Assembly: GCA_944390865.1 (NCBI GenBank)
Contig: CALXRC010000007.1
Coordinates: 1 to 64,000, forward strand
Source of the DNA: an uncultured Spirochaetales bacterium
Lineage (GTDB): Bacteria > Spirochaetota > Spirochaetia > Sphaerochaetales > Sphaerochaetaceae
DNA length: 64,000 bases
Direction of reading: 5' to 3'
In this document: one piece after another, positions 1 through 64,000 of the stretch
How the letters are laid out: the number at the start of each line of letters is the position of its first letter
Position numbering within the stretch: position 1 is the first letter of the stretch
Program-made: the position numbers and the translations under genes
The notes under the pieces: generated by a model
Told to the model about the DNA's origin: nothing
Seen by the model: only the letters and a program-made list of their open reading frames with translations
Database searches by the model: none

Positions 1-1
1 A

Positions 2-184
2 ATGTCCGTCTCAATTGATGCCGTGATTCACCTGACCACCCTGAAGGGTGGCAGCTATCTCACGGGTTGTTGTATAGTAATAACAGTAATCTTTGCCAGG
101 CTTGTTTACGGGGAAAAGCTGACAAGGCTCTCTCTTGCAGGCCTGATTCTTGTTGTCTCAGGCACGATAATGATGCTGTTTTAA
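2..184 (+). CDS. EamA/DMT-type transporter, C-terminal fragment
   Basis: Only the last 60 codons lie in the window and the gene begins upstream of base 1. What is visible is two hydrophobic segments separated by a short basic loop containing a YGEKL motif, followed by an LAGLxLVxSG helix. This is how the last two helices of EamA (drug/metabolite exporter) proteins look. The substrate cannot be told from this fragment. It would lie in the inner membrane. Confidence 0.55.
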   Translation: MSVSIDAVIHLTTLKGGSYLTGCCIVITVIFARLVYGEKLTRLSLAGLILVVSGTIMMLF

Positions 185-239
185 TCAGTTTAATTTTCAG
201 TTCACGTTCTGTTAATACCTTTGATGTATTACAGCATAT

Positions 240-770
240 ATGAATGAACTGAGCTTTCTCATCAATCTTCAGCAGTACCGGACTCCGCTTCTTGACTCCT
301 TCTTTGTCTTTGTGACTCATCTGGGCGATGCCGGGCTGGTCTGGTCCGCCCTCACGCTGGCCCTGGCAGCAAGGAAGAGCACTAGAAAGGAAGCACTCAC
401 CATGGCCTTGTCCCTTATCATCTGCGCTGTCTTTACCAACCTCATACTCAAGCCGCTTGTTGCCCGGCCCCGTCCTTTCACGCGGGTTGACGGACTTACG
501 CTGCTTGTCAGCCCGCCAGCTGACTACTCCTTCCCCTCAGGGCATACAGCCGCCAGCTTTGCAGCTGCTGCCGCACTGTGCATCCATGACAGCAGACTTA
601 CGGTTCCAGCCTTGCTGCTGAGTCTTCTGATAGCATTCTCCCGCCTCTATCTCTTTGTGCACTATCCAAGCGACATTCTTGCCGGAATGCTGGCAGGCTC
701 ACTTTCCGCCCTGCTCGCAAAAGGCCTGATCAATCTTGCATCCCTGATCCATCTGCACCGCTTCTTCTGA
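240..770 (+). CDS. PAP2-superfamily membrane phosphatase
   Basis: A 176-residue membrane protein carrying the three PAP2 signature blocks: K71-x6-RP around residues 71-79, PSGH at 99-102 and SR-x5-H-x3-D at 134-145. The family removes phosphate from lipids such as phosphatidic acid, phosphatidylglycerol phosphate or undecaprenyl diphosphate at the outer face of the inner membrane. All catalytic residues are present, so activity is expected, but the sequence does not decide between these substrates. Five or six hydrophobic segments are visible. The ribosome binding site before this ATG is weak. Confidence 0.85.
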   Translation: MNELSFLINLQQYRTPLLDSFFVFVTHLGDAGLVWSALTLALAARKSTRKEALTMALSLIICAVFTNLILKPLVARPRPFTRVDGLTLLVSPPADYSFPSGHTAASFAAAAALCIHDSRLTVPALLLSLLIAFSRLYLFVHYPSDILAGMLAGSLSALLAKGLINLASLIHLHRFF

Positions 771-774
771 CAGC

Positions 775-891
775 ATGAGACAGAATGAAGCCCTTCAGGA
801 AGACAAAAAGAGGAAAAAGCTGCATAATCTCACTCAGTCTCAGCTGATTGAGGAAGCTTTATGTACGCATTATACAGAATCTACAATTTGA
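775..891 (+). CDS. candidate 38-residue upstream ORF overlapping the next gene
   Basis: A short frame starts at ATG 775 and ends at TGA 889-891, overlapping the next start by 31 bases in a different frame. Its peptide is very charged (a lysine/arginine patch followed by a helix-like [11 protein letters not shown]). It has no good ribosome binding site. It could be a small gene coupled to the next one, the frame-shifted N-terminus of that protein, or chance. Confidence 0.25.
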   Translation: MRQNEALQEDKKRKKLHNLTQSQLIEEALCTHYTESTI

Positions 892-1133
892 AAACCGACC
901 AGACTTATTACAATGTCAGCGATGACAGCGATGGCGTATGCGCTGAAGAACGCTTCAGACTTGATCTCGGGATGCACGAGTGCAGGAAGCTGCAGGAAGA
1001 TTATACGGCAACAGGACTGGAGCTTTTTGTCATCGAAGTGCTTGAGACAGGCTCCGATCCTGCGCGTCTGGAAAAACTCTGTCAGGAGAAGAAAGCCGAA
1101 GCAGAGTCTAACGGCCTTCCTCTCTATCTCTGA
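861..1133 (+). CDS. small GIY-YIG-like protein
   Basis: A 90-residue protein. The start ([16 protein letters not shown]) resembles the GIY-YIG entry strand, and the middle block ([19 protein letters not shown]) matches the conserved region of short bacterial GIY-YIG nuclease-family proteins that carry an R/H...ELQEDW-type segment. The GIY and YIG triplets themselves are degenerate, so nuclease activity is doubtful. ATG 861 has a GAGGA ribosome binding site 7 bases upstream. The 3' end overlaps the convergent udp gene by 26 bases. Confidence 0.6.
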
Positions 1134-1893
1134 TAATAAGCGCCCTGAGTCCTTCAATGGCCACTTTTATCGCAGGTGTTGTGTCATGAAGCTTAGGATT
1201 CTCGAGTCCCAGCTTCTCGCGCTCCTGGTTGCCTACGACGAAAAATGCACTGCCGGCTCTGGCACCGAGTCTGGCTGCAACCGTAAAAAGCGCAGCGCTC
1301 TCCATCTCTGAGGCCAGAACGCCGAGACGCTTCCAGGCTTCCCACTTGTTCATCAGCTCATAACTGACTGGCATTTCCTCAGGATCATGCTGTCCGTAGA
1401 AGCTGTCCTTGCACTGCACAACACCCATGTGATGCCTGAAGCCAAGCTTTGCTGCGCCTTCCTTCAGAGCCATCGCCACATCGAAACTGGCTACTGCAGG
1501 AAACTCGATCGGAGCATATTCCCTGCTTGTTCCTTCCATTCTGACAGCCCCTGTCGCAATCACGACATCGCCGCCCATGACAGGAAGGGCTATGCCACCG
1601 CAGGTTCCCATTCTGATGAATGTGTCGCTTCCGCATTTGAAGAGTTCTTCCATCGCAATTGCGGCGCTCGGTCCTCCGATGCCTGTGCTGGTGACAGAGA
1701 CGGTCTCTCCTTCCAGCCTGCCTGTGTATGTGACAAACTCCCTTGAGTCCGCGACTTCATGAGCATCTTCAAGATACTGGGCAATCAGGGGAACGCGCTT
1801 GGGATCGCCTGGAAGAATGACATAGCGGCCCACATCGCCCCTGCCTATGTGAAGATGATACTGGATTCCGGTTCCATTCATGTAATCTGACAT
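1108..1893 (-). CDS. udp: uridine phosphorylase
   Basis: A 261-residue PNP/UDP-family nucleoside phosphorylase that cleaves uridine (or deoxyuridine) with phosphate to uracil and (deoxy)ribose 1-phosphate in the cytoplasm. The N-terminal ILPGDPKR phosphate-binding block, the R-x-GTCGG block near residue 95 and the SEMESAALF ribose-binding motif near residue 195 are all visible. Length is normal. A strong GGAGG precedes the ATG. It fits the pyrimidine salvage theme seen again in the phosphoribosyltransferase at 19.9 kb. Confidence 0.92.
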
Positions 1894-2051
1894 CTGTATC
1901 CTCCAAAAAAGAGATTATAATTCTAACATACACAGCCGAAGCAGAAAAGCAAAATCTGAAAAAGAGATCAATGAAGCTCACTCAAGATAATATGCCGAGA
2001 CAGGAATTCAATTTTAGATCTTGAATGAGGAACCAGACTGCCAGGTCCATC

Positions 2052-4340
2052 TCAGCCCAGAATGACATAAGTCTTTCCCATGCCTCCGTCAGGCGGATCA
2101 GCAAAGTAGTAGTCCGCAACAGCCTTGTGCTTTTTCAGATAATCATGTATCCCTCGCGAGAGCACTCCGTTTCCAAAGCCGTGTATGATTGAAAAGCTGG
2201 AAACAGAGTGAACGAGACAGGACTCTATCTCATCATCTATTGCACTCAGCGCCTGAGCCAGAGTGCAGCCGCGAAGATCAAGTCCGGCCTTAGGAGGCGC
2301 TACTGTGACCTTATAGGGAGATACAGAGGCTTTTTTCTCTGCCGGGGCCGGAGAAAGCGTATCTGCAGACAGACTGATCTTCATTGAATCAATAGTAACC
2401 TGATACATGCCTTTGCCCAGATCCTTCGTGATCACACCCCGCCTTTTCATCTGGCCGCACAGCACCTCATCTCCAGGCCTGAACTGCTGAAGCTGTCCAA
2501 GGGTCTTCTGCCTTTCCGCGCCTGCCCTCTTCTCAGCTTCTGACGTCTTCTTCTCTGCATCGCTGATGAAGGCCTTTACCTCGTGAGTCTTCCCGCTCGT
2601 GAGCCTGCCGGTCTGCACGTCGCGCACAAGATTCTCAAGTCTCTTTCGCGCCTCCTTGAGCCAGATCCGCATCTCATCTGCCGTATCCTGATTGTAGGAA
2701 GCACGGATCCTGTCCAGCTCAGCCTCTTTCTCGCCAAGCTCCTTCACAAGCTTCTGGTATCTGTTTTTCTCATTGGCAGCCTCGCTTATTTTCCGGTCGA
2801 GCTGGCTTGCCCTGCTGTTCAGTCCCTTCACGATGCTGGCAATAGAAGAGTCAGAACTCATTCTTGCCCTCGCACTGTCCACAACAGAACGGGGAAGCCC
2901 CATCCGGCGTGCGATTTCGAAAGCGTGGCTGTCGCCGGGAAGACCTTCAATGATCCTGAATGTGGGCAAATTGCGGCTCAGATCAAAATCCATCGATGCA
3001 TTCATCATTTCCCTGTCAGTGTAGGCATGAAGCTTTATCCTGCTGTAATGGCTCGTTATGAACAGCATCACGCCCTTTGACTTGAAATAGTCAAGAAGGC
3101 TGTCTGTCAGGCACTCTCCTTCCTGAGGATCGGTTCCGCTGCCGATCTCATCGAGAAGCACAAGCGACCTGCTGTCAGCCTGTGAGCAGATTGAGGCAAT
3201 GTTGGACATGTGCGCGGAAAAGGTCGAGAAGTTTTCCAGAATGGACTGTCCGTCTCCGATGTCTGTGTATATAGTCTCATAGAGAGGAAGGCTGGAGCCC
3301 TCGTCAAATGGAGCGTAGCCTGATATCTGGCTCAGCACTGCAAGCAGGGCAACAGTCTTCATAGTGACTGTCTTTCCTCCGGCATTAGGTCCTGAGAGAA
3401 CGACGACCCTGCATTCAGGGCGCACTGACAGCGATATCGGAACTGCAGCATCAAAAAGCAGGGGATGGCGCGCATTGACAAGTCTGATTTCATCAGAAAA
3501 GGCAGCACGGCTGCACTTTGTCCTGATCACATACATGGCAAAGGCATAATGAAAGTCAAAGATCCTGACGTATTCAGTCCTTTCTCTCAGCAGGGGGATG
3601 AACGACCTCACTCTGGCAGAAAGATCGCTCAGGATCTTGTGCTTCATCCTGATTATCTCATCTTCTGCAAGACTGACCTGGTTGTTCAGGTCAACAAGCT
3701 CAAAGGGCTCGACATAAAGCGTTGAACCGGTGGCGGAGGAGCTGTGGATATAGCCTCTGACCTGAGCTCTCATCTCACGGCGCACAGGCAGCACAACCCT
3801 CTCATTGCGGAAAACCGCATCCTGGGACTGAAACAATGCCGGCTGCTGTGAAATTGCCATGCGCGCAAAGCGGGCGCGTTTCGCCCTCTCGCTGTCCAGG
3901 GCCCTGACCAGAGGAAGCAGCAGTGGATGAGTCTCCCTGACTGTTCCGTCAGCTTCAAGCGAAGAGGATATCTCACGGCCAAGGTCTTTAAGCTCCTTTT
4001 CGCAGAGCGATGGATCTTCCTCAAATGCAGCCAGATCTGACAGGGCAGATATGAACTGAGACACATTGTGAATCTCGCTGCCTGCAAACTGGGCGGCATG
4101 AGCATCGTAAGAGTCAAATAAGGAAGAAAGGCTTACAAATGATGACAGACTGTGCTCATTCGCCATAATGCGCCCTGTTATCAGCTCAATACGCTCTGCA
4201 CGGGCAGATATGACTGCCTCATCGCTTGTGAACAGCTGGCTTGATATATAGTTTCTGCCTTCATCAGACAGGCAGAAGGAGCGCACGAGCGAGAGCACCT
4301 TTTCCACTTCAAGATCGTTGACAGTACGCTTGCTGATCAT
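2052..4340 (-). CDS. mutS2: endonuclease MutS2
   Basis: A 762-residue MutS2 protein. It has the MutS core and clamp region, a Walker A (GPNAGGKT, near residue 317), a Walker B (LLDEIGSGTDP), a long charged coiled coil (about residues 490-610) and a C-terminal Smr domain starting with LDLRG and containing IHGFGNGVL. MutS2 binds branched DNA and limits homologous recombination; in Bacillus it also rescues collided ribosomes. The start overlaps the stop of rsgA by four bases, so the two are co-translated, which fits a ribosome-associated role. Confidence 0.95.
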   Translation of the reverse strand: MISKRTVNDLEVEKVLSLVRSFCLSDEGRNYISSQLFTSDEAVISARAERIELITGRIMANEHSLSSFVSLSSLFDSYDAHAAQFAGSEIHNVSQFISALSDLAAFEEDPSLCEKELKDLGREISSSLEADGTVRETHPLLLPLVRALDSERAKRARFARMAISQQPALFQSQDAVFRNERVVLPVRREMRAQVRGYIHSSSATGSTLYVEPFELVDLNNQVSLAEDEIIRMKHKILSDLSARVRSFIPLLRERTEYVRIFDFHYAFAMYVIRTKCSRAAFSDEIRLVNARHPLLFDAAVPISLSVRPECRVVVLSGPNAGGKTVTMKTVALLAVLSQISGYAPFDEGSSLPLYETIYTDIGDGQSILENFSTFSAHMSNIASICSQADSRSLVLLDEIGSGTDPQEGECLTDSLLDYFKSKGVMLFITSHYSRIKLHAYTDREMMNASMDFDLSRNLPTFRIIEGLPGDSHAFEIARRMGLPRSVVDSARARMSSDSSIASIVKGLNSRASQLDRKISEAANEKNRYQKLVKELGEKEAELDRIRASYNQDTADEMRIWLKEARKRLENLVRDVQTGRLTSGKTHEVKAFISDAEKKTSEAEKRAGAERQKTLGQLQQFRPGDEVLCGQMKRRGVITKDLGKGMYQVTIDSMKISLSADTLSPAPAEKKASVSPYKVTVAPPKAGLDLRGCTLAQALSAIDDEIESCLVHSVSSFSIIHGFGNGVLSRGIHDYLKKHKAVADYYFADPPDGGMGKTYVILG

Positions 4341-5281
4341 TGCTTGTTCTTCCTGAAATGTGTTCTGAGATAGCCGGGCTTGCGGCTCAGCAGGCTGTCA
4401 AGCAGGCCTGAATAGCTCTGATAGCGGTCAATGTCAATCAGGCCGTCTTCAACTGCCCTGATCACCGCACATCCCGGTTCACTGCTGTGAGTGCACTGCG
4501 AGCCGAACTCACAGTCCTGAGAGAAACTGAGGATCTCGGGAAAGCTTGATGCAAGCACCCCGGTCTCCTCATAAGGCACAAGAAGCTCCCTGACGCCGGG
4601 AGTGTCAATTATCCTGATATCATCGCGCTCAAGATAAAGCGCATGATTGGTCGTATGTCTTCCCCGCTGATACTTAGCGCTGATTTCATTGACAGCCTGC
4701 TTCTTTTCAGGCTGGATTATCAGATTGACCAGGCTTGACTTTCCCACGCCGGACTGGCCGGCAAAGGCCGTGACCTTTCCTTTCAGCAGAGCTTTGAACT
4801 CCTCTATGTTCTCTCCAGTCAGGGCAGAAACGGCAATGATCCTGTAGCCGAGCCTGTGGTAAAGGGCCCAGCGGTCAAATTCCTCTTCTGTCAGATCGAA
4901 GTCGCACTTGTTCATCACAATGATGACATCGCAGCCGCTGACGCAGCTGAGCGCCCTGTCAATGAAGCGCGGGCGGAAAGGCGGTTCATATGCTGAAGTG
5001 ACAATGGCGACCTGATCCATATTGGCAGCAATTGTCTGGTTCTTCTCAAGCTTGATGTTCCAGCGCACAAAGGCAGAGCGGCGCTCGAGCCTTGCGGTGA
5101 TCAGCCCTTCGCTGTCACTGTATGGGGTGAACTCGACATAATCCCCGACAGCGAGAGGGTTATACTCGAACTCATCGAGCTTAAGGACCTTGCCCTTGAT
5201 TCTCAGCCTGTACAGCTTTTTCTCATCTTCCTGCCAGGCATCATACAGATTGTTTATTGCTTTTCTTATCTGTGCTCTCAT
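4337..5281 (-). CDS. rsgA: ribosome small subunit-dependent GTPase A
   Basis: A circularly permuted GTPase: an N-terminal OB-fold (GDYVEFTP), then NKCD (G4) before GQSGVGKSSLVN (G1) and DTPGVREL (G3), and a C-terminal zinc finger (Cys-x5-Cys-x-His-x5-Cys). RsgA checks 30S subunit maturation. I start it at ATG 5281 because the peptide from there (MRAQIRKAINNLY) matches the usual start of spirochaete homologues and has a partial GGTAGAG site. An in-frame ATG at 5314 would add 11 residues but has no ribosome binding site. Confidence 0.93.
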   Translation of the reverse strand: MRAQIRKAINNLYDAWQEDEKKLYRLRIKGKVLKLDEFEYNPLAVGDYVEFTPYSDSEGLITARLERRSAFVRWNIKLEKNQTIAANMDQVAIVTSAYEPPFRPRFIDRALSCVSGCDVIIVMNKCDFDLTEEEFDRWALYHRLGYRIIAVSALTGENIEEFKALLKGKVTAFAGQSGVGKSSLVNLIIQPEKKQAVNEISAKYQRGRHTTNHALYLERDDIRIIDTPGVRELLVPYEETGVLASSFPEILSFSQDCEFGSQCTHSSEPGCAVIRAVEDGLIDIDRYQSYSGLLDSLLSRKPGYLRTHFRKNKQ

Positions 5282-5349
5282 TTTCTCTACCAGCTTAACA
5301 CAAAGTTTTTTCATTGACAGCAGGGGGATGAAAGAAGGATGCTTAGATT

Positions 5350-5937
5350 ATGTTCACTTCGCAGATCTGCAGCCATCCGGGCTGCAAAAGCTATGTAAGC
5401 GCCCCTTTCGGCACCTGTTTCCATCATTCAGGCAGCAAGGAAAAGGAAATCATACTGGAATCGCTGAGAAAGACACTGAGCTCAAGGACAACCGTAAGGG
5501 ATGTGTCAATCATCGGCGGGGACTTTGAGAACCTTGACATCAGCGGAAAAAGCATCTGGGCTTCAAACTTCTCGTTCTCCACTTTCCGCTCCTGCGATTT
5601 CTCCTCTTCCAGGATCAGCACGTCCTTTTTTGACATGTGCATTTTCATAGACTGCGTCTTTTCAGAGCTGAGCGCACGCTACTGTGTTTTCTCAGGCTCA
5701 AGAATCACGCGCTGCAGCTTCGCCATGAGCACGATGTTCAACTGCAACCTCATCGGACTTGACTGTCTGGACAATGACTTTTCATCAAGTGACCTCTATT
5801 TTTCAAACTTCAGCATGAGCAGGATCGAGAACACGAAATTTGAGGACTGCAATATCAAGAGGACAAACTACAAGGCCTGCGCCTTGAAAAACGTTTCATT
5901 CAGGTACTCCAACACACAGGATGCCTATTTTTCCTGA
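5350..5937 (+). CDS. pentapeptide-repeat protein with N-terminal metal-binding motif
   Basis: 195 residues. From about residue 55 to the end it is built of five-residue units with a central Phe/Leu and small flanking residues (for example SNFSF, CDFSS, CNIKR), the pattern of the right-handed quadrilateral beta helix. The first 26 residues hold C7-x4-C12-x10-C23-x-H25, a likely zinc knuckle. The function is unknown. Pentapeptide proteins can mimic DNA or act as scaffolds, but nothing here ties it to gyrase protection. It runs divergently from rsgA and just upstream of the hydrolase gene. Confidence 0.75.
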   Translation: MFTSQICSHPGCKSYVSAPFGTCFHHSGSKEKEIILESLRKTLSSRTTVRDVSIIGGDFENLDISGKSIWASNFSFSTFRSCDFSSSRISTSFFDMCIFIDCVFSELSARYCVFSGSRITRCSFAMSTMFNCNLIGLDCLDNDFSSSDLYFSNFSMSRIENTKFEDCNIKRTNYKACALKNVSFRYSNTQDAYFS

Positions 5938-5948
5938 AGGAGCAGCTT

Positions 5949-6545
5949 ATGAGAGTATACTGCCATTTCTGCGAGACCGGCCAGGTCAACACATATCTTG
6001 TCTGCAGCGGTGAAAGAGACTGCAGCGCGCTTATCATAGATCCGGCTGATCTTGACAACGAGCTTATAAGGATCATCGAATCCCATAATCTGACGATAAA
6101 GGCACTGCTTGTCACCCACAATCATGAAAACCATGTCAGGGCGGCAGGGAAATTCCAGAAGATCTATCCCTGTCCTGTCTACGCCTACAGCAGGACAATA
6201 AGCGGAATAAGCACAGTCCAGCTCAAGGAAACGCTGAAAATGAACATTGAAGACTTCACGGCTGATGTGCTTCATGTGCCGGGACACAGTGATGACAGCC
6301 TTGTCTATGTCATTGAGAATGCGATCTTTTCCGGAGACACGCTTCAGGCAGGCAGGGTCTCATCCACCTCATCATTTTCAAAGAGAGCTGATCTTATCAG
6401 GAACATATCAAAAAAGATACTGTGCTATGACGACAATTACCTTCTTTTTCCGGCCCACGGCTGTCCCAGCAAAATCAGAATCGAGCGCATGATGAACTAC
6501 GACATGCTAGAGACCAGCGTGGCGCTGAGCGAAAACCTGCTTTAA
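5949..6545 (+). CDS. metallo-beta-lactamase-fold hydrolase with altered metal motif
   Basis: A 198-residue glyoxalase-II-like member of the MBL fold. The expected H-x-H-x-D-H motif reads HNHENH (about residues 57-62), so the metal-2 Asp is Asn (codon AAC). The other ligands are present: GHSDDS (His), FSGDTL (Asp) and PAHG (His). Substrate unknown; thioester or sulfide chemistry is typical of this size class. It starts 11 bases after the pentapeptide gene, probably co-transcribed, and its 3' end overlaps the convergent rluD gene by 39 bases. Confidence 0.85.
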   Translation: MRVYCHFCETGQVNTYLVCSGERDCSALIIDPADLDNELIRIIESHNLTIKALLVTHNHENHVRAAGKFQKIYPCPVYAYSRTISGISTVQLKETLKMNIEDFTADVLHVPGHSDDSLVYVIENAIFSGDTLQAGRVSSTSSFSKRADLIRNISKKILCYDDNYLLFPAHGCPSKIRIERMMNYDMLETSVALSENLL

Positions 6546-7448
6546 TATCTTCTTCATCGCGGCATCAAGCGGTGCGATGAAGTTCATTCTCTCTCCGGTG
6601 ACAGGATGGCTGATTGTCAGGCTCAGAGAATGAAGGCAGAGTCTTGCATGGGGAAAGTTCCTGTCCGGGCGCGAATAGATGCTGTCCCCGACGACAGGAT
6701 GCCCTGTGCTTTTCATGTGAACCCTTATCTGGTGGGTGCGTCCTGTCTCGATCCTGATCCTCACAAAGGCGTAATCGTCTGTCTGCCTCAGCACTGTGTA
6801 ATGCGTAAGCGCTGTCTTTCCCCTGCTCCTGTCATCAGTGACAGTGAATGTCTTCCTGTCATGAGGACTGCGCACGATGTTTTTGTCGACAAGGCCCCTT
6901 TTTGCATTGAAATGCCCTTTGACGAGACAGACATAAATCTTTTCATTGGTATGAGAGGCAAACTGTCCGGCCAGGCTTTTCATGGCCTGTGCGGTCTTTG
7001 CGATGATCATGACGCCTGAAGTGTCCTTATCCAGACGGTGAACGATGCCGGGACGCAGGCTGCTGTCTTCATCATCGCCTTCAGCACAAGTCGAGAAGTC
7101 TTCGCCGTAGCGGTAAAGCAGGGCATTGACCAGAGTTCCGGACCAGTTGCCCGCAGCTGGATGCACAACCATTCCTGACGCCTTGTTGATCACAAGTATG
7201 CTGTCATCTTCGTAAATCACATCAAGAGGGATGTCCTCTGCCTCAAGATCAGAAAAGACCTCCTCCTTCCAGCTCAGCTCAATCTGCTGCCCCTTTTCCA
7301 CTCTCTGGCTTTTCTTCACCTTCTTTCCGTCAACAATGATGAGGGCATCCGGTAGGGAAAAGACTGAGCGCGGCACAAGAGAGGCAGAGACTCTGTCCAC
7401 CCTTCCGCTTTCAGGAGCAGAAAACTCAAGCCTGCGGTCTCTGATCAT
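6507..7448 (-). CDS. rluD: RluA-family 23S rRNA pseudouridine synthase
   Basis: A 313-residue protein with an N-terminal S4 RNA-binding domain (about residues 15-80) and a pseudouridine synthase domain. It carries the HRLDKDTSG motif, whose Asp is the catalytic nucleophile, plus the GRTHQIRVHM block. RluD modifies helix 69 of 23S rRNA; assignment to RluD rather than RluC or RluA rests on domain layout only. Its start overlaps the stop of the small membrane protein gene upstream (ATGA). Confidence 0.88.
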   Translation of the reverse strand: MIRDRRLEFSAPESGRVDRVSASLVPRSVFSLPDALIIVDGKKVKKSQRVEKGQQIELSWKEEVFSDLEAEDIPLDVIYEDDSILVINKASGMVVHPAAGNWSGTLVNALLYRYGEDFSTCAEGDDEDSSLRPGIVHRLDKDTSGVMIIAKTAQAMKSLAGQFASHTNEKIYVCLVKGHFNAKRGLVDKNIVRSPHDRKTFTVTDDRSRGKTALTHYTVLRQTDDYAFVRIRIETGRTHQIRVHMKSTGHPVVGDSIYSRPDRNFPHARLCLHSLSLTISHPVTGERMNFIAPLDAAMKKILKQVFAQRHAGL

Positions 7449-7774
7449 GCGCCCTGGACCTCGCCTATTATCCAGTCAGCCGTTGAAATGCCGAGCGAAA
7501 GGCCTCCTGCGATGAGAAGCTGCCAGCCGAAGGCCTCAAGCTGGCTGTCTGAGGAGACAACCCCGAAGTTGTCAAGAAGGTTCCATGTCAGCATGGCAAG
7601 CGGAAATGTCAGCACAAGAGAGCCGAAGAATATGCTCTCGGCCCTTCTCAGTTTCATTGTCCATATCGGAAACTCATCTTCTCCATAGGGCTCATAACTG
7701 AGCTCAGCCTGTGCAGAAAGCGTGCATCCAAGCATTGAGAAGATCAGAATCAGGGCTATTGTCTTACGTAGCAT
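7445..7774 (-). CDS. small membrane protein of unknown function
   Basis: 109 residues. There is a signal-like N-terminus (MLRKTIALILIFSMLGC, with a possible but weak lipobox) and two further hydrophobic stretches near residues 50-68 and 85-100. I do not recognise the family. It sits between a yggS-like gene (11-base overlap) and rluD (4-base overlap), so it is expressed as part of that operon. Confidence 0.7.
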   Translation of the reverse strand: MLRKTIALILIFSMLGCTLSAQAELSYEPYGEDEFPIWTMKLRRAESIFFGSLVLTFPLAMLTWNLLDNFGVVSSDSQLEAFGWQLLIAGGLSLGISTADWIIGEVQGA

Positions 7775-8450
7775 CGTAAGTCCTCTGGCCGAATATGGCT
7801 GTGCCGATCCGCACTTCTGTGCTTCCTTCCTCTATTGCCTGAAGGTAGTCCGCACTCATTCCCATGCTCAGAACAGTCAGGTCAAAACGCTGTCTGAGCC
7901 TGTCAAACAGCGCTTTTGCATATCTGAAAGCAGCCCTGTTCTTCTCTTCGTCAAAGCCGAGCGGACCGACTGTCATCAGTCCCTTGAGAATCAGATGAGG
8001 GCATAAGGCAAGATGGTCTGCAGCCTCAAAGAGCGCCTTTTCATCCGCAAAGCCGGATTTCTGCTCTTCATGCGAGGAATTGATTTCAAAAAGAATCTCA
8101 ATGCATCTGTCAGTCTTCGCAAGCTCCTTCTCCAGCTCGTCCATCAGTGCTGTCGAGTCGACGCTGTCGATTCTGTCTACAAGGGGAAGTATCTTCTTCA
8201 CCTTGTTGCGCTGAAGATGACCTATCAGGCAGAGCTTCATGCCATCAGGGCGCTGCGATACAGGCGGAAACTTCTCACACACTTCCTGAACCCTGTTCTC
8301 GCCGAAAAGACGCTGGCCTTCTTCATAGCAGTCCAGGATAGCTGAATATGGATGGGTCTTGCTTACAGCCATCAGGCTGACAGCTCCCTTCCTGCCGCAC
8401 TGCTCAGCCCTGCTGTCAACGCTCTTTCTGACTTCACGGACATTAGTCAT
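7764..8450 (-). CDS. yggS: YggS-family pyridoxal phosphate homeostasis protein
   Basis: 228 residues with the type III PLP fold. The PLP lysine is in LMAVSKTHP (about residue 31), GENRVQE follows near residue 52, and the C-terminal block SMGMSADYLQAIEEGSTEVRIG binds the cofactor phosphate. The family has no known enzymatic reaction and buffers PLP in the cytosol. It overlaps the membrane-protein gene on either side (8443-8450 and 7764-7774). Confidence 0.92.
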   Translation of the reverse strand: MTNVREVRKSVDSRAEQCGRKGAVSLMAVSKTHPYSAILDCYEEGQRLFGENRVQEVCEKFPPVSQRPDGMKLCLIGHLQRNKVKKILPLVDRIDSVDSTALMDELEKELAKTDRCIEILFEINSSHEEQKSGFADEKALFEAADHLALCPHLILKGLMTVGPLGFDEEKNRAAFRYAKALFDRLRQRFDLTVLSMGMSADYLQAIEEGSTEVRIGTAIFGQRTYDAT

Positions 8451-9276
8451 TGTTCTTGTCCTTCCTTTTGCCCTTTCTCATTTCCTTTTCCCTGAGATAC
8501 TCATCCCTCACCTGCTTTGCCATTGCCTCATAAGTCTCTCTGGCAAGCTCGAACTGCTTGATGAACTCAGCTTTCTTCACAGTGAGAGAAGGATTGCTCT
8601 TGAAGAAGTGCCTGACTCCCCTGTAGTAGGCAATCTTGCGCTCTTCTGTCTCCTTTCTGAGATGGTCAAGGGCAGCTGCAAGGTTTTCTCCGCTCAGAGA
8701 AGACTTGATCATCTTCAGTTTCTCTTCCGCTTCGCTCCTTGCCTTTGCTATCTCCTTCATCGCATGCTGGAACTGAGACATCTTGTTCACAGCCACAGCT
8801 GCGTCAGCCGACATGACAGCTGTCACCAGCAGGGACAGGATCTGGACAAGAGTCGGATTGAGCGAGCTCAGGAAAGAATACACAGGCGTGTTTATCACAT
8901 AGATGATGAAAAGCGACAGCAGGGCGAAAAGCGTCGAGTTGAGCGCACATATCCTTCCGTTTAGATTCAGCGGATAGGTTGAATAGTCCCAGAGCTTGAC
9001 TTTGAAGATCTTTTCCAGAAGGAAGGATGTTATGTATTCAAGTACTGAGGTGATCACTGCCGAAAGGATCATCACCATAGGCCAGCTGTCATAAAACGGC
9101 TCAAGCAGCACGATTACAAAAGTCGCACCGAATCCGTATATCGGAAGATAAGGTCCGAAGAGAAAGCCTCTGTTGACAAAGTGCTTTTTCGGAACTGAGC
9201 AGTAAACGACTTCACAGATCCAGCCTAAAACCGAATAAATGAAGAAAGTGAGAACAATTGTATCTACGTCGTACAA
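8443..9276 (-). CDS. PF06541-like (CmpB-type) integral membrane protein
   Basis: The first 150 residues form several membrane helices of the family annotated as putative ABC transporter type IV (IYSVLGWICEVVY, the NRGFLFGPYLPIYG block, an LWDYS motif). Residues from about 170 on form a charged coiled coil ending in a lysine-rich tail. I choose TTG 9276 as start because GGAGG lies six bases before it; an in-frame TTG at 9330 would add 18 residues without a site. The function is unknown and the transporter label is only a family name. Confidence 0.75.
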   Translation of the reverse strand: MYDVDTIVLTFFIYSVLGWICEVVYCSVPKKHFVNRGFLFGPYLPIYGFGATFVIVLLEPFYDSWPMVMILSAVITSVLEYITSFLLEKIFKVKLWDYSTYPLNLNGRICALNSTLFALLSLFIIYVINTPVYSFLSSLNPTLVQILSLLVTAVMSADAAVAVNKMSQFQHAMKEIAKARSEAEEKLKMIKSSLSGENLAAALDHLRKETEERKIAYYRGVRHFFKSNPSLTVKKAEFIKQFELARETYEAMAKQVRDEYLREKEMRKGKRKDKNND

Positions 9277-9402
9277 GATCTTCCTCCAGAACTGAAACAG
9301 GATGAAGGGTTTTCTCAGCCCTGTCTTCAAGATACTTTGCCATGACTTGCTTAGTCAATTCTGAACCCTGCCACCTGCAGCAGACAAAAGAGTCACGCAT
9401 GG

Positions 9403-9441
9403 AGAAAAAAGAAAAACTCCCTGCATGACAAGGAGTTTTCC
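9403..9441 (-). terminator. rho-independent terminator of tRNA-Val
   Basis: On the minus strand, just past the tRNA, AAAACTCC pairs with GGAGTTTT around an 11-base loop, followed by a T-rich tail (TTTTTCTTTTTT). Confidence 0.75.
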
Positions 9442-9444
9442 GGA

Positions 9445-9516
9445 TGGAGGATACAAGGATTGAACTTGTGACATCCTGCTTGTAAGGCAGGCGCTCTCCC
9501 GCTGAGCTAATCCTCC
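9445..9516 (-). tRNA. tRNA-Val (anticodon TAC)
   Basis: A 72-base cloverleaf. The acceptor stem is GGAGGAT/ATCCTCC with discriminator A. The D-arm contains TTAGCTCAGCGGGAGAGC. The anticodon stem CCTGC/GCAGG encloses CTTACAA with anticodon TAC. The T-arm contains GTTCAATCC. The 3' CCA is not encoded, so it must be added after transcription. Confidence 0.96.
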
Positions 9517-9538
9517 GCTGTCTTAGCGACAAGTCGTA

Positions 9539-9567
9539 AGGTAACAGGAAAGGCAGACTGAAGTCAA
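9539..9567 (-). promoter_or_regulatory. sigma70-type promoter for tRNA-Val
   Basis: On the minus strand TTGACT and TTACCT are separated by 17 bases, with the expected transcription start about 15 bases before the mature tRNA. Confidence 0.6.
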
Positions 9568-9576
9568 GGTGCTGTG

Positions 9577-9600
9577 CAAAAAAAGTCCTGCGCTGCAGGA
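9577..9600 (-). terminator. terminator-like hairpin, minus strand
   Basis: TCCTGC-AGC-GCAGGA followed by CTTTTTTT on the minus strand. It lies downstream of the CarD-like gene and upstream of the tRNA promoter, so it most likely ends the CarD transcript after a long 3' region that is antisense to the plus-strand frame at 9673. Confidence 0.6.
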
Positions 9601-9672
9601 GAAAGGCAAAGGCTGCTGCTCTATGAAAGGAAAGGATCAGCCGTTTTCTGCATTTTTCCTGTATAGCTTCAT

Positions 9673-9918
9673 ATGTACAGAAAAATACTCACTGACAGCG
9701 AAGCCTTCCTGTCAAGCAGGAAAAACTTCGCGGCACTGATCAACGCGGTCTGCTTCAATGGCAAAAGGCACATCAGAAGCGAAGAGCTTGAGCTGATAAG
9801 CTGCAAGCTGCTGGAAGAAAATGCAGTCAGGCAGATGTTTCCTCACTATGTGCGCTGCATCGCCATGCACTCTAGGGAAGGAGACATCAAGCTGATGCAG
9901 CTGGGAGGAAAGCATTAG
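9673..9918 (+). CDS. hypothetical protein, 81 residues
   Basis: The predicted protein is soluble, basic and has a normal residue composition (two helical stretches, Cys-rich in the middle). I do not recognise a family. No ribosome binding site precedes the ATG; TATAGC lies 7 bases upstream, so a leaderless message is possible. Its stop overlaps the stop of the convergent CarD-like gene by four bases. The opposite-strand frame here looks less protein-like. Confidence 0.4.
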   Translation: MYRKILTDSEAFLSSRKNFAALINAVCFNGKRHIRSEELELISCKLLEENAVRQMFPHYVRCIAMHSREGDIKLMQLGGKH

Positions 9919-10394
9919 GACTGCACCTTTTGCTTTATGTAGGGCTGGACCTGCTGCGGATCAAGACCAAGAGCATGGGCCAGCTCTGCATTCAGCATGT
10001 CCTCTGCACAGCGGAAAAGCCTGCCCTCAGTATAGTTGGAAATTCCCCTGCCCTTCTCTATTGAAGCGGCATTCTTCTGATAGATCTCCATCACGATCCT
10101 TACAAGATCTTCTGCCCTTCCGCCGGCAAGCATTGCCTGCAGCTCGCCGGTCCGGCTCCGGCCTTTCTCACGGCAGGGAGAAAAAGAGGGAATCCGGCTG
10201 ATCAGGTCCGCTGCCTCCCTTTTTGTCAGGGCAGGCCGCAGCAGACAGTCAGCCGCAGCCTGCGGCACATAAACTCTCGCATCCTCCAGAGAAGGAATCA
10301 GCATCAGGAAAGCCCTGCCGTCATGCACTGTCTTCCCAGCCACCTCACACAGCCCGTAAGGAGGTCTGACAACCCAGTCGCCTTTTGTGTACAT
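9915..10394 (-). CDS. CarD-like transcriptional regulator
   Basis: 159 residues from ATG 10394, which has AAGGAA nine bases upstream. The N-terminal 60 residues (MYTKGDWVVRPPYGLCEV...) form the CarD/TRCF RNA-polymerase-interacting domain, and the rest is a helical DNA-binding-type tail. CarD proteins stabilise open complexes at promoters, including rRNA promoters, in spirochaetes and actinobacteria. The middle section is rich in arginine and serine and more divergent than usual. Longer frames upstream run into AT-rich promoter DNA and are not used. Confidence 0.8.
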   Translation of the reverse strand: MYTKGDWVVRPPYGLCEVAGKTVHDGRAFLMLIPSLEDARVYVPQAAADCLLRPALTKREAADLISRIPSFSPCREKGRSRTGELQAMLAGGRAEDLVRIVMEIYQKNAASIEKGRGISNYTEGRLFRCAEDMLNAELAHALGLDPQQVQPYIKQKVQS

Positions 10395-10418
10395 ATTCAG
10401 TTTCCTTATACACAATAT

Positions 10419-10447
10419 AATATGCGCTTCAGGCGAAAAAAAATCAA
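10419..10447 (-). promoter_or_regulatory. putative promoter of the CarD-like gene
   Basis: TTGATT and CATATT separated by 17 bases on the minus strand, in an AT-rich 175-base divergent spacer, about 25 bases before the start codon. Confidence 0.4.
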
Positions 10448-10531
10448 GCTTATCTATTGTATATGCATATATTATCAGTATATATTCAGCATCAAGCAGG
10501 GAAAGAATAATCAAAAATGATGCATCTAGGC

Positions 10532-10560
10532 TTAACAAGAACGATACATTTGTGATAAAT
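10532..10560 (+). promoter_or_regulatory. putative promoter of the MATE exporter gene
   Basis: TTAACA and ATAAAT separated by 17 bases, ending 10 bases before the ATG at 10571. This leaves a very short or absent leader. Confidence 0.35.
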
Positions 10561-10570
10561 AAATCTGGCT

Positions 10571-11941
10571 ATGACACAAGAACGCCTTGCCCTGTTTGAA
10601 ACCGAGAAAATATCAACTGCGATACTGAAACTTGCAATTCCGACTGTGCTCTCATCCCTTGTGATGACAATCTACTCGCTGGCTGACACTTTTTTTGTCG
10701 GCATGCTGAACAACAGCGTCGAGAACGCAGCCGTAACGCTCTCGGCTCCGGTGCTTCTTGCCTTCAACGCTGTGAACAACCTCTTCGGCGTAGGAGGCTC
10801 TTCCATGATGAGCAGGGCACTGGGCAGGAAGGACTATGCGACTGCCTATAAAAGCAGCGCGTTCAGCTTCTATCTGAGCATTGTAGCAGGAATCCTCTTC
10901 TCTGCCCTCGCCTTCTTCTTCAACAGCGAGCTGCTTGTGCTCATCGGTGCGGATGCGGTGACAGTCAGGGCAACTCAGGGCTACCTTAAATGGACAGTCG
11001 TCTTCGGCGCCGTGCCCTCAATACTTAATGTCGTCATGGCCTATCTGGTCAGGGCGGAAGGCTCTGCAATGCATGCAAGCATCGGCACAATGACAGGCTG
11101 TCTGCTGAACATTGTCCTGGATCCGCTGTTCGTGCTTCCGCAGTTCATAGGAATGGGAGCAGAAGGCGCAGGACTGGCCACATTCATCTCTAACTGTGTC
11201 GCAGTTCTCTATTTCCTGGTGCTTCTTTGTGTGAAAAGGAAGGAAACCTATGTATCCCTGAGTCCGCGCAACGTATGCTTCAAGCGCTTCATTGTCCTCG
11301 GTGTCTGCGCTGTCGGCATTCCCGCAAGCATTCAGAATCTGCTGAATGTGACTGGAATGACGCTGCTGAACAACCTGACAAGCGGCTACGGGGCTGATGC
11401 AGTCGCTGCTATGGGCATTGCCCAGAGGCTAAACAATGTTCCTTTCAGCATCGCAAACGGATTTACGCAGGGCCTCATGCCTCTGGTCAGCTACAATTTT
11501 GCAAGCGGAAACTACAAAAGAATGAAGGACGGAGTAAGATTCTCAGCAAAGGTCATAATCGCGGGCCTGCTGGTGATAGCTCTTGCCTACAGCCTTTTCG
11601 CAGACTTCTTCATATCAATATTCATGAGCAATCAGGAAGTCGTCAGCTATGGCATAAGCTTCCTCAGGGGCTTCAGCCTCGGCATACCATTCCTCGGCAT
11701 CGACTTTCTGGCAGTGGCCGTGTTCCAGGCAGTCGGGAAGGGCCTCTATTCATTCATATTTGCGATAACCAGGAAGATAATCCTTGAAATTCCGGCCATC
11801 ATAATACTGAGTCTGATCTTCCCTCTTTACGGACTTGCGTATTCACAGTTCGCAGCAGAAATTGTCATGGCAGTACTGGCTGTCTTTACCCTGCTGCGCC
11901 TGTTCAGGAAACTCGTAAACACCAAGCCGGGCCTGAACTGA
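10571..11941 (+). CDS. MATE family efflux transporter
   Basis: 456 residues with about twelve membrane helices in two similar halves. The first helix region reads KLAIPTVLSSLVMTIYSLADTFFVG, as in MATE/NorM-like exporters, and GGSSMMSRALGR is the typical first-loop motif. MATE proteins exchange cationic drugs or metabolites for Na+ or H+ at the inner membrane; the substrate here is unknown. It is transcribed alone, divergent from the CarD-like gene. The ribosome binding site is weak. Confidence 0.92.
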   Translation: MTQERLALFETEKISTAILKLAIPTVLSSLVMTIYSLADTFFVGMLNNSVENAAVTLSAPVLLAFNAVNNLFGVGGSSMMSRALGRKDYATAYKSSAFSFYLSIVAGILFSALAFFFNSELLVLIGADAVTVRATQGYLKWTVVFGAVPSILNVVMAYLVRAEGSAMHASIGTMTGCLLNIVLDPLFVLPQFIGMGAEGAGLATFISNCVAVLYFLVLLCVKRKETYVSLSPRNVCFKRFIVLGVCAVGIPASIQNLLNVTGMTLLNNLTSGYGADAVAAMGIAQRLNNVPFSIANGFTQGLMPLVSYNFASGNYKRMKDGVRFSAKVIIAGLLVIALAYSLFADFFISIFMSNQEVVSYGISFLRGFSLGIPFLGIDFLAVAVFQAVGKGLYSFIFAITRKIILEIPAIIILSLIFPLYGLAYSQFAAEIVMAVLAVFTLLRLFRKLVNTKPGLN

Positions 11942-11959
11942 CCCGGCTGAATGACATTC

Positions 11960-13060
11960 TTATTCGGTGATCACGGCCTTCAGGCTCTCAACCTGGGCTT
12001 CAGTAAGGCCGACAGTGTTCACAAGATAGACCTCGGTCACCTGCTGGAGGCTGTTCAGGGGGAACGGTCTGCCGTTTATCTCAGTGAAGAAATCAGTGAT
12101 GATGCTGCTTATTGTCTCATACTGCAGGCTGCCCGGCTCGACATTGTAGTAGTTGACATAGCTTGTCATGTAGTCAGCAATGATCTCGTCCATTGAAGCG
12201 CCTGCCAGAGCCTCAAGCAGTGCACTTACCATGCCTGCCCTGTCCTTTCCCTCATTGCAGTGGATCAGTACCGGTCCCTCAGGATGGCTGATGATGAACT
12301 CAAGCCCTGTCTTCAGCTTTGAGGCAAAGTCCGCAGAACGGAAGTCTATGCCCATATTCAGAAGCACAACCTGCCCGTCATTGTACAGTCCGGCATAATA
12401 GCTGTCAGGATCTATTGTCGACAGAAGACTTTCTTCGCTGTCAGCAAGGTTCACAACGGTCCTGATTCCGGCTTTTTCGGCAAGTGCATCCGCATAAGGC
12501 GCCCTTGCGTCATCCAGAGCAGGATTGCAGGACCTGTAAAGGAAGTTCTCTTTCAGCTGGCCTCCTGACAGAGGACGGAAGTTGGCGAAAATCTCATCTG
12601 ACGCATAATCCTCACGGCTCTCGCTTCTCTCAAGATGCCTGATCTCGTACTCTGCCAGATAGCCGCCTTCCTGATACATTGTGATGACAAGATCGTCTCC
12701 GGCGCCGACAGAGTAAGTGCCGGCAAAATCAGCGTAAGAGAGCGCGACCTCGACATAGTCTCCGTCCACTTTGACAAGCGGATCAGAGGAATCCACATCT
12801 GAATAGCTTGTGACAACAGGAGCGATTATATACTGGTCTCCTGCCTGAACAGTCACAAGATCGCCTAAGCTGAATGCCTCAAGAAAGATCTGAGACGGCA
12901 GGCCGAGATACACGTTGCCGTACTTTGAGACTTCGACAATTGTTGCCGTGCTCTGTATCTGGGCTGAGGACAGCGAAGCTTCATCAGCCGTTGTCGTACA
13001 GGCCGGGAAAACAGTGATGACACAGACAAGCAGAAGGATGAAAACAAATGCTTTCTTCAT
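11960..13060 (-). CDS. tyrosine-protein phosphatase-like lipoprotein
   Basis: 366 residues from ATG 13060 (AAGGAG site). Residues 1-20 form a lipoprotein signal ending in FPAC. After a beta-rich region, the phosphatase signature HCNEGKDRAG (Cys nucleophile, Arg) lies near residue 268, followed by helices typical of DSP/PTP-like enzymes with the KDR motif. It would sit on the membrane facing the periplasm, so it likely acts on phospho-esters outside the cytosol such as phosphoinositides or phosphoproteins. The first base of the gene is 13 bases beyond the pdxA stop, so they share a transcript. Confidence 0.85.
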   Translation of the reverse strand: MKKAFVFILLLVCVITVFPACTTTADEASLSSAQIQSTATIVEVSKYGNVYLGLPSQIFLEAFSLGDLVTVQAGDQYIIAPVVTSYSDVDSSDPLVKVDGDYVEVALSYADFAGTYSVGAGDDLVITMYQEGGYLAEYEIRHLERSESREDYASDEIFANFRPLSGGQLKENFLYRSCNPALDDARAPYADALAEKAGIRTVVNLADSEESLLSTIDPDSYYAGLYNDGQVVLLNMGIDFRSADFASKLKTGLEFIISHPEGPVLIHCNEGKDRAGMVSALLEALAGASMDEIIADYMTSYVNYYNVEPGSLQYETISSIITDFFTEINGRPFPLNSLQQVTEVYLVNTVGLTEAQVESLKAVITE

Positions 13061-13073
13061 AGCAGACTCCTTA

Positions 13074-14042
13074 TCAGATATTAAGCTCGCGCTCGAAATC
13101 AAGCGCGCTTGACAGCACTTCACACATTCCGGTCTCATCAGCACAGCCCCTGCCTGCGATATCAAAGGCAGTGCCGTGATCGACTGAAAGACGCAGCACC
13201 TTCATGCCCAGTGTCAGGCTTATGGTCCGGTCGAAGTCCAGGGTCTTGCATGCGATATGCCCCTGATCATGATAAAGGCTGAGCACGGCAGCAAATTTTC
13301 CTCTCAGGCACTGGGTGAACACACTGTCCGCACCTAACGGACCTATGACATCAAGGCCTTTTTTCCTGCATGCTTCCACTGCCCTCTCTATCTCCCTTTC
13401 CTCTGTGCCGAAAAGGCCGTTGTCGCCGCAGTGCGGATTAAGTCCGGCCACGGCAAGAGGTCCTCTGACTTTCAGGCTTTCAAGAGCTTTGATGCATCTG
13501 GGAATATAACTGACAAGCCGTTCATACGTCACCATCTCGCAGGCCTTTCTCAGCGCAACATGACGCGTAAGGAAAAACACTCTCAGCCTGCCAGTCTGGA
13601 ACATTGTCAGCGGATCATCTGCACCCAGCAGGCTGGCAAGGATTTCCGTGTGTCCGATGAAGGGAACCCGGGCAAGTCTCAGCGACACCTTGTTTACCGG
13701 AGCCGTACAGAGCAGCGAAATCTTCCTGTCAAGCGCATCCTGTGCCGCACTCTTTATGTAATCATAAGAGGCCTGGCCGCAGTCAGCACTCACTTCCCCC
13801 ATCTCATATGGCCTGCCGCAAAGCGAGCGGACAGCCCTGACATTGAAGCAGCCGGCTTCCGCCCTCTCTCCGGCGCTGAGGATGCGGATTCTTTCCGCAC
13901 TGATGCCGCACAGCTCTGCTGTCCTGAATATGACTTCAGGATCCGAATAAATCAGAAAGCGGCTGCTGTCCGTTCTGCTTAATGCCTTGAGCGTGATCTC
14001 CGGCCCTATTCCGGCAGGATCGCCGGCAGTGATTCCTATCAT
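13074..14042 (-). CDS. pdxA: PdxA-family 4-phosphate dehydrogenase
   Basis: 322 residues with the PdxA start motif MIGITAGDPAGIGPE and metal-ligand blocks FIGHTE, LSLYHDQGH and VDHGTAFDIAGRG. PdxA oxidises 4-phosphohydroxy-L-threonine in PLP synthesis. The PdxA2 branch does the same to D-threonate or D-erythronate 4-phosphate in sugar-acid breakdown. No other pyridoxine synthesis gene is in the window, so the branch is open. Confidence 0.88.
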   Translation of the reverse strand: MIGITAGDPAGIGPEITLKALSRTDSSRFLIYSDPEVIFRTAELCGISAERIRILSAGERAEAGCFNVRAVRSLCGRPYEMGEVSADCGQASYDYIKSAAQDALDRKISLLCTAPVNKVSLRLARVPFIGHTEILASLLGADDPLTMFQTGRLRVFFLTRHVALRKACEMVTYERLVSYIPRCIKALESLKVRGPLAVAGLNPHCGDNGLFGTEEREIERAVEACRKKGLDVIGPLGADSVFTQCLRGKFAAVLSLYHDQGHIACKTLDFDRTISLTLGMKVLRLSVDHGTAFDIAGRGCADETGMCEVLSSALDFERELNI

Positions 14043-14083
14043 AGGAGAAATGATAACACAGATTCCTCTTTAGGCCACTGTTT

Positions 14084-14749
14084 TCACCTGCATTCCTCTT
14101 TCATTGCCTTCCAGCCGATCAGCACTGTCCAGACATAGGCAAGTGTCTTGGGAATCATCAGCATTCCGGCCGGCGGAAATGCATCCGCAAACAGAACCAC
14201 AGGAATATAGAAGGCAAAACTCAGCGCTATAGTGAGCCACATCCAGCAGAAAGATTTGTCACCGCTGTCCCTCGCGCTCTTGAAGAACAGCAGGATCATG
14301 ATCAGGCCCAGCAGGGCAAAGGGGATATTCCTGAAAATGCCCCACGACAGAGAAGAGGCCGGACTGAACCACTGGTTCTGCGGCATCAGGCACAAGGCGA
14401 TCCTGACAGCGGCCAGCAGATAGACAGAGAAAGTGAGACCTCTCCTGCCTGTGACTTTGTACCTCAGCCGCCAGACATGATACAAAAGCACATAGAACAC
14501 GGTCATGGTGACTGAAGTGATCAGCTTGCCAAGCCCGAGCTGGAACGTATAGCTTTCAAGTCCTGTCGTACACAGCGCGGCAGCTCTGGGGATAAGGTAG
14601 AAAGAGTCACCCAGACCGGGAACGACAGCCATAATGCCGAAAAGGAGGAACTGGCGCTCCTTTGCGCAGCTGCGGATCATCAGGATGCCAATTGCAATCA
14701 CGCATGTCAGATAGACAAGATCAAATACTGTTTCAAAAACTGCCTGCAT
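14084..14749 (-). CDS. seven-helix membrane protein of unknown function
   Basis: 221 residues, about seven hydrophobic helices with short loops and a basic C-terminus. I do not recognise a family. It is single, 41 bases upstream of pdxA on the same strand. An AT-rich stretch with TATAGAAT about 25 bases before the start may be its -10. Confidence 0.65.
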   Translation of the reverse strand: MQAVFETVFDLVYLTCVIAIGILMIRSCAKERQFLLFGIMAVVPGLGDSFYLIPRAAALCTTGLESYTFQLGLGKLITSVTMTVFYVLLYHVWRLRYKVTGRRGLTFSVYLLAAVRIALCLMPQNQWFSPASSLSWGIFRNIPFALLGLIMILLFFKSARDSGDKSFCWMWLTIALSFAFYIPVVLFADAFPPAGMLMIPKTLAYVWTVLIGWKAMKEECR

Positions 14750-15127
14750 GATTTCTTTATGTTCTATTCTATAGACATTGTTCAGCTTGTCCGGCTGGAA
14801 TTTTTTTCTTGACAGATCAGGAAAATGACCTCACGATGAAGGCAGAGAGGCAGAGGAAGGAAATGCCTTTAGCAGCTCAGAGATGAAAAAGCACCTACAG
14901 CTCCTGAACGGATGAGTAAGTCTGTCACGGAATGCCGGATGCAGAGAGACATGAGCAGGCTGCCGGAATAAGGCAATTCTTCCTTTTCGATGAACTGATA
15001 ACACATGCCTCTTGTACAGATGAGGCCCGGACTGCTGGGTTTTGAAAGAGAGACCCGGGTGAAATGTCCGGGCATTTTCGTCTTCTCGCTATTAACACTT
15101 TTCCATCAAGCTACTATCATATGCCGC
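14750..15127. other. 378-base intergenic region
   Basis: It separates divergent genes. It holds a weak hairpin followed by a T-run (about 14784-14808, plus strand), a TTGACA at 14813-14818 without a clear -10 partner, and a CCCGG...CCGGG hairpin followed by CATTTTCGTCTTCT near 15054-15086. Short open frames on both strands here do not look like proteins. Confidence 0.4.
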
Positions 15128-15661
15128 ATGGAAATACGTTTTGCCTCTCAGCTCGATGCTGCCCGCCTGCTTGATATTTACGCACAATACATTGACACCC
15201 CTATAACTTTTGAGACCGAACTGCCGTCACTGAGCGAATTCAGAGAGAGGATAAGGGACATATCCTCTTTCTACCCCTACCTTGTTGCCATTGACGGAGA
15301 GCGTGTGCTCGGCTACGCCTATACACACCGCTGCTTTGAGCGTTCAGCATACCGCTTTGATGCAGAGACTACGATCTACCTTGACAGCCAGGCCAGGCAT
15401 ACAGGGGTAGGAATAGAGCTTTACAGCAGGCTGCTTGAACTGATGAAGAAGATGAACATCGTGAATGCCTATGCTCTGGTCACAGAGCCGAACAAGGCCT
15501 CGATCTACTTTCATCAGAAGCTGGGATTCAAGCCCTTTGCCACGTTCTATGAGGCAGGCATAAAATGCGGAAAATGGATCAGCGTCATCTGGCTGAACAG
15601 AGTTCTGAATGAGAAAAAAGAAGATCAGCCGGAGCTGATCAGCGTTCACAGCATAGTGTGA
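15128..15661 (+). CDS. GNAT N-acetyltransferase, phosphinothricin-acetyltransferase type
   Basis: 177 residues. The N-terminal ARLLDIYAQYIDTPITFETELPS... region and the central acetyl-CoA segment (YLDSQARHTGVGIELYSRLL) match the small GNAT enzymes annotated as phosphinothricin acetyltransferases. True substrates are usually methionine sulfone or similar amino acids. I use ATG 15128 because the family begins here; the in-frame extension upstream is not conserved-looking. No Shine-Dalgarno is evident. The last 40 bases hold a terminator for guaB on the other strand. Confidence 0.83.
   Translation: MEIRFASQLDAARLLDIYAQYIDTPITFETELPSLSEFRERIRDISSFYPYLVAIDGERVLGYAYTHRCFERSAYRFDAETTIYLDSQARHTGVGIELYSRLLELMKKMNIVNAYALVTEPNKASIYFHQKLGFKPFATFYEAGIKCGKWISVIWLNRVLNEKKEDQPELISVHSIV
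15610..15640 (-). terminator. guaB terminator inside the convergent gene
   Basis: On the minus strand GATCAGC-TCCG-GCTGATC is followed by TTCTTTTTTC. It lies 60 bases past the guaB stop, within the 3' coding end of the acetyltransferase gene. Confidence 0.65.
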
Positions 15662-15690
15662 CTGATGCCGCCGGCAGCCGGCAGCATCAG
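15662..15690. repeat. long near-perfect inverted repeat between convergent genes
   Basis: Two 14-base arms (CTGATGCCGCCGGC and its inverse with one mismatch) around a single base. No T-run follows on either strand, so it is more likely a 3'-end stabilising hairpin than a terminator on its own. Confidence 0.6.
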
Positions 15691-15699
15691 GTATCTGCA

Positions 15700-17211
15700 T
15701 TATTTGACTTCGAACTTCTGATGGTCCTTGAGCACAACGTCATGGGCTCCGCCTTCGACAATTGATGTCGGGCTGACCATGGTGAGCCGGGCTTTCTGCT
15801 TAAATTCATCAAGGTTCAGCGCTCCGCAGTTGCACATCGTTGACTTGATCTTCAGCACAGTGACAGCCACATTGTCTTTCAGGCTGCCGGCATAAGGGAC
15901 ATAAGAGTCAACGCCTTCGACAAAGCTGAGCTTTTTCTCTCCTCCAAGATCATAGCGCTGCCAGTTGCGGGCTCTTGCGGAGCCCTCGCCCCAGTACTCT
16001 TTCATGTAGTTTCCGTTAATGCTCACGAGGTTCGACGGAGATTCGTCAAAACGGGCGAAATAGCGGCCGAGCATCAGGAAATCTGCTCCCATGGCCAAAG
16101 CCAGCGTCATATGATAGTCATAGACAATTCCGCCGTCAGAACAGACAGGAACATAGATGCCTGTTTCCTCGAAGTATCTGTCGCGCTCCCTGACCACATC
16201 AATCAGCGCGCTGGCCTGTCCCCGGCCGATTCCCTTTGTCTCGCGGGTGATGCAGATCGAGCCGCCTCCGATGCCGACCTTGACAAAGTCAGCTCCGCAT
16301 TCCGCAAGGAACCTGAAGCCGTCCGCATCAACAACGTTTCCGGCTCCGACCTTCACCTTGTCGCCGTATTTCTGTCTTATCCAGGCGAGAGTGCGCTTCT
16401 GCCACTCAGAAAAGCCTTCAGAAGAATCAATGCACAGCACATCCGCGCCTGCTTCTACAAGCGCAGGAACCCTTTCTTCATAGTCTCGGGTGTTGATTCC
16501 GGCGCCGACGATGTAGCGCTTTGAGGAATCCAGAAGCTCATCGGGATTCTCCTTATGAGTCGAGTAGTCCTTTCTGAATACGAAGGAGACAAGATGCCTG
16601 TCCTTTGTGATTACAGGAAGCTGGTTGATCTTGTGCTCCCAGATTATGTCGTTTGCCTCTGAGAGCGTGAGGCCGTCATAACCGACTACAAGCTTGTCGA
16701 ACGGAGTCATGAATGAAGAGACAGTCTCCTCCCCTGTCATTCTCGATATCCTGTAGTCCCTGCTGGTGACAACACCCTCGAGAATGCCGTCTGGCCGTCC
16801 GTTGTCAGTGACGGCGATTGTCGAGTGTCCTGTCTGTCTGGTAAGGGCAAGGACATCATTGAGAGTGGCATCCGGCTTGATATTAGAGTCAGAGACGACA
16901 AAGCCGGCCTTATAGCTCTTCACTTTTGCGACCATCTTCGCCTCATCCTCCACGCTCTGGGAGCCGTAGATGAAGGCGACGCCGCCTTCTCTTGCCAGGG
17001 CCTGTCCCATTTTCTCGCCGGAAACAGACTGCATGATGGCGCTGACCATCGGAATATTCAGGGAAAGAGGACAGCTTTCACTGCCCTTTCTGTATTTGAC
17101 AAGCGGTGTCTTGAGACTTACGTTCTGAGGAATGCACTGAGCAGAAGAATAGCCGGGAATCAGCAGGTATTCGGAAAAAGTCCTGCTGAGCTCTTCGTAA
17201 TAGTATGCCAT
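15700..17211 (-). CDS. guaB: IMP dehydrogenase
   Basis: 503 residues. A TIM-barrel IMPDH with two CBS domains (about residues 95-215). The catalytic Cys loop reads [10 protein letters not shown] rather than the more common GPGSICTTR; this belongs to the IMPDH subgroup starting with the [20 protein letters not shown] motif, known from clostridia and spirochaetes. It oxidises IMP to XMP with NAD+, the committed step to GMP. The C-terminal block VEGGAHD is complete. Confidence 0.93.
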
Positions 17212-17250
17212 ATAGATAACTCCTTGACGTACCTTTCTAACGGATAAAGC

Positions 17251-19107
17251 TTATTTGTGCAACAACTTTGAAGCCTTCAGCAGCACACTTACGCCTTTTT
17301 CAGCCTCTATTGTTGCATTTTCTGCCGCCTTTCCGTTCTCAGGGTAAAGCTGCTGCACTACCCTGTAGCCTTCAAGCACAGGGATGTCCAGGCTGAGCGT
17401 CCTCTTTTCTCCCTTGTTGAGGACAAGACACCAGGCCTCTTTTCTGGTTCTCCTGACAATGGCCAGCGCAGCCTCATCAAGAGGCACGAAGAATGTGGAG
17501 GCATAGGCCAGTTCATCGCCTTCCTGCCTCCTCAGTCTGCCCATGAGGCGGTGAACGCTGAGCGTTTTCTCATTCCACCTGCTCTCATCCCACTGCATTG
17601 GATAGCGGGATGCTTCCACGCTGCCCATCTGGCCGTCCAGCCCGATTTCATCGCCGTAATAGACATTGGGCATGCCCGGCAGCATGAACAGGGCCATGAC
17701 GACACCCTCATAGACACTCTGGCAGAAGATCTCCCTGTGATTGTGAAGACGCGGAGTGTCATGGCTGTCGAAAAGATTCATCCTGAAAAACCTGGACAGG
17801 TCATCTGCTGCATTCATGCTTGACTCAAGCGCCGCAGCCAGATCATATGCGCTGTAAGCATTGTCGGCCTGAGGGGAATGGCCCCATCCGCCGGTCAGGA
17901 AGCGGTCACGCTCGCCCATCCAGCTTCTCAGCGGACGGCCTGAGCCATAGTAGTTCATTGTCGCATCCCACATGTCGTTGTCCAGGTATTCTGAAGCATC
18001 GTTCCAGTCTTCGCCCACAAGATAGATGTCCTTCCTGACAGCTTTCAGACTGTCATGCACCTGCCTCCAGATTTCCCTGCACAGCTGATCAGAGCCATGG
18101 CGTCCGAGTTCAGGAGCGACGTCAAGCCTCCACCCGTCCTGAAAAAACGGAGCTCTGAGGTATTTCTGCATGGCTGAATCAGGACTGCGGTACAGCAGAT
18201 CCCTGAGCTTCTGGCTGTTGAAGTTCAGCTGGGGCATTGTGTCAACTCCGGCCCATTTGGCATAAGAACCGTCAGCAGAAAGATAGTAGAAGCCTGCTTC
18301 GTCGCTGTCAGGATCGCTGACAGCCTTTTCAAACCACGGATTCTCGACGCTTGTGTGGTTGATGGAGATGTCGACAACTACGCGTATGCCCTTTTCGTGG
18401 GCAGCTGCAATCAGACTGGCAAGCGCCTCGTCGCCGCCCAGCTTGCTGTCGACATGAAAGAAATCCTCAGCATCAAAGCGGTGCACTGTGCTGCTCTGGA
18501 CAATCGGGTTGATATAAAGGCAGGTGACGCCCAGACTGCCCAGATAATCCAGCTTTTCCTCAATTCCCTTCAGATCCCCGTTGAAGAAATCCAGACAGTG
18601 AGCCTTGTCGTAGCTTTCAGGAATCTCGTCAAAGCCATGGGCCGTGACCCAGTTTCCATGATAGCAGTAATCATGGTCATGGACGTCGTTTGACACATCT
18701 CCGTTGCAGAACCTGTCAGGGAAGATCTGATAGCAGAAGGCTGACGGAATCCAGCGGGGGCTGTCATGCGACGGCGTGATGGAAAACATGTTCTTCATCT
18801 GCGGAGGATAGACCGTCACCCCTGACTTGCTGTAATAGTAAAAGCGACCTGAAGTCCTGAATACAAAGTAGTAGCGCAGTTTCTCAGGCCTGTATGCTCC
18901 GTTAACAACATAGAAATAGAAGCTGTCCTGCTTCCTTGCAAGCGGAAAGCGCCACTGAACACCGTTGAAGTTCGTGACGCAGAATGATTCCTCAACCTCA
19001 ATTGAACTGTCAATCTGGACGGCAAGCTCCACGCTCTCTCCGTTTTCGGGAAAGAGCGGAGAGACAAATTCTGAAGACACCTGACTGTATACTTTGTTCT
19101 CAAACAT
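17251..19107 (-). CDS. GH13 alpha-glucan hydrolase (neopullulanase/cyclomaltodextrinase type)
   Basis: 618 residues without signal peptide, so cytoplasmic. Residues 1-115 form a CBM34-like beta domain. The barrel follows with YQIFPDRFCNGD, VVDISINHT (region I), DGWRLDVAPE (Asp nucleophile), LVGEDWN (Glu acid/base) and FDSHDTPRL (Asp stabiliser), so all three catalytic residues are present. It probably opens cyclodextrins or cuts short maltodextrins. Only 39 bases separate it from guaB downstream. Confidence 0.88.
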   Translation of the reverse strand: MFENKVYSQVSSEFVSPLFPENGESVELAVQIDSSIEVEESFCVTNFNGVQWRFPLARKQDSFYFYVVNGAYRPEKLRYYFVFRTSGRFYYYSKSGVTVYPPQMKNMFSITPSHDSPRWIPSAFCYQIFPDRFCNGDVSNDVHDHDYCYHGNWVTAHGFDEIPESYDKAHCLDFFNGDLKGIEEKLDYLGSLGVTCLYINPIVQSSTVHRFDAEDFFHVDSKLGGDEALASLIAAAHEKGIRVVVDISINHTSVENPWFEKAVSDPDSDEAGFYYLSADGSYAKWAGVDTMPQLNFNSQKLRDLLYRSPDSAMQKYLRAPFFQDGWRLDVAPELGRHGSDQLCREIWRQVHDSLKAVRKDIYLVGEDWNDASEYLDNDMWDATMNYYGSGRPLRSWMGERDRFLTGGWGHSPQADNAYSAYDLAAALESSMNAADDLSRFFRMNLFDSHDTPRLHNHREIFCQSVYEGVVMALFMLPGMPNVYYGDEIGLDGQMGSVEASRYPMQWDESRWNEKTLSVHRLMGRLRRQEGDELAYASTFFVPLDEAALAIVRRTRKEAWCLVLNKGEKRTLSLDIPVLEGYRVVQQLYPENGKAAENATIEAEKGVSVLLKASKLLHK

Positions 19108-19189
19108 GAAAGACTCTCCTCATGAGAAGTTTAGTACAGGGAAGCTTTTTATCAATCACCGGATTCTGCCAGTCTTTATCCTGTCTCAG

Positions 19190-19223
19190 CCAGAAAAAGA
19201 AAACCGCCCTGACTGGAGGGCGG
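19190..19223 (-). terminator. adk terminator
   Basis: Minus strand: GCCGCCCT-CCAGTC-AGGGCGGT followed by TTTCTTTTTC, 10 bases after the adk stop. Confidence 0.8.
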
Positions 19224-19232
19224 CATGCAGTA

Positions 19233-19862
19233 TCAGCCGCTGATGGCTTTCTTCAGCTGCTCAAAGACCTCTTCCGGACTGCCGGAAGCATCCACGTCGA
19301 CAAGGAGTCCTCTTGAGCGGTAGTAGTCAATCAGAGGAGCCGTCGAGGCTTCATAGACTTCAAGACGGTTCCTGACCGACTCTTCCCTGTCATCGTCTCT
19401 CTGGATCAGGGGCTCTCCGGTCTCATCATCAATGCCCTCGACTTTAGGCGGATTGTAAAGGATATGATAGGTTCTGCCGGTTGACTTGCAGACCCTTCTT
19501 CCTGAAAGGCGCCTGACAACAGTCTCCTTGTCAAGAACGAAGTTGACGACCTTGTCAAGCTCTGTCATGCGGGCAAGCGCATCTGCCTGGGCAATTGTCC
19601 TGGGAAAACCGTCGAGGATGAAACCTGCTGCCGCATCAGCTTCCTTGAGGCGGTTGTCGACCATGGCAATTGTCACCTCATCCGGAACAAGATCTCCGGC
19701 AGCCAGAATGGCCTTCACTTTCTGGCCGAGCTCTGTCTCTCTGCGGATATTGTCCCTGAAGAGATCCCCTGTGGAAATATGGGGAATTGAGTATGCTGTC
19801 TTTGCCTGGGAAGCGATTGTTCCCTTTCCTGCCCCGGGAGGGCCTAAAAACACTAATTTCAT
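19233..19862 (-). CDS. adk: adenylate kinase
   Basis: 209 residues from ATG 19862, preceded by AGAGG. It has the P-loop GPPGAGKGT at residues 7-15, DGFPRT near residue 82 and a full-length LID. The LID carries VCKSTGRTYH rather than four cysteines, so it is the non-zinc type. The enzyme balances ATP, ADP and AMP. An alternative upstream start at 19904 lacks a ribosome binding site and is not used. Confidence 0.95.
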   Translation of the reverse strand: MKLVFLGPPGAGKGTIASQAKTAYSIPHISTGDLFRDNIRRETELGQKVKAILAAGDLVPDEVTIAMVDNRLKEADAAAGFILDGFPRTIAQADALARMTELDKVVNFVLDKETVVRRLSGRRVCKSTGRTYHILYNPPKVEGIDDETGEPLIQRDDDREESVRNRLEVYEASTAPLIDYYRSRGLLVDVDASGSPEEVFEQLKKAISG

Positions 19863-19960
19863 TATTTGTACCTCTGAATCAGGATAATACACCAGGATTG
19901 GCAATAAAAGGAAGAAGAAATGATTTTCTAAAATGCAGTCTTTCGATTATGATTTGAGTC

Positions 19961-21007
19961 ATGAGCAATAAAATTATTCTTCACGCACATGATCTTGACG
20001 GTTATCTGACAAAGGAAGACAGCCTGGCTCTCAGCGGGCTTGATGAGCTTTACAAGAAGTATCTTGACCAATGCACCCGCTTTTCCTCAGGCTGCGAGGA
20101 AAGCGCAGAGCAGCTTGTACTGCTGAGCAAGCAGCTCAGCAGCGAGCTGGAACGCATCACAGGGCAAGAGGACCAGATCCATGTCTACTCGTTTGAGACT
20201 CCCAGAGAGCAGCATGTAGAGGCAAGCCGCCTCATCGCCAGGCTGAGAGACCCAAAGACAAGTCATGAGGAATTCCTTTACTATATACAGAGGGCCTACG
20301 AGCTTCTCTTCGGCCACACTTTCGCCGACAAGGCAATAACAAAAAAAAGAAGCATAATCCAGATCACTCCAGTGACGGCCCCGTGCCAGAACTATGCGGT
20401 CCACCGCATTCCAGACATTGACTCGCTGATACACAACAGCGTCATGTGCGTCATGCTGCGCGGAGCCCTGCTGCCTTCAATGATCATAAGCAAGGAAATC
20501 CAGGACTACTCTTCCGACGGCTACATAACACCCTTTGCCCTGTTCAGGATAAAGCGAGATGAGTCCTGCACAGAGGGAAGCATGCGCTATGTGCTTGACC
20601 TTGACAAATCCTTTTTTGACCTGAAGAGCCTTGAAGGAAAGGATCTGATCTTCGCAGACCCGATGAACGCCACAGGCGGCAGCCTGGTGACAATTGTCAA
20701 ATATCTTGAAGGTGAAGGAATCAGGCCGAAAAGCATCAAGTTCATCAATGTGATATCGGCGCTCAAGGGCGCCCTGAGAATAGCCAGGGCCCTTCCTGAT
20801 GCTGAGGTCTACACACTGTGGATGGATCCTGTGCTGAACGAGAAGGCCTACATCCTGCCCGGCCTCGGCGATGCCGGCGACAGACTGAACGGCATTGATG
20901 AGGACAGGCCCAGAAATATGATCCAGCTCATTGCCGATTACGGGCAGAACATTGTCAACCTTTACAGGAATCAGGTAAGGGAAATTGAAGAGACCTGTCT
21001 TAATTAG
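19961..21007 (+). CDS. upp: uracil phosphoribosyltransferase with long N-terminal extension
   Basis: 348 residues, against about 210 for ordinary UPRT. The C-terminal two thirds has the UPRT blocks: SLIHNSVMCVMLRGALLPSM, the PRPP loop DPMNATGGS near residue 235 and PGLGDAGDRLNG, the uracil-binding end. The first 130 residues are an added helical domain of unknown role. It converts uracil and PRPP to UMP; a uridine kinase-like or regulatory role for the extension cannot be read from the sequence. It shares 23 bases with the lipoprotein gene that follows. Confidence 0.85.
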   Translation: MSNKIILHAHDLDGYLTKEDSLALSGLDELYKKYLDQCTRFSSGCEESAEQLVLLSKQLSSELERITGQEDQIHVYSFETPREQHVEASRLIARLRDPKTSHEEFLYYIQRAYELLFGHTFADKAITKKRSIIQITPVTAPCQNYAVHRIPDIDSLIHNSVMCVMLRGALLPSMIISKEIQDYSSDGYITPFALFRIKRDESCTEGSMRYVLDLDKSFFDLKSLEGKDLIFADPMNATGGSLVTIVKYLEGEGIRPKSIKFINVISALKGALRIARALPDAEVYTLWMDPVLNEKAYILPGLGDAGDRLNGIDEDRPRNMIQLIADYGQNIVNLYRNQVREIEETCLN

Positions 21008-21749
21008 CCTGATCATCATCCTTGCCCTTACATCCTGCACGACGGGCCGCCGTGAAGCAGAGATCACGCGCCTCTTGGCCGCAGCAGACACTGCACAGGA
21101 AAGCTTTGAGAACACCCGGCAGGCATACAGCCTTTATCCTGATGATGAAAGAGTGCTGTACAATTACGCCTACATGCTTGGCGCCATGTCAATGGAAGAA
21201 GAGGCTGTCAGGGTCTGCGATGAGGCTCTGGCGCTCTACCCGCGCGCCCTGCGCTTTTATTACCTCAAGGCCGGCATGCTGAAGGAAATGGGACGCCATC
21301 AGTCCTGGATAAGAGTGCTTGAGTCAGTGCTTGACTTTGACAGGGCCAACACCGATGTCATGCTTGAGCTGGCGCAGTATTATGAGTCCCACTTCAAGCC
21401 GGAAAAGGCGGCAGAGTACGCACAGGACATTCTGGCCTACAATCCGACGCATACGAGAGCCCTCCAGATTCTTGCGCGCTCCAATGCCTTTTTCGCCTCA
21501 TTCACGCGAGTGCCTGACGAGACAGTTTATGAATCTGACTGGAAAAAAGACATTAAGCTGCAGACAGCTGACATCAGCAGCGTGATCAGGACTCTGGAAG
21601 AGAGGGCCAGAACGCCTGAGAGAAAGAGGCTGTTCCAGCCTCTGCTTTATCCGGCAGCAGAACTGCCGCCGGCAGGTCCCGGACTTCAGGAAGCTGACCT
21701 GGACGGAATAATCAGACTGCTCAGCTCTTCAGCTTTGAATACTGACTGA
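20985..21749 (+). CDS. TPR-like lipoprotein
   Basis: 254 residues. The signal LIIILALTSC forms a lipobox with Cys 18. Residues 40-180 hold at least three tetratricopeptide-like helix pairs (YSLYPDDERVLYNYAYML, ALYPRALRFYYLKAGML, LAYNPTHTRALQILARS). It is likely a membrane-anchored protein-interaction module. It overlaps the phosphoribosyltransferase gene by 23 bases and converges on rnhA with a 29-base overlap. Confidence 0.8.
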   Translation: MKRPVLISLIIILALTSCTTGRREAEITRLLAAADTAQESFENTRQAYSLYPDDERVLYNYAYMLGAMSMEEEAVRVCDEALALYPRALRFYYLKAGMLKEMGRHQSWIRVLESVLDFDRANTDVMLELAQYYESHFKPEKAAEYAQDILAYNPTHTRALQILARSNAFFASFTRVPDETVYESDWKKDIKLQTADISSVIRTLEERARTPERKRLFQPLLYPAAELPPAGPGLQEADLDGIIRLLSSSALNTD

Positions 21750-22158
21750 CAGCGAGTTCGTCGCAGCGGTTGTTGTATGGGTTTGAGGCATGTCCCTTCA
21801 CCCAGACAAAGCGCACCTCGTGCGTCTCGAGCAGGCCAAGCAGCCTGAGCCACAGGTCTGTATTCGGGACACTCTTTCCCTGCTTGATCCAGTTCTTCTT
21901 CTGCCAGGAGAAGACCCAGCCCTTTGTCACGGAATCGACAAGGTAGCGTGAGTCAGAGTAAAGCGTCACGGCACACGGCCGCTTAAGCTCCTCAAGCGCC
22001 TTTATTGCAGCCGTCAGCTCCATTCTGTTGTTCGTGGTCATGGCCTCTGCGCCGGAGATCTCCTTCTCAGTCTCCCCTTTTTTCAGAATGGCCGCCCAGC
22101 CGCCCGGGCCGGGATTTCCGGAGCAGGCTCCGTCTGTATAGATATCAACCTCAGTCAT
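21721..22158 (-). CDS. rnhA: ribonuclease HI
   Basis: 145 residues from ATG 22158. It has DGACSGNPGPGG (first Asp), MELTA (Glu), YSDSRYLVDS (Asp) and the C-terminal RCDELA (Asp), so the full DEDD set is present. It removes RNA from RNA/DNA hybrids. The start overlaps the end of the parvulin gene by eight bases. Confidence 0.95.
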   Translation of the reverse strand: MTEVDIYTDGACSGNPGPGGWAAILKKGETEKEISGAEAMTTNNRMELTAAIKALEELKRPCAVTLYSDSRYLVDSVTKGWVFSWQKKNWIKQGKSVPNTDLWLRLLGLLETHEVRFVWVKGHASNPYNNRCDELAVSQYSKLKS

Positions 22159-22432
22159 TTTTCGTTCCAGTACGCTTGATGATGTGCCAGCCGAATTTCG
22201 TATGCACAGGGCGGCTGATGCTGCCTGGAGAAAGCCTGAAAGCCGCATCCTCAAATTCCTTCACCATCTGGCCAGAAGAGAAAAAGCCGAGATCCCCGCC
22301 CTTGCTTCTGCTTGGACATGTCGAATAGCGTCTTGCCAGCTCGGCAAAGTTCGCGCCCTGCCTCAGCTCGGCATAGATTCTGTCTGCCAGAGCCCTGTCC
22401 CTTACCAGAATATGACTTGCTCTTACCTGCAT
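22151..22432 (-). CDS. parvulin-type peptidyl-prolyl isomerase
   Basis: A 93-residue stand-alone PpiC domain: ASHILV at the start, FAELARRYSTCPS, GGDLGFFSSGQMVKEFEDAAF and FGWHIIKR. No signal peptide, so cytoplasmic. ATG 22432 has a strong GAGGGGG five bases upstream; a longer frame from 22516 is arginine-rich and not family-like. It lies in an apparent three-gene run: CYTH protein, parvulin, rnhA. Confidence 0.9.
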   Translation of the reverse strand: MQVRASHILVRDRALADRIYAELRQGANFAELARRYSTCPSRSKGGDLGFFSSGQMVKEFEDAAFRLSPGSISRPVHTKFGWHIIKRTGTKND

Positions 22433-22442
22433 GTGCACCCCC

Positions 22443-22997
22443 TCACTCTGACCTGCCTGTCCTGGGCTCAAAGGGGCGGAGCATCTCCTGATAGCTGCGG
22501 CTCTCGACCGCCTCATCGCTCAGACCAAGGGCATGAAGTGTCTCAAAGAGTCTATCATAGTTTTCCCTGTTAGCTTCAAGCCCGGCCTCTGCAGAAATGA
22601 TCTCCATTTCAAGGAACCAGCCCAGATGACGCACGTCAAGCAGCTCAATGTGGACAGGGCCGTACATCCATGACCATCCTTCCTTGTATTTATGGATAAA
22701 CACTTCATAACCCAGAAGCAAAGCCATCTCCTTCATGACTGGCAGGTCTGCCGGCTCATCATGATAGAACTCAAGCTCTTTGTTGCATTCCAGCGCGCCT
22801 TCCCTGTGGTTCTGCTTGACAGAAACCAGTATCCTGGCGTTTTCAAGCCTCAGGCGGAAACGGGGAACAGCATCATCAGGAAAAGCGTAGTAGACGTCTT
22901 CCTTCACGACAGGCTCCCCTTCTACGCCGCAGAGCCTGTCAATCCTGTCCTTCAGATTCCTGTCCGCATGAGCCTTAATCTCTATTTCATATGCCAT
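22443..22997 (-). CDS. CYTH-domain protein (class IV adenylate cyclase/triphosphatase type)
   Basis: 184 residues. The ExExK motif is at the N-terminus (EIEIKA), followed by alternating basic and acidic strands (FRLRLEN, LVSVKQN, KELEF, HIELLDV, LEMEI) that line a triphosphate tunnel. Members hydrolyse triphosphates such as thiamine triphosphate or make cAMP. The CyaB label is common for this length but the reaction is not proven by sequence. Confidence 0.82.
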   Translation of the reverse strand: MAYEIEIKAHADRNLKDRIDRLCGVEGEPVVKEDVYYAFPDDAVPRFRLRLENARILVSVKQNHREGALECNKELEFYHDEPADLPVMKEMALLLGYEVFIHKYKEGWSWMYGPVHIELLDVRHLGWFLEMEIISAEAGLEANRENYDRLFETLHALGLSDEAVESRSYQEMLRPFEPRTGRSE

Positions 22998-23059
22998 AGC
23001 ACTGCTGCCGCACCTGTCAGCTGCGGCACCTCCTGTAACTCAGACAATCTGTCATTTAC

Positions 23060-23833
23060 CTACTTCCAGGGGAAAATCATGTTCTTGAAGGAACGCGGCC
23101 CGATCTTCTCCTCTTCATCAAAGAGAATGTCAGCCCAGGGAAGATGCTTCCGGTCACAGTCCGGATTATCCTCAATGTAGTCATATTTCAGCATGAGCAG
23201 CTTGACTGCATCCTGACCGGCCAGGCTCATCCCCGCCACGCCGGGAACAAGTCCCATTGTCATTACAGTGAGAGCTATGCAGACCACATTGTAAATCAGG
23301 AAGAAGACAGAGAACAGCATATTGTCGGCTGCCACAATGAAGCACTTTTTCAGCGTCTTCAGAGGCCTGTCGCCCGGAAGGTATGAGCTGAGGGCAAAAT
23401 AATACGGCAGCGCAAGCACCGAAAAGATGGTCAGCCAGATCAGAAGTATGCTGATCACAGTCCCGACAACGCCGAAGGCATTGAGATAAAACGGTATGAT
23501 GAAAGTCAGGACAAGGAAGAAGAAGACGTAGATGACAAACATCAGCAGCGAATGGCGCAGATTTCTGCCAAAGCCCGCCTTGAGGTCCTGCCAGGTGCTG
23601 CTCTTGTACTGAGAGTAGCCGTAAGTCGCATTATTCACCGCGCCTGAAAAGACCGCAATGACAAAGAGAAGTCCCAGTATGGCCGCAAAAAAAGGAACCA
23701 TTCCATACTCTGCAAGCGAGAATGAATATATTCCCAGGAAAAACAGCAGGAGATATACAACATTCATTATCACAAGGCCGATGAGATTGTCCCAGCCGTC
23801 AAAAAAAGCCTTCTTGATGAAGAATCCAGTCAT
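23060..23833 (-). CDS. polytopic membrane protein of unknown function
   Basis: 257 residues from ATG 23833, about six long hydrophobic helices and an acidic C-terminal tail. The layout (FFIKKAFFDGWDNLIGLV... then long helices) recalls DUF624-like or general six-helix proteins, but I do not assign a family. An upstream TTG at 23872 would add 13 residues. Confidence 0.65.
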   Translation of the reverse strand: MTGFFIKKAFFDGWDNLIGLVIMNVVYLLLFFLGIYSFSLAEYGMVPFFAAILGLLFVIAVFSGAVNNATYGYSQYKSSTWQDLKAGFGRNLRHSLLMFVIYVFFFLVLTFIIPFYLNAFGVVGTVISILLIWLTIFSVLALPYYFALSSYLPGDRPLKTLKKCFIVAADNMLFSVFFLIYNVVCIALTVMTMGLVPGVAGMSLAGQDAVKLLMLKYDYIEDNPDCDRKHLPWADILFDEEEKIGPRSFKNMIFPWK

Positions 23834-23935
23834 ACAGATAAATCTACATGTTAAGGCATCTTTCTTCAACAATTTTGTTTATGAATATCAATGCAGAAAT
23901 TTTTCCATATTTATGCATATTTATTTAAAAACCTC

Positions 23936-23968
23936 TTGTACATTTCCTGAAAACATGCATAATCATGT
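23936..23968 (+). promoter_or_regulatory. argG promoter with overlapping palindrome
   Basis: TTGTAC (23936-23941) and CATAAT (23958-23963) with 16 bases between. A 16-base palindrome ACATG-CATAAT-CATGT (23953-23968) covers the -10, so a repressor bound there would block transcription. ArgR is the obvious candidate for argG, but the site is not a clear ARG box. Confidence 0.45.
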
Positions 23969-24009
23969 ACAAAAACAAACACTTCATCCTGAAAACGGGG
24001 ACTAATAAA

Positions 24010-25245
24010 ATGGCAAAAGAGAAAATTATTCTTGCATATTCCGGCGGTCTGGACACATCAGTCATTCTGAAATGGCTCAGCAACAAGGGCTTTGATGTTA
24101 TCGCTTATGTTGCAGACGTGGGCCAGAATGAGGACTTCAAGGCAATTGAGGCAAAGGCATATGCCACAGGAGCCAGCAAGGTCTACATTGAAGATCTGAA
24201 GAAACCTCTGGTGACAGACTATATCTTCCCTGCCCTCAAGGCGAACACTATCTATGAAGGCACATACATGCTGGGAACAAGTCTTGCCAGACCGATCATC
24301 GCAAAGCGCCATATCGAGATTGCTAAGAAGGAAGGCACAAAGTATGTGGCTCACGGTGCTACAGGAAAGGGCAATGATCAGGTACGCTTCGAGTTCGGCT
24401 ACTATATGAACATGAGTGACGTGAAGATCATCTCCCCGTGGAAGGATCCTGAGTGGCTCAGCCAGTTTGAAGGCAGATCTGACATGCTCTCTTATGCGAA
24501 GGAAAACGGCATTGAGGTTAAGGCAAGCCTGAAAAAACCGTACAGCGAGGATGAGAATCTCATCCACATCTCGCATGAGGCAGGCATTCTGGAAGATCCT
24601 TCAATACGCTGTCCTGAGGATGTGTACTCACTGACAGTATCGCCTCATGAGGCGCCTGAAGAGGAAACAGTCCTTGAACTGGAGTTTGTATCAGGCACCC
24701 CTGTCTGCGTGAAGAACCTCACAACAGGAGAAAGCGTAACAGATCCGCTTGAAATGATCCTCTACCTCAACAAGATGGGTCACGACAATGCGATCGGACG
24801 TGTCGATATGGTCGAGAACCGCTATATCGGCATCAAGAGCAGAGGCGTATACGAGACCCCCGGCTGCGAAATCCTCTGGAAGGCCCATCACAACCTTGAA
24901 GGCCTGTGCATGGACAAGGAGGCAATGCATCTGCGCGACATGCTCAGCCCGAAATATGCCGAGCTCATTTACAACGGCTACTGGGGAGCTCCTGAGTTCA
25001 ACATGCTCACAGCCCTTTTTGAGGAGAGCCAGAAGTATGTGACGGGAAAGGCAAAAGTCGCACTTTACAAGGGCAATGTCATCAATGCGGGAATTACAAG
25101 CGGCCTTTCTCTCTACAACGAGGATCTGGGAAGCATGGACAAGGCCGGCGGCTATCATCCGCTTGACTGCAAGGGCTTTATCAACATAAACGCCATCAGG
25201 CTCATGGCAAACGCAGAGCGCGAGGCAAAAGCCGAGAAAGCCTGA
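24010..25245 (+). CDS. argG: argininosuccinate synthase
   Basis: 411 residues from ATG 24010, with GGGGA about 10 bases upstream. The N-terminal [11 protein letters not shown] is the ATP pyrophosphatase loop. [13 protein letters not shown] and the citrulline/aspartate-binding blocks are present. It joins citrulline and aspartate to argininosuccinate using ATP. No other arginine gene is in the window, so it may serve arginine synthesis from imported citrulline. It has its own promoter and terminator. Confidence 0.95.
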
Positions 25246-25275
25246 GTGCTGAAAAAAAATGAATGATGCTCATGA

Positions 25276-25313
25276 GGGCGGCAGTACACTACTGCCGTCC
25301 TTTGTTGTCTTCC
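25276..25313 (+). terminator. argG terminator
   Basis: GGGCGGCAGT-ACACT-ACTGCCGTCC followed by TTTGTTGTCTTCC, 30 bases after the argG stop. Confidence 0.75.
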
Positions 25314-25341
25314 CTTCGTGCGCATGTTAGAATCAGAGGAT

Positions 25342-25881
25342 ATGAAAGCTTTTGATTCCCCCATTGAAACCGAGCGGCTCGTACTCAGACGCATCGCAAA
25401 GGAAGACTGGAAGAATCTCGCCTCAATGCTGCAGGATGAGGACGTCATGTATGCATATGAGCATGCGTTCAGCGATGATGAGGTGACAGCCTGGCTTGAC
25501 AAGCAGCTTCTGCGCTACGAAAAGGAAGACGGGCTTGGACTGCTGGGTCTCTGTCTCAGGGAAAACGGGGCCTTTATCGGCCAGTGCGGCCTGACTTACC
25601 AGCAGATCAGGGGAAGGACTGTCGCTGAAATCGGCTATCTGCTGAAAAAGCAGTACTGGCACAAAGGCTACGCAACTGAAGCGGCAATTGCTGTCAGGGA
25701 CTATGCATTCAACACTCTTGGCCTGAATGAGGTGTACTCAATCATCAGGGAAAACAACTTCGCCAGCCAGCAGGTTGCGCTGCGCTGCGGCATGCAGAAA
25801 GTCGATACAATCGTCAAGCATTATTACAATATGGATATGATCCACTACTGTTACAGAATCAAGAGGAATCAGGGGGCTTAG
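25342..25881 (+). CDS. GNAT acetyltransferase, RimJ/RimL type
   Basis: 179 residues. TERLVLRRIAKEDW at the N-terminus, VAEIGYLLKKQYWHKGYATEA as the acetyl-CoA motif and the C-terminal NFASQQVALRCGM block are all typical of the ribosomal-protein-alanine acetyltransferase branch. The substrate is unknown. ATG 25342 is preceded by AGAGGA, but at very short spacing. An in-frame ATG at 25324 adds six residues. Confidence 0.85.
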   Translation: MKAFDSPIETERLVLRRIAKEDWKNLASMLQDEDVMYAYEHAFSDDEVTAWLDKQLLRYEKEDGLGLLGLCLRENGAFIGQCGLTYQQIRGRTVAEIGYLLKKQYWHKGYATEAAIAVRDYAFNTLGLNEVYSIIRENNFASQQVALRCGMQKVDTIVKHYYNMDMIHYCYRIKRNQGA

Positions 25882-25907
25882 CAAAAGACGCGGGCTGATG
25901 ATATGCT

Positions 25908-26492
25908 TTGACCATGGCCTTCGATTACAAAGTTGAGTTCAAAGAATACTATTCGGCAAAGCAGACAGCACAGCTCCTGTTCATTCCCTCCTTCCGTTAT
26001 CTGTGCATTGAGGGCAGCGGCAAGCTGGCCAAGGGCAGTCCTGCCTTTGCCGCCATGCATCAGGTCGCGCTCATGCTGCGCTCCAGCAGAAGGCTCGGAC
26101 ATGATGTGCCTTCCTGGTTTGATTACGTCCTGCCTCCGGTCGAAAGCCTTTATTCTGCACAAAAGCCTTTCAGCTGGAAAGTGATCTCAAGGCTGCCGGA
26201 CTTCTTCACGGATGAGGATGTCTCCTGGGCAAAGGAGGAGGCAGAAAGAAAGTCAGGCGCCGGCTGCAGCGGCATAAAGGCCATGATGATAAGCGAGGGA
26301 ATGTGCGCTCAGATCATGCATACAGGTCCAGCAAGCACAAAACCTGAAGCCTTCATCCGCATTGAAGAATATGCGGCCTCTTTCGGCTACAGAGTGGATG
26401 AATCCCGCCTGAGACATGAAATTCCCCTCTCTGATCCGGAAAGGACGTCAAGAAACCGCTTCAGGACAGTGCTAAGACTGCCTGTCTGCTAG
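25908..26492 (+). CDS. GyrI-like small-molecule-binding protein
   Basis: 194 residues. The start FDYKVEFKEYYSAKQTAQLLFIPSFRYLCIEGSG and the later GMCAQIMHTGP block match the GyrI-like effector-binding fold in the branch that occurs as stand-alone proteins. Such proteins bind or hydrolyse small hydrophobic molecules. The DNA-binding half of BmrR-type regulators is absent. A start at ATG 25914 is equally possible. Confidence 0.75.
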   Translation: MTMAFDYKVEFKEYYSAKQTAQLLFIPSFRYLCIEGSGKLAKGSPAFAAMHQVALMLRSSRRLGHDVPSWFDYVLPPVESLYSAQKPFSWKVISRLPDFFTDEDVSWAKEEAERKSGAGCSGIKAMMISEGMCAQIMHTGPASTKPEAFIRIEEYAASFGYRVDESRLRHEIPLSDPERTSRNRFRTVLRLPVC

Positions 26493-26501
26493 CCAGCCCT
26501 C

Positions 26502-26530
26502 TTGCTATTATTTGAATAATCATCAATAAT
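26502..26530 (+). promoter_or_regulatory. rpsB promoter
   Basis: TTGCTA and AATAAT with 17 bases between, about 100 bases before the rpsB start codon. Confidence 0.5.
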
Positions 26531-26564
26531 CAGAACCACTGTGTTCGTTGAACCAGAATTTCCG

Positions 26565-26615
26565 GCCGTCCTGACGGCTGAGACGTAACGTAAGGGGCTC
26601 TGTCATGTACAGAGC
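26565..26615 (+). promoter_or_regulatory. structured rpsB leader
   Basis: Two hairpins in the 5' leader: GCCGT-CCTG-ACGGC (26565-26578) and GCTCTGT-CATGT-ACAGAGC (26597-26615), followed by a GGAGG ribosome binding site. In E. coli the rpsB leader is the site of autoregulation by S2. A similar role here is inference; the known E. coli structure was not aligned. Confidence 0.4.
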
Positions 26616-26635
26616 AGAAAAGATGGAGGATTACT

Positions 26636-27502
26636 ATGGCAGTAGTAACCATGAAGAGCCTGTTGGAATCAGGCGTACACTTTGGACATCAGACAAAGAG
26701 ATGGAATCCAAAGATGGCCCGTTTCATCTTCACAGAGAGAAACGGAATTCACATTATCGACCTGCAGAAGACTTCAGCCTGCATCGTTGAGGCTTATGAA
26801 GCAGTAAGGGCACAGGTCAAGAACGGCAAGCAGATCCTGTTTGTCGGCACAAAGAAGCAGGCACAGCAGACAATCGAGCAGGAAGCAAAGCGCTGCGGAA
26901 TGCCTTATGTCAACAACCGCTGGCTCGGCGGCATGCTCACAAACTTCTCAACAATCAAGAAGAGCATTGCAAAACTCAAGAAAATCGAAAAGATGGAAGC
27001 AGACGGCACATTTGCGTCCCTGACAAAGAAAGAAGTCGCCCTTTATACAAAGGAGAAGGCAAAGCTTGAGAAGAACCTCGGCGGCATCAAGGACATGAAG
27101 GAGCTGCCCGGCGCACTTTTCATCATTGACACAAAGAAGGAAGCTCTTGCTGTCGCAGAAGCAAAGAGACTCGGAATTCCGGTCATCGCAGTTGTCGACA
27201 CAAACTGTGATCCCACAAACATCACCTACCCGATTCCCGGCAACGATGATGCTATCAGGGCAATCTCACTGTTTGTCGAGATCTTCGCAAACGCAGTAAT
27301 CGATGCTGACAATGAAGCAGGACTCCAGATCATCGAATCACTTGATGATGAGGAAGAGACAGCAATCAACAGCAGCGCGGCCCCTGACAAGGATCAGGAG
27401 ATCGACGAGGCAGACTACGCCAACTACAAGGGTGATGAGTCAAATGTTGACAGCAGCGAGGAAAGCGAAGAGACAGAGGAAGACGACCTCTATACAAAAT
27501 AA
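26636..27502 (+). CDS. rpsB: 30S ribosomal protein S2
   Basis: 288 residues. Typical core: [22 protein letters not shown], then [20 protein letters not shown] and the [13 protein letters not shown] block. The last 60 residues are an acidic tail (many Asp, Glu and Ser) that is longer than usual. GGAGG precedes the ATG. tsf follows nine bases later. Confidence 0.97.
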
Positions 27503-27511
27503 GGAGTTAGT

Positions 27512-28354
27512 ATGGCTATTACAGCAGCAGATGTAAAGAAGCTCCGCGACATGACAGGAGCTGGTATGATGGACTGCAAGAAGGCTCTTGCAGAAGCTGA
27601 CGGCGATATGGCTCAGGCAGAGAAGATCCTGAAGGAAATGGGTCTCGCCGCTGTCGCCAAGAGACAGGACAGAGCTACAGAGAACGGCCGTGTCTTCACA
27701 CTCGTCAAGGGCTCAAAGGCCGTACTCCTTGAGCTGAGCTGCGAAACAGACTTCGTTGCAAGCAATGACAAGTTCAAGGCTCTTGGAAACCAGATGTGCG
27801 AAGTCATCCTTGACAAGGGCTACACAGAGCCGAATGAAGAGCTCAAGGGCATGGTTGACGCACTCATCGCCACAATCAAGGAGAACATGACTCTCAAGAG
27901 AATGTCCGTAATTGACATCCCTGCAAACGGCTATGCCGCAACCTACATCCACGGAGAGGGTGCACTTGCAGTCGTCGTCGTGTTCACAAGCGACAACATG
28001 GCTGTCTTTGAAAATGAGGCTGTGCAGACATTCACACATGACTGTGCCCTTCATGTCGCAGCCTACAAGCCGCAGTTCCTCAACACAGCAAGCGTCACAA
28101 AGGAGTATGAGGAGGAGCAGCTTTCAATCTTCCGTGCTCAGGTCGCTTCAATGGACAAGCCGGAAAAGGTCAAGGAAGGCATTGTGCGCGGCAAGCTCAG
28201 CAAGCTCTACAGCGAGGTCTGTTTCCTCAACCAGCCTTTTGTCAAGGACGATTCAATGTCTGTCGAGAAGAAGATGGCTGAAGTCGCAAAGCAGGCCGGC
28301 GGAAAGCTTGAGATTACTTTCTACAAGTATTATCAGGCAGGCGTTGAGGCCTAA
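27512..28354 (+). CDS. tsf: elongation factor Ts
   Basis: 280 residues. The TDVxxL-type motif appears as KKLRDMTGAGMMDCKKAL, followed by the two core domains (ELSCETDFVASND, then DCALHVAAYKPQFL). EF-Ts exchanges GDP for GTP on EF-Tu. It is slightly longer than many homologues at the C-terminus. It starts with AAGGAG nine bases upstream and is co-transcribed with rpsB. Confidence 0.97.
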   Translation: MAITAADVKKLRDMTGAGMMDCKKALAEADGDMAQAEKILKEMGLAAVAKRQDRATENGRVFTLVKGSKAVLLELSCETDFVASNDKFKALGNQMCEVILDKGYTEPNEELKGMVDALIATIKENMTLKRMSVIDIPANGYAATYIHGEGALAVVVVFTSDNMAVFENEAVQTFTHDCALHVAAYKPQFLNTASVTKEYEEEQLSIFRAQVASMDKPEKVKEGIVRGKLSKLYSEVCFLNQPFVKDDSMSVEKKMAEVAKQAGGKLEITFYKYYQAGVEA

Positions 28355-28365
28355 GGAGATACCTT

Positions 28366-28920
28366 ATGCAGAATGTTCTTTCCAGCTGTGAGAGCAGAAT
28401 GGACAAATGTGTCTCTTCTCTTGAGAACGAATATCTTTCAATGAGGACAGGCAGGGCTTCTGCCGCCCTCTTCGACAAGATCAAGGTTGACTACTACGGC
28501 ACAGAGACTCCTCTCAATCAGGTAGCCTCCATTTCCAGCCCTGAGGCAAGACTCATCGTCATCCAGCCCTGGGACAAGTCGGTCCTGGCTGCCATTGAGA
28601 AGGCTATCCAGAAAAGCGAGCTCGGACTCAACCCGAGCAATGACGGAAAGCTCATCAGAGTCAATTTCCCGCCTCTGACAGAGGACAGGAGAAAGGAACT
28701 GGCGAAGAGCGCGAAGGCTCTGGCTGAGAATGCCCGCGTTGCAGTGCGCAATGTCCGCCGTGATGCCATGGAAGAGCTGAAGAAACTGCAGAAAGCCGGT
28801 GACATCAGCGAAGATGAGCAGAAAGACGGAGAGACCAGGATCCAGAAAATGACTGACAAGGCTGTCGAGAAGATAGCCAAGGTCGCAGAATCAAAGGAAA
28901 AGGAGATCATGGAAATCTGA
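28366..28920 (+). CDS. frr: ribosome recycling factor
   Basis: 184 residues, the normal length. LRTGRASAALFDKIKVDYYGT, the central PW block and the C-terminal helix ERIQKMTDKAVEKI are all characteristic. It splits post-termination ribosomes with EF-G. pyrH, which often lies before frr, is absent. A terminator follows. Confidence 0.97.
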   Translation: MQNVLSSCESRMDKCVSSLENEYLSMRTGRASAALFDKIKVDYYGTETPLNQVASISSPEARLIVIQPWDKSVLAAIEKAIQKSELGLNPSNDGKLIRVNFPPLTEDRRKELAKSAKALAENARVAVRNVRRDAMEELKKLQKAGDISEDEQKDGETRIQKMTDKAVEKIAKVAESKEKEIMEI

Positions 28921-28936
28921 TTTCCATTCCTCAGCG

Positions 28937-28975
28937 ATCCAGGCTGGAGACATCCGGCCTGGATTTGTTTTTTTT
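28937..28975 (+). terminator. terminator between frr and uppS
   Basis: ATCCAGGC pairs with GCCTGGAT around 12 bases, followed by TTGTTTTTTTT. It separates the translation genes from the lipid genes; uppS starts only 17 bases after it, so the downstream genes need read-through or another promoter. Confidence 0.8.
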
Positions 28976-28991
28976 AAAGGGGTGTTTAGAA

Positions 28992-29678
28992 ATGAGGGAG
29001 GTTCCGCTTCACATCGGCTTTATCATGGACGGAAACGGAAGATGGGCCAAAAAGCGCTTCATGCCGCGCACAGCAGGTCATCTTGCCGGCCTGAAGGCTC
29101 TGAAGAAAGTAATACTCGGATGCATAGATCAGGGCGTCAGATATGCGACGCTGTACTGTTTCTCGACAGAAAACTGGAAGCGTCCTGCTGATGAGGTCAA
29201 TTATCTCATGGGCCTGTTCAGCGAGAAAATCATGGGAGAACTCCCCTTTTACAACAAGAACGGCATCCGCCTGCTGACAACAGGCGACATTTCCATACTG
29301 CCGGAGGATGCACGCAGGGCACTTCAGGATGCGGTCAGGGCGACAGAAGGCAATGATGTCATCACTGTGCAGCTTGCAATCAATTACGGAGGCCAGGCGG
29401 AGATCTGCCAGGCAGTAAACAGGGCGCTCAGCGAGGGAATAAGGGAAATCACGCCAGAGGTGATCAGGGCCCATTTTGACAACCCTGAAGTGCCTCCAGT
29501 GGAAATTATAGCCCGCAGTGCAGGAGAAAAACGGCTTTCCAACTTTCTTTTGTTCGACAGTGCCTATGCTGAATTCGCCTTTTATGATAAACTATGGCCT
29601 GACTGGGATGAAAATGATGTCTGTGGGATTATAGACGAGTTCAATACCAGGGTCAGAAAATTTGGAGGACTGGCATAA
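28992..29678 (+). CDS. uppS: isoprenyl transferase (undecaprenyl diphosphate synthase)
   Basis: 228 residues. HIGFIMDGNGRWAKKR carries the catalytic Asp and Gly-Asn-Gly-Arg. YCFSTENWKRP and RSAGEKRLSNFLL bind isopentenyl diphosphate. The enzyme makes the C55 lipid carrier for peptidoglycan. ATG 28992 follows AAAGGGG. The stop is one base from the cdsA start. Confidence 0.95.
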   Translation: MREVPLHIGFIMDGNGRWAKKRFMPRTAGHLAGLKALKKVILGCIDQGVRYATLYCFSTENWKRPADEVNYLMGLFSEKIMGELPFYNKNGIRLLTTGDISILPEDARRALQDAVRATEGNDVITVQLAINYGGQAEICQAVNRALSEGIREITPEVIRAHFDNPEVPPVEIIARSAGEKRLSNFLLFDSAYAEFAFYDKLWPDWDENDVCGIIDEFNTRVRKFGGLA

Positions 29679-29679
29679 C

Positions 29680-30528
29680 GTGACTTCGAACGGGCAGAGA
29701 ATTCTGACAGGATGCATCGCACTTCCTGCACTACTTATCATTATTCTCTTTTTACCTCAGCTGAACTATCTGGCTTTTGCCCTGATAGTGCTGTGTGCCA
29801 GCATTATCGGCTCGCATGAGATGCATAACATCCTCACGCACGATAAAGAGAATATGAAGCTGCCTCTGCCGTTCTGGACAGGTGCACTGCTTCCGGTTGC
29901 GGCCTATATCGAATACAGTCTCGGTTCAGACAGCGCCATCATCCTCTATACAATGATCGTCCTGATGAGCCTGGCCTTTCTCATTGAGACAATCACAGGC
30001 CACAGGGACAACTTTGCAGGAACAAGGGACAGGGCGTCGGCTGCAGTCATCCAGCTCCTCTACCCTAACCTGTTTGCCATCTTCTTCATCAGGCTCTGCT
30101 TTCTTTCTGACGCAAGGCTCTGGCTGCTGACCTTCTTCGTGCTTGTATTCAGCTGCGACACCTTCGCCTATTTCTTCGGACGCTGGTTCGGAAAGAACAA
30201 CAGGGGCATTGTCCAGGTCAGTCCCAACAAGAGCGTCGCAGGTTTCATCGCAGGAGCAGTTATTCCAGCACTGATTCTGGCCCTGCTCTCAGCCTTTTTT
30301 GAAGCATACAGCCTCAGCTGGTGGGAAGGCCTGATAGTCGGCTTCTTCACAGCAGTCGCCGGAATCTGCGGAGACCTGATTGAATCCGCATTCAAGCGTT
30401 CCAGTGCCATGAAAGACAGCGGGACAGTTGTTCCCGGCCGCGGAGGCATTCTCGATTCAATAGATTCACTTATCATTGCGGCTCCTGTCTACATTGCACT
30501 CCTGCACTGTTTCAGGGTGACAATCTGA
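29680..30528 (+). CDS. cdsA: phosphatidate cytidylyltransferase
   Basis: 282 residues with eight or so membrane helices. The C-terminal signature reads SAFKRSSAMKDSG...PGRGGILDSIDS, with the CdsA lysine, aspartate and glycine residues. It makes CDP-diacylglycerol. I choose GTG 29680 because it lies one base after the uppS stop with GGAGGA 10 bases upstream; TTG 29662, which would place the start inside uppS, is less likely. Confidence 0.92.
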   Translation: MTSNGQRILTGCIALPALLIIILFLPQLNYLAFALIVLCASIIGSHEMHNILTHDKENMKLPLPFWTGALLPVAAYIEYSLGSDSAIILYTMIVLMSLAFLIETITGHRDNFAGTRDRASAAVIQLLYPNLFAIFFIRLCFLSDARLWLLTFFVLVFSCDTFAYFFGRWFGKNNRGIVQVSPNKSVAGFIAGAVIPALILALLSAFFEAYSLSWWEGLIVGFFTAVAGICGDLIESAFKRSSAMKDSGTVVPGRGGILDSIDSLIIAAPVYIALLHCFRVTI

Positions 30529-30532
30529 GCCT

Positions 30533-31615
30533 ATGAGAACACTGCTCATACTTGGTGCCACAGGTTCTATCGGCACGACTGCGCTGAATGCAGTCAGGCA
30601 GAAGAAGCTTGACGTACGGATCACTGGACTTGTAGCACATTCCTCATCTGACAGGCTCAGAGCACTGGCAGAAGAGTTTTCATGCCCTTTTACACTGAAC
30701 ACTGACAGCAGCAGCCTGAGATCATTCATCAGGGCAAACAGAGCTGACATTGCACTGAACGCGATAGCCGGAGCAGCAGGACTTGAAGCCAGTCTTTTCT
30801 GCCTGCAGGAAGGAATGGATCTGGCCCTGGCAAACAAGGAATCAGTCGTCATGGGCGGTCAGGTGCTCTTTGACGAAGCGAAAAAGAACAAGGCCAGGAT
30901 CATTCCGGTCGACAGCGAGCACAGCGCTATATACCACCTGCTCAAGGGCAGGCCTGATGCAGAGTCCCTGGTGATAACCGCAAGCGGAGGCCCCTTTCTC
31001 GGACGCGGGGATCTGGAAAATGTCAGCCCGGAAGAGGCTGCGAACCATCCGACATGGAAGATGGGAAGAAAGATATCCATTGACAGCAGCACGCTTGCGA
31101 ACAAGGGCCTGGAAGTGATTGAGGCAGGCTTTCTTTTCAATATGCCTGCAGACAGAATCGAAGTCACGATCCACAGACAGTCAGTTGTCCACTCAATGGT
31201 GAGAATGAAGGATGGAAGCGTATATGCGCAGCTTTCTCCTCCAGACATGACGCTGCCGATTGTAAGTGCAGTCAATGATGACAGGCAGGTTCTTCATGAG
31301 GTAGTCAGACCTCTGTCTTTCAGCGGCCTGACGCTGACCTTCCAGGACTGGGACAGGACTGAGTTTCCCCTTCTTGCTCTTGCTTACAAAGCTCTTGAGA
31401 GGAAAAAGTCCTACCCTGTGGCCTTCAATGCCGCAGATGAGGTTGCCGTTGCGGCATTCTGCGACAGGAAGATCAGATACACAGACATCGCGCGCATTGT
31501 CTCTGCCGTAATGGAAGAAGACTGGTCAGCTGAAATAACCAGCTATGAGGATATCATCGTGCAGGACAGGCTGGCGCGTCTGAAGGCAGGTCAGTTATGC
31601 TCCTGTCATATCTGA
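30533..31615 (+). CDS. dxr: 1-deoxy-D-xylulose 5-phosphate reductoisomerase
   Basis: 360 residues. LILGATGSIGTTAL is the NADPH loop. ALANKESVVMGG, PVDSEHSAIYHLL and the catalytic-loop SGGPF block with MGRKISIDSSTLANKG are all present. It makes MEP, the first committed step of the MEP isoprenoid route that feeds uppS. It starts 4 bases after cdsA. Confidence 0.96.
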   Translation: MRTLLILGATGSIGTTALNAVRQKKLDVRITGLVAHSSSDRLRALAEEFSCPFTLNTDSSSLRSFIRANRADIALNAIAGAAGLEASLFCLQEGMDLALANKESVVMGGQVLFDEAKKNKARIIPVDSEHSAIYHLLKGRPDAESLVITASGGPFLGRGDLENVSPEEAANHPTWKMGRKISIDSSTLANKGLEVIEAGFLFNMPADRIEVTIHRQSVVHSMVRMKDGSVYAQLSPPDMTLPIVSAVNDDRQVLHEVVRPLSFSGLTLTFQDWDRTEFPLLALAYKALERKKSYPVAFNAADEVAVAAFCDRKIRYTDIARIVSAVMEEDWSAEITSYEDIIVQDRLARLKAGQLCSCHI

Positions 31616-32925
31616 TCCAGCTTGTCATCGGCTTCCTGGGCATCGGGCTCATTGTTCTGGTCCATGAAACGGGTCACTTCATCGCTGCCAGGCTTTCAGG
31701 AGTGCGCGTTGAGACATTCGGCATCGGAATGGGGCCAAGGCTTTTCAGCATTTACACGAAGAACACGGAAATACGCTTCTCGCTCATTCCTTTCGGAGGC
31801 TACTGCCGCATGGACGGATCCATTGATCTCGTTCAGGCATTGAGAGATGAGTCCAGGTCATTCACGAAAGGAGAATACGGATCCTACTTCACGACAACGC
31901 CGCTTGTGCGATTCTTCATCTTTCTGGCCGGCCCGCTTACAAGCTTTCTGTTTTCCTTTCTGCTGTTCCTTGCCGTTTCCTTCATACCGGTCATGCAGGC
32001 AGTTGATCCTCCCAGAGTCGCTGTTGTAAGCGACTATCCCGAGCTTTTCAAAAGCAGCATCACGCAGGAAGAGATACGCACAGGAGATCTCATCCTCTCA
32101 GTTGACGGCCAGCCTGTCAGCACCTGGCAGGAGGCGGAAGAGCTGATTGCCAGTGCAGGAAAGGCAGCTCTTGACCTGAAGATACTTCGTGACGGTCAGA
32201 TCCTTGATGTTACTGCAGAGGGACTGTCCTCCGGCGATACCTTCCTCTTCGGGCTTGCCCTGTATCAGGAACCTGTTATCGGAAGAGTTGAGGACACAAA
32301 GCTTTTCCAGACAGGAGACAGGATAATCTCAGTCAACGGGCACAGAATTGACAACACATATGACTTCTACATGCTCAGCAGCAGTGACATGAACATCGTC
32401 CTTGAGAGGGACGGACAGGAGACAGAGGTCTTCTATCCGGCTTCAGATGCCTTCCCCTTTGCCTGGCAGAGCAGGCTCATCCCCATGCCGCGCCAGGGCT
32501 TCCTGTCATCAGCTGCATCAGCTTTTTCCTCTGCGGTTTCAGCACTCCAGGACACGCTGTCATCACTGTCAGGGCTTGTGCACCAGAACTCAGAGGAAGT
32601 CAGGAATGAAATAACAGGCCCCACACGCGCGGCCCAGTCTATCGGCAGCATAACCACGCTGGGACTTGAAAGCGGACTGCTGACGGCAGTCAGGGCCTTC
32701 CTGTATCTGCTGTCGCTTGTCTCGGTGTCTCTGTGTGTCGCAAACCTGCTTCCGGTTCCCGTTTTCGACGGAGGAGGAATGCTGATCAATCTGATCCAGA
32801 TGATTACAGGAAAGGAAATGACGCCGAAAAGCTATGTCGTCTTCCAGATCATCGGCCTTGTCTGCTCTGTTGTCATCATAGCAGCGCTCTACTCGCTGGA
32901 TATAATCCACTACCTCAAGGGCTGA
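31597..32925 (+). CDS. rseP: RseP-type intramembrane zinc metalloprotease
   Basis: 442 residues. HETGH at residues 24-28 is the HExxH zinc site, and NLLPVPVFDGGGML near residue 385 supplies the conserved NxxPxxxxDG. Two PDZ-like regions lie between (about 140-210 and 220-280). The site-2 protease cleaves membrane-bound anti-sigma or signal-peptide remnants. Its start lies inside the end of dxr (19 bases). Confidence 0.95.
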   Translation: MLLSYLIQLVIGFLGIGLIVLVHETGHFIAARLSGVRVETFGIGMGPRLFSIYTKNTEIRFSLIPFGGYCRMDGSIDLVQALRDESRSFTKGEYGSYFTTTPLVRFFIFLAGPLTSFLFSFLLFLAVSFIPVMQAVDPPRVAVVSDYPELFKSSITQEEIRTGDLILSVDGQPVSTWQEAEELIASAGKAALDLKILRDGQILDVTAEGLSSGDTFLFGLALYQEPVIGRVEDTKLFQTGDRIISVNGHRIDNTYDFYMLSSSDMNIVLERDGQETEVFYPASDAFPFAWQSRLIPMPRQGFLSSAASAFSSAVSALQDTLSSLSGLVHQNSEEVRNEITGPTRAAQSIGSITTLGLESGLLTAVRAFLYLLSLVSVSLCVANLLPVPVFDGGGMLINLIQMITGKEMTPKSYVVFQIIGLVCSVVIIAALYSLDIIHYLKG

Positions 32926-32965
32926 AGATCCTTGAATTAAAGCGGACTGGTGTTCCTGAACACGT

Positions 32966-32998
32966 GAAAAAAGGCATCCCGTTCAGACAGGATGCCTT
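32966..32998 (-). terminator. terminator of the nucleoside/transketolase operon
   Basis: Minus strand: AAGGCATCC pairs with GGATGCCTT around 10 bases and is followed by TTTTCACG. It lies 22 bases after the last gene of the minus-strand operon. Confidence 0.7.
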
Positions 32999-33019
32999 AT
33001 CTGAGATGTGAAAAGGAAA

Positions 33020-33964
33020 TTACATCAGGGCTTCTGCTTTCTTGACCATGTTGTCAGCTGTCATGCCGAAAGTCTCAGCAAGGTAAGAGAGTGAGCCGAC
33101 TTCTCCGAAGCGCTCTCCGACATTGATGAAATCAACTTTTGCGCTGATTCCTTCTTTGAAAAGAAGCGCACTGATCATCTCTCCCGTTCCCCCGGGATAG
33201 CGTCCGTTCTCACAGATCAGAAGCCTTCCGGTCTCCGCTGCGGCCTTAGTGATCGTCTCTGCATCAAGCGGGCGGATTGTATGCAGGTCAATGACTCTCG
33301 TGCTGACTCCCTTTGCCTCAAGAGCAGCTGCTGCCTTCTCTGCCTCGCTGACAAGATGGACGCCTGTCGCGATTATGGTCAGGTCACTTCCGTCTCTTAC
33401 AGTGATTGCCTTGCCGAGCCTGATCTCTACATCATCGCCATAGCGTCTTGTGGAGCCCTTTCTCGGAGTTCTCAGATAGGATGACTGCCCCGTGGCATAG
33501 ACCTGCTGGACAAGCTCATACAGGCTTCTGATATCACTTGGCTCATAGATTATGAGTCCTGGAATCTGGCGCATCAGTGCAATATCCTCAAACGGCATAT
33601 GCGTTCCGCCGTTGTACTGAGCCGTGATGCCCGGATCTGTGCCGACAATGTGCACTGTGCGGTGCGCATAGCCGATTGAGATGAACACCTGATCATACAT
33701 TCTTCTGGATGCGAAGCAGCCGAAGCTGTGAATGAACGGAGTCAGGCCGACAGAGGAAAGTCCTCCGGCAACTGCTGCCATGTTGGCCTCTGCGATTCCG
33801 CAGTTGTAGAAGCGGTCAGGGAACTCCTTCTGGAACTCTGTTGTTCCAAGGCAGGAGGAAAGATCACTGTCAAGCACGACAATGTCATCATGAACCTTTG
33901 CAAGATCAATGATCGAACCGACTACTGCATCTCTGTAGTTTTCATATACGCTTGTGTCTTTCAT
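33020..33964 (-). CDS. transketolase, C-terminal half
   Basis: 314 residues corresponding to the pyrimidine-binding and C-terminal transketolase domains: the Glu in the FYNCGIAEANM block that activates thiamine, then TVHIVGTDPGITAQYNGG..., GVHLVSEAEKAA. It pairs with the next gene upstream, a separate N-terminal half; the two overlap by four bases. The split form is common in spirochaetes and clostridia. Together they interconvert pentose, heptose and triose phosphates. It is the last gene of the operon. Confidence 0.93.
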   Translation of the reverse strand: MKDTSVYENYRDAVVGSIIDLAKVHDDIVVLDSDLSSCLGTTEFQKEFPDRFYNCGIAEANMAAVAGGLSSVGLTPFIHSFGCFASRRMYDQVFISIGYAHRTVHIVGTDPGITAQYNGGTHMPFEDIALMRQIPGLIIYEPSDIRSLYELVQQVYATGQSSYLRTPRKGSTRRYGDDVEIRLGKAITVRDGSDLTIIATGVHLVSEAEKAAAALEAKGVSTRVIDLHTIRPLDAETITKAAAETGRLLICENGRYPGGTGEMISALLFKEGISAKVDFINVGERFGEVGSLSYLAETFGMTADNMVKKAEALM

Positions 33965-34803
33965 GCCTTTCCCCCTTCTCTCTCAAGTAAAGCTGCAATA
34001 GCCTCTTCTGCCTTTTCCTTTGAAACAGGCATGGAATGGTTAGCCTTGATGCCCTCACCGGGGATGTAGCCATAACTCTTGACTGTATGCAGAAGAATCA
34101 TTGTCGGCCTGGTCTTTTCTTCCTTTGCCTTTGCGATCGCGGCTGCAATCTGCTCAAAGTCATGACCGTTCTCCACTTCAACAGTATTCCATCCGAAACT
34201 GTCGTAACGCTGATCCAGCTTGTGCATCGGGATGATATTCTCTGTGTAGTCGTCAAGCTGCTGGCCGTTGATGTCTGTAAAGGCAATGAGCCTGTTCAGA
34301 TGCCATGCGCCTGCAGCCTCTGCAGCTTCCCAGACCTCTCCTTCCTGGCTTTCGCCGTCGCCGACGATTGCATATGTGTAAGCATCGCAGCCTCTGATCT
34401 TCTGGCCCAGAGCAATGCCGACTGCCGCGCTTATTCCCTGTCCAAGAGAACCGGCAGTGAAATCAACGCCAGGAGTCTTTGTCATGTCAGCATGGCTGGG
34501 AAGGCGTGTTCCGCCCTGATTCAGCGTGCTGAGCATGCTCTCATCAAAATAGCCTTTCTTCGCGAGCATCGCATAAAGAGCCGGACCGCTGTGACCTTTT
34601 GAAATTACAAGGCGGTCGCGCTCAGGCCAGTCAGGCCTTGAAGGATCGATATTCATCTCATGATAGTAGAGATAGGTCAGCACTTCCACAACAGACATGC
34701 TGCCTCCGATATGGCCGGAACCAAAGGATGCGATTTCCCTTATGATCTTCACTCTCGCATCCAGAGCTTCCTTTTTCAGTTTCTCCAGTTCTCTGCTGTC
34801 CAT
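33961..34803 (-). CDS. transketolase, N-terminal (thiamine-diphosphate-binding) half
   Basis: 280 residues. GHIGGSMSVVEVLTYLYY, SKGHSGPALYAMLA and the thiamine diphosphate motif VGDGESQEGEVWEAAEAAGAW are all present. AFTDINGQQLD is the conserved strand after the cofactor site. ATG 34803 has GGAGG seven bases before it. Coupled to the C-terminal half by an ATGA overlap. Confidence 0.93.
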   Translation of the reverse strand: MDSRELEKLKKEALDARVKIIREIASFGSGHIGGSMSVVEVLTYLYYHEMNIDPSRPDWPERDRLVISKGHSGPALYAMLAKKGYFDESMLSTLNQGGTRLPSHADMTKTPGVDFTAGSLGQGISAAVGIALGQKIRGCDAYTYAIVGDGESQEGEVWEAAEAAGAWHLNRLIAFTDINGQQLDDYTENIIPMHKLDQRYDSFGWNTVEVENGHDFEQIAAAIAKAKEEKTRPTMILLHTVKSYGYIPGEGIKANHSMPVSKEKAEEAIAALLEREGGKA

Positions 34804-34805
34804 GC

Positions 34806-35246
34806 TTACCTCCTCTCCAGCTTTGCAATTTTATCGATTCTCTGCTGGTGCACTCCGCCCAGGAAGCTGCTGGACATATATGATTCCACCAGATTCCAGG
34901 CCAGTTCCACTCCCAGCGTCCTTGCTCCCAGTGTGATGACATTGGCATTATTGTGAGCCTTTGCCATGGCGGCTGAGTATGCATCAGACAGATGGGCAGC
35001 CCTGATACCGTCAATTTTGTTGGCGGCAATTGAAATTCCGATTCCGGTTCCGCAGATGAGAATGCCGAAATCATAACCGTCCTTCAGCAGTCTGGTGCAC
35101 AGTGTCTGGGCAACATCAGGGTAATCCACCGCATCCTTGCTGTAGCAGCCAATATCCTCTACCTCATGGCCTTCTTTCTTCAATCGTACGGCCAGCTCGC
35201 CCTTAAGCTCATAGCCGCCGTGGTCCGATCCGATAATTATTCTCAT
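34806..35246 (-). CDS. rpiB: ribose-5-phosphate isomerase B
   Basis: 146 residues. GSDHGGYELK, ILICGTGIGISIAANK (catalytic Cys) and SDAYSAAMAKAHNNANVITLGAR match RpiB/LacAB. RpiB interconverts ribose 5-phosphate and ribulose 5-phosphate; some homologues act on allose 6-phosphate. Its 3' end is two bases from the transketolase start, and the upstream LacI gene overlaps it by four bases. Its position supports a pentose-phosphate fate for the imported sugar. Confidence 0.9.
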   Translation of the reverse strand: MRIIIGSDHGGYELKGELAVRLKKEGHEVEDIGCYSKDAVDYPDVAQTLCTRLLKDGYDFGILICGTGIGISIAANKIDGIRAAHLSDAYSAAMAKAHNNANVITLGARTLGVELAWNLVESYMSSSFLGGVHQQRIDKIAKLERR

Positions 35247-36268
35247 TTCTCCTCCTTTCTCGCTTCTGCCAGGGTCTTTCCCTCAATGAACGAACAGGCA
35301 ATCTGTGTCTCCTCACTGAAGTTCTTTACACCTGTCTCTATCCACTCAATCAGAAAGCGGCATCCGAGACTTCCCATCTCGAAGCGCGGCAGACTGATTG
35401 TCGTTATCTGCGGCGTGATCACACGCGACAGATAGATTCCGTCAATACCTGTTATCGAAAGATCAGCAGGTACCCTTATTCCCCTCTCAAGAGCCGCCGC
35501 GACAGCCGCGACGGCAAGCATGTCGTTGATGCACATCAGCACTGAAAAATCAGCATGACTGTCCAGAATGGCACCTGCGGAGGCCTTGCCGCTGTCCAGA
35601 TCAAGCGGACTTGTCCAGACCAGGTCAGGATTATAGACTCCCCTGCTCTTCAGAAGAGTCACCATCCACTGAAGCCTTGTGTTGTACAGCCATGATCCCT
35701 CAGGAGACGAGAGAATTCCGATCCTTCTGTGACCAAGGGCAACAACTCTGTCAACAAGAGAACTGAGCAGATCAAGCTCATTCTGGTGAACAAGAGGCAT
35801 GCCTGCGAAGCGGACAGCGGAAGTAAACGACAGTACCTTGATTCCCTGTTCCATCGTATGCTTCAGCTCCGTCTCAATCTCGCTGTCAGGATAGAAGCCA
35901 AGGGAAATCAGGATTCCGTCAACTCCGCGGCTTGCAAGCGCACGCAGCGAAGAGACAACCTTCCGGCTGCTGCGCTCTGCATCGCAGACAAAGATGATGT
36001 AGCCCTTGCTGGCGGCATATTCCTCAACAGCGTAGATGATCTCCATGAAGAACTCATTCTTCAAAGAACCTACAATCAGGCCCAGCGTATGAGAACGGTT
36101 TGTCCTCAGGGCCTTGGCTGTCGCGCTCGGCTGATAGTTCATCTCCTGCGCAATCTTCTGAATCCGTCTTCTTGTCTCCTCTGAGACAGAAGGCTTGTTG
36201 TTCAGCGCCATAGATACTGTCGCGGCAGTCACGCCTGCTTTGGTTGCCACATCCTTGATAGTTACCAT
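35243..36268 (-). CDS. LacI-family transcriptional regulator
   Basis: 341 residues from ATG 36268, with GGAG five bases before it. The HTH (TIKDVATKAGVTAATVSMALNN, then hinge helix SATAKALRT) is intact and the rest is a periplasmic-binding-like effector domain with ILSSPEG and GIDGI blocks. It sits inside the operon and most likely controls it. CG-centred operator-like motifs lie upstream of the first gene at 45.3-45.5 kb. A sugar, sugar phosphate or nucleoside effector is expected. Confidence 0.9.
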   Translation of the reverse strand: MVTIKDVATKAGVTAATVSMALNNKPSVSEETRRRIQKIAQEMNYQPSATAKALRTNRSHTLGLIVGSLKNEFFMEIIYAVEEYAASKGYIIFVCDAERSSRKVVSSLRALASRGVDGILISLGFYPDSEIETELKHTMEQGIKVLSFTSAVRFAGMPLVHQNELDLLSSLVDRVVALGHRRIGILSSPEGSWLYNTRLQWMVTLLKSRGVYNPDLVWTSPLDLDSGKASAGAILDSHADFSVLMCINDMLAVAAVAAALERGIRVPADLSITGIDGIYLSRVITPQITTISLPRFEMGSLGCRFLIEWIETGVKNFSEETQIACSFIEGKTLAEARKEEK

Positions 36269-36270
36269 TA

Positions 36271-36942
36271 TCACTCCAGACAAGCTGAGAATCTGTCTAT
36301 ATTCTCTTCCAAACCTCCATCTTTTGAAAAGATGCACAATGCCCCTGCGACTAAATCATCAGCACCGGCACTCACACACTTTGCAGCATTCTCAAAACTG
36401 ATTCCGCCGTCAACAAGTATCCTGAACGGGAAACCCTTATCAAGCCTTAGGGAGGAAAGCGTCCTGACCCTGTCAAGTGTGTCATCTATGAAGCGCTGTC
36501 CGGCAAAGCCCGGCTTTACTCCCATCATGATGACATAGTCAGTCATCCCGAGCCAGGGCTCAAGCTCATGCACAGCCTGATGAGGGCTGAGCACAAGTCC
36601 GGCTTTTGCTCCGCCTGATTTTATCATCCTCAGCAGTGCAGGGATATCAAGATCAGTGCGCTCGCTGTGAAACGCGACAGCAGCGGCTCCGCATTCCAGA
36701 CTTGTCCTGATGTCGCGTTCAACCTCGCCTGTCATCAGATGGACATCGCACGGCGTGTCCGTGTATGAGCTGACTGCTTTCAGATAATCGAAATTGAGAC
36801 AGTAGTTCGGAACGAAATTGCCGTCCATGATGTCGATGTGATAACTCGCCACCTTTGCCCTGTCCATGATATCGATCTGATTTCTGAGATCAAGATAGTC
36901 AGCACAGGCAAGCGTCGGGAAAATTCCGGCCTTACTCTTCAT
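36271..36942 (-). CDS. ribulose-phosphate 3-epimerase-like protein
   Basis: 223 residues from ATG 36942 (AGGA site). It has the Rpe barrel motifs: HIDIMDGNFVPN (metal His and catalytic Asp), VAFHSE, MGVKPGFAGQRF and LVDGGISFENA. Length and motifs fit Rpe or allulose-6-phosphate 3-epimerase. The segment NYCLNFDYLKAV differs from typical Rpe, so a hexulose or other phospho-sugar is possible. Its start overlaps the sulfatase stop by 11 bases. Confidence 0.82.
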   Translation of the reverse strand: MKSKAGIFPTLACADYLDLRNQIDIMDRAKVASYHIDIMDGNFVPNYCLNFDYLKAVSSYTDTPCDVHLMTGEVERDIRTSLECGAAAVAFHSERTDLDIPALLRMIKSGGAKAGLVLSPHQAVHELEPWLGMTDYVIMMGVKPGFAGQRFIDDTLDRVRTLSSLRLDKGFPFRILVDGGISFENAAKCVSAGADDLVAGALCIFSKDGGLEENIDRFSACLE

Positions 36943-38461
36943 AAGTCTTCCTCGCACTGCTGATCAGCCAGTCAGGATCTACTGTATCCCCGCTTGACTT
37001 CATCAGCTTTCTCAGCTCATCCCTGAGCTCATCACGCTTTGGGAAAAAGGCAGGATCCTGACTGAGGTTGTTCATCTCATAAGGATCTTTGCCAAGATCA
37101 TAAAGCTGCTCAAGATCGTGTTCTGTCACAACGTACTTCCAGCCATCCTTGTAGACAAGCCGGCTGATGATAGTGCAGCCGTAGCCATGTCCGTAGCTTT
37201 CGCACATCAGGCTGTTTCTCCAGTCACACTTCTCTCCTCTTGCAAGGGGAAGCAGGGACTGTCCGTCACAGCCTTTTCTGAAGCTCAGGCCTGCGGCATC
37301 CATCATTGTCGGCGCCGTATCGCAGGTGAAGACAAGATGATCGTCGCTCTGGTGCGGCGCAATAACACCCTTCCAGCTCATGGCATACGGAACTCTCATC
37401 ACTTCTTCGCTCATATGGCTGTTCTTGTCGAAATGACCTCCGTGGCTGGCAATGGCGTCTCCATGGTCAGTAGCCCATATGATGAGTGTGTTGTCATCAA
37501 GACCAAGCTCTCTGACCTTGTCAACAATCATTCCGCCTGCGGCATCAATCATTGTAATATGAGCATAGCAGCGTGCAAGAATCTTCTGCCAGTCAGACCA
37601 CGGGAGAGCTGAAGGCACCTTGATCCACTCACCATCCTCAGTCATCGGATGGCTCAGCTCCATTCTGAAGACATCCGGCTGACCTTTGAGGTCATCCCTG
37701 AATGAAGGGTACTCGCCGATATCCTCAGGTTTGTACATCGAAGCAAACTCCTCTGTCGGGAAGAAAGGCTGATGAGGGCCCCAGAAATGAACCTGAAGCA
37801 TAAAGGGCCTGTCGCTTTCCGTCCTGCTGAGCTCCTCCAGCCTGTCCATGGCCAGATGCGCGAGGAAGAAGGCTTCATGCGTCTCCTTGGGCGTGGTTGT
37901 TATTCCGACGGCATGCTCACCGCACCAGCCTGTCCTGCAGGAATAGTCAGCTCCGGCTTTCAGTCCGGGGAAATAACCCTGGCTGACATAGGAGTCTGTC
38001 ATGAACGCATATTCCACATGATGGCTGGCCGGAGGAAGATTGTTCTTCTTCAGATAATCCTCGTACTCCGGAGTTATGTACGGGTTGCCATAGCTTGTGT
38101 AGGAAAAGCCCTCACAGTGATGGTCACGGGCATCTCCGGGACCGGCATGCCACTTGCCATAGTAATAGTTTCTGTAGCCGTTCTCATATAGGCTGTCCAG
38201 GATTACCTCATCATCATACGGCGGATCATTCTCGTTGTGGACCTGCTTGTGATTATGAGGATACAGGCCAGTCAGCATTGTCCTTCGGGCCGGTCCGCAC
38301 ATAGGAGTGACGCAGCGGGCCTGAGAAAAGGAGATGCCTGTATCGGCAAAGGCTTCAAAGCAGGGGCGCTTTGGCATTACGCCCCCTTTGTAAAGTCCGT
38401 GGCCGAAATAGGCCTGATGGTCCTGGAGAATATATATGATATTTGGCTTTCTCTCAGCCAT
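36932..38461 (-). CDS. sulfatase-superfamily enzyme
   Basis: 509 residues. The formylglycine signature C-x-P-x-R is at C55-G-P-A-R59, followed by RTMLTGLYPHNH. YYYGKWHAG, WATDHGD and SHGGH give further metal and sulfate ligands. There is no signal peptide, so it works in the cytoplasm on something imported. Cys in the signature needs a formylglycine-forming enzyme, not found in the window. A phosphodiesterase activity is also possible in this superfamily. Its start abuts the nucleoside hydrolase stop at 38461. Confidence 0.88.
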   Translation of the reverse strand: MAERKPNIIYILQDHQAYFGHGLYKGGVMPKRPCFEAFADTGISFSQARCVTPMCGPARRTMLTGLYPHNHKQVHNENDPPYDDEVILDSLYENGYRNYYYGKWHAGPGDARDHHCEGFSYTSYGNPYITPEYEDYLKKNNLPPASHHVEYAFMTDSYVSQGYFPGLKAGADYSCRTGWCGEHAVGITTTPKETHEAFFLAHLAMDRLEELSRTESDRPFMLQVHFWGPHQPFFPTEEFASMYKPEDIGEYPSFRDDLKGQPDVFRMELSHPMTEDGEWIKVPSALPWSDWQKILARCYAHITMIDAAGGMIVDKVRELGLDDNTLIIWATDHGDAIASHGGHFDKNSHMSEEVMRVPYAMSWKGVIAPHQSDDHLVFTCDTAPTMMDAAGLSFRKGCDGQSLLPLARGEKCDWRNSLMCESYGHGYGCTIISRLVYKDGWKYVVTEHDLEQLYDLGKDPYEMNNLSQDPAFFPKRDELRDELRKLMKSSGDTVDPDWLISSARKTYEE

Positions 38462-39465
38462 CAGCCGTACCTCCTGACGGAATCCAGGAAGAGACTGATG
38501 AACTTTTCGCGGTCGATGCTCTCAAGCAAAGTGAGGTTGCGTTCAGCATCGCTCTTCTTGTAGTAGTCATTCTTGTCGATCAGCGTGAAGCCTGTTGTCA
38601 GTTCTCCCTTTGTCTCAACATCGCAGTAGTATTTTGCGCTTGTGAAAAGCGAGGGATCAATCACATAGGCGACTGTTGCCGGATCATGAAGCGTGACAAG
38701 CTCTTCCTTAGCAGCCTTCAGCCTGTTTTCCGATATCTCCTCCTCGCCCTCTCCGCCAATCACCTCATCGCTCTTGATCTTGGTGATGCCGTAGCTGTTG
38801 ATGATGCTTGCGGCAAAAGTGGCGACAGGAGTGTTCATCTGCTCGAGCATCTTCACCTCTTCTGGGGTGATGACAGCTGTCTTTGTAAGCTCAAGAGGAC
38901 ATGAGACAAACGGGATTCCGGCAAAGGCGACAATCCTGAAGGCCTCAGGATCAACGAGAACGTTGAAGGTTGAGAGGCTTGTGGGATTTCCGCAGTGATA
39001 GCTGGTTCCCATAAAGACAATCTTTCTGATCTTGTCCTTGACTTCAGGATGCTCTCTCAGAAGCTTCGCAATGTTTGTCAGAGGACCGATTGCAAGGATG
39101 CTCACAGCCTCATCACTCTCCTTGAGAAGCGAGCAGAGGAAGGAGACAGCGTCCTGGCTGACAAGATTGTCAGTATAGTTTTTCTCGAATGTCCATCCGC
39201 GAAGTCCGCTTACTCCGTGAACTCCGCTGGCTTTAAGGCTCTCCCGCTCAAGCGGTTTGGACTCTCCCTTTGCGATCCTGATATCATCACGGCCAAGGAA
39301 ATGGCAGACGTTGCAGGTGTTTCTTGTAGTGTTCTCCACATCGACATTTCCGGCAACTGTCGTGATTCCGATGATGTCAAGTTCAGGACGTGAGAGCGCA
39401 AGCACAAGTGCCAGGGCATCATCGATACCTGTATCACAGTCTATAATGACTCGTTCTTTACTCAT
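38461..39465 (-). CDS. inosine-uridine-type nucleoside hydrolase
   Basis: 334 residues. VIIDCDTGIDDALALVLAL at the N-terminus binds Ca2+ and ribose; GNVDVENTTRNT, LAIGPLTNIAKLL and TLHDPATVAYV (His and Asp) complete the active site. The family splits nucleosides into base and free ribose. Next to a nucleoside-type ABC transporter it is the probable first catabolic step. Overlaps the sulfatase by one base. Confidence 0.9.
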   Translation of the reverse strand: MSKERVIIDCDTGIDDALALVLALSRPELDIIGITTVAGNVDVENTTRNTCNVCHFLGRDDIRIAKGESKPLERESLKASGVHGVSGLRGWTFEKNYTDNLVSQDAVSFLCSLLKESDEAVSILAIGPLTNIAKLLREHPEVKDKIRKIVFMGTSYHCGNPTSLSTFNVLVDPEAFRIVAFAGIPFVSCPLELTKTAVITPEEVKMLEQMNTPVATFAASIINSYGITKIKSDEVIGGEGEEEISENRLKAAKEELVTLHDPATVAYVIDPSLFTSAKYYCDVETKGELTTGFTLIDKNDYYKKSDAERNLTLLESIDREKFISLFLDSVRRYG

Positions 39466-39475
39466 AAGTTATCCC

Positions 39476-40411
39476 CTATTTTTCTGTAGCATACTTTGTG
39501 TAAGGCTTGCCGCCTGAGGTGATTCCGAAGTACTTCATCTTCCTGCTTGTAACGGCAAGGATGATCAGGATTGCCAGATAAGGAATCATCTGGATGAAGT
39601 CGCTTGGTATCGGATTTGACGGAATGGTCTGCAGATACAGCTGCAAGGCATCAAAGAAACCGAAAATCATAGCTGATCCATAGGAGAGCAGAGGATTCCA
39701 GCGTCCCATCGTAACAGCACCAAGGGCAAGATAGCCTCGTCCTGAAACCATGCCTTCCTGGAACAGGTTCATCTGTCCGATTGAAAGCATCGCGCCTCCA
39801 AGACCTCCCAGAAGACCTGAAGCAAGGACTGAGATGTAGCGCACGCGGTGGACATTGATTCCGCAGGTCTCTGCCATTGTCGGATTCTCGCCTACAGCAG
39901 TGATATGGAAGCCAAAGCGCGTGAACTTGAAAAGCAGCGTGACAAGTATCAGAGCGATGAAGCCGAGATAGACAAAGGGTGAAAGATGCGAAAGGAAGCC
40001 GCCGATCAGAGGCACTGATGCCAGGAAGCCGGTTGTCGGGAGGTTGTTGACCTGAGCACTGCTTCCGCTCTGACCGAAGAATGCCTCGACGCCTACGCCG
40101 CAGATGCCTTCTGCCAGAAGAACGAGAGCCATAGAGCTGACAGCCTGCTTTGCACCGACTGTGATTGTGAGGACACAGTGGATAGCAGAGATCAGGATTC
40201 CTGTCAGGATTGCAAACAGGATGCCTACCCATGGGCTGCCTGTGTAATAGGAACCGACAACTGCCGCAAAGGCGCCTGCAGTCATGATTCCCTCAAGACC
40301 GATGTTGTTGACACCTGAACGCTCTGAGACGACTCCGCCGAGGGCTGTGAATGCAATAGGAGTTCCCATTCTCAATGTTGTTGGTATCATGTATGAGATA
40401 AATTCGAACAT
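39476..40411 (-). CDS. ABC transporter permease, nucleoside/BMP type
   Basis: 311 residues, about eight helices, GGVVSERSGVNNIGLEGIM near the start is the hallmark of the BMP-type (YufQ/NupQ) permease. It pairs with the permease at 40422, forming the channel of the transporter powered by the ATPase at 41459. Confidence 0.9.
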   Translation of the reverse strand: MFEFISYMIPTTLRMGTPIAFTALGGVVSERSGVNNIGLEGIMTAGAFAAVVGSYYTGSPWVGILFAILTGILISAIHCVLTITVGAKQAVSSMALVLLAEGICGVGVEAFFGQSGSSAQVNNLPTTGFLASVPLIGGFLSHLSPFVYLGFIALILVTLLFKFTRFGFHITAVGENPTMAETCGINVHRVRYISVLASGLLGGLGGAMLSIGQMNLFQEGMVSGRGYLALGAVTMGRWNPLLSYGSAMIFGFFDALQLYLQTIPSNPIPSDFIQMIPYLAILIILAVTSRKMKYFGITSGGKPYTKYATEK

Positions 40412-40421
40412 TTCCTTCCTC

Positions 40422-41462
40422 CTATTTTCTGCGGTTCATATAATAGCGGATGAGGTTTTCAAGACAGATGAAAACGACAACCAGGCCCTGGATGATTCCG
40501 ACCATGTCAGAAGAAACGCCGACAGTCGCCTGCATCAGGAAGCTGCCTGATCTCATCATGCCGAAAAAGAATCCGGTCAGGATGATGGCAAACGGGTTGT
40601 TTCTGGCCATGAGGGCAATAGGAATGCCTGAAAAGCCATAGCCGGAAGAGAAGCCGTTGACCATTCGCTTGAGGCTGCCTGAAATCTCAATTCCTCCGGC
40701 AAGACCGGCGATGGCACCTGAGATGAGAAGAGCCATGAACATGTTCTTCTTCACGTTGATGCCGCTGAACTCACTGGCTGTCCTGTTAAGGCCTACAGCG
40801 GTCATTTCATAGCCCTTTGTCGTCTTGTTCATGTAAATATAGATGAGCACGACAGCAAGGATCATGAGTATGAAGCCAAGGTTCAGCTGGTAAGGACTTG
40901 GCAGGATGTTGGGAAGTGTGGCGCTGGCCAGAAGCGGATCTGTTGCAGGAGCGCTTGTTGCACCGTGGAACGGTCCCATTACGCAGTACTGCACAAAGAA
41001 CTGGACAACATAGTTCAGCATGATTGTGCTGATGACGACACTGACATTGCAGCTTGAGTTGAGAATGGCAGGGAAGAATGCTATCAGGGCACCGCCAAGC
41101 ATGCCTGCAAGTATTGTCGCAGCCAGATGAAGCGGTCCTGGAAGCGGCACGTAAATGCCTACAAGACCGGCACACAGCCCGCCGAACATCAGCTGGCCTT
41201 CAACACCGATGTTGAATGCTGATGACTTAAAGGCAACGGCAACAGCCAGTCCGGCAAGGATAAGCGGCACGGATGTTTTAAGTGTCATCGTAAGAGACAC
41301 AAGAGACCCCATTGAACCCTTGATGAGCGCACCGTATGCGCTTATCGGGTTGTATCCCATTGCCAGAATGATGACTGCGCCGACAATAAGAGACAAAAGC
41401 ACAGCAATGAAGGAAATGAGGAACTGCTGCAGTATGTCTTTCTGTTTGCTTGAGATTGTCAT
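40422..41462 (-). CDS. ABC transporter permease, nucleoside/BMP type (NupP-like)
   Basis: 346 residues, about nine helices. AFKSSAFNIGVEGQLMFGGL and GLNRTASEFSGINVKK are the conserved blocks of the larger permease in BMP-type nucleoside transporters. Its start overlaps the ATPase stop (41459-41462), so translation is coupled. Confidence 0.9.
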   Translation of the reverse strand: MTISSKQKDILQQFLISFIAVLLSLIVGAVIILAMGYNPISAYGALIKGSMGSLVSLTMTLKTSVPLILAGLAVAVAFKSSAFNIGVEGQLMFGGLCAGLVGIYVPLPGPLHLAATILAGMLGGALIAFFPAILNSSCNVSVVISTIMLNYVVQFFVQYCVMGPFHGATSAPATDPLLASATLPNILPSPYQLNLGFILMILAVVLIYIYMNKTTKGYEMTAVGLNRTASEFSGINVKKNMFMALLISGAIAGLAGGIEISGSLKRMVNGFSSGYGFSGIPIALMARNNPFAIILTGFFFGMMRSGSFLMQATVGVSSDMVGIIQGLVVVFICLENLIRYYMNRRK

Positions 41463-42988
41463 TCATTTCCTCCTTTCTTTGAGCCGAGCATGAGATAGCC
41501 CAGACTTTCCTTATCGGCAGTAGCCGCATCGACAACAGCAACAATCTTTCCGTCAAAGATGACAGCGATCTTATCGCTGACAGCAAGAATCTCATCCAGC
41601 TCCATGGAAATGAGCAGGACAGCCTTGTTTTCGTTCCTCAGCCTGATCAGAGTATCCTGAACCGAGTCTGAGGCACCGATATCAAGACCGCGGGTCGGCT
41701 GGATTGCAACATAGAGCTTAGGATCGTTGTTTGCCTCTCTCGCGATGACGATCTTCTGCTGGTTTCCTCCCGAAAGGGTTCCGGCTGCAACCTGAATGTT
41801 CGCCAGCCTGATGTCATAATCCTTCGCCAGCTTTTCAGCATTCTCGTTGATCGCATCCTTTTTGAGCCAGAAGCCGTGCTTTGAATATGCAGGCAGGTAG
41901 TGCTGGCCGAGAATTAGGTTGTAGGCTACTGAATACTGGAGGACAAGACTTTCCTTCTGTCGGTCTTCCGCGACATAGCCAAGGCCCATGTCACGGCGTT
42001 CCTTGACTGTATGGCCGATCATGTCCTCTCCGTTGAACAGGATCTGTCCGCTGTCAGGCTTGAAGAGGCCGAGGATGCATTTCTCCATCTCCTCCTGTCC
42101 GTTTCCGTCAACGCCGGCAATTCCGACAATCTCTCCTTCATGGACAGACAGATCGAGCCCCTTGAGCTTTTCATTGCCCTCAACATTTGTATAGTGAAGA
42201 TCCTTGATCGAGAGAACTTCCTTTCCGGGCTTTATGTCAGCCCTGCTCTTTCGTCCGGTATCAACACTGTGGCCGACCATCATGCGTGTGATCTCGTCTA
42301 TGCTCGTATCACAGATGGCCCTTGTTCCGATGACCTCGCCCCTTCTGATGACTGTGACATGATCAGAGACCTTCATGACTTCGGCCAGCTTGTGGCTGAT
42401 GAAGATGATGGTCTTGCCCTTCTCCTTGAGAGAAAGGAGAATGTCGCAGAACTCATCGATCAGGTGAGGCGGAAGCACTGCAGTCGGCTCGTCGAAGATG
42501 AGGATGTCCGCCTGGCGGTACAGAACCTTGATAATCTCAACCCTCTGCTGCTCAGGAACTGAGAGCTCTCCCACTTTCTTTGTCACATCGATGTTGAGTT
42601 CATATTTGTCTGAGATTGCCTGGACTTCCTCGACAGCCTTTTTCCTGTCAATCTTCAGCGAAGTGCCCGGCTCCTGTCCGATAATAACGTTTTCCATCAC
42701 AGAGAGCTTCGGAATCAGCATGAAATGCTGGTGAACCATTCCGATGCCTGCTCTGTTGCTGTCTCTCGGGCTTGAGAATTTTTCTTCCTTCCCGTTGATG
42801 ATGATCTGTCCTTCATCTGGTACCAGAAGACCAAAAAGGATGTTCATCAGGGTTGATTTGCCTGCACCGTTCTCACCGGCAAGGGCGTGAATTTCGCCCT
42901 TGCGCACTGAGAATGTGATGTTATTGTTTGCGACAACCCCGGGAAAGCGCTTTGTAATGCCCTTCAGTTCAATTGCGTATTCAGCCAT
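41459..42988 (-). CDS. ABC transporter ATP-binding protein with two nucleotide-binding domains
   Basis: 509 residues. The first NBD has GENGAGKSTLMN (Walker A), LSVPEQQRVEI (signature) and LIFDEPTAVL (Walker B). The second has a degenerate Walker A (GVDGNGQEE), GGNQQKIVIAR and the GLDIGA motif. This sugar-type (RbsA-like) tandem is typical of nucleoside ABC importers. GGAGG precedes the ATG. It powers the two permeases encoded downstream. Confidence 0.93.
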   Translation of the reverse strand: MAEYAIELKGITKRFPGVVANNNITFSVRKGEIHALAGENGAGKSTLMNILFGLLVPDEGQIIINGKEEKFSSPRDSNRAGIGMVHQHFMLIPKLSVMENVIIGQEPGTSLKIDRKKAVEEVQAISDKYELNIDVTKKVGELSVPEQQRVEIIKVLYRQADILIFDEPTAVLPPHLIDEFCDILLSLKEKGKTIIFISHKLAEVMKVSDHVTVIRRGEVIGTRAICDTSIDEITRMMVGHSVDTGRKSRADIKPGKEVLSIKDLHYTNVEGNEKLKGLDLSVHEGEIVGIAGVDGNGQEEMEKCILGLFKPDSGQILFNGEDMIGHTVKERRDMGLGYVAEDRQKESLVLQYSVAYNLILGQHYLPAYSKHGFWLKKDAINENAEKLAKDYDIRLANIQVAAGTLSGGNQQKIVIAREANNDPKLYVAIQPTRGLDIGASDSVQDTLIRLRNENKAVLLISMELDEILAVSDKIAVIFDGKIVAVVDAATADKESLGYLMLGSKKGGNE

Positions 42989-43012
42989 CTTTCCTCCTGG
43001 TGGAAATGCCTT

Positions 43013-44086
43013 TTACTGAGCGTTGAATGCGTTGTAATCAGCTTCTGTCTGCGGCGGTACGAGCTCTCCGCTGATGATTGCTGCAGAGATCTCATCAAGC
43101 TGAGACTGGATCTCAGGTGTGATCATTGCAAGCAGGTCCTCATTCATATTTGTATATCTGACGATGACACCGTCATTGGAAAGACCGAGGCTTGTCGGAG
43201 AAGATGTGTCGAAGTTTCCGTTCTCCACATAGTCTGTGACGATTGCCAGGATTGTCTGGTCAACAGGCTTCACAAGAGAAGCGATGATCTTGTCAGGCAT
43301 CTGATCGAACTGGCCCTTGGCAGCTCCGAAGCAGTATCTGCCCTCTCCTGCGCTGGCAGCGGCATTGAATACGCCAACATTGCATGCACCGGCAAAGCAG
43401 GACACGATATCAGCACCTCTTGAGTACATTGCGTTTGCAACTTCCTGTCCCTTGTTGATATCTGTATAGCTGTTTGTGTAGGCGGACTGTACAGTGATGT
43501 CCGGGTTGATGTACTCAGCACCGGCCTTGAAGCCCCAGGTGAAACGCTCCTGCACGATATCGCCGGAAACGGCTGCGACAGAACCTACGTTGCCTGTCTG
43601 GCTGAGCAGAGCTGCGAGAGAGCCGATGAGGAAGGCGCCTTCCTGCTCTGCGTAGACAGTTGTCATGACGTTAGCCGGCATTCCATCTGCCTCATTCAGA
43701 TAGAGGAACTTGACATCGGGATACTCAAGTGCAACCTCAACCATCGCATCTGCATACTCGGCAGAACCGATGACAATGAAGTTGACGCCCTGTGCGATCA
43801 GAGTTCTCAGGCTGTTGCCTGCATCAGCGATGTCAGGAACTTCAAGACAGATATTCTCAAACCCGTACTTCTCGCCTACTGCTTCGATGCCGTCTCTGAT
43901 GTCATCGTTGAAGCTCTGGGTTCCGTAAATCTGCGCGATCATTCCAAGCTTGAGTGTCACGGCCTCATCCTGGGATGCAGCGGAGGCGCTTGACGATGAT
44001 GAGCTTGATGAATCACTGCCGGAACAGGCTGTGAAAGCCATCAGGACGACAAGCATCAGTGCCATTAGTTTGATAATCTTCTTCAT
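43013..44086 (-). CDS. BMP-family nucleoside-binding lipoprotein
   Basis: 357 residues. Signal with lipobox AFTAC at Cys 21, then a poly-Ser linker (residues 23-40). The mature part follows the BMP fold: LKLGMIAQIYGTQSFND, NFIVIGSAEYADAM and the C-terminal KPVDQTILAIVTDYVENG. Related spirochaete proteins (TmpC/PnrA) bind purine nucleosides. It delivers the substrate to the ABC transporter. AAGGAG precedes the ATG. Confidence 0.92.
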   Translation of the reverse strand: MKKIIKLMALMLVVLMAFTACSGSDSSSSSSSSASAASQDEAVTLKLGMIAQIYGTQSFNDDIRDGIEAVGEKYGFENICLEVPDIADAGNSLRTLIAQGVNFIVIGSAEYADAMVEVALEYPDVKFLYLNEADGMPANVMTTVYAEQEGAFLIGSLAALLSQTGNVGSVAAVSGDIVQERFTWGFKAGAEYINPDITVQSAYTNSYTDINKGQEVANAMYSRGADIVSCFAGACNVGVFNAAASAGEGRYCFGAAKGQFDQMPDKIIASLVKPVDQTILAIVTDYVENGNFDTSSPTSLGLSNDGVIVRYTNMNEDLLAMITPEIQSQLDEISAAIISGELVPPQTEADYNAFNAQ

Positions 44087-44118
44087 TTGACTCTCCTTTT
44101 TTTGTATGTTTACCTGGG

Positions 44119-45315
44119 TTATTTCCAGTTTTTAAGTGCGCTGAAAAATGCGTTGACGCATTCTGTGTGGTCGCCGCTGACAATTATCTGATGATTGCCA
44201 AGCGGAGAAGTGAGGAAGTAGTCCACGTCAGGGCAGCTGAGCCTGATCTGTGTCCTGCACAGCGTTGCCTCGCAGAGATTTTCCTCAAAGACAGCCTTCT
44301 GCACGGCGTAGCGTCCATCCTCAAAACACTTGAAGACAGTATACACCCCTTTTTCGAACTCGCCTTTGACAGCCACGCTGATTCCGCTCTCAAAGTGTGT
44401 TGTCAGGCTGTAATCCCTGACCATTGACAGAGGAAGCGTGCAGTGTGCGAACACGACAGTCTTCCTGCTGACGTCAATCCTGCTGGGGTTTGCCATAAAG
44501 CAGGGCCTGCCAGTGAGAGTGTTCATGACAATCATTGAAAGCAGGCTTCTTGTATCACCTTCGCAGCTGGCGGGAATTCCCTCGCTGTTCAGCAGGGCAA
44601 GCGCGATGCAGCCTGTGGCCTTGAGCGGTGCGATCAGATCAAAGCAGCGCAGTGATACGGCATCAAATGAATTTTTTTCTATCAGTGCCTTCACGCCCTT
44701 GTAGATCTGAAGTGCCTTGTTCATCTCCTCTGTGCTGCTTTCCTTCTTGTAAAGGTAATCGAAAGACTCATCGTAGGATGCGTCTGCCTCCCTGATCGCC
44801 TGAGCCACTTCCTCCATTGAGATATAAGTCGTCTTCAGGCCGAATGTCTTCTCGCAGACAGCTGTGTCATACTCGCTGTTGATCAGCATGTTGGGGCTGC
44901 CGAGCACACCTACCCTGTAGCCGTTCAGGCGGCCGAGGGTTCTGTTGATAGTCTCAATTTCCTCAAGCTGGGCAGCCATCTCATCCACTGAGCCGTGAAC
45001 AATCCTTCCTGCCTGTCCATTGATCTGGACATAGCTGAGCTCCTCCATTGAAGCTGCAAGAGAATTGTTGGACTGGGTTGTGATGAAGACAAAGGGACCG
45101 GGCATCATTGAGAAGATATGCTTGAAGGCCTGAGCACTTCCGCCGGAAGCGACGAAGATGTACTTGCATCTTTCGCTCTTCAGCTCTTCTTCAGGAACGA
45201 AGCTGACTTCATAGCCCAGCTTTTCAGAAAGGCCCTTCCTGACTTCCTCTGCCTCTTCGAGAATCCTTCGTTTGTCATTCTCAAGCGGTGTTGCGATGAG
45301 CGCTGCTTTAATCAT
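44119..45315 (-). CDS. FucI/AraA-fold protein of unknown substrate
   Basis: 398 residues. The C-terminal half reads like the L-fucose isomerase-related family: SLRCFDLI, CEGDTRSLLSMIVMNTLTG, then FAHCTLP and a block ending in HFESG. The metal-binding residues expected in the family (Glu/Asp in CEGD, His in AHC) are visible. The N-terminal 150 residues form a Rossmann-like region. It may be a sugar isomerase acting on the released pentose, but this is inference. It is the first gene of the operon and has GGAGGT eight bases before the ATG. Confidence 0.75.
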   Translation of the reverse strand: MIKAALIATPLENDKRRILEEAEEVRKGLSEKLGYEVSFVPEEELKSERCKYIFVASGGSAQAFKHIFSMMPGPFVFITTQSNNSLAASMEELSYVQINGQAGRIVHGSVDEMAAQLEEIETINRTLGRLNGYRVGVLGSPNMLINSEYDTAVCEKTFGLKTTYISMEEVAQAIREADASYDESFDYLYKKESSTEEMNKALQIYKGVKALIEKNSFDAVSLRCFDLIAPLKATGCIALALLNSEGIPASCEGDTRSLLSMIVMNTLTGRPCFMANPSRIDVSRKTVVFAHCTLPLSMVRDYSLTTHFESGISVAVKGEFEKGVYTVFKCFEDGRYAVQKAVFEENLCEATLCRTQIRLSCPDVDYFLTSPLGNHQIIVSGDHTECVNAFFSALKNWK

Positions 45316-45326
45316 TATTTACCTCC

Positions 45327-45343
45327 AGTTAGACGTTTAAGTT
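45327..45343 (-). promoter_or_regulatory. LacI-type operator copy 1
   Basis: On the minus strand the core TTAAACGTCTAACT sits between the promoter and the ribosome binding site, 12 bases before the start codon of the first operon gene. The centre is CG, as in most LacI-family operators. Confidence 0.5.
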
Positions 45344-45359
45344 AAATAATTTCTTTTGT

Positions 45360-45388
45360 TTCATAGCAATAAAACCAACGAAATCCAA
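45360..45388 (-). promoter_or_regulatory. promoter of the nucleoside/sulfatase operon
   Basis: Minus strand: TTGGAT (45383-45388) and TATGAA (45360-45365) with exactly 17 bases between. The start site would be near 45353, inside the stretch framed by operator copies 1 and 2. Confidence 0.5.
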
Positions 45389-45392
45389 AATT

Positions 45393-45410
45393 AACTTAAA
45401 CGATTAACTA
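45393..45410 (+). promoter_or_regulatory. LacI-type operator copy 2
   Basis: AACTTAAACGATTAACTA. The core TTAA-ACGA-TTAA is almost palindromic around a CG. It abuts the -35 box of the operon promoter. Confidence 0.55.
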
Positions 45411-45488
45411 ATTCCATACTAAAGCATATTTCAGATCTGTCAACAAAAAAAAACACAGAAAAAATGAAAAAAATTCCATATCGCAAAC

Positions 45489-45502
45489 TAAACCGATTAA
45501 CT
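45489..45502 (+). promoter_or_regulatory. LacI-type operator copy 3
   Basis: TAAACCGATTAACT, differing from copy 2 in two bases, 93 bases further upstream. It could be an auxiliary site for looping. Confidence 0.45.
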
Positions 45503-45536
45503 TGCAGGATATGAACTTCGCTCCCAGGAAGGCTTA

Positions 45537-46922
45537 TCAGTTCCAGCCTTCTGCTGAGATGTTCTCAAAGCTTGCGGTAGCAGGCTTGAAGCCGAGATAG
45601 AACTCTCCCGTCTCTCCGTTTCGCTGCTTTGCGACAATGATCTTTGTCGGCTGGAGGCTGGCATCTCCCTTCGAGTCGCGCACCAGCTTGTCTGTATCGA
45701 TCTTCCTGTTTCTGTGAAGGAACATGACCATGTCTGCATCCTGTTCAATTGCACCGCTGTCACGCAGGTTGTTCAGCTGGGGTTCATTCTTCTCGCCTTC
45801 AGCCTCACGCGTTACCTGACAGAGAACGACAACTGGAATCTCAAGCTCTCTGGCAAGGCTTTTCAGGGCCTTCGAGATCTCGCTGACCTGTTCGAACTTC
45901 TTGCTCGCCGCGGGCATCTCGGCATCTATCAGTCCGATATAGTCAATGAAGATTGCCTGAACCCCCTGCTCTCTCTTCAGCCTTCTTGCGCTGGCGCGTA
46001 TTTCAGAAAGCTTCATGTTAGGAGTGTCAAGAATGAAGAGCTTTGTGTCAAAAAGCCTCTGGGCTGCGGTGATGATATGGTTGAAATTCGGATCCCTCTG
46101 GTTGGGAAAGCTTGCGTTTCTTATCACCTTCAGCGGCACCCGCGAAACACCGGACAGCAGGCGCTGGGATACCTGAATTCCGCTCATTTCAAGGCTGAAG
46201 AAAGCAATCTTGTAGTTCTGCGGAGCCCTGATCATGTTTTGTATGATGCTGATGGCGAAGGCCGTCTTACCGATGGACGGACGGGCTGCAATGATGATGA
46301 AGTCTGTCGGATGGAAGCCGCCGTCAGTCAGCTGGTCAAGACGGTCAAAGCCTGTCTGCAGGTTGCCTGAGTCCTTTCCTTCCATCCTCTCGCGCAGGTT
46401 GACCAGTGCCTGTGAGACATAGGTTCCGATAGAGACATCCTTGTTGTCGATGTTTGTTCCCTGTGCAAGACGGCTGAGCCTGGTCTCGCTTTCATCGATG
46501 AGCTTGATGATCTCCTGGCTGTCATCATAGCCGGCGATAGAGAACTCATTTGCAAGCTGTATGAACTGGCGTCTGAGCGACAGGGAGCGGATGATCTGGG
46601 CATGCACACCCACGCTTGCAGTTGTCGACACATTCTCTGTCAGTCCGGTGATGTAGGAAATCCCGCCGCACTCGTCAAGCTGGTTCCTGCTCTTGAGAAA
46701 CTGGATGATTGAAAGCTGGTCCAGAGTCTTGAGAGGAGCTGAGTCTGAATATGCGATGAAGGCCGCAAAAAGACAGCGGTGTCCTGTGTGATAGAAGTCA
46801 GAAGGACTGATATGCTCCATGGCAGTCTGCAGACTGTTGGCATTTATAAGAATCGCTCCAAGCACAGCACGCTCTGCATCTTCATTGTGAGGCAGTGTCC
46901 TGCCCTGTCTGATATCGTCCAT
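45537..46922 (-). CDS. dnaB: replicative DNA helicase
   Basis: 461 residues from ATG 46922, which has GGGGG five bases before it; an in-frame ATG at 46949 adds nine residues but lacks a site. The N-terminal domain PHNEDAERAVLGAILI, Walker A ARPSIGKTA, the FIDYIGLI strand, VVLCQVTREAE and the C-terminal SGAIEQDADMVMFLHR are all standard DnaB. It unwinds DNA at the fork. It is separated from rplI by a terminator. Confidence 0.95.
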   Translation of the reverse strand: MDDIRQGRTLPHNEDAERAVLGAILINANSLQTAMEHISPSDFYHTGHRCLFAAFIAYSDSAPLKTLDQLSIIQFLKSRNQLDECGGISYITGLTENVSTTASVGVHAQIIRSLSLRRQFIQLANEFSIAGYDDSQEIIKLIDESETRLSRLAQGTNIDNKDVSIGTYVSQALVNLRERMEGKDSGNLQTGFDRLDQLTDGGFHPTDFIIIAARPSIGKTAFAISIIQNMIRAPQNYKIAFFSLEMSGIQVSQRLLSGVSRVPLKVIRNASFPNQRDPNFNHIITAAQRLFDTKLFILDTPNMKLSEIRASARRLKREQGVQAIFIDYIGLIDAEMPAASKKFEQVSEISKALKSLARELEIPVVVLCQVTREAEGEKNEPQLNNLRDSGAIEQDADMVMFLHRNRKIDTDKLVRDSKGDASLQPTKIIVAKQRNGETGEFYLGFKPATASFENISAEGWN

Positions 46923-47013
46923 CAGCACCCCCGGATAAAGTGTTTCCATTCTAGCTCAAGAGAGGCTGATTTGGAAGATATTTCAAAAAGAAAAAAGTTG
47001 TACGTCCGTCAAG

Positions 47014-47044
47014 AGAAAACAAAAACCGCATCCGGAGATGCGGT
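47014..47044 (-). terminator. terminator after rplI
   Basis: Minus strand ACCGCATC-TCCG-GATGCGGT followed by TTTTGTTTTC. It ends the rpsF-ssb-rpsR-rplI transcript before dnaB. Confidence 0.8.
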
Positions 47045-47064
47045 CTGTATAAAGAGAGAAAAGC

Positions 47065-47661
47065 TCAGTTTGTCTCTTCGGCAGCCGGAGCTTCTTCGCC
47101 AGCCGGCTCTGCTTCGCTTGCGGCAGCCTCTTCAGCAGCTTTTGCCTCAGCCTCGGCTTTTGCCTTTGCTTCAGCCTCAGCCTTTGCCTCAGCAGCCTTT
47201 CTTGCCTTTACCATTTCCTCTGACTCGACAACGAGCTTCACATGTGAGAACTCGTTCTCATACAGATGAACTGTGACTGTGTAGTTGCCAACCATCTTGA
47301 TGGAGTGTGTGGCGACTTCAATCTTCTTTCTCTCAACTTCAATTCCCTGCTTTGCAAGTGCTTCCTGGACCATTGTTGAAGTGACAGAACCGAAAAGCTT
47401 TCCGGACTCGCCGGCCGGCACAATGATATTGAGAACTGTTGCATCAAGCTTCTCTTTCATTGAAGCACTCTGTGCTCTCTTCTCTGCCTTGCGCTTTTCA
47501 ATCTGTGCGGCACGGGAAGCAAAGACTGCAGCATTTGTCTTGTTGTAAAGAACGGCAGCTCCTGTCGGAAGGAGATAGTTACGTGCATAACCATCCTTGA
47601 CGACTACGACGTCTCCCTCTTCTCCGAGGTTGACTACATCCTGATTAAGAATAATCTTCAT
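47065..47661 (-). CDS. rplI: 50S ribosomal protein L9
   Basis: 198 residues, against about 150 for typical L9. The N-terminal domain ([32 protein letters not shown]) and C-terminal domain (KLFGSVTSTMVQEAL) are intact. The extra 45 residues are an Ala/Glu/Lys-rich tail that looks like a charged helix. It overlaps the upstream membrane-protein gene by 17 bases. Confidence 0.96.
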   Translation of the reverse strand: MKIILNQDVVNLGEEGDVVVVKDGYARNYLLPTGAAVLYNKTNAAVFASRAAQIEKRKAEKRAQSASMKEKLDATVLNIIVPAGESGKLFGSVTSTMVQEALAKQGIEVERKKIEVATHSIKMVGNYTVTVHLYENEFSHVKLVVESEEMVKARKAAEAKAEAEAKAKAEAEAKAAEEAAASEAEPAGEEAPAAEETN

Positions 47662-48619
47662 TTGAAAACTCCTCTGGTTTTCTTAGTTTTATCCAGTTCT
47701 CAAGCACACCGGTCAGGGTTATGCCGAGAGCCAGTATTATGTTCACCACCTGTACAATGATCAGTATCAGGAGCAGCCATCCGGCTGCCTTGAATGCTGT
47801 CATATGGCTTCCTCTCTGTCTGAGCCGTGCCATGATTATCGCAAATCCCTGAAGGAAGTAGATCAGCATAGTGCACAGGGCAAGACTGATGACAGGCACA
47901 CTGATCCAGAAAGGAACCGCCACAAAGCAGCAGACCAGAACAAAGGCCCACAGTGCAAGGAAAGGATAGACAAACCATTCAGGAACACGGAAGGTCCTTA
48001 TCTTCCTTTCAAAGGCTTCATTCTCCGGATGTGTGCAGGCCTCATAGATAAAGGCAATACCAATATGGTTTGCCACTACCAGAGGAACTGCCAGCGAGGC
48101 TAAGGCAAAGAGCAGGACGAGTGCCATATATGCTGTCACTGCTTCATCAGCAGTGAATATCAGTGAAAGCATTGAGCTTATCGTGCTGCTGTACGCTTCA
48201 ACCAATGTCTGAAGGACATCTGGATTGAAGGCCAGCCAGGCCTCGATCAGGACAAAGAGAATCAAAGACGGCAGCACACTGTATATGATTCGCTCAAATA
48301 CAGAGCGGCAGTCATCTTTGTTCACCCATACAATGGCGCTGAGTATGAGTGAGAGCGGCATGAACATGCTTACCGATATGAAGGTCCACGTTAGACTCTG
48401 GTTGAGCGCATCCTTAAACAAAAAGATGTTCCTGCCCAGAATCAGCACCAGAGCTGCAACGCAGGCGGTGTCCGTGGTTCTCTTCCGGCAGCGCCTATCA
48501 AGAAGGAGAAGCGGGAGAGTGAAGAACAGCGATCCAATGCTTGTCAGGTAGAGCACAAAGCTCACGGCAGCAGCAAGGATCAGACTTCCGGTCTCTCTGC
48601 TTCTTACGCCTTGATTCAT
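47645..48619 (-). CDS. DUF2232/YybS-like membrane protein
   Basis: 324 residues from ATG 48619. The start overlaps the rpsR stop (ATGA). About eight hydrophobic helices and a polar C-terminus. In spirochaetes and firmicutes a DUF2232 membrane protein commonly sits between rpsR and rplI, which supports the family call. Function unknown. Confidence 0.8.
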
Positions 48620-48897
48620 TTTTTCTCGAAAGGAAGATATGCAAGAACACGGGCTTTCTTGATCTCTGCATTCAGAGCTCTCTGGTGCTTTGCACAAGTT
48701 CCTGTGATTCTTGCAGGGAGAATCTTTCCTCTCTCTGTAATGTATCTGCGAAGCATGTCAGGATTCTTGTAATCAGCAGGCTGGGCACCTGGCTGACAGA
48801 ACTTGCAAACCTTCTTCTTGAATCCCGGCTTTCTCAGACCCATTCTTCTTGCTGAAGAATCACCATCTTTTACAAAAGCTTCATTATCATCACGCAT
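48616..48897 (-). CDS. rpsR: 30S ribosomal protein S18
   Basis: 93 residues. KKVCKFCQ near residue 30 and TGTCAKHQ near residue 67 mark the cysteine-bearing S18 type. [25 protein letters not shown] is the conserved core. The acidic N-terminal 20 residues are extra. A good ribosome binding site lies before the ATG. Confidence 0.96.
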
Positions 48898-48916
48898 AAT
48901 TTAATCTCCTAATTCA

Positions 48917-49477
48917 TCAAAATGGTACGTCATCATCCCCGTATGACTCAGGTCCTCCGACTGAATAGTCATTGGAAAAGTTCTCCTGCTGTGATGGGCG
49001 GGAGAAAGAACCTGAATAACGGTTCTGATTTGCAGGGGCATAATTTGACCCGTTTCCAGCAGGTCTGCTGGACTGCTGCGGTTCACGATGCTGATAATCA
49101 GATCCATCGCTGAATCCGCCATTTCCGTTTGCGGCGTTGTCGCTTCTTGATCCAAGGAAATTCAGCTGGCTGACAACAATCTCCACCCTGCTCCTGTTCT
49201 GGCCGTCCTGCTCCCATCTGTTCTGGCGAAGCTCTCCTGAGATGGAGACCTGCCTGCCTTTCTCCAGATACTGGTTGACTGATTCAGCAGCCCGTCCAAA
49301 ATAGACACAGTCGAAGAAATTAGCCTCTTCTTCCCAGCTATTACCGTCTGCAGACCTCTTTCTTCTGTTGACGGCTATGGAGAAGCGCACTACAGCACCG
49401 CCTCCTGCCTGGGAATAGCGAATTTCTGCTGGACGCGTTAAGCGGCCGGTTAGACATACGTTGTTCAGATCCGCCAC
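48917..49477 (-). CDS. ssb: single-stranded DNA-binding protein
   Basis: 186 residues. The OB fold (NNVCLTGRLTRPAEIRYS, VVRFSIAVNRRKR, FFDCVYFGRAAESVNQYL, GRQVSISGELRQNRW) fills residues 1-105. A Gly/Ser/Asn/Gln-rich linker follows and the tail ends in DDDVPF, the standard tip that recruits other repair and replication proteins. Between rpsF and rpsR, as in many bacteria. Confidence 0.96.
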   Translation of the reverse strand: MADLNNVCLTGRLTRPAEIRYSQAGGGAVVRFSIAVNRRKRSADGNSWEEEANFFDCVYFGRAAESVNQYLEKGRQVSISGELRQNRWEQDGQNRSRVEIVVSQLNFLGSRSDNAANGNGGFSDGSDYQHREPQQSSRPAGNGSNYAPANQNRYSGSFSRPSQQENFSNDYSVGGPESYGDDDVPF

Positions 49478-49507
49478 AGTTGTATCCCTCCTAATCGTCA
49501 GCCGATG

Positions 49508-49789
49508 TTATTTTTCCGGATTGACGAACAGGAACTTGAGCACGAGTGTGCTAAGCTGGAAAATACGGTTGAGCGGCTGGATGGATGATGGATCGCAGGA
49601 AAGCTCAAAGTAGACATAGTGGCCTTTGTCCTGCTTGTTGATCTGGTAGGCAAGTGTCTTGACGCCGAGGTCTTCCTGCTTGCTGATCTGGCAGCCGGCC
49701 TTCTCGAGCTGTGCGACTACAAATGCCAATCCTTCCTTCATCTTCTCTTCGTTTGCATCGAAGATGACAGTGAACTCATAATTTCTCAT
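49508..49789 (-). CDS. rpsF: 30S ribosomal protein S6
   Basis: 93 residues. MRNYEFTVIFDA, the LAYQINKQDKGHYVYFEL strand and the final L/F-rich helix match S6. GGAGGGAA precedes the ATG. First gene of the S6-SSB-S18-L9 group. Confidence 0.96.
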   Translation of the reverse strand: MRNYEFTVIFDANEEKMKEGLAFVVAQLEKAGCQISKQEDLGVKTLAYQINKQDKGHYVYFELSCDPSSIQPLNRIFQLSTLVLKFLFVNPEK

Positions 49790-49852
49790 GGTTCCCTCCT
49801 TGTGGACTTAAAATTGATCCGTTTCTACGAGACGGATAAAGAGGCTTAGTCA

Positions 49853-49881
49853 AAATATCACAGCCGTGTCGATTATGTCAA
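49853..49881 (-). promoter_or_regulatory. rpsF promoter
   Basis: Minus strand: TTGACA (49876-49881) and ATATTT (49853-49858) with 17 bases between. The predicted leader is about 55 bases. Confidence 0.6.
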
Positions 49882-50138
49882 TAAAAGAGAATGAATTATC
49901 TTCAAAAAGAGCTGCAGGGGCAGCTGAGAAGCCGAAAACAGTCCTTACAGAGCGAAGATTGCTGCAGCTTTCTTCTGAATGAGAGCTTTTCCGCTCTCTC
50001 CTGCTCTTGCGCCGGATCCCTGCTGCGATGAGAATCATCTCTTCCCTTTTAAGCTTGACTGCTGGTTTATCTTTCTTCCAAGCTGATAAGTTTCAAATAC
50101 ACAGCAGCAGGCAAAAATTCTGTGCTACACTTGCAGGC
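49882..50138. other. intergenic region between rpsF and the interrupted gene
   Basis: It holds a GAGAGC-GGAAAA-GCTCTC hairpin near 49981-49998 and AT-rich stretches. Nothing here reads as a protein. TACACT at 50125-50130 could be a -10 for the next gene. Confidence 0.35.
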
Positions 50139-50813
50139 ATGAAAAGAATGCTTGATTTACAACCGTCTGAACTGACAAAGCTGACAAAACAGGAGCTGCT
50201 TTATGCCTTTCAGGCAGCTGAAGGCAGAAGTCTGGCTGCAGAGACAATAGGAATCGCCATGCCGATGCTTGTCGACATAACAAATGCCGAATTTGCGGCA
50301 AGCCAGGGAGCTGACTTCATCATTCTCAACATGTTTGACTGCACTGATCCTGTGATCAACGGGCTCAGAGCTGATGATGCAAAAGAGACAATCAGAAAGC
50401 TGAAAAAGCTGTGCGGACGTCCGGTCGGCGTCAATCTTGAACCATGCGGCGCATCAGAATCAGATTCGATCTGGGCAATGAAAAAAGGGCGCACTGCCTG
50501 CAGGGAGAATGCGCTGCGGCTTGCAGACATGGGTGCCGATGCAGTCCTGATCACAGGAAATCCCGGCAACGGCGTGAGCAACGAGGGCATTGCCGGAGCT
50601 GTCAGCGAGATCAAGGCTGCCTGCGGCTCATCGCTTGCCATCTTCGCAGGAAAAATGCATGCAAGCGGAGTGCTGAGCGAGGCGGCTGAGAACATAATAA
50701 CAGAAGAGGACATTTCGCTTTTTGTCAGCGCAGGCGCTGATGTCATAATGCTCCCTGCCCCGATGACTGTGCCGGGAATAACCTGCGAGTATGTCAGGAA
50801 GCTCATAACCTGA
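50139..50813 (+). CDS. TIM-barrel protein, 5' part of an interrupted gene
   Basis: 224 residues from ATG 50139 to an in-frame TGA (50811-50813). SELTKLTKQELLYAFQAAEGR, GADFIILNMFD, VGVNLEP, GNPGNGVSN and VIMLPAPMTVPG belong to a clostridial/spirochaetal family of about 300-residue barrels related to phosphoenolpyruvate phosphomutase-like proteins, whose enzyme role is not established. Reading past the TGA in the same frame continues the family for 78 codons (see next entry). An N-terminal extension to 50007 is not family-like. Confidence 0.75.
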   Translation: MKRMLDLQPSELTKLTKQELLYAFQAAEGRSLAAETIGIAMPMLVDITNAEFAASQGADFIILNMFDCTDPVINGLRADDAKETIRKLKKLCGRPVGVNLEPCGASESDSIWAMKKGRTACRENALRLADMGADAVLITGNPGNGVSNEGIAGAVSEIKAACGSSLAIFAGKMHASGVLSEAAENIITEEDISLFVSAGADVIMLPAPMTVPGITCEYVRKLIT

Positions 50814-51047
50814 GCTCACTCTCAGGGAGCCCTGACAATGACATGCATAGGCACAAGCCAGGAAGGCAGCGATACCGGCACGATCAGAAGAATCGCGCTT
50901 GAGTGCAAGATGGCAGGAACAGACATCCACCATATCGGAGACTCCGGCTACATGGGCATGGCACTTGCTGAGAACATCTTCGCCTACTCTGTCGCGATCC
51001 GCGGCGTCAGGCACACATACAGAAGAATGGCCTCAGCAGGACGCTGA
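50814..51047 (+). pseudogene. 3' part of the interrupted TIM-barrel gene
   Basis: In the same frame as the preceding TGA: AHSQGALTMTCIGTSQEGSD and IHHIGDSGYMGMALAENIFAYSVAIRGVRHTYRRMA, the normal C-terminal end of the family. No frameshift is needed. An internal ATG at 50838 could start a 69-residue fragment but has no ribosome binding site. Nonsense mutation, sequencing error and recoding remain possible. Confidence 0.7.
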
Positions 51048-51051
51048 GGCC
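51029..51051. terminator. perfect hairpin between convergent genes
   Basis: GGCCTCAGC-AGGAC-GCTGAGGCC spans the stop of the interrupted gene and lies 9 bases past the pyk stop. The T-run on the minus side is poor (ATTCTTCT), so terminator strength is uncertain. Confidence 0.5.
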
Positions 51052-51059
51052 ATGAAAGG

Positions 51060-52493
51060 CTAAAGAGTGGCAATCTGCATGCAGTCCGAGGAGTAAGAGC
51101 CTCCTGTCGTGCTTCCGGTGATCAGCGCGACCAGATCTCCGTTTGTCACAATGTTTGTCGACAATGCAAGCTCAATTGCAAGGGCTTTCATGAAGTCCAT
51201 GTCATCAAGCAGCTTTGCCATGACAGGATGCACTCCATAGGAAATGTTCAGCTGGCGGGCTGCCTTTTCATCCGTGACGCAGGCAATGATCGGACAGGCC
51301 GGACGGTAATAGCTTGTGACCTGTGCGGTGCGGCCTGAGACTGTCATGCACACAATGGCCTTGAGATTGAGGAAGAAAGATGCCTCGACAGCAGCGGATG
51401 CAATCGTGTTGGTGATGTCAGCACTGAGCTTGAGCTGGTTCTCGAAAAAGCGTCCGGAATAATTGATCTGGTTCTCCGTATAGCTCGCGATATCGCTCAT
51501 CGTCTTGACAGCCTGAATCGGATACTTTCCTGCTGCGGTCTCTCCAGACAGCATGAGACAGGTTGTGCCGTCATAGATGGCATTGGCTACGTCAGAGACC
51601 TCAGCCCTTGTGGGACGCGGATGCTCGCTCATTGACTCAAGCATCTGTGTTGCCGTCACAACGATCTTTCCCTTGTTGTAGCACTTCTTGATGATGCTCT
51701 TCTGGATTGAGGGCAGTTCGCGGAACGGAATCTCAACTCCCATGTCTCCGCGTGCGACCATGATGCCGTCAACGATCTCGAGAATCTCATCAAGGTTCTT
51801 CACCCCGCTGGCGTTTTCGATCTTCGCGATGATCTGGATCTTTTCTCCGCCGTTGACGTTTAGCAGCTTTCTGAGCTTTCGCGCATCATCAGCATTTCTC
51901 ATGAAGCTTGCGGCAATGAAGTCAACATCATTCTCAATTCCGAAGAGGATGTCATCACGGTCCTTCTCGCTTATGTACGGCTGGTCGATATTCACAGCCG
52001 GAATGTTGATGGACTTGTGGCTTGAGACTCTTCCCGGGTTGTCGACACGGCAGATGATGTCCGGACCCTTCACATCAGTCACTGTGAGGCAGACAAGACC
52101 GTCGTCAATCAGGATCACATTGCCCTTCTCCACGTCCTCCGCCAGATAGCGGTATGTGACGCCGGCGCCATCCTTGTCTCCGGGCCTGTCAGGATCCGAA
52201 TAGAGAGTGAAGGACTGTCCCTCCTCCAGCACAACCGGTCCTTCAGGAAAGTTTCCCACTCGGATTTCAGGACCCTTCGTGTCCAGAATAAGAGGAATGT
52301 GGGCACCGAGTTTTTTTGATACTCTTCTTACTCTGTCGATTCGTTCTTTGTGCTCCTCATGAGAGCCATGAGAGAAATTGAACCTTGCTGCATCCATACC
52401 GTTGAGAATGAGTTTCTCAACCATCTCATCACTGTCAACAGCAGGTCCCTGTGTACATATAATTTTAGTCTTTCGCATATCAGCACTAATCAT
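51060..52493 (-). CDS. pyk: pyruvate kinase
   Basis: 477 residues. MDAARFNFSHGSHEEH, LILDTKGPEIRVG, DGIMVARGDMGVEIP and TRAEVSDVANAIYDG are all present. The C-terminal allosteric domain has TASGRTA-type VSGRTAQVTSYYRP. It makes pyruvate and ATP from PEP in the last step of glycolysis. ATG 52493 has a weak AGG site; ATG 52478, five codons in, is also possible. Confidence 0.95.
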   Translation of the reverse strand: MISADMRKTKIICTQGPAVDSDEMVEKLILNGMDAARFNFSHGSHEEHKERIDRVRRVSKKLGAHIPLILDTKGPEIRVGNFPEGPVVLEEGQSFTLYSDPDRPGDKDGAGVTYRYLAEDVEKGNVILIDDGLVCLTVTDVKGPDIICRVDNPGRVSSHKSINIPAVNIDQPYISEKDRDDILFGIENDVDFIAASFMRNADDARKLRKLLNVNGGEKIQIIAKIENASGVKNLDEILEIVDGIMVARGDMGVEIPFRELPSIQKSIIKKCYNKGKIVVTATQMLESMSEHPRPTRAEVSDVANAIYDGTTCLMLSGETAAGKYPIQAVKTMSDIASYTENQINYSGRFFENQLKLSADITNTIASAAVEASFFLNLKAIVCMTVSGRTAQVTSYYRPACPIIACVTDEKAARQLNISYGVHPVMAKLLDDMDFMKALAIELALSTNIVTNGDLVALITGSTTGGSYSSDCMQIATL

Positions 52494-52617
52494 AGCTGAT
52501 AGCCTATTTCTTTCTCAAGCGCACAGTTAGGCAAAAAAATGCAAGAGCTTTGCCTAATATTGAACAATATTGCCGGAGCGCAGAAATTTCACAGAAAATT
52601 CAAATCCGCCTCTGCTG

Positions 52618-54567
52618 TCACAGCCCCAGGAAGGTCCTGAAATCATCCGCTTTCATCGGAGGCGAGAAGAAATAGCCCTGAAGCTCCAGTTCAGGCGAGA
52701 ATGAACGAGCATAGTCAAACTGACGCCCGTTCTCCACACCTTCGATGATCACCTTAGAGCCGGACTTGATGAAGGCTGGTATGACTGCCTTGAGGAAGAT
52801 GTCTGTTCTGGAATCAGAAAGGGCCTTTGCGAAAAGAGACTTGTCTATCTTTATGCAGTCAAAGGGCAGAGACAGAAAGCGGTGTGCCGAGGCATAGCCT
52901 TCTCCAAAATCGTCAAGATACACGCCCACCCCTCTGTCCTGGAAGATTCTCATTATCCTGCAGGCCTCGTCATAGTTTTCAATGACGCTGGATTCAGTGA
53001 TTTCGATCTTGAGAAAGGAAGCGTCAATATTGAAAGAGTCAATGAGGCTGATGACCTTGTCTGCAATGGAATAATTGTTCAGCTGGCGGGCAGAGAAGTT
53101 CAGAGATATGACGCACGGCTCAATGTTCTTCGCAGCGCAGTCACTGATCAGCTCGCAGCTCTTTCTGACAACAAAGAGAAGAATGTCATCGATGGAGCCT
53201 TCCGCCTCTGCGACAGGAATGAATTTTGCAGGGCTGAGGTACAGGCCTATCTTGGGATCATACAGGCGGACCAGACATTCTGCCTTCCTGATGAAGTTGC
53301 CCTGAGTATCGTAGACAGGCTGGAACTCCACTTCAAATTCCGCGTTCTGCAGTGCCACTGCTATGTGATTATTCGTGTTGATGATTTCCATCAGCCTCAG
53401 GTCGCAGACTGTGAGGCTGATCTCATCTCCCGTCCAGGAATAGAGACCGTCGTTCATTGAGGCGAAATCATAGCGGGCAAAGGAGAAATAGTTCAGCACC
53501 TTCATCACTTCATCAGGACTTGATGCGGATACCGGACAGGGAACAAGAAGGATCCTTGAGGCCAGACGTCCGTTGAAGGAGCCGGCACTGACGCTTTCCT
53601 TAAGCGCGCTGACAATGCTTATGCAGGAAGTCCTGCACTCTTTTTTCGCGGGAGGAGGCCCTATCAGTATGAAAGTGCCGTCATCTATTCTGAAAGCCTG
53701 CCTGATTCCCACAGCTGTTCTCAGTCTCCCGCTCACTTCTTTCAGTATGGCTTTCACAGTGTCATCACTGTAATACTTCTCAATGGTGTCGAAGCTGGAG
53801 AACTGCACCTTGATGACGGAAAACTCATCCCTGCGTCTGAAGTAATAGCTCAGTGAAGACTGCATCATCTTCCTGTTTCCCAGCTGTGTGGTCTCATCCA
53901 TCAGGAGGGAACTTGTCGTGAGATTGACAAAGTAAAAGAAAAGCAGAAGCGAGAATATGATTGTTGTCATTCTCATTACCGGCCAGATTATCTGGAAAAA
54001 GAGCAGCAGGATGACGACAAAAGGAAGATACGTCATCACCCTCCTGATCTGAGGCTGCAGCGCGTCTCTTTCCTGGAAAAGGACAATGGCAGTTATGGCG
54101 GTCTCAGACATCAGGAGCAGGCTGAAGATGCTGTATGAAAGCGAGAACTCAGGCATTCCGTCAGCGGAAATGCTGAAAAAGAGCCTTGTCTTCGCATTTG
54201 CCGCCACCAGCAGGACTGAAAAGATGACAAGCGCAGCTCCGAAGATGTTTATCGGCTTCAGGTTGAGGCTGAGCTGAGAATCATGCTTGAGCGCTGTGAG
54301 TATGTACATCATGTAAATGGTCGCGAGAAGCTGGGTCAGGACAATGCTGGCTGACCAGCTGAGAAAGGTGAAGACCGCAGAGCGGCCGGCAAGGAGTATG
54401 GCTATGATGTTGAAGACAGTGAAGACAATTGTCGCGCCAAGCAGAAAGAGGAAGGACTCTTTCTTCCTGCCTGGATACATCGTCTCCTCCCCTGTCACAT
54501 AAATGAGAATTGCAAGCGGGAAGATCAGTGCGGCAATATCAGTTGTCACCAGTGCATGCTCAAACAT
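52618..54567 (-). CDS. membrane c-di-GMP phosphodiesterase (degenerate GGDEF, intact EAL)
   Basis: 649 residues from ATG 54567. Residues 1-225 hold about seven membrane helices. The GGDEF domain (about 230-390) has RIDDGTF where GGDEF should be, so it cannot make c-di-GMP. The EAL domain (about 400-645) has AECLVRL (Glu kept), LNFSARQLNN, EITES, DDFGEGYAS, KIDKS, EGVE and QGYFF: all metal and catalytic residues are present, so c-di-GMP breakdown is likely. -10 TATAAT ends six bases before the ATG. An upstream TTG at 54594 would extend it by nine codons. Confidence 0.9.
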   Translation of the reverse strand: MFEHALVTTDIAALIFPLAILIYVTGEETMYPGRKKESFLFLLGATIVFTVFNIIAILLAGRSAVFTFLSWSASIVLTQLLATIYMMYILTALKHDSQLSLNLKPINIFGAALVIFSVLLVAANAKTRLFFSISADGMPEFSLSYSIFSLLLMSETAITAIVLFQERDALQPQIRRVMTYLPFVVILLLFFQIIWPVMRMTTIIFSLLLFFYFVNLTTSSLLMDETTQLGNRKMMQSSLSYYFRRRDEFSVIKVQFSSFDTIEKYYSDDTVKAILKEVSGRLRTAVGIRQAFRIDDGTFILIGPPPAKKECRTSCISIVSALKESVSAGSFNGRLASRILLVPCPVSASSPDEVMKVLNYFSFARYDFASMNDGLYSWTGDEISLTVCDLRLMEIINTNNHIAVALQNAEFEVEFQPVYDTQGNFIRKAECLVRLYDPKIGLYLSPAKFIPVAEAEGSIDDILLFVVRKSCELISDCAAKNIEPCVISLNFSARQLNNYSIADKVISLIDSFNIDASFLKIEITESSVIENYDEACRIMRIFQDRGVGVYLDDFGEGYASAHRFLSLPFDCIKIDKSLFAKALSDSRTDIFLKAVIPAFIKSGSKVIIEGVENGRQFDYARSFSPELELQGYFFSPPMKADDFRTFLGL

Positions 54568-54573
54568 AGAACA

Positions 54574-54603
54574 ATTATAAGAGATTGTGAGCAATAATTG
54601 TAA
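54574..54603 (-). promoter_or_regulatory. promoter of the GGDEF-EAL gene
   Basis: Minus strand: TTACAA (54598-54603) and TATAAT (54574-54579) separated by 18 bases. The predicted start falls on the first base of the ATG at 54567, a leaderless arrangement. Confidence 0.5.
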
Positions 54604-54623
54604 GATTCTTTTTTTCTGCTATC

Positions 54624-55247
54624 ATGGAAGTCATGTTTGATGCCCACTGTCACATGGGATTAGCGTATTCAGATGCAATTGTCTGCACCAGCAGGACAGA
54701 CGAGTACGGCGCCGTCAGCTCATATCCCCTTCACTCTTTCGGAATACTGAGAAAGGACGGAGGCGATTTGAGACTGCTGGCTCAGGCTCTGGAAAATGAT
54801 GAAAAAGCCATGGTCGGAGAGTTTGGACTTGACTCGCGCTTCAATGAAGGAGATGAGCTTTTCCTCAGCCAGCTGAAGCTTGCAAAAGACCTGGCAAGGC
54901 CCTTCACTCTCCATGTCGTCCACAGGCACAGCGAAGTGATCAGAGCGCTGAAAAAGATAAAGCCTGTCTGTCCCTTCATTGTCCACGGCTACACGTCAAG
55001 CGCCCAGCTTGCCGCTGAATACGCAAGGCTTGGCGGCTTTATTTCACTCAGCCCGCTTTCTGCCAGGACGAGGGATTATGAGAAACTTCTGGCTCTGCCC
55101 TTCCTGCTTGAAAGCGACATGCCCCTGAGCGCGGAAAGTCTGGCCGTCCTTGACAGCTGGTACGAGAAAGCGGCGTCAGACATGAAGACAGAAAGAGAAA
55201 GACTTGAGGAAATGATAAATGAGCGAAAAGCAGTTTTCACGACTTGA
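54624..55247 (+). CDS. TatD-family metal-dependent hydrolase
   Basis: 207 residues, shorter than the usual 255-265. FDAHCHMG (H-x-H), VGEFGLD (Glu), TLHVVHRHSE (His), IVHGYTSS (His) and LLESDMP (Asp) cover the metal site. The family includes DNases and deacylases. An equally good start lies at ATG 54633. It overlaps the tcdA start by 29 bases. Confidence 0.85.
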   Translation: MEVMFDAHCHMGLAYSDAIVCTSRTDEYGAVSSYPLHSFGILRKDGGDLRLLAQALENDEKAMVGEFGLDSRFNEGDELFLSQLKLAKDLARPFTLHVVHRHSEVIRALKKIKPVCPFIVHGYTSSAQLAAEYARLGGFISLSPLSARTRDYEKLLALPFLLESDMPLSAESLAVLDSWYEKAASDMKTERERLEEMINERKAVFTT

Positions 55248-55950
55248 GAGGCTGATTGGAAAGGAGGCGGTTGAGCGTCTTCATTCAGCCCGTGCAGTGG
55301 TTTTCGGAGTGGGTGCCGTCGGCGGCCATGCCTTTGAAAGCCTTGTAAGATGCGGAATCGGAAACATCACAATAGTGGATTTCGACGTAGTTGAGGAGTC
55401 CAACATCAACAGGCAGATCATCGCGCTTCACAGCACAGTGGGAATGGAAAAAGTGACTGCTGCCTCCCGGCGCGCTCTCGACATATACCCGCAGCTTAAA
55501 ATCAAAGCGGTCAATGCATTCGCAGACAGCAGCAACATCCCCTCCTTGATAGAAGGAGCAGATGCCGTGCTTGACTGCATTGACACTGTCTCGTCAAAGC
55601 TTGAGATCATACGCTCCTGCCAGAATCAGGGCATCTGGATGATCTCATCAATGGGAGCGGCTCTGCGCAGGGATCTGAGCCAGATCAGATTTGCAAGCCT
55701 TGACCAGACAAGCGGCTGTCCGCTGGCACGCGCCCTGAGGACAAGGGTGAGAAAGGCAGGGCTCAGCGCCCGCGTCCCTGTAGTCTATTCTCCAGAGCAG
55801 GTGGTCTTTGACTACACTCAGGAAAATGATGAGAGGGCGGACGAAAGAAGAAAGCAGATAAGCCTTGGAAGCCTGCCGACAATAACAGCCGCCTTCGGCC
55901 AGTACATGGCCCAGGGTGCCATAAATCATATCCTGGGCGCTTCAGGCTAA
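55219..55950 (+). CDS. tcdA: tRNA threonylcarbamoyladenosine dehydratase
   Basis: 243 residues. A ThiF/MoeB-type fold: VFGVGAVGGHAFESLVRCG (ATP loop), IVDFDVVEESNINRQ and the catalytic segment VLDCIDTVSSKLEI. TcdA makes the cyclic form of t6A in tRNA. Function rests on family resemblance to TcdA (YgdL), whose usual partner genes csdA/csdE are not here. Confidence 0.9.
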   Translation: MSEKQFSRLERLIGKEAVERLHSARAVVFGVGAVGGHAFESLVRCGIGNITIVDFDVVEESNINRQIIALHSTVGMEKVTAASRRALDIYPQLKIKAVNAFADSSNIPSLIEGADAVLDCIDTVSSKLEIIRSCQNQGIWMISSMGAALRRDLSQIRFASLDQTSGCPLARALRTRVRKAGLSARVPVVYSPEQVVFDYTQENDERADERRKQISLGSLPTITAAFGQYMAQGAINHILGASG

Positions 55951-56508
55951 CGTGGCATGCTCAAAGAACTCAGGGCGGTGGAAATCAGGCTCCTGAGTGC
56001 TTATCGGCGCGAAGGACAGGAAGTGAGGCTCCCTGAGCTCATCGCCGCACTTGTACAGGTTGAAGGCGATATCAGCAGGAATGCCGCTGATCAGTCCGAG
56101 ACGGGCCAGATCAACGCTTATCTTCATTTCCCAGCGGCTGCGCTTGTTGTTGTTTTCCAGAATCGCAACATCAGTGCTGACAGCGCTGCGCTCTTCAGCA
56201 GAGTATCTGATCCGGTCCTTTCTTCCGGGTCCGTGGCAGGCAAGAAAGGCCCCTGAGGCGCTGCATTCGATGTTTGTGTATTCATCGCTGTCCTCTGCCT
56301 TGATGAATATTTCCACGCAGCTGTCGGTCCACACCATGCCGTTTGGCTCATTGACCATTCTTCTCAGCTCACTCTCGCTGACAGAGAAGTTCACGTGCAG
56401 CACGGTTCCGGTATGAAAGACGACAGCGCTTGCGCTTACATTCTCCCTCCTGCTGCCCCACAGATAGTTGTCGAGTTTAAGCTCTACAGGTTTCTCGCTG
56501 ATAATCAT
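55942..56508 (-). CDS. CBM9-like protein
   Basis: 188 residues. LNDYLWG-type LDNYLWGSRRENV at the start, MVWTDSCVEIFIKAED, the central ALDLARLGL-like RSRWEMKISVDLARLGL and the final EPDFHRPEFF give the pattern of carbohydrate-binding family 9-like proteins. No signal peptide. Its role is unknown. It converges on tcdA with a nine-base overlap. Confidence 0.75.
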   Translation of the reverse strand: MIISEKPVELKLDNYLWGSRRENVSASAVVFHTGTVLHVNFSVSESELRRMVNEPNGMVWTDSCVEIFIKAEDSDEYTNIECSASGAFLACHGPGRKDRIRYSAEERSAVSTDVAILENNNKRSRWEMKISVDLARLGLISGIPADIAFNLYKCGDELREPHFLSFAPISTQEPDFHRPEFFEHATLA

Positions 56509-56531
56509 AAAAAAAGAATAGCATGTAAAAG

Positions 56532-56564
56532 CAAAAAAATACAGGAACCGTCTGACGGTTCCTG
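56532..56564 (-). terminator. terminator of the small ribosomal protein gene
   Basis: Minus strand CAGGAACCG-TCAGA-CGGTTCCTG followed by TATTTTTTTGC, about 30 bases after the small gene. Confidence 0.8.
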
Positions 56565-56593
56565 CATCGCACTTTACGCACTCAGAAAAAGAG

Positions 56594-56683
56594 TTACTTC
56601 TTCTTATGTCTGTTAGCTCTTAATCTCTTCTTCCTCTTGTGAGTCGCAATCTTGTGCTTCTTTCTTTTCCTACCACAAGGCAC
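56594..56683 (-). CDS. AURKAIP1/COX24-type ribosomal protein, 29 residues
   Basis: GTG 56683 with AAGGAG eight bases before it; stop TAA 56594-56596. The peptide has PCGRKRKKHKIATHKRKK followed by RLRANRHKKK, matching the tiny AURKAIP1/COX24 domain proteins of the bacterial 30S subunit. Almost half of its residues are lysine or arginine. It is a single-gene transcription unit with its own promoter and terminator. Confidence 0.88.
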   Translation of the reverse strand: MPCGRKRKKHKIATHKRKKRLRANRHKKK

Positions 56684-56701
56684 GGTTGTTACTCCTTATA
56701 T

Positions 56702-56713
56702 TTCCAATTGGAA
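56702..56713. repeat. perfect palindrome TTCCAATTGGAA in the small-gene leader
   Basis: Twelve bases, perfect, 10-20 bases upstream of the ribosome binding site. Second of two palindromes in the leader. Confidence 0.5.
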
Positions 56714-56716
56714 TTT

Positions 56717-56728
56717 ATGTAATTACAT
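56717..56728. repeat. perfect palindrome ATGTAATTACAT in the small-gene leader
   Basis: Twelve bases, perfect, covering the expected transcription start. It lies 15 bases (centre to centre) from the other palindrome. Confidence 0.5.
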
Positions 56729-56734
56729 TTGGCC

Positions 56735-56764
56735 ATTATGCTCACTGCAGGCATTCTTTGTCAA
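56735..56764 (-). promoter_or_regulatory. promoter of the small ribosomal protein gene
   Basis: Minus strand: TTGACA (56759-56764) and CATAAT (56735-56740) with 18 bases between. Confidence 0.65.
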
Positions 56765-56885
56765 TAGCCGCAGGACAGCCTTTCTTGTTGATGAGGCGAT
56801 GCAGCAGATGACAAAAGAGTGCCTGCCCTTACAGCGCGGAAGGAGGGCAGTTTTCCATGCATCACTGAAAGAAAATCTTCAGCAT

Positions 56886-58157
56886 TCAGAACAGCCACTC
56901 TCCCTGCACTGCCTTGTGAAGCACGCTGCCGTCAGGATTGAGGTAGATATAGCGCTCGACGCGTTCTGCGACGGTCAGACCGTCCAGCATTGTGGGAAGC
57001 CTGCTGTCATCGAGCACAAGAATATCTGCATCACAGCCCGGCTCAAAGGATCCGGCTGAACCGAAGAATGAGCCGCCTGCCTTGCTTGCCATGTAGAATG
57101 CGCTGGTGAAGTCAAGAGGCTTCAGGTCCTGGTCTACATGACGCCACCTGAGCTTGCTGATCCTGACTGCATCACAGATGGCCCTGAACATGGAGAGACT
57201 GGCTCCGCCAGCGACATCAGTGGCAAGCGCGATGTTGCATCCGCGCTCAAGATAGTACCGGGCTCCCATCATTCCGGATGACAGGTTCGTATTTGAATCA
57301 GGACAGTGGGCAATATAGATATTGCTGTTCTCCAGCAGCTCCTCTTCCCTGCCGTAGGAATAGACGCAGTGCGCCATTATTGTCCTGACCCTGCCCCACA
57401 GTCCCAGTTTGTCATACGCATCTGCATAGGATGAGGAAGAAGGCATGAGCTCGCTTACCCAGTCAAGCTCTCCCGGGTTTTCAGAAAGATGACTCTGCAG
57501 CGGAATGTCATACTTCACGGCCAGCTCACCGAGAGCCATGGAAAGTCTGTCGCTGCAGCTTGGAATGAAGCGCGGCGTCACGATTGGATAGACTCTGGAG
57601 AAGGAGGACCTGACCTGCTTTATGTACTCTTCTTCACTCTTGATGGCCTCAGCTGTATCCTCTATGAGAATGTCAGGGCTGTTGCGGTCCATTGAGACCT
57701 TGCCCACATAGCTTATGAGGCCGGACTCTTCCAGCTGCCTGCACAGCAGGAGGCTTGAGTCCTTATGTATTGTCGCGAAAATGCAGCTGCGCGTTGTCGG
57801 GCTTTTGAGCATGTCATCGACAAAGATCCTGTAGGCCTTCTCTGCATAGGAGGGATCACAGTACATGGCTTCCTGAGGAAAGGTATGATTGTTGAGCCAG
57901 TCGAGCAGCTCCTCATCCATCCACAGCCCCCTGAACTGATACTGGCTTGCGTGAATATGCAGATCAGTCAGACCGGGAATGATGAGACGGCCAGAATAGT
58001 CATATTTGTCAAGACCGCTGTACCTGCCGGGAAGCTTTTCATAAATTCCTTCGACCCTGCCGTCAATGACAACGAGCCAGGACGACGGGCAGCTTGTTTT
58101 CTTGTCATACTGCGGCGTGAAGAAGATATCACCGCGGAGAGCAAAACTTCTTTCCAT
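56886..58157 (-). CDS. guaD: guanine deaminase
   Basis: 423 residues from ATG 58157, with GGGAG six bases upstream. PGLTDLHIHASQYQFRG carries the H-x-H zinc ligands, then HLSEN, MAHCVYS and ATDVAGG complete the amidohydrolase site; HASQ is characteristic of guanine deaminase. It turns guanine into xanthine, which together with guaB belongs to purine recycling. Confidence 0.88.
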   Translation of the reverse strand: MERSFALRGDIFFTPQYDKKTSCPSSWLVVIDGRVEGIYEKLPGRYSGLDKYDYSGRLIIPGLTDLHIHASQYQFRGLWMDEELLDWLNNHTFPQEAMYCDPSYAEKAYRIFVDDMLKSPTTRSCIFATIHKDSSLLLCRQLEESGLISYVGKVSMDRNSPDILIEDTAEAIKSEEEYIKQVRSSFSRVYPIVTPRFIPSCSDRLSMALGELAVKYDIPLQSHLSENPGELDWVSELMPSSSSYADAYDKLGLWGRVRTIMAHCVYSYGREEELLENSNIYIAHCPDSNTNLSSGMMGARYYLERGCNIALATDVAGGASLSMFRAICDAVRISKLRWRHVDQDLKPLDFTSAFYMASKAGGSFFGSAGSFEPGCDADILVLDDSRLPTMLDGLTVAERVERYIYLNPDGSVLHKAVQGEWLF

Positions 58158-58306
58158 AACATACTCCCGGGCGGGGCCTGTATTTCCCTGCGCCGCCCTC
58201 AATTTTACCACAGATACGCAGGAAGGATGTGAAAATTTTGTTTTTCGCATTTTTCTCTACCCTTTTTGCCCATATTGCGTTAATCTTTTCTTGTCAGGGG
58301 AAATTG

Positions 58307-59668
58307 ATGAAGATTCTCATTCTCGGGTTAGGAACAAACGGCGGAGGCCTCTCCGCGGCACTTTATTTTGCAAAACGCGGCAAAGATTGTGTACGCGTGT
58401 CTGACAGCGCCCCCCGTTCCGCCTTTGCCCTGGTGCCTGATCAGCTTGAGAGCCTGGGCGTTGAGTGCCACTTCAGCCAGGCGGATCCCCGCGACGACAT
58501 CAAATGGGCCGATATTGTGATAAAGAATCCGGCAGTGCCGCAGAGCCTGCCGCAGCTTTCCCTCGCAAGGCGCATTGCAAATGACTTTTCCTTCCTTTTC
58601 AGCAGCCCTCTGATAAAAGACATTAAGCTGATTGCAGTTACAGGGACAAAGGGAAAATCGACAACTGTCGCCGCAGTCCAGCACGGTCTGAATGAACTTG
58701 GGCAGGAAGCCCTGATCTGCGGCAATATCGGCATATCAGCCTTCAGTGTGCTTGAGGAGCTTGAGAAAAGGGAAAGGGAAGGAAGAAAGCCCCCGCTTTA
58801 CATTGTGATGGAGATGTCCAGCTGGCAGATTCACGACACCTATGTCTCTCTCAACGGCTTCATGCCCCGCTTGCGCCTTGCGATACTGACAAGCGTTTAT
58901 GCCGATCATCTGAACAGCTATGACACTATGAGAGAGTACTATGAGGACAAGCTTAGGCTTTTCGGCACTCACTGCGAAGCGATACTTGTCAATGAAAACG
59001 ACAGGAAGTTCTTTCTTGAGCACACCTTCGGGCTGAAAAAGCTTGTCTCAGCCTTTCCCGGCTACAAGAATCCGTTCAGGGAGAAAAAAATGGAGCTTCA
59101 GTGCGCCTACTCTGCCCTCAGGCTCCTGGGCCTGGAGCGCAGGAAAGTGATAAGCGCCCTCAGCTCATACAAGGGGATGCCGCACAGAATCGAGCAGGTT
59201 GCCTTATATAAGGACCTCATGTTCGTCAATGACTCAGCGGCAACGATTGCCGAGGCCGTGACCTTCACGATGAAAAACCTGGCTCCGCTCTCGACGCACC
59301 TAATCTGCGGAGGCACAGACAAGAACCTGAGCGGAAGCGGAATGCTGGATGCACTTCAGATGGCAACCTCCGTCACGCTGCTTGACGGGTCTTTCACCCG
59401 CAATGAGCTGATGCCAATGATGAAGGAAAGAAAGATGAAGTATTCAGGTCCTTTTGACAATATGAAGGACGCCTTTGACGCGGCGCTTGAGCAGGCGGTA
59501 AAGAAACGCAAGGCCTTCAAGCAGGTGCAGTGCATCCTGCTTTCTCCGGGAGCCGCGAGCTTTGAGCTTTTCAAGAATGAGTTTGACAGAGGCAACCAGT
59601 TCAAGTTCCTCGTCAAGCGCTATATAGCATTCGACAGCGGCAGGGAAAGCTTTCCGCTTGAAAGCTAG
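58307..59668 (+). CDS. murD: UDP-N-acetylmuramoyl-L-alanine:D-glutamate ligase
   Basis: 453 residues from ATG 58307 (CAGGGG upstream). LGLGTNGGGLSAALYF, the ATP loop VTGTKGKSTT near residue 113, the NxxxDHL-type YADHLNSYD and HRIEQVALYKDLMFVNDSAAT are all Mur ligase blocks. It adds D-glutamate to UDP-MurNAc-L-Ala in the cytosol. It stands outside any mra cluster. It converges on the FemAB gene with a four-base overlap. Confidence 0.93.
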   Translation: MKILILGLGTNGGGLSAALYFAKRGKDCVRVSDSAPRSAFALVPDQLESLGVECHFSQADPRDDIKWADIVIKNPAVPQSLPQLSLARRIANDFSFLFSSPLIKDIKLIAVTGTKGKSTTVAAVQHGLNELGQEALICGNIGISAFSVLEELEKREREGRKPPLYIVMEMSSWQIHDTYVSLNGFMPRLRLAILTSVYADHLNSYDTMREYYEDKLRLFGTHCEAILVNENDRKFFLEHTFGLKKLVSAFPGYKNPFREKKMELQCAYSALRLLGLERRKVISALSSYKGMPHRIEQVALYKDLMFVNDSAATIAEAVTFTMKNLAPLSTHLICGGTDKNLSGSGMLDALQMATSVTLLDGSFTRNELMPMMKERKMKYSGPFDNMKDAFDAALEQAVKKRKAFKQVQCILLSPGAASFELFKNEFDRGNQFKFLVKRYIAFDSGRESFPLES

Positions 59669-60621
59669 CCTCTCTTCTCCCGTGCATGCCTGAAGCGCAG
59701 GCTGTCGGCAAAGCGGAACAGCCTTGCGGCCGGACTGATATAAAGGTAATCAGCAGTAGCAGGCCGCTGCACCACATCGCCATTGAAACCTGTCTTGAAA
59801 ACTGTAAGGGATGAAAGATGGTCCCCCTCCCTGCCGATGCCAAACAGATCATAGCACTCGACACCGGCCTTTTTCGCCTCCTCAATGGCTGCGGCCTGCA
59901 GGCTGTAGCCGCATGACACGCCTTTTGAAACAAAAGAGGAGGAGCCGAAAAGATATACCTCCTCATTGGGAGTACGCAGCGTAATGATTCCTCCCGTGAT
60001 CTTCCCATCCGCCCGGGCCAGATAAAGCAGAGGCTTTGTTTTCTCATCGCCAAGCGAGAGGAATGTGCGCAGATAGACACGGCTCCTGCAGCTGAAGCTG
60101 TCGCGCTGGCCTGTATGGACATAAGTGTCATACCAGGCGCTGAAGTCCTCTTCGCTTCCGTTCCAGAGCCTTACAGTCACGCCTTCCTCTTTTTTAAGGT
60201 TGCGTCTGACCCGGCTTCTGAACGCAAGAGGCCTTGTCAGATCAAGCCTCACTGTCAGTTCAGGCTGCACACTCGAGCTGCAGGTCCTGAAGCGCCTGCT
60301 GCCAGGACGGGCATTCCAGGCAAGATCAAGCCTGAGGAGAATCGTCGATGAAGGAAGGTATTTCCTCACTTTGCGGGCAAAGGCTTCAAGATCAGCACAG
60401 GAGATGCTGCTGTCAAAGCAGAACGGGGAGTAAGCGATATAAAACAGTCCTGCCAGCTTTCTGACAAGGACCAGCACTGTGCCGTTATAGGAATCACAGG
60501 CCAGATAAAAGGCAAAAGGAGACCATGAAACGGTCTCCTTCAGCTTTGCCCAGAAAGTGCTCTGGAAGGGATTCCTCCCCTCCAGCTCTTCAATGCTGAC
60601 CGGCTTAACCGACAGGTCCAT
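59665..60621 (-). CDS. FemAB-like aminoacyl/peptidoglycan transferase
   Basis: 318 residues from ATG 60621 with AGGAAG seven bases before it. Two GNAT-like halves are visible; FQSTFWAKLKE, RRNLKKEEGVTVR and the C-terminal GITLRTPNEEVYLFGSSS region match FemAB/FemX-type transferases. These add amino acids from aminoacyl-tRNA to peptidoglycan precursors or other peptides. Lying beside murD supports an envelope role. It overlaps the end of metG by 17 bases. Confidence 0.8.
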   Translation of the reverse strand: MDLSVKPVSIEELEGRNPFQSTFWAKLKETVSWSPFAFYLACDSYNGTVLVLVRKLAGLFYIAYSPFCFDSSISCADLEAFARKVRKYLPSSTILLRLDLAWNARPGSRRFRTCSSSVQPELTVRLDLTRPLAFRSRVRRNLKKEEGVTVRLWNGSEEDFSAWYDTYVHTGQRDSFSCRSRVYLRTFLSLGDEKTKPLLYLARADGKITGGIITLRTPNEEVYLFGSSSFVSKGVSCGYSLQAAAIEEAKKAGVECYDLFGIGREGDHLSSLTVFKTGFNGDVVQRPATADYLYISPAARLFRFADSLRFRHAREKRG

Positions 60622-62821
60622 TGATGTACTTCCTGGCACAGACAGTCCTGCCCTCAGCACCGATTGTCTTTCCGTCAACCATCAGGACGCCGTCCTTTGT
60701 GTAAAGCGGCATTGCGAAGAAGTGGTCAGGCTTGATGTAGGTTGTGACCTTCTCGACTTCTCCCTGATCTGCGACCTTCAGCACTGTGCCGGCAGGAATG
60801 TCATCGGCGAAAAGGACCTCGCATGTTGAGTGGGGTTCAGCGTCAGGATCGCTTGCGGCAAGCAGCATTCCCCAGCTCTTCACGCCCCTGAAATTGGCCG
60901 GCTTGAGGTTTGCCACGACAACAATGTTTCTGCCCTGAAGCTCCTCAGCCTTGTAGTAAGGAACAATTGAGGAAACAATAGTGCGTCCTTCCGGTGTGCC
61001 GTCATCAAGGTGAAGGATGTAAAGCAGGTCTCCGTTGGGGTGCTTCTCGACTTCCGTTATCTTTGCGACCTTCAGAGTGACCCTTCGCTCAAACTGATGA
61101 GCAATGCTCTCATTCTCAATCTCTGCATTATTCATTTCTTTTTTCTCCTCATGCGCTTCTTTCTCCTGGCGCTGTGCCTGCGTTCCGCTGTAGCGCTGGC
61201 GAAGCGTGTCAATCAAGTCATTGTCAAGTTTTGTGAAAAGCAGGCTGACATTGCCAACCTTCTCAAGCCCCTCATCGCAGGCCAGAGTCTGCCAGTCCCA
61301 CTTCTTTCCCTCTGTGAAGAAAGAGAAGATCTTCTGGCTTGTGGAAGGCATGTAGGGCTCAATCATCACAGCCACGTCCTTGATCATCAGGCACAGCGTC
61401 TTCAGCAGACTTGCGGCCCTGGCAGGATCCTCCTTCCTCGCCTTCCATGGTTCTCCGTCCTGAAAGGCCTTGTTGCCCTCGTCGCAGAGACTGAAGATGG
61501 CTCTGAGCGCATCACGCTCCTCAGCATGATTCAGGAGATCCGTGATCATGGCTTCCTTTGCCTTCATTGTCTCAAGCAGGGTCTGATCATACTGGGCTGA
61601 AGGAATCACTCCGTCATAAAAGCGGGAGATGAATGTAAGCGTGCGGTTCACAAGGTTTGAAAGGTTTCCGATGAGCTCGCCGTTGACCTTTTCCTGGAAA
61701 TCAGACCAGGAGAAATTGACATCGCTCTTCTCAGGCCTGTTGTAGAACATGTAGAAGCGCCATACATCGGCAGGAATGCCGGTCTCCTGCACGTCATTTC
61801 CGAAAATGCCCACGCCCTCGCTTTTCGAGAACTTGCCGCCTTCGTAGTTCAGATACTCAGTGCTGGACATATGATGCAGCATTGTCCACTTCTTTCCAGT
61901 GGCAAGCAGGCTTGCAGGGAAGATTACAGTATGGAAAGGAATATTGTCCTTGCCGATGAACTGGAAAAGCTCTGTGTCCTCAGGGCTCTGCCACCAGCGC
62001 TGCCAGTCAGGCAGGGCCTCTGCTGTCATGGAAATGTAGCCGATCGGAGCATCAAACCAGACATAGAAGACCTTGTCCTCAAAGCCTTCCTTTGGAACAG
62101 GAATGCCCCATTTCAGGTCTCTTGTGATACAGCGCTCCTTAAGGCCGTCCCTGATCCAGGAATTGGTGACCTGGACAGCATTCTTTGCCCAGAAGCCCTC
62201 GACTGAGGCTCTGTCAATCCAGGCCTTCAGCATGTCCAGCGCCTTGGGAAGGTCTATGTAGAGATGCCTGGTCTTCTTGAGCACAGGAGTTGTTCCGCAG
62301 ACTGAGCAGTGAGGATCAACCAGCTCAGTAGGATCCAGCAGAGTCTGGCAGGAATCACACTGGTCTCCCCTTGCCTTCTCGCTGCCGCAGTGAGGACAGG
62401 TGCCCAGCACGAAGCGGTCTGCAAGGAAGCGTTTGCAGTGAGGGCAGTAGAGCTGCTCAATCTCCTCCTGCCTGATATATCCGTTCGCATCCACATCATG
62501 GAAGATTGACTGGACAATCTCTGTATGCTTCGGCGTGCTGGTGCGGCCGAAATAGTCAAATGATATGTTGAACCACTTGTAGATCTCAGCATGGATCTTA
62601 TGATAGTGATCGCACAGCTCTCTGGGGCTTACGCCTTCCTGCAGGGCTCTGGTCTCGCTTGCCGTGCCGTACTCATCTGTACCGCAGACATAGAAAGTCT
62701 CAATGCCCATCGAGCGGGAAAAGCGTGCGAAGACATCCGCGCTGAGGACCTGAGTCAGATTGCCCAGATGAGGAATGTTATTGACATAAGGCAGAGCTGA
62801 AGTAACTAATCTCTTTTTCAC
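60605..62821 (-). CDS. metG: methionyl-tRNA synthetase
   Basis: 738 residues. PYVNNIPHLGN holds the HIGH-type motif, KFSKSEG the KMSKS motif. The zinc region has four Cys pairs (CPHC, CPHC, CDSC, CSVC; about residues 130-200). The C-terminal EMAP/TRBD domain (VTLKVAKITEVEKHPNG to the end) aids tRNA binding. I choose GTG 62821 because VKKRLVTSALPYVNN is the usual start and GGAG lies eight bases before it; 62884 would add 21 residues. Confidence 0.95.
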   Translation of the reverse strand: MKKRLVTSALPYVNNIPHLGNLTQVLSADVFARFSRSMGIETFYVCGTDEYGTASETRALQEGVSPRELCDHYHKIHAEIYKWFNISFDYFGRTSTPKHTEIVQSIFHDVDANGYIRQEEIEQLYCPHCKRFLADRFVLGTCPHCGSEKARGDQCDSCQTLLDPTELVDPHCSVCGTTPVLKKTRHLYIDLPKALDMLKAWIDRASVEGFWAKNAVQVTNSWIRDGLKERCITRDLKWGIPVPKEGFEDKVFYVWFDAPIGYISMTAEALPDWQRWWQSPEDTELFQFIGKDNIPFHTVIFPASLLATGKKWTMLHHMSSTEYLNYEGGKFSKSEGVGIFGNDVQETGIPADVWRFYMFYNRPEKSDVNFSWSDFQEKVNGELIGNLSNLVNRTLTFISRFYDGVIPSAQYDQTLLETMKAKEAMITDLLNHAEERDALRAIFSLCDEGNKAFQDGEPWKARKEDPARAASLLKTLCLMIKDVAVMIEPYMPSTSQKIFSFFTEGKKWDWQTLACDEGLEKVGNVSLLFTKLDNDLIDTLRQRYSGTQAQRQEKEAHEEKKEMNNAEIENESIAHQFERRVTLKVAKITEVEKHPNGDLLYILHLDDGTPEGRTIVSSIVPYYKAEELQGRNIVVVANLKPANFRGVKSWGMLLAASDPDAEPHSTCEVLFADDIPAGTVLKVADQGEVEKVTTYIKPDHFFAMPLYTKDGVLMVDGKTIGAEGRTVCARKYINGPVG

Positions 62822-62896
62822 TTTCGTTTCTCCTGACAACTGAAGAGAATCATAATGGATTTGGAATTCTTTTTCCATCAGCATTTGCCAAAAGGC

Positions 62897-62925
62897 TTGC
62901 CCCTTGGCACCTTTTATCCTACATT
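62897..62925 (+). promoter_or_regulatory. putative hflKC promoter
   Basis: TTGCCC and TACATT with 17 bases between, about 36 bases before the hflK start codon. Confidence 0.4.
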
Positions 62926-62961
62926 TTGCTTAGAAACTTCAGAAAACAAGGAAAATCATTT

Positions 62962-63948
62962 ATGAGTGATAACGAAGAACAGGTTGTGAGACCGGCAAGG
63001 CGGCATCGCTTCCCGTTTTCTCCTAAGATTGTGATTGTGCTGATCGTGATCCTCTTTATCATAGTTGCCGCAGGCAGTTCCTTCTTTGTCGTTGACCAGA
63101 CAGAACAGGCTGTCGTGCTGCGCTTTGGGAAATACAACAGGACTGTCGGCCCCGGCCTGCAGACGAAGCTGCCCTTCGGCATTGAGACAAGCTATACAGT
63201 GCCGACTCAGCTCGTGCAGACGCTGACCTTCGGCTACAGGGCTACGGACAGCACAGGAACGAGCCTGCGCGGAGCCTCAAGCTATGCAGAGGAATCCGTC
63301 ATGCTGACAGGCGACCTGAACATAGTCAATGTGGAATGGATTGTCCAGTACAGGATAAACAATCCCGAGGCCTGGCTCTTCAACGTGGAGGACAAGGAGA
63401 CCACAATCCGCGACATCTCACAGTCCGTCATGAATTCGCTGGTCGGAGACCTGCCCATTCTGTCAGTCATGACTGACCTGAGAACGCAGATTGAAGTCGA
63501 GGCCCAGCAGAAGATGCAGCAGATCTTTGACGGCTATGATTTCGGCATTGAGATCGTGACTGTGAAACTGCAGAACATCGTTCCGCCGGAAGGAGCCGTT
63601 CAGGATGCCTTTGAAGATGTCAACAAGGCTATTCAGGATATGAACAGATACATAAACGAGGGAAAGGAATACTACAACACTGCTATTCCGGAAGCGCAGG
63701 GTGAAGCCAGCAAGATCATTCTTCAGGCTGAAGGCTATGCAGCCCAGCGCATCAACCAGGCAGGAGGCGATACCGCGGCTTTCAGCGCAATGATGGAAAG
63801 CTACAACGCCTCCCCTGAAATAACAAAGACAAGGATGTACCTGGAGACAATGACGGAGATCCTCTCATCTGATGCGGCAGGAGTCACTCTTGTTGATCCG
63901 CAGGTCGACAACTTCCTTCCTGTCCAGAATCTGGGAGGTGCAAAATGA
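62962..63948 (+). CDS. hflK: HflK membrane protease regulator
   Basis: 328 residues from ATG 62962 (AAGGAA before it). One membrane helix at residues 25-45, then the SPFH/band-7 domain (DQTEQAVVLRFGKYNRTVGPGLQTKLPFG) and a coiled coil with QGEASKIILQAEGYAAQ. With HflC it makes a membrane cage around FtsH. The gene ends inside the start of hflC. Confidence 0.92.
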   Translation: MSDNEEQVVRPARRHRFPFSPKIVIVLIVILFIIVAAGSSFFVVDQTEQAVVLRFGKYNRTVGPGLQTKLPFGIETSYTVPTQLVQTLTFGYRATDSTGTSLRGASSYAEESVMLTGDLNIVNVEWIVQYRINNPEAWLFNVEDKETTIRDISQSVMNSLVGDLPILSVMTDLRTQIEVEAQQKMQQIFDGYDFGIEIVTVKLQNIVPPEGAVQDAFEDVNKAIQDMNRYINEGKEYYNTAIPEAQGEASKIILQAEGYAAQRINQAGGDTAAFSAMMESYNASPEITKTRMYLETMTEILSSDAAGVTLVDPQVDNFLPVQNLGGAK

Positions 63949-64000
63949 AAAAGCTCATTACTGTTCTGGTAATCATCGCAGTTCTTGCAGCAGTCTTCCT
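63945..64000 (+). CDS. hflC: HflC, N-terminal fragment
   Basis: ATG 63945 overlaps the hflK stop (ATGA) with GGGAGG upstream. The 18 visible residues (MKKLITVLVIIAVLAAVF) are the membrane anchor. HflC is expected here from the gene pair and the coupling; the rest lies beyond the window. Confidence 0.7.
   Translation, partial: MKKLITVLVIIAVLAAVF

Follow-up and report, generated by a model that had tools for sequence, protein, structure and literature searches.

A twelve-gene operon of an uncultured Spirochaetales bacterium as a candidate route for the catabolism of sulfated nucleosides

The window analyzed here is a stretch of 64,000 nucleotides (64 kb) from an uncultured Spirochaetales bacterium (contig CALXRC010000007.1, positions 1 to 64,000). 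Its minus strand carries an operon of 12 co-oriented genes at positions 33020 to 45315, with every open reading frame found at the coordinates given below. The 11 intergenic gaps measure -4, 2, -4, -4, -11, -1, 10, 10, -4, 24, and 32 bases (range, -11 to +32) if the LacI gene starts at 36274 and the Rpe gene at 36942, which verifies the one-strand cluster with tiny gaps described in the initial annotation. The genes and upstream features are as follows.

45489..45500, no strand assigned: third operator-like box, weaker (2 mismatches), upstream of the promoter-like pair
45396..45407, no strand assigned: operator-like box TTAATCGTTTAA; a promoter-like pair (TTGACA / TAGTAT, located by eye) lies just upstream
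45329..45340, no strand assigned: operator-like box TTAGACGTTTAA, adjoining the ribosome-binding site of gene 1
44119..45315, minus: AraA/FucI-fold ketol-isomerase-like protein, 398 aa, operon gene 1 (from fold match and homologues)
43013..44086, minus: BMP/PnrA-type substrate-binding protein (PF02608)
41459..42988, minus: tandem ABC ATPase of the importer (PF00005, two stretches)
40422..41462, minus: permease 1, presumably NupP-like (PF02653)
39476..40411, minus: permease 2, presumably NupQ-like (PF02653)
38461..39465, minus: RihA-type nucleoside hydrolase, Thr at the Crithidia Glu166 position
36932..38461, minus: S1-type sulfatase, Cys-x-Pro-x-Arg
36271..36942, minus: ribulose-phosphate 3-epimerase family (Rpe), second copy in the genome, Gly-Ala replacing Gly-Ser
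35243..36274, minus: LacI-family regulator
34806..35246, minus: RpiB-family isomerase, phosphate-anchoring Arg137 replaced by Val
33961..34803, minus: split transketolase, N-terminal (thiamine diphosphate) half
33020..33964, minus: split transketolase, C-terminal half, phosphate-motif His replaced by Asp

The family assignments first made for these genes held above Pfam cut-offs for eleven of them, i.e., both transketolase halves, RpiB, LacI, the Rpe-family epimerase, the sulfatase (PF00884, 140.8 bits; cut-off, 25), the nucleoside hydrolase, the BMP protein (PF02608, 174 bits; cut-off, 24.1), and the two permeases and tandem ATPase encoded in the same operon. RpiB also exceeded the cut-off of NCBIfam rpiB (TIGR01120, 164.1 bits; cut-off, 138.65) and has the catalytic Cys in a CGTG motif. 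For gene 1, the FucI fold was borne out by structure: an AlphaFold model (pLDDT 92.6) matched Escherichia coli L-arabinose isomerase (Z 29.7, rmsd 3.2, 392 residues aligned) and L-fucose isomerases (Z 26 to 27), all sequence matches being below cut-off (AraA_central in Pfam, 22.1 versus 24 bits; SftI, 57.7 versus 700).

Matches to TTAATCGTTTAA with up to 2 mismatches in the 64-kb window all lie within 221 bp upstream of gene 1. They amount to 5 rows at 3 places, against an expectation of 1.77 rows; among 100 shuffled windows, 5 also reached 5 rows. Similar boxes are kept upstream in both related genomes, as judged by eye. This clustering and the boxes in the relatives support the proposed control of the operon by LacI but fall short of proving it. 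A 5' inverted repeat folds well in the window only (z, -3.8, versus -0.7 and -1.0 in the two relatives), and an RNA role for it was set aside on that ground.

Two further genomes of the genus carry all 12 genes in this order and at the same chromosomal position, hence the operon is not a chance cluster. Across 11 genomes of two phyla, 12 loci (3 spirochaete, 4 Oscillospiraceae, and 5 Lachnospiraceae) place the sulfatase in a nucleoside gene cluster, and 11 of the 12 have the same BMP-ABC set next to it; the nine Firmicutes copies are 50 to 61% identical to that of the window. The base-cleaving partner varies while the sulfatase stays constant: a nucleoside hydrolase at some loci, and at others uridine phosphorylase with DeoB/DeoC, or pyrimidine-nucleoside phosphorylase with cytidine deaminase and DeoC, these base-cleaving enzymes being non-homologous. 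Against this, in two Lachnospiraceae genomes the set of hydrolase, RpiB, Rpe, transketolase, and BMP genes has no sulfatase within the 20 kb examined, their sulfatase operon lying elsewhere. The sulfatase neighborhoods as a whole support a place for the sulfatase in nucleoside catabolism and, by its persistence beside nucleoside genes in two phyla, the earlier suggestion of a single pathway for a modified (sulfated) nucleoside.

When the check proposed initially, a search for the same neighborhood in relatives, was run, each of the three spirochaete operons and nine Firmicutes loci proved to have the sulfatase, but the FucI-fold protein was at only 2 of the 9 Firmicutes loci; counting its presence in 3/3 spirochaete operons, it stands at 5 of the 12 sulfatase loci. 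A single-sequence search of the genome contigs with this protein found no relative. An alignment search, assessed for the best 80 of 585 loci, recovered homologues with a nucleoside-related gene within 6 kb at 31 of these 80 and the sulfatase within 6 kb at 4 of the 80. The protein was accordingly rejected as a pathway marker and is a frequent but dispensable partner. One homologue (genome G027) sits with a purine-nucleoside phosphorylase and a relative of 5'-deoxyadenosine/methylthioadenosine deaminases, both matches being below cut-off. The FucI-fold protein probably isomerizes a free sugar released from nucleosides.

The sulfatase carries the motif C55-G-P-A-R59, present in 5/5 aligned sequences. 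Inspection by eye revealed no hydrophobic segment at its N terminus, so that the enzyme is probably cytoplasmic. An anaerobic sulfatase-maturing enzyme is encoded elsewhere in the genome (TIGR03942, 363.9 bits; cut-off, 349.45). In the Scatomonas operon a frame of 184 residues resembles a maturase (TIGR03942, 172.7 bits over the first 151 positions), and another close sulfatase (52%) has as neighbors a maturase that exceeds its cut-off and a protein of the ADP-ribosylglycohydrolase family. Homologues 31 to 48% identical lie mostly in other contexts (assigned largely by eye, a few by Pfam), which restricts the nucleoside link to one sulfatase subclade; within this subclade, two copies 47 to 48% identical to the window's (L234 and L235) sit instead with a sugar ABC transporter. 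The AlphaFold model of the sulfatase had five sequences behind it and a quality (pLDDT 54) too low for fold searching.

The binding sites of several products depart from those of their relatives. Compared with BmpA, the BMP protein has Asp98 replaced by Asn and Asp225 by Ala while keeping Lys242, three positions that engage ribose according to PMC13325309 (BmpA numbering). The protein is of the same fold family and probably has a changed ligand. The Asp225-to-Ala change is found in 12/12 aligned copies. As a point against its weight, the other BMP proteins of the genome vary at these positions too: of three, one keeps all three residues and two do not. Of the catalytic, Ca-binding, and ribose-cavity residues of the nucleoside hydrolase, D10, D14, N160, N168, and D242 are present and E166, the equivalent of which is counted among the ribose-cavity residues (PMC10778931), is Thr. 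This substitution occurs in 12/12 pathway copies and in 0/14 others from the same 11 genomes. The altered hydrolases form one clade (support, 96/93), within which the altered residues are inherited, and the taxa are therefore not independent trials.

RpiB has lost Arg137 (to Val) and kept Arg141 of the pair to which a homology model with dynamics attributes phosphate anchoring (PMC4783025). Arg137 is replaced by Val, Ile, or Lys in 11/11 pathway copies versus 1/12 of the others read, the single outlier being the copy in a sulfo-transketolase-like cluster; a distant RpiB-like protein of another genome (L240, 29% identical) also lacks the Arg and occurs without this operon. The Rpe of the operon falls below the equivalog cut-off (TIGR01163, 177 versus 212.6 bits) and above that of a subfamily model (NF004076, 167.2 versus 165), and a housekeeping Rpe is encoded elsewhere in the genome. 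Its Gly-Ser-to-Gly-Ala change is shared by 10/10 pathway copies and 0/6 others. The pathway copies thus differ from other copies read at sites expected to hold the pentose or its 5-substituent.

In the transketolase the usual motif RSFHR has His changed to Asp and Ser to Cys; sulfo-transketolase carries RAFDR at this place, according to PMC11659671. In the sulfo-transketolase-like cluster mentioned above (L299), the transketolase likewise has Asp for His, and an SftI-like protein (420 bits, also under 700) is encoded beside a YihQ-like protein (956 bits); PMC13219744 reports sulfo-transketolase genes in Sphaerochaetaceae. The Asp type also occurs in two related genomes as a stand-alone gene without the operon, and the transketolases of the Firmicutes operons have His as usual. 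The transketolase was rejected as proof of sulfo-chemistry on these grounds, the change being common to stand-alone copies and absent from the Firmicutes ones.

From the gene content and order, the two-phylum conservation, the altered binding-site residues, and the operator-like boxes, all seen in the sequence, we infer a substrate, a sulfate position, a location for the sulfatase, and an order of steps. On balance we favor the reading that the operon serves LacI-controlled catabolism of sulfated nucleosides, with the sulfate ester most likely at the 5' position. The sulfated nucleoside would be imported through the BMP-type ABC importer, and base and sugar would be split by the specialized nucleoside hydrolase. 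At some stage the formylglycine sulfatase, putatively cytoplasmic and dependent for its maturation on the anaerobic sulfatase-maturing enzyme, would take off the sulfate. The pentose carbon would enter central metabolism via the RpiB-type isomerase, the Rpe-type epimerase, and the split transketolase.

A bolder version, which we advance tentatively, is a sulfate-for-phosphate pentose pathway: in the RpiB, Rpe, and transketolase steps a 5-sulfate would take the place of the 5-phosphate, by analogy with the sulfonate of the sulfo-transketolase pathway. Nucleoside 5'-sulfates would be hydrolyzed to ribose 5-sulfate, which sulfate-specialized RpiB and Rpe would convert to xylulose 5-sulfate; the transketolase would then remove a two-carbon unit to leave glyceraldehyde 3-sulfate, from which the sulfatase would free sulfate last. 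Such a route would need neither kinase nor ATP because the sulfate ester would stand in for phosphate, much as the sulfonate does in sulfoglycolysis.

An ordinary nucleoside operon is a rather improbable explanation, although the likeliest of the alternatives. Plain nucleosides would be imported and hydrolyzed and the ribose phosphorylated by a kinase encoded elsewhere, RpiB, Rpe, and transketolase would act on pentose phosphates, and the sulfatase would merely scavenge sulfate or have a side role. Consistent with this, BMP proteins bind nucleosides in cases that have been solved (PMC7093131 and PMC13325309), and at a sister sulfatase locus in G1040 a ribokinase exceeding its cut-off accompanies two hydrolases that have Glu as usual. 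In addition, no RpiB or transketolase besides those of the operon was found in the three spirochaetes, so that these two may do ordinary pentose-phosphate work. Sole-copy status is, however, no proof of a housekeeping role, since a genus member of 98% completeness (G002) yielded neither RpiA nor RpiB. A PfkB-type kinase, the sole kinase type sought, was absent from the stretches read around all ten Thr166 operons, the residues of RpiB, Rpe, and the hydrolase are unlike those of other copies, and the sulfatase stays beside the transporter in two phyla. With no such kinase nearby and the expected 5-phosphate residues missing from RpiB and Rpe, the plain channeling as pentose phosphates envisaged initially appears doubtful.

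It is unlikely that the pentose is otherwise modified at C5 (e.g., 5-deoxy), the sulfate being at another position of the nucleoside or on a sugar attached to it and the sulfatase acting first, followed by RpiB, Rpe, and the FucI-fold enzyme on a non-phosphorylated sugar. The lost 5-phosphate contacts are compatible with any non-phosphorylated C5 group, and the sub-cut-off phosphorylase and deaminase relatives by the G027 homologue fit such a substrate, but the second phosphate-site Arg of RpiB and the BMP Lys are kept, suggesting that a negative group remains. Less likely again, imported nucleoside 5'-phosphates would be hydrolyzed to ribose 5-phosphate with no kinase needed, the sulfatase-like protein being a phosphohydrolase or a phosphonate/phosphodiester hydrolase. 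The lack of a PfkB-type kinase nearby, the RpiB, Rpe, and transketolase that follow directly, and the presence of PehA (named as a phosphoric/sulfuric ester hydrolase) in the NCBIfam results for the sulfatase agree with this; the PehA match is nonetheless far under its cut-off (109 versus 900), the phosphate contacts of RpiB and Rpe are lost rather than kept, and two close sulfatase relatives adjoin a maturase or maturase fragment. A sulfo-transketolase variant for sulfoquinovose or another sulfonated sugar, with incidental nucleoside genes, would use the same families (FucI-fold isomerase, His-to-Asp split transketolase, RpiB-family isomerase) but is very improbable given the 57.7 bits versus 700 for the SQ isomerase model (SftI), the absence of a YihQ-like gene among the twelve, and the nucleoside genes at 12/12 sulfatase loci counted. 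Sulfatases, moreover, are not known to cleave C-S bonds.

In the open-licence literature we found no description of sulfated nucleosides as a bacterial nutrient, a point against the preferred reading; the papers found on these compounds deal mostly with venoms of spiders, scorpions, and other animals, and one with insect purine glycosides. For ribose 5-sulfate or nucleoside sulfate nothing came up that looks related, and the same literature gave nothing for ribose isomerase and fucose isomerase combined with nucleoside. For nucleoside hydrolase with sulfatase in a gene cluster it gave PMC9038784. If our preferred reading of sulfated-nucleoside catabolism is correct, these compounds would be an overlooked bacterial nutrient, probably in animal guts, as the names given to the records suggest, with a dedicated use common to bacteria of two phyla. 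Predictions would follow on three points: what the BMP protein binds, what a sulfatase with no signal peptide acts on, and what activity a hydrolase with an altered ribose pocket has. Under the bolder version, a pentose route with a sulfate ester in the role of phosphate would join the sulfonated-sugar pathways already known.

Among known systems, BMP/PnrA nucleoside ABC importer operons likewise bring together a transporter, a base-cleaving enzyme, and pentose entry genes. The operon of the window differs in its conserved sulfatase, in the missing PfkB-type kinase beside Thr166-hydrolase operons, in a BMP protein devoid of the ribose-contact Asp residues, and in the Thr replacing the ribose-pocket Glu of the hydrolase. 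Its sulfatase resembles the S1 formylglycine sulfatases in the Cys-x-Pro-x-Arg motif, the Sulfatase and SGSH_C domains, and the anaerobic maturase in the genome; unlike them, it has no visible signal peptide, forms its own subclade, and is tied to nucleoside uptake rather than glycan breakdown. The FucI-fold protein matches L-arabinose and L-fucose isomerases over its whole length (Z 26 to 30), whereas it is 11 to 15% identical to them, has about 400 residues, and is recurrent in nucleoside gene clusters. Finally, the sulfo-transketolase pathway (SqvD/SftI, SqwGH, and SqwI; PMC11659671) shares a FucI/AraA-fold isomerase, a split transketolase with the His-to-Asp change (in the spirochaete operons), and an RpiB-family isomerase missing a phosphate-binding Arg. 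The twelve genes include no YihQ-like or sulfoacetaldehyde-reductase-like gene, in contrast, and the importer, hydrolase, epimerase, and sulfatase suggest a nucleoside sulfate ester, not a hexose sulfonate.

The single-strand cluster of twelve genes described in the initial annotation held up: the ORFs are real, co-oriented and almost without gaps. It lies between a co-oriented gene and a converging gene, which from homology we take to be dnaB and rseP, respectively.

33020-45315, minus strand: operon; in 5'-to-3' order of the transcript, AraA/FucI-fold protein, BMP substrate-binding protein, tandem ATPase, two permeases, RihA-type nucleoside hydrolase, sulfatase, Rpe-family epimerase, LacI regulator, RpiB-family isomerase, two transketolase halves
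45316-45407, upstream of the first gene: two operator-like boxes, mutually inverted

The 221-base stretch upstream of the first gene contains a promoter-like pair (TTGACA/TAGTAT) plus boxes of type TTAAnCGnTTAA. All five match rows for this box in the whole window (three places) fall within that stretch, although 5 of 100 window shuffles reached five rows somewhere. Operator-like boxes were also present at the corresponding places in two relatives, where the two boxes are likewise mutually inverted (operon loci L035, 15995-16085, and L036, 3610-3698). Since the box flanks are complementary in the three genomes (GTTAA/TTAAC, GCGG/CCGC and GCCA/TGGC), the leader RNA could additionally form a long stem.

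The sulfated substrate proposed in the initial annotation is strengthened by changed binding sites and the association of the sulfatase with nucleoside genes at 12 loci in 11 genomes (G000, the window's own, G008, G014, G495, G703, G801, G876, G937, G1252, G496 and G1040, the last with two loci). The accompanying proposal, that the pentose is channelled to ordinary pentose phosphates, is uncertain, as residues expected to contact the phosphate are changed and no PfkB-type kinase lies in the stretches inspected around the operons. On the sequence comparisons, we somewhat favor a role of the operon in sulfated-nucleoside catabolism in some form. That sulfate would be carried through RpiB and Rpe instead of phosphate is a bolder proposition, which we regard as rather unlikely.

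All 12 pathway copies of the nucleoside hydrolase carry Thr in place of Crithidia Glu166 (numbering verified), a residue that presumably holds the 5'-hydroxyl; eight of these copies come from sulfatase operons and four from the split loci L296/L297 of Lachnospiraceae. Glu is present in all 14 other hydrolases inspected from the same 11 genomes, and in the five solved structures shown. An excerpt of PMC10778931 includes the Glu166 equivalent among the listed ribose-cavity residues. The Thr166 hydrolases form one clade (support 96/93). In RpiB, Arg137, one of two Arg described as phosphate anchors in a passage of PMC4783025, is replaced by Val, Ile or Lys in 11/11 pathway copies. Of 12 other copies inspected, ten belonging to the pathway genomes and two to G001 and G013, 11 keep the Arg; the one that does not, L288, comes from a sulfo-transketolase-like cluster. 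A distant RpiB-like protein (L240 in G1039) also lacks it. In Rpe, a Gly-Ser whose Ser we assume to take part in phosphate binding is Gly-Ala in 10/10 pathway copies and is retained in all six housekeeping copies of the genus and the four solved structures shown. For the importer, the portion of PMC13325309 concerned ascribes ribose engagement by BmpA to Asp98, Lys242 and Asp225; in the 12 pathway BMP proteins Asp225 is invariably Ala, Asp98 is lost in nine and Lys242 is always kept. This change is less telling than those in the three enzymes because three further BMP proteins from the window's genome also vary here (one has all three residues, two do not). As the binding-site changes are inherited by common descent, they amount to a small coordinated set rather than dozens of independent events.

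A search for PfkB-type kinases found none around any of ten Thr166-hydrolase operons, in stretches of 10 to 20 kb each that extended beyond the transketolase genes, and a sister sulfatase operon with Glu-type hydrolases has a ribokinase (TIGR02152, 349.6 bits; cut-off, 299.65). This pattern fits a sugar whose C5 still bears an acidic group once the nucleoside has been hydrolysed.

An alignment search with the FucI-fold protein gave 585 relatives, the best 80 of which were mostly from Firmicutes and Bacteroidales. Two Firmicutes loci among these 80 also hold the sulfatase, L113 (uncultured Gemmiger) and L115 (Candidatus Scatomonas), the latter with uridine phosphorylase, DeoB, DeoC, a maturase fragment, RpiB and a split transketolase. 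Sulfatase searches of 396 and 397 genomes of the Oscillospiraceae and Lachnospiraceae, with 19 loci inspected (L224-L242), identified eight in which the sulfatase adjoins a BMP importer. Four, from Oscillospiraceae, share the order Crp, sulfatase, BMP, ATPase, permeases, cytidine deaminase, hydrolase, Rpe, RpiB, transketolase; the four from Lachnospiraceae are variants, carrying either uridine phosphorylase or pyrimidine phosphorylase, cytidine deaminase and DeoC, or else a ribokinase plus two other hydrolases. Another close sulfatase relative (L228) neighbors an ADP-ribosylglycohydrolase-family protein, a PfkB kinase and a maturase, and the ten others have different contexts. On the sulfatase tree, the twelve nucleoside-linked copies need three label changes versus a shuffled mean of 10.3 (0/500 shuffles as low); they are thus clustered, yet not one clade. 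The spirochaete and Oscillospiraceae/Scatomonas copies group together (95/92).

Two further sulfatase loci were noted. At L104 (7838-10140) in G094, the gene for a 42% identical sulfatase overlaps that for a DeoD purine nucleoside phosphorylase; the operon also contains a sugar ABC transporter and two further sulfatases. A second sulfatase locus in the window's genome (L110, G000:C13) carries an anaerobic maturase and an apparent galactosyl-N-acetylhexosamine phosphorylase, suggestive of mucin-type sugars.

Among 139 genomes of the order, two others have a FucI-fold orthologue (63% identity), both with all twelve genes, the same order and the same neighbors; the full operon is thus present in 3 of 16 genus genomes searched, including the window's. 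A 56% homologue in G051 and others at 35 to 40% occur without the operon. G009, also without it, retains merely a 94-residue frame (L043, 10694-10978) corresponding to FucI-fold residues 321-395, the C-terminal end (50% identity), a remnant or an assembly effect. Across the phylum (392 genomes), no sulfatase outside the window's genome and G008 exceeded 47% identity to the window's. Paralogues were looked for in six genomes of the genus, namely the three bearers plus three non-bearers. Each carries a housekeeping Rpe, the second Rpe being confined to the bearers. In these, no RpiB or transketolase was found besides those of the operon; their remaining Transket_pyr protein resembles, by eye, a 2-oxoacid dehydrogenase. 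RpiA was found in none of the six, and neither RpiA nor RpiB in the non-bearer G002 (98% complete). The same six yielded no DXP synthase in a Transket_pyr search that does detect apparent DXP synthases in two Firmicutes genomes; the window itself has, by homology, a DXR-like gene (30533-31615) for the non-mevalonate route to isoprenoids.

The AlphaFold model of the FucI-fold protein is confident (92.6) and aligns along its entire length with arabinose and fucose isomerases (Z 26-30). Nucleoside genes, counting the sulfatase, lie within 6 kb at 31 of the best 80 of 585 FucI-fold loci, but just 5 of the 12 sulfatase loci have the protein within the stretches inspected. We take it to be an aldose-ketose isomerase acting on a sugar released from nucleosides. 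Three Lachnospiraceae loci (L117, L119 and L125) combine a FucI-fold protein with a nucleoside hydrolase, a nucleoside phosphorylase, a TenA-family protein and an apparent ECF-type transporter, perhaps for salvage of an unusual nucleoside.

Candidatus Scatomonas pullistercoris (G496) carries both a sulfatase-nucleoside operon and a cluster, L299, with YihQ-like, SftI-like, split transketolase, RpiB-family, transaldolase-like (by eye) and Fe-alcohol-dehydrogenase genes. By analogy, L299 probably encodes the bifurcated sulfo-transketolase/transaldolase (sulfoquinovose) pathway, as known from the part of PMC11659671 describing it. The window's operon itself does not qualify as a sulfo-transketolase pathway, as no SQ isomerase scored over the cut-off; none of its twelve genes is YihQ-like or sulfoacetaldehyde-reductase-like, and it has nucleoside genes in their place. 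In L299, the Gly-Gly-Arg-His motif is missing from the RpiB-family protein, and the transketolase carries an Asp that PMC11659671 reports for sulfofructose transketolases. This Asp is shared by the transketolases of the spirochaete operons, which fall with the L299 copy into a group of six rows (99/99). It is, however, also found in stand-alone transketolases of G002 and G013 inside the same group, and the Firmicutes operon transketolases keep His. With this reservation, an RpiB without its phosphate Arg, together with the transketolase Asp in spirochaetes, suggests that the operon may work in a way similar to the sulfo-transketolase pathway.
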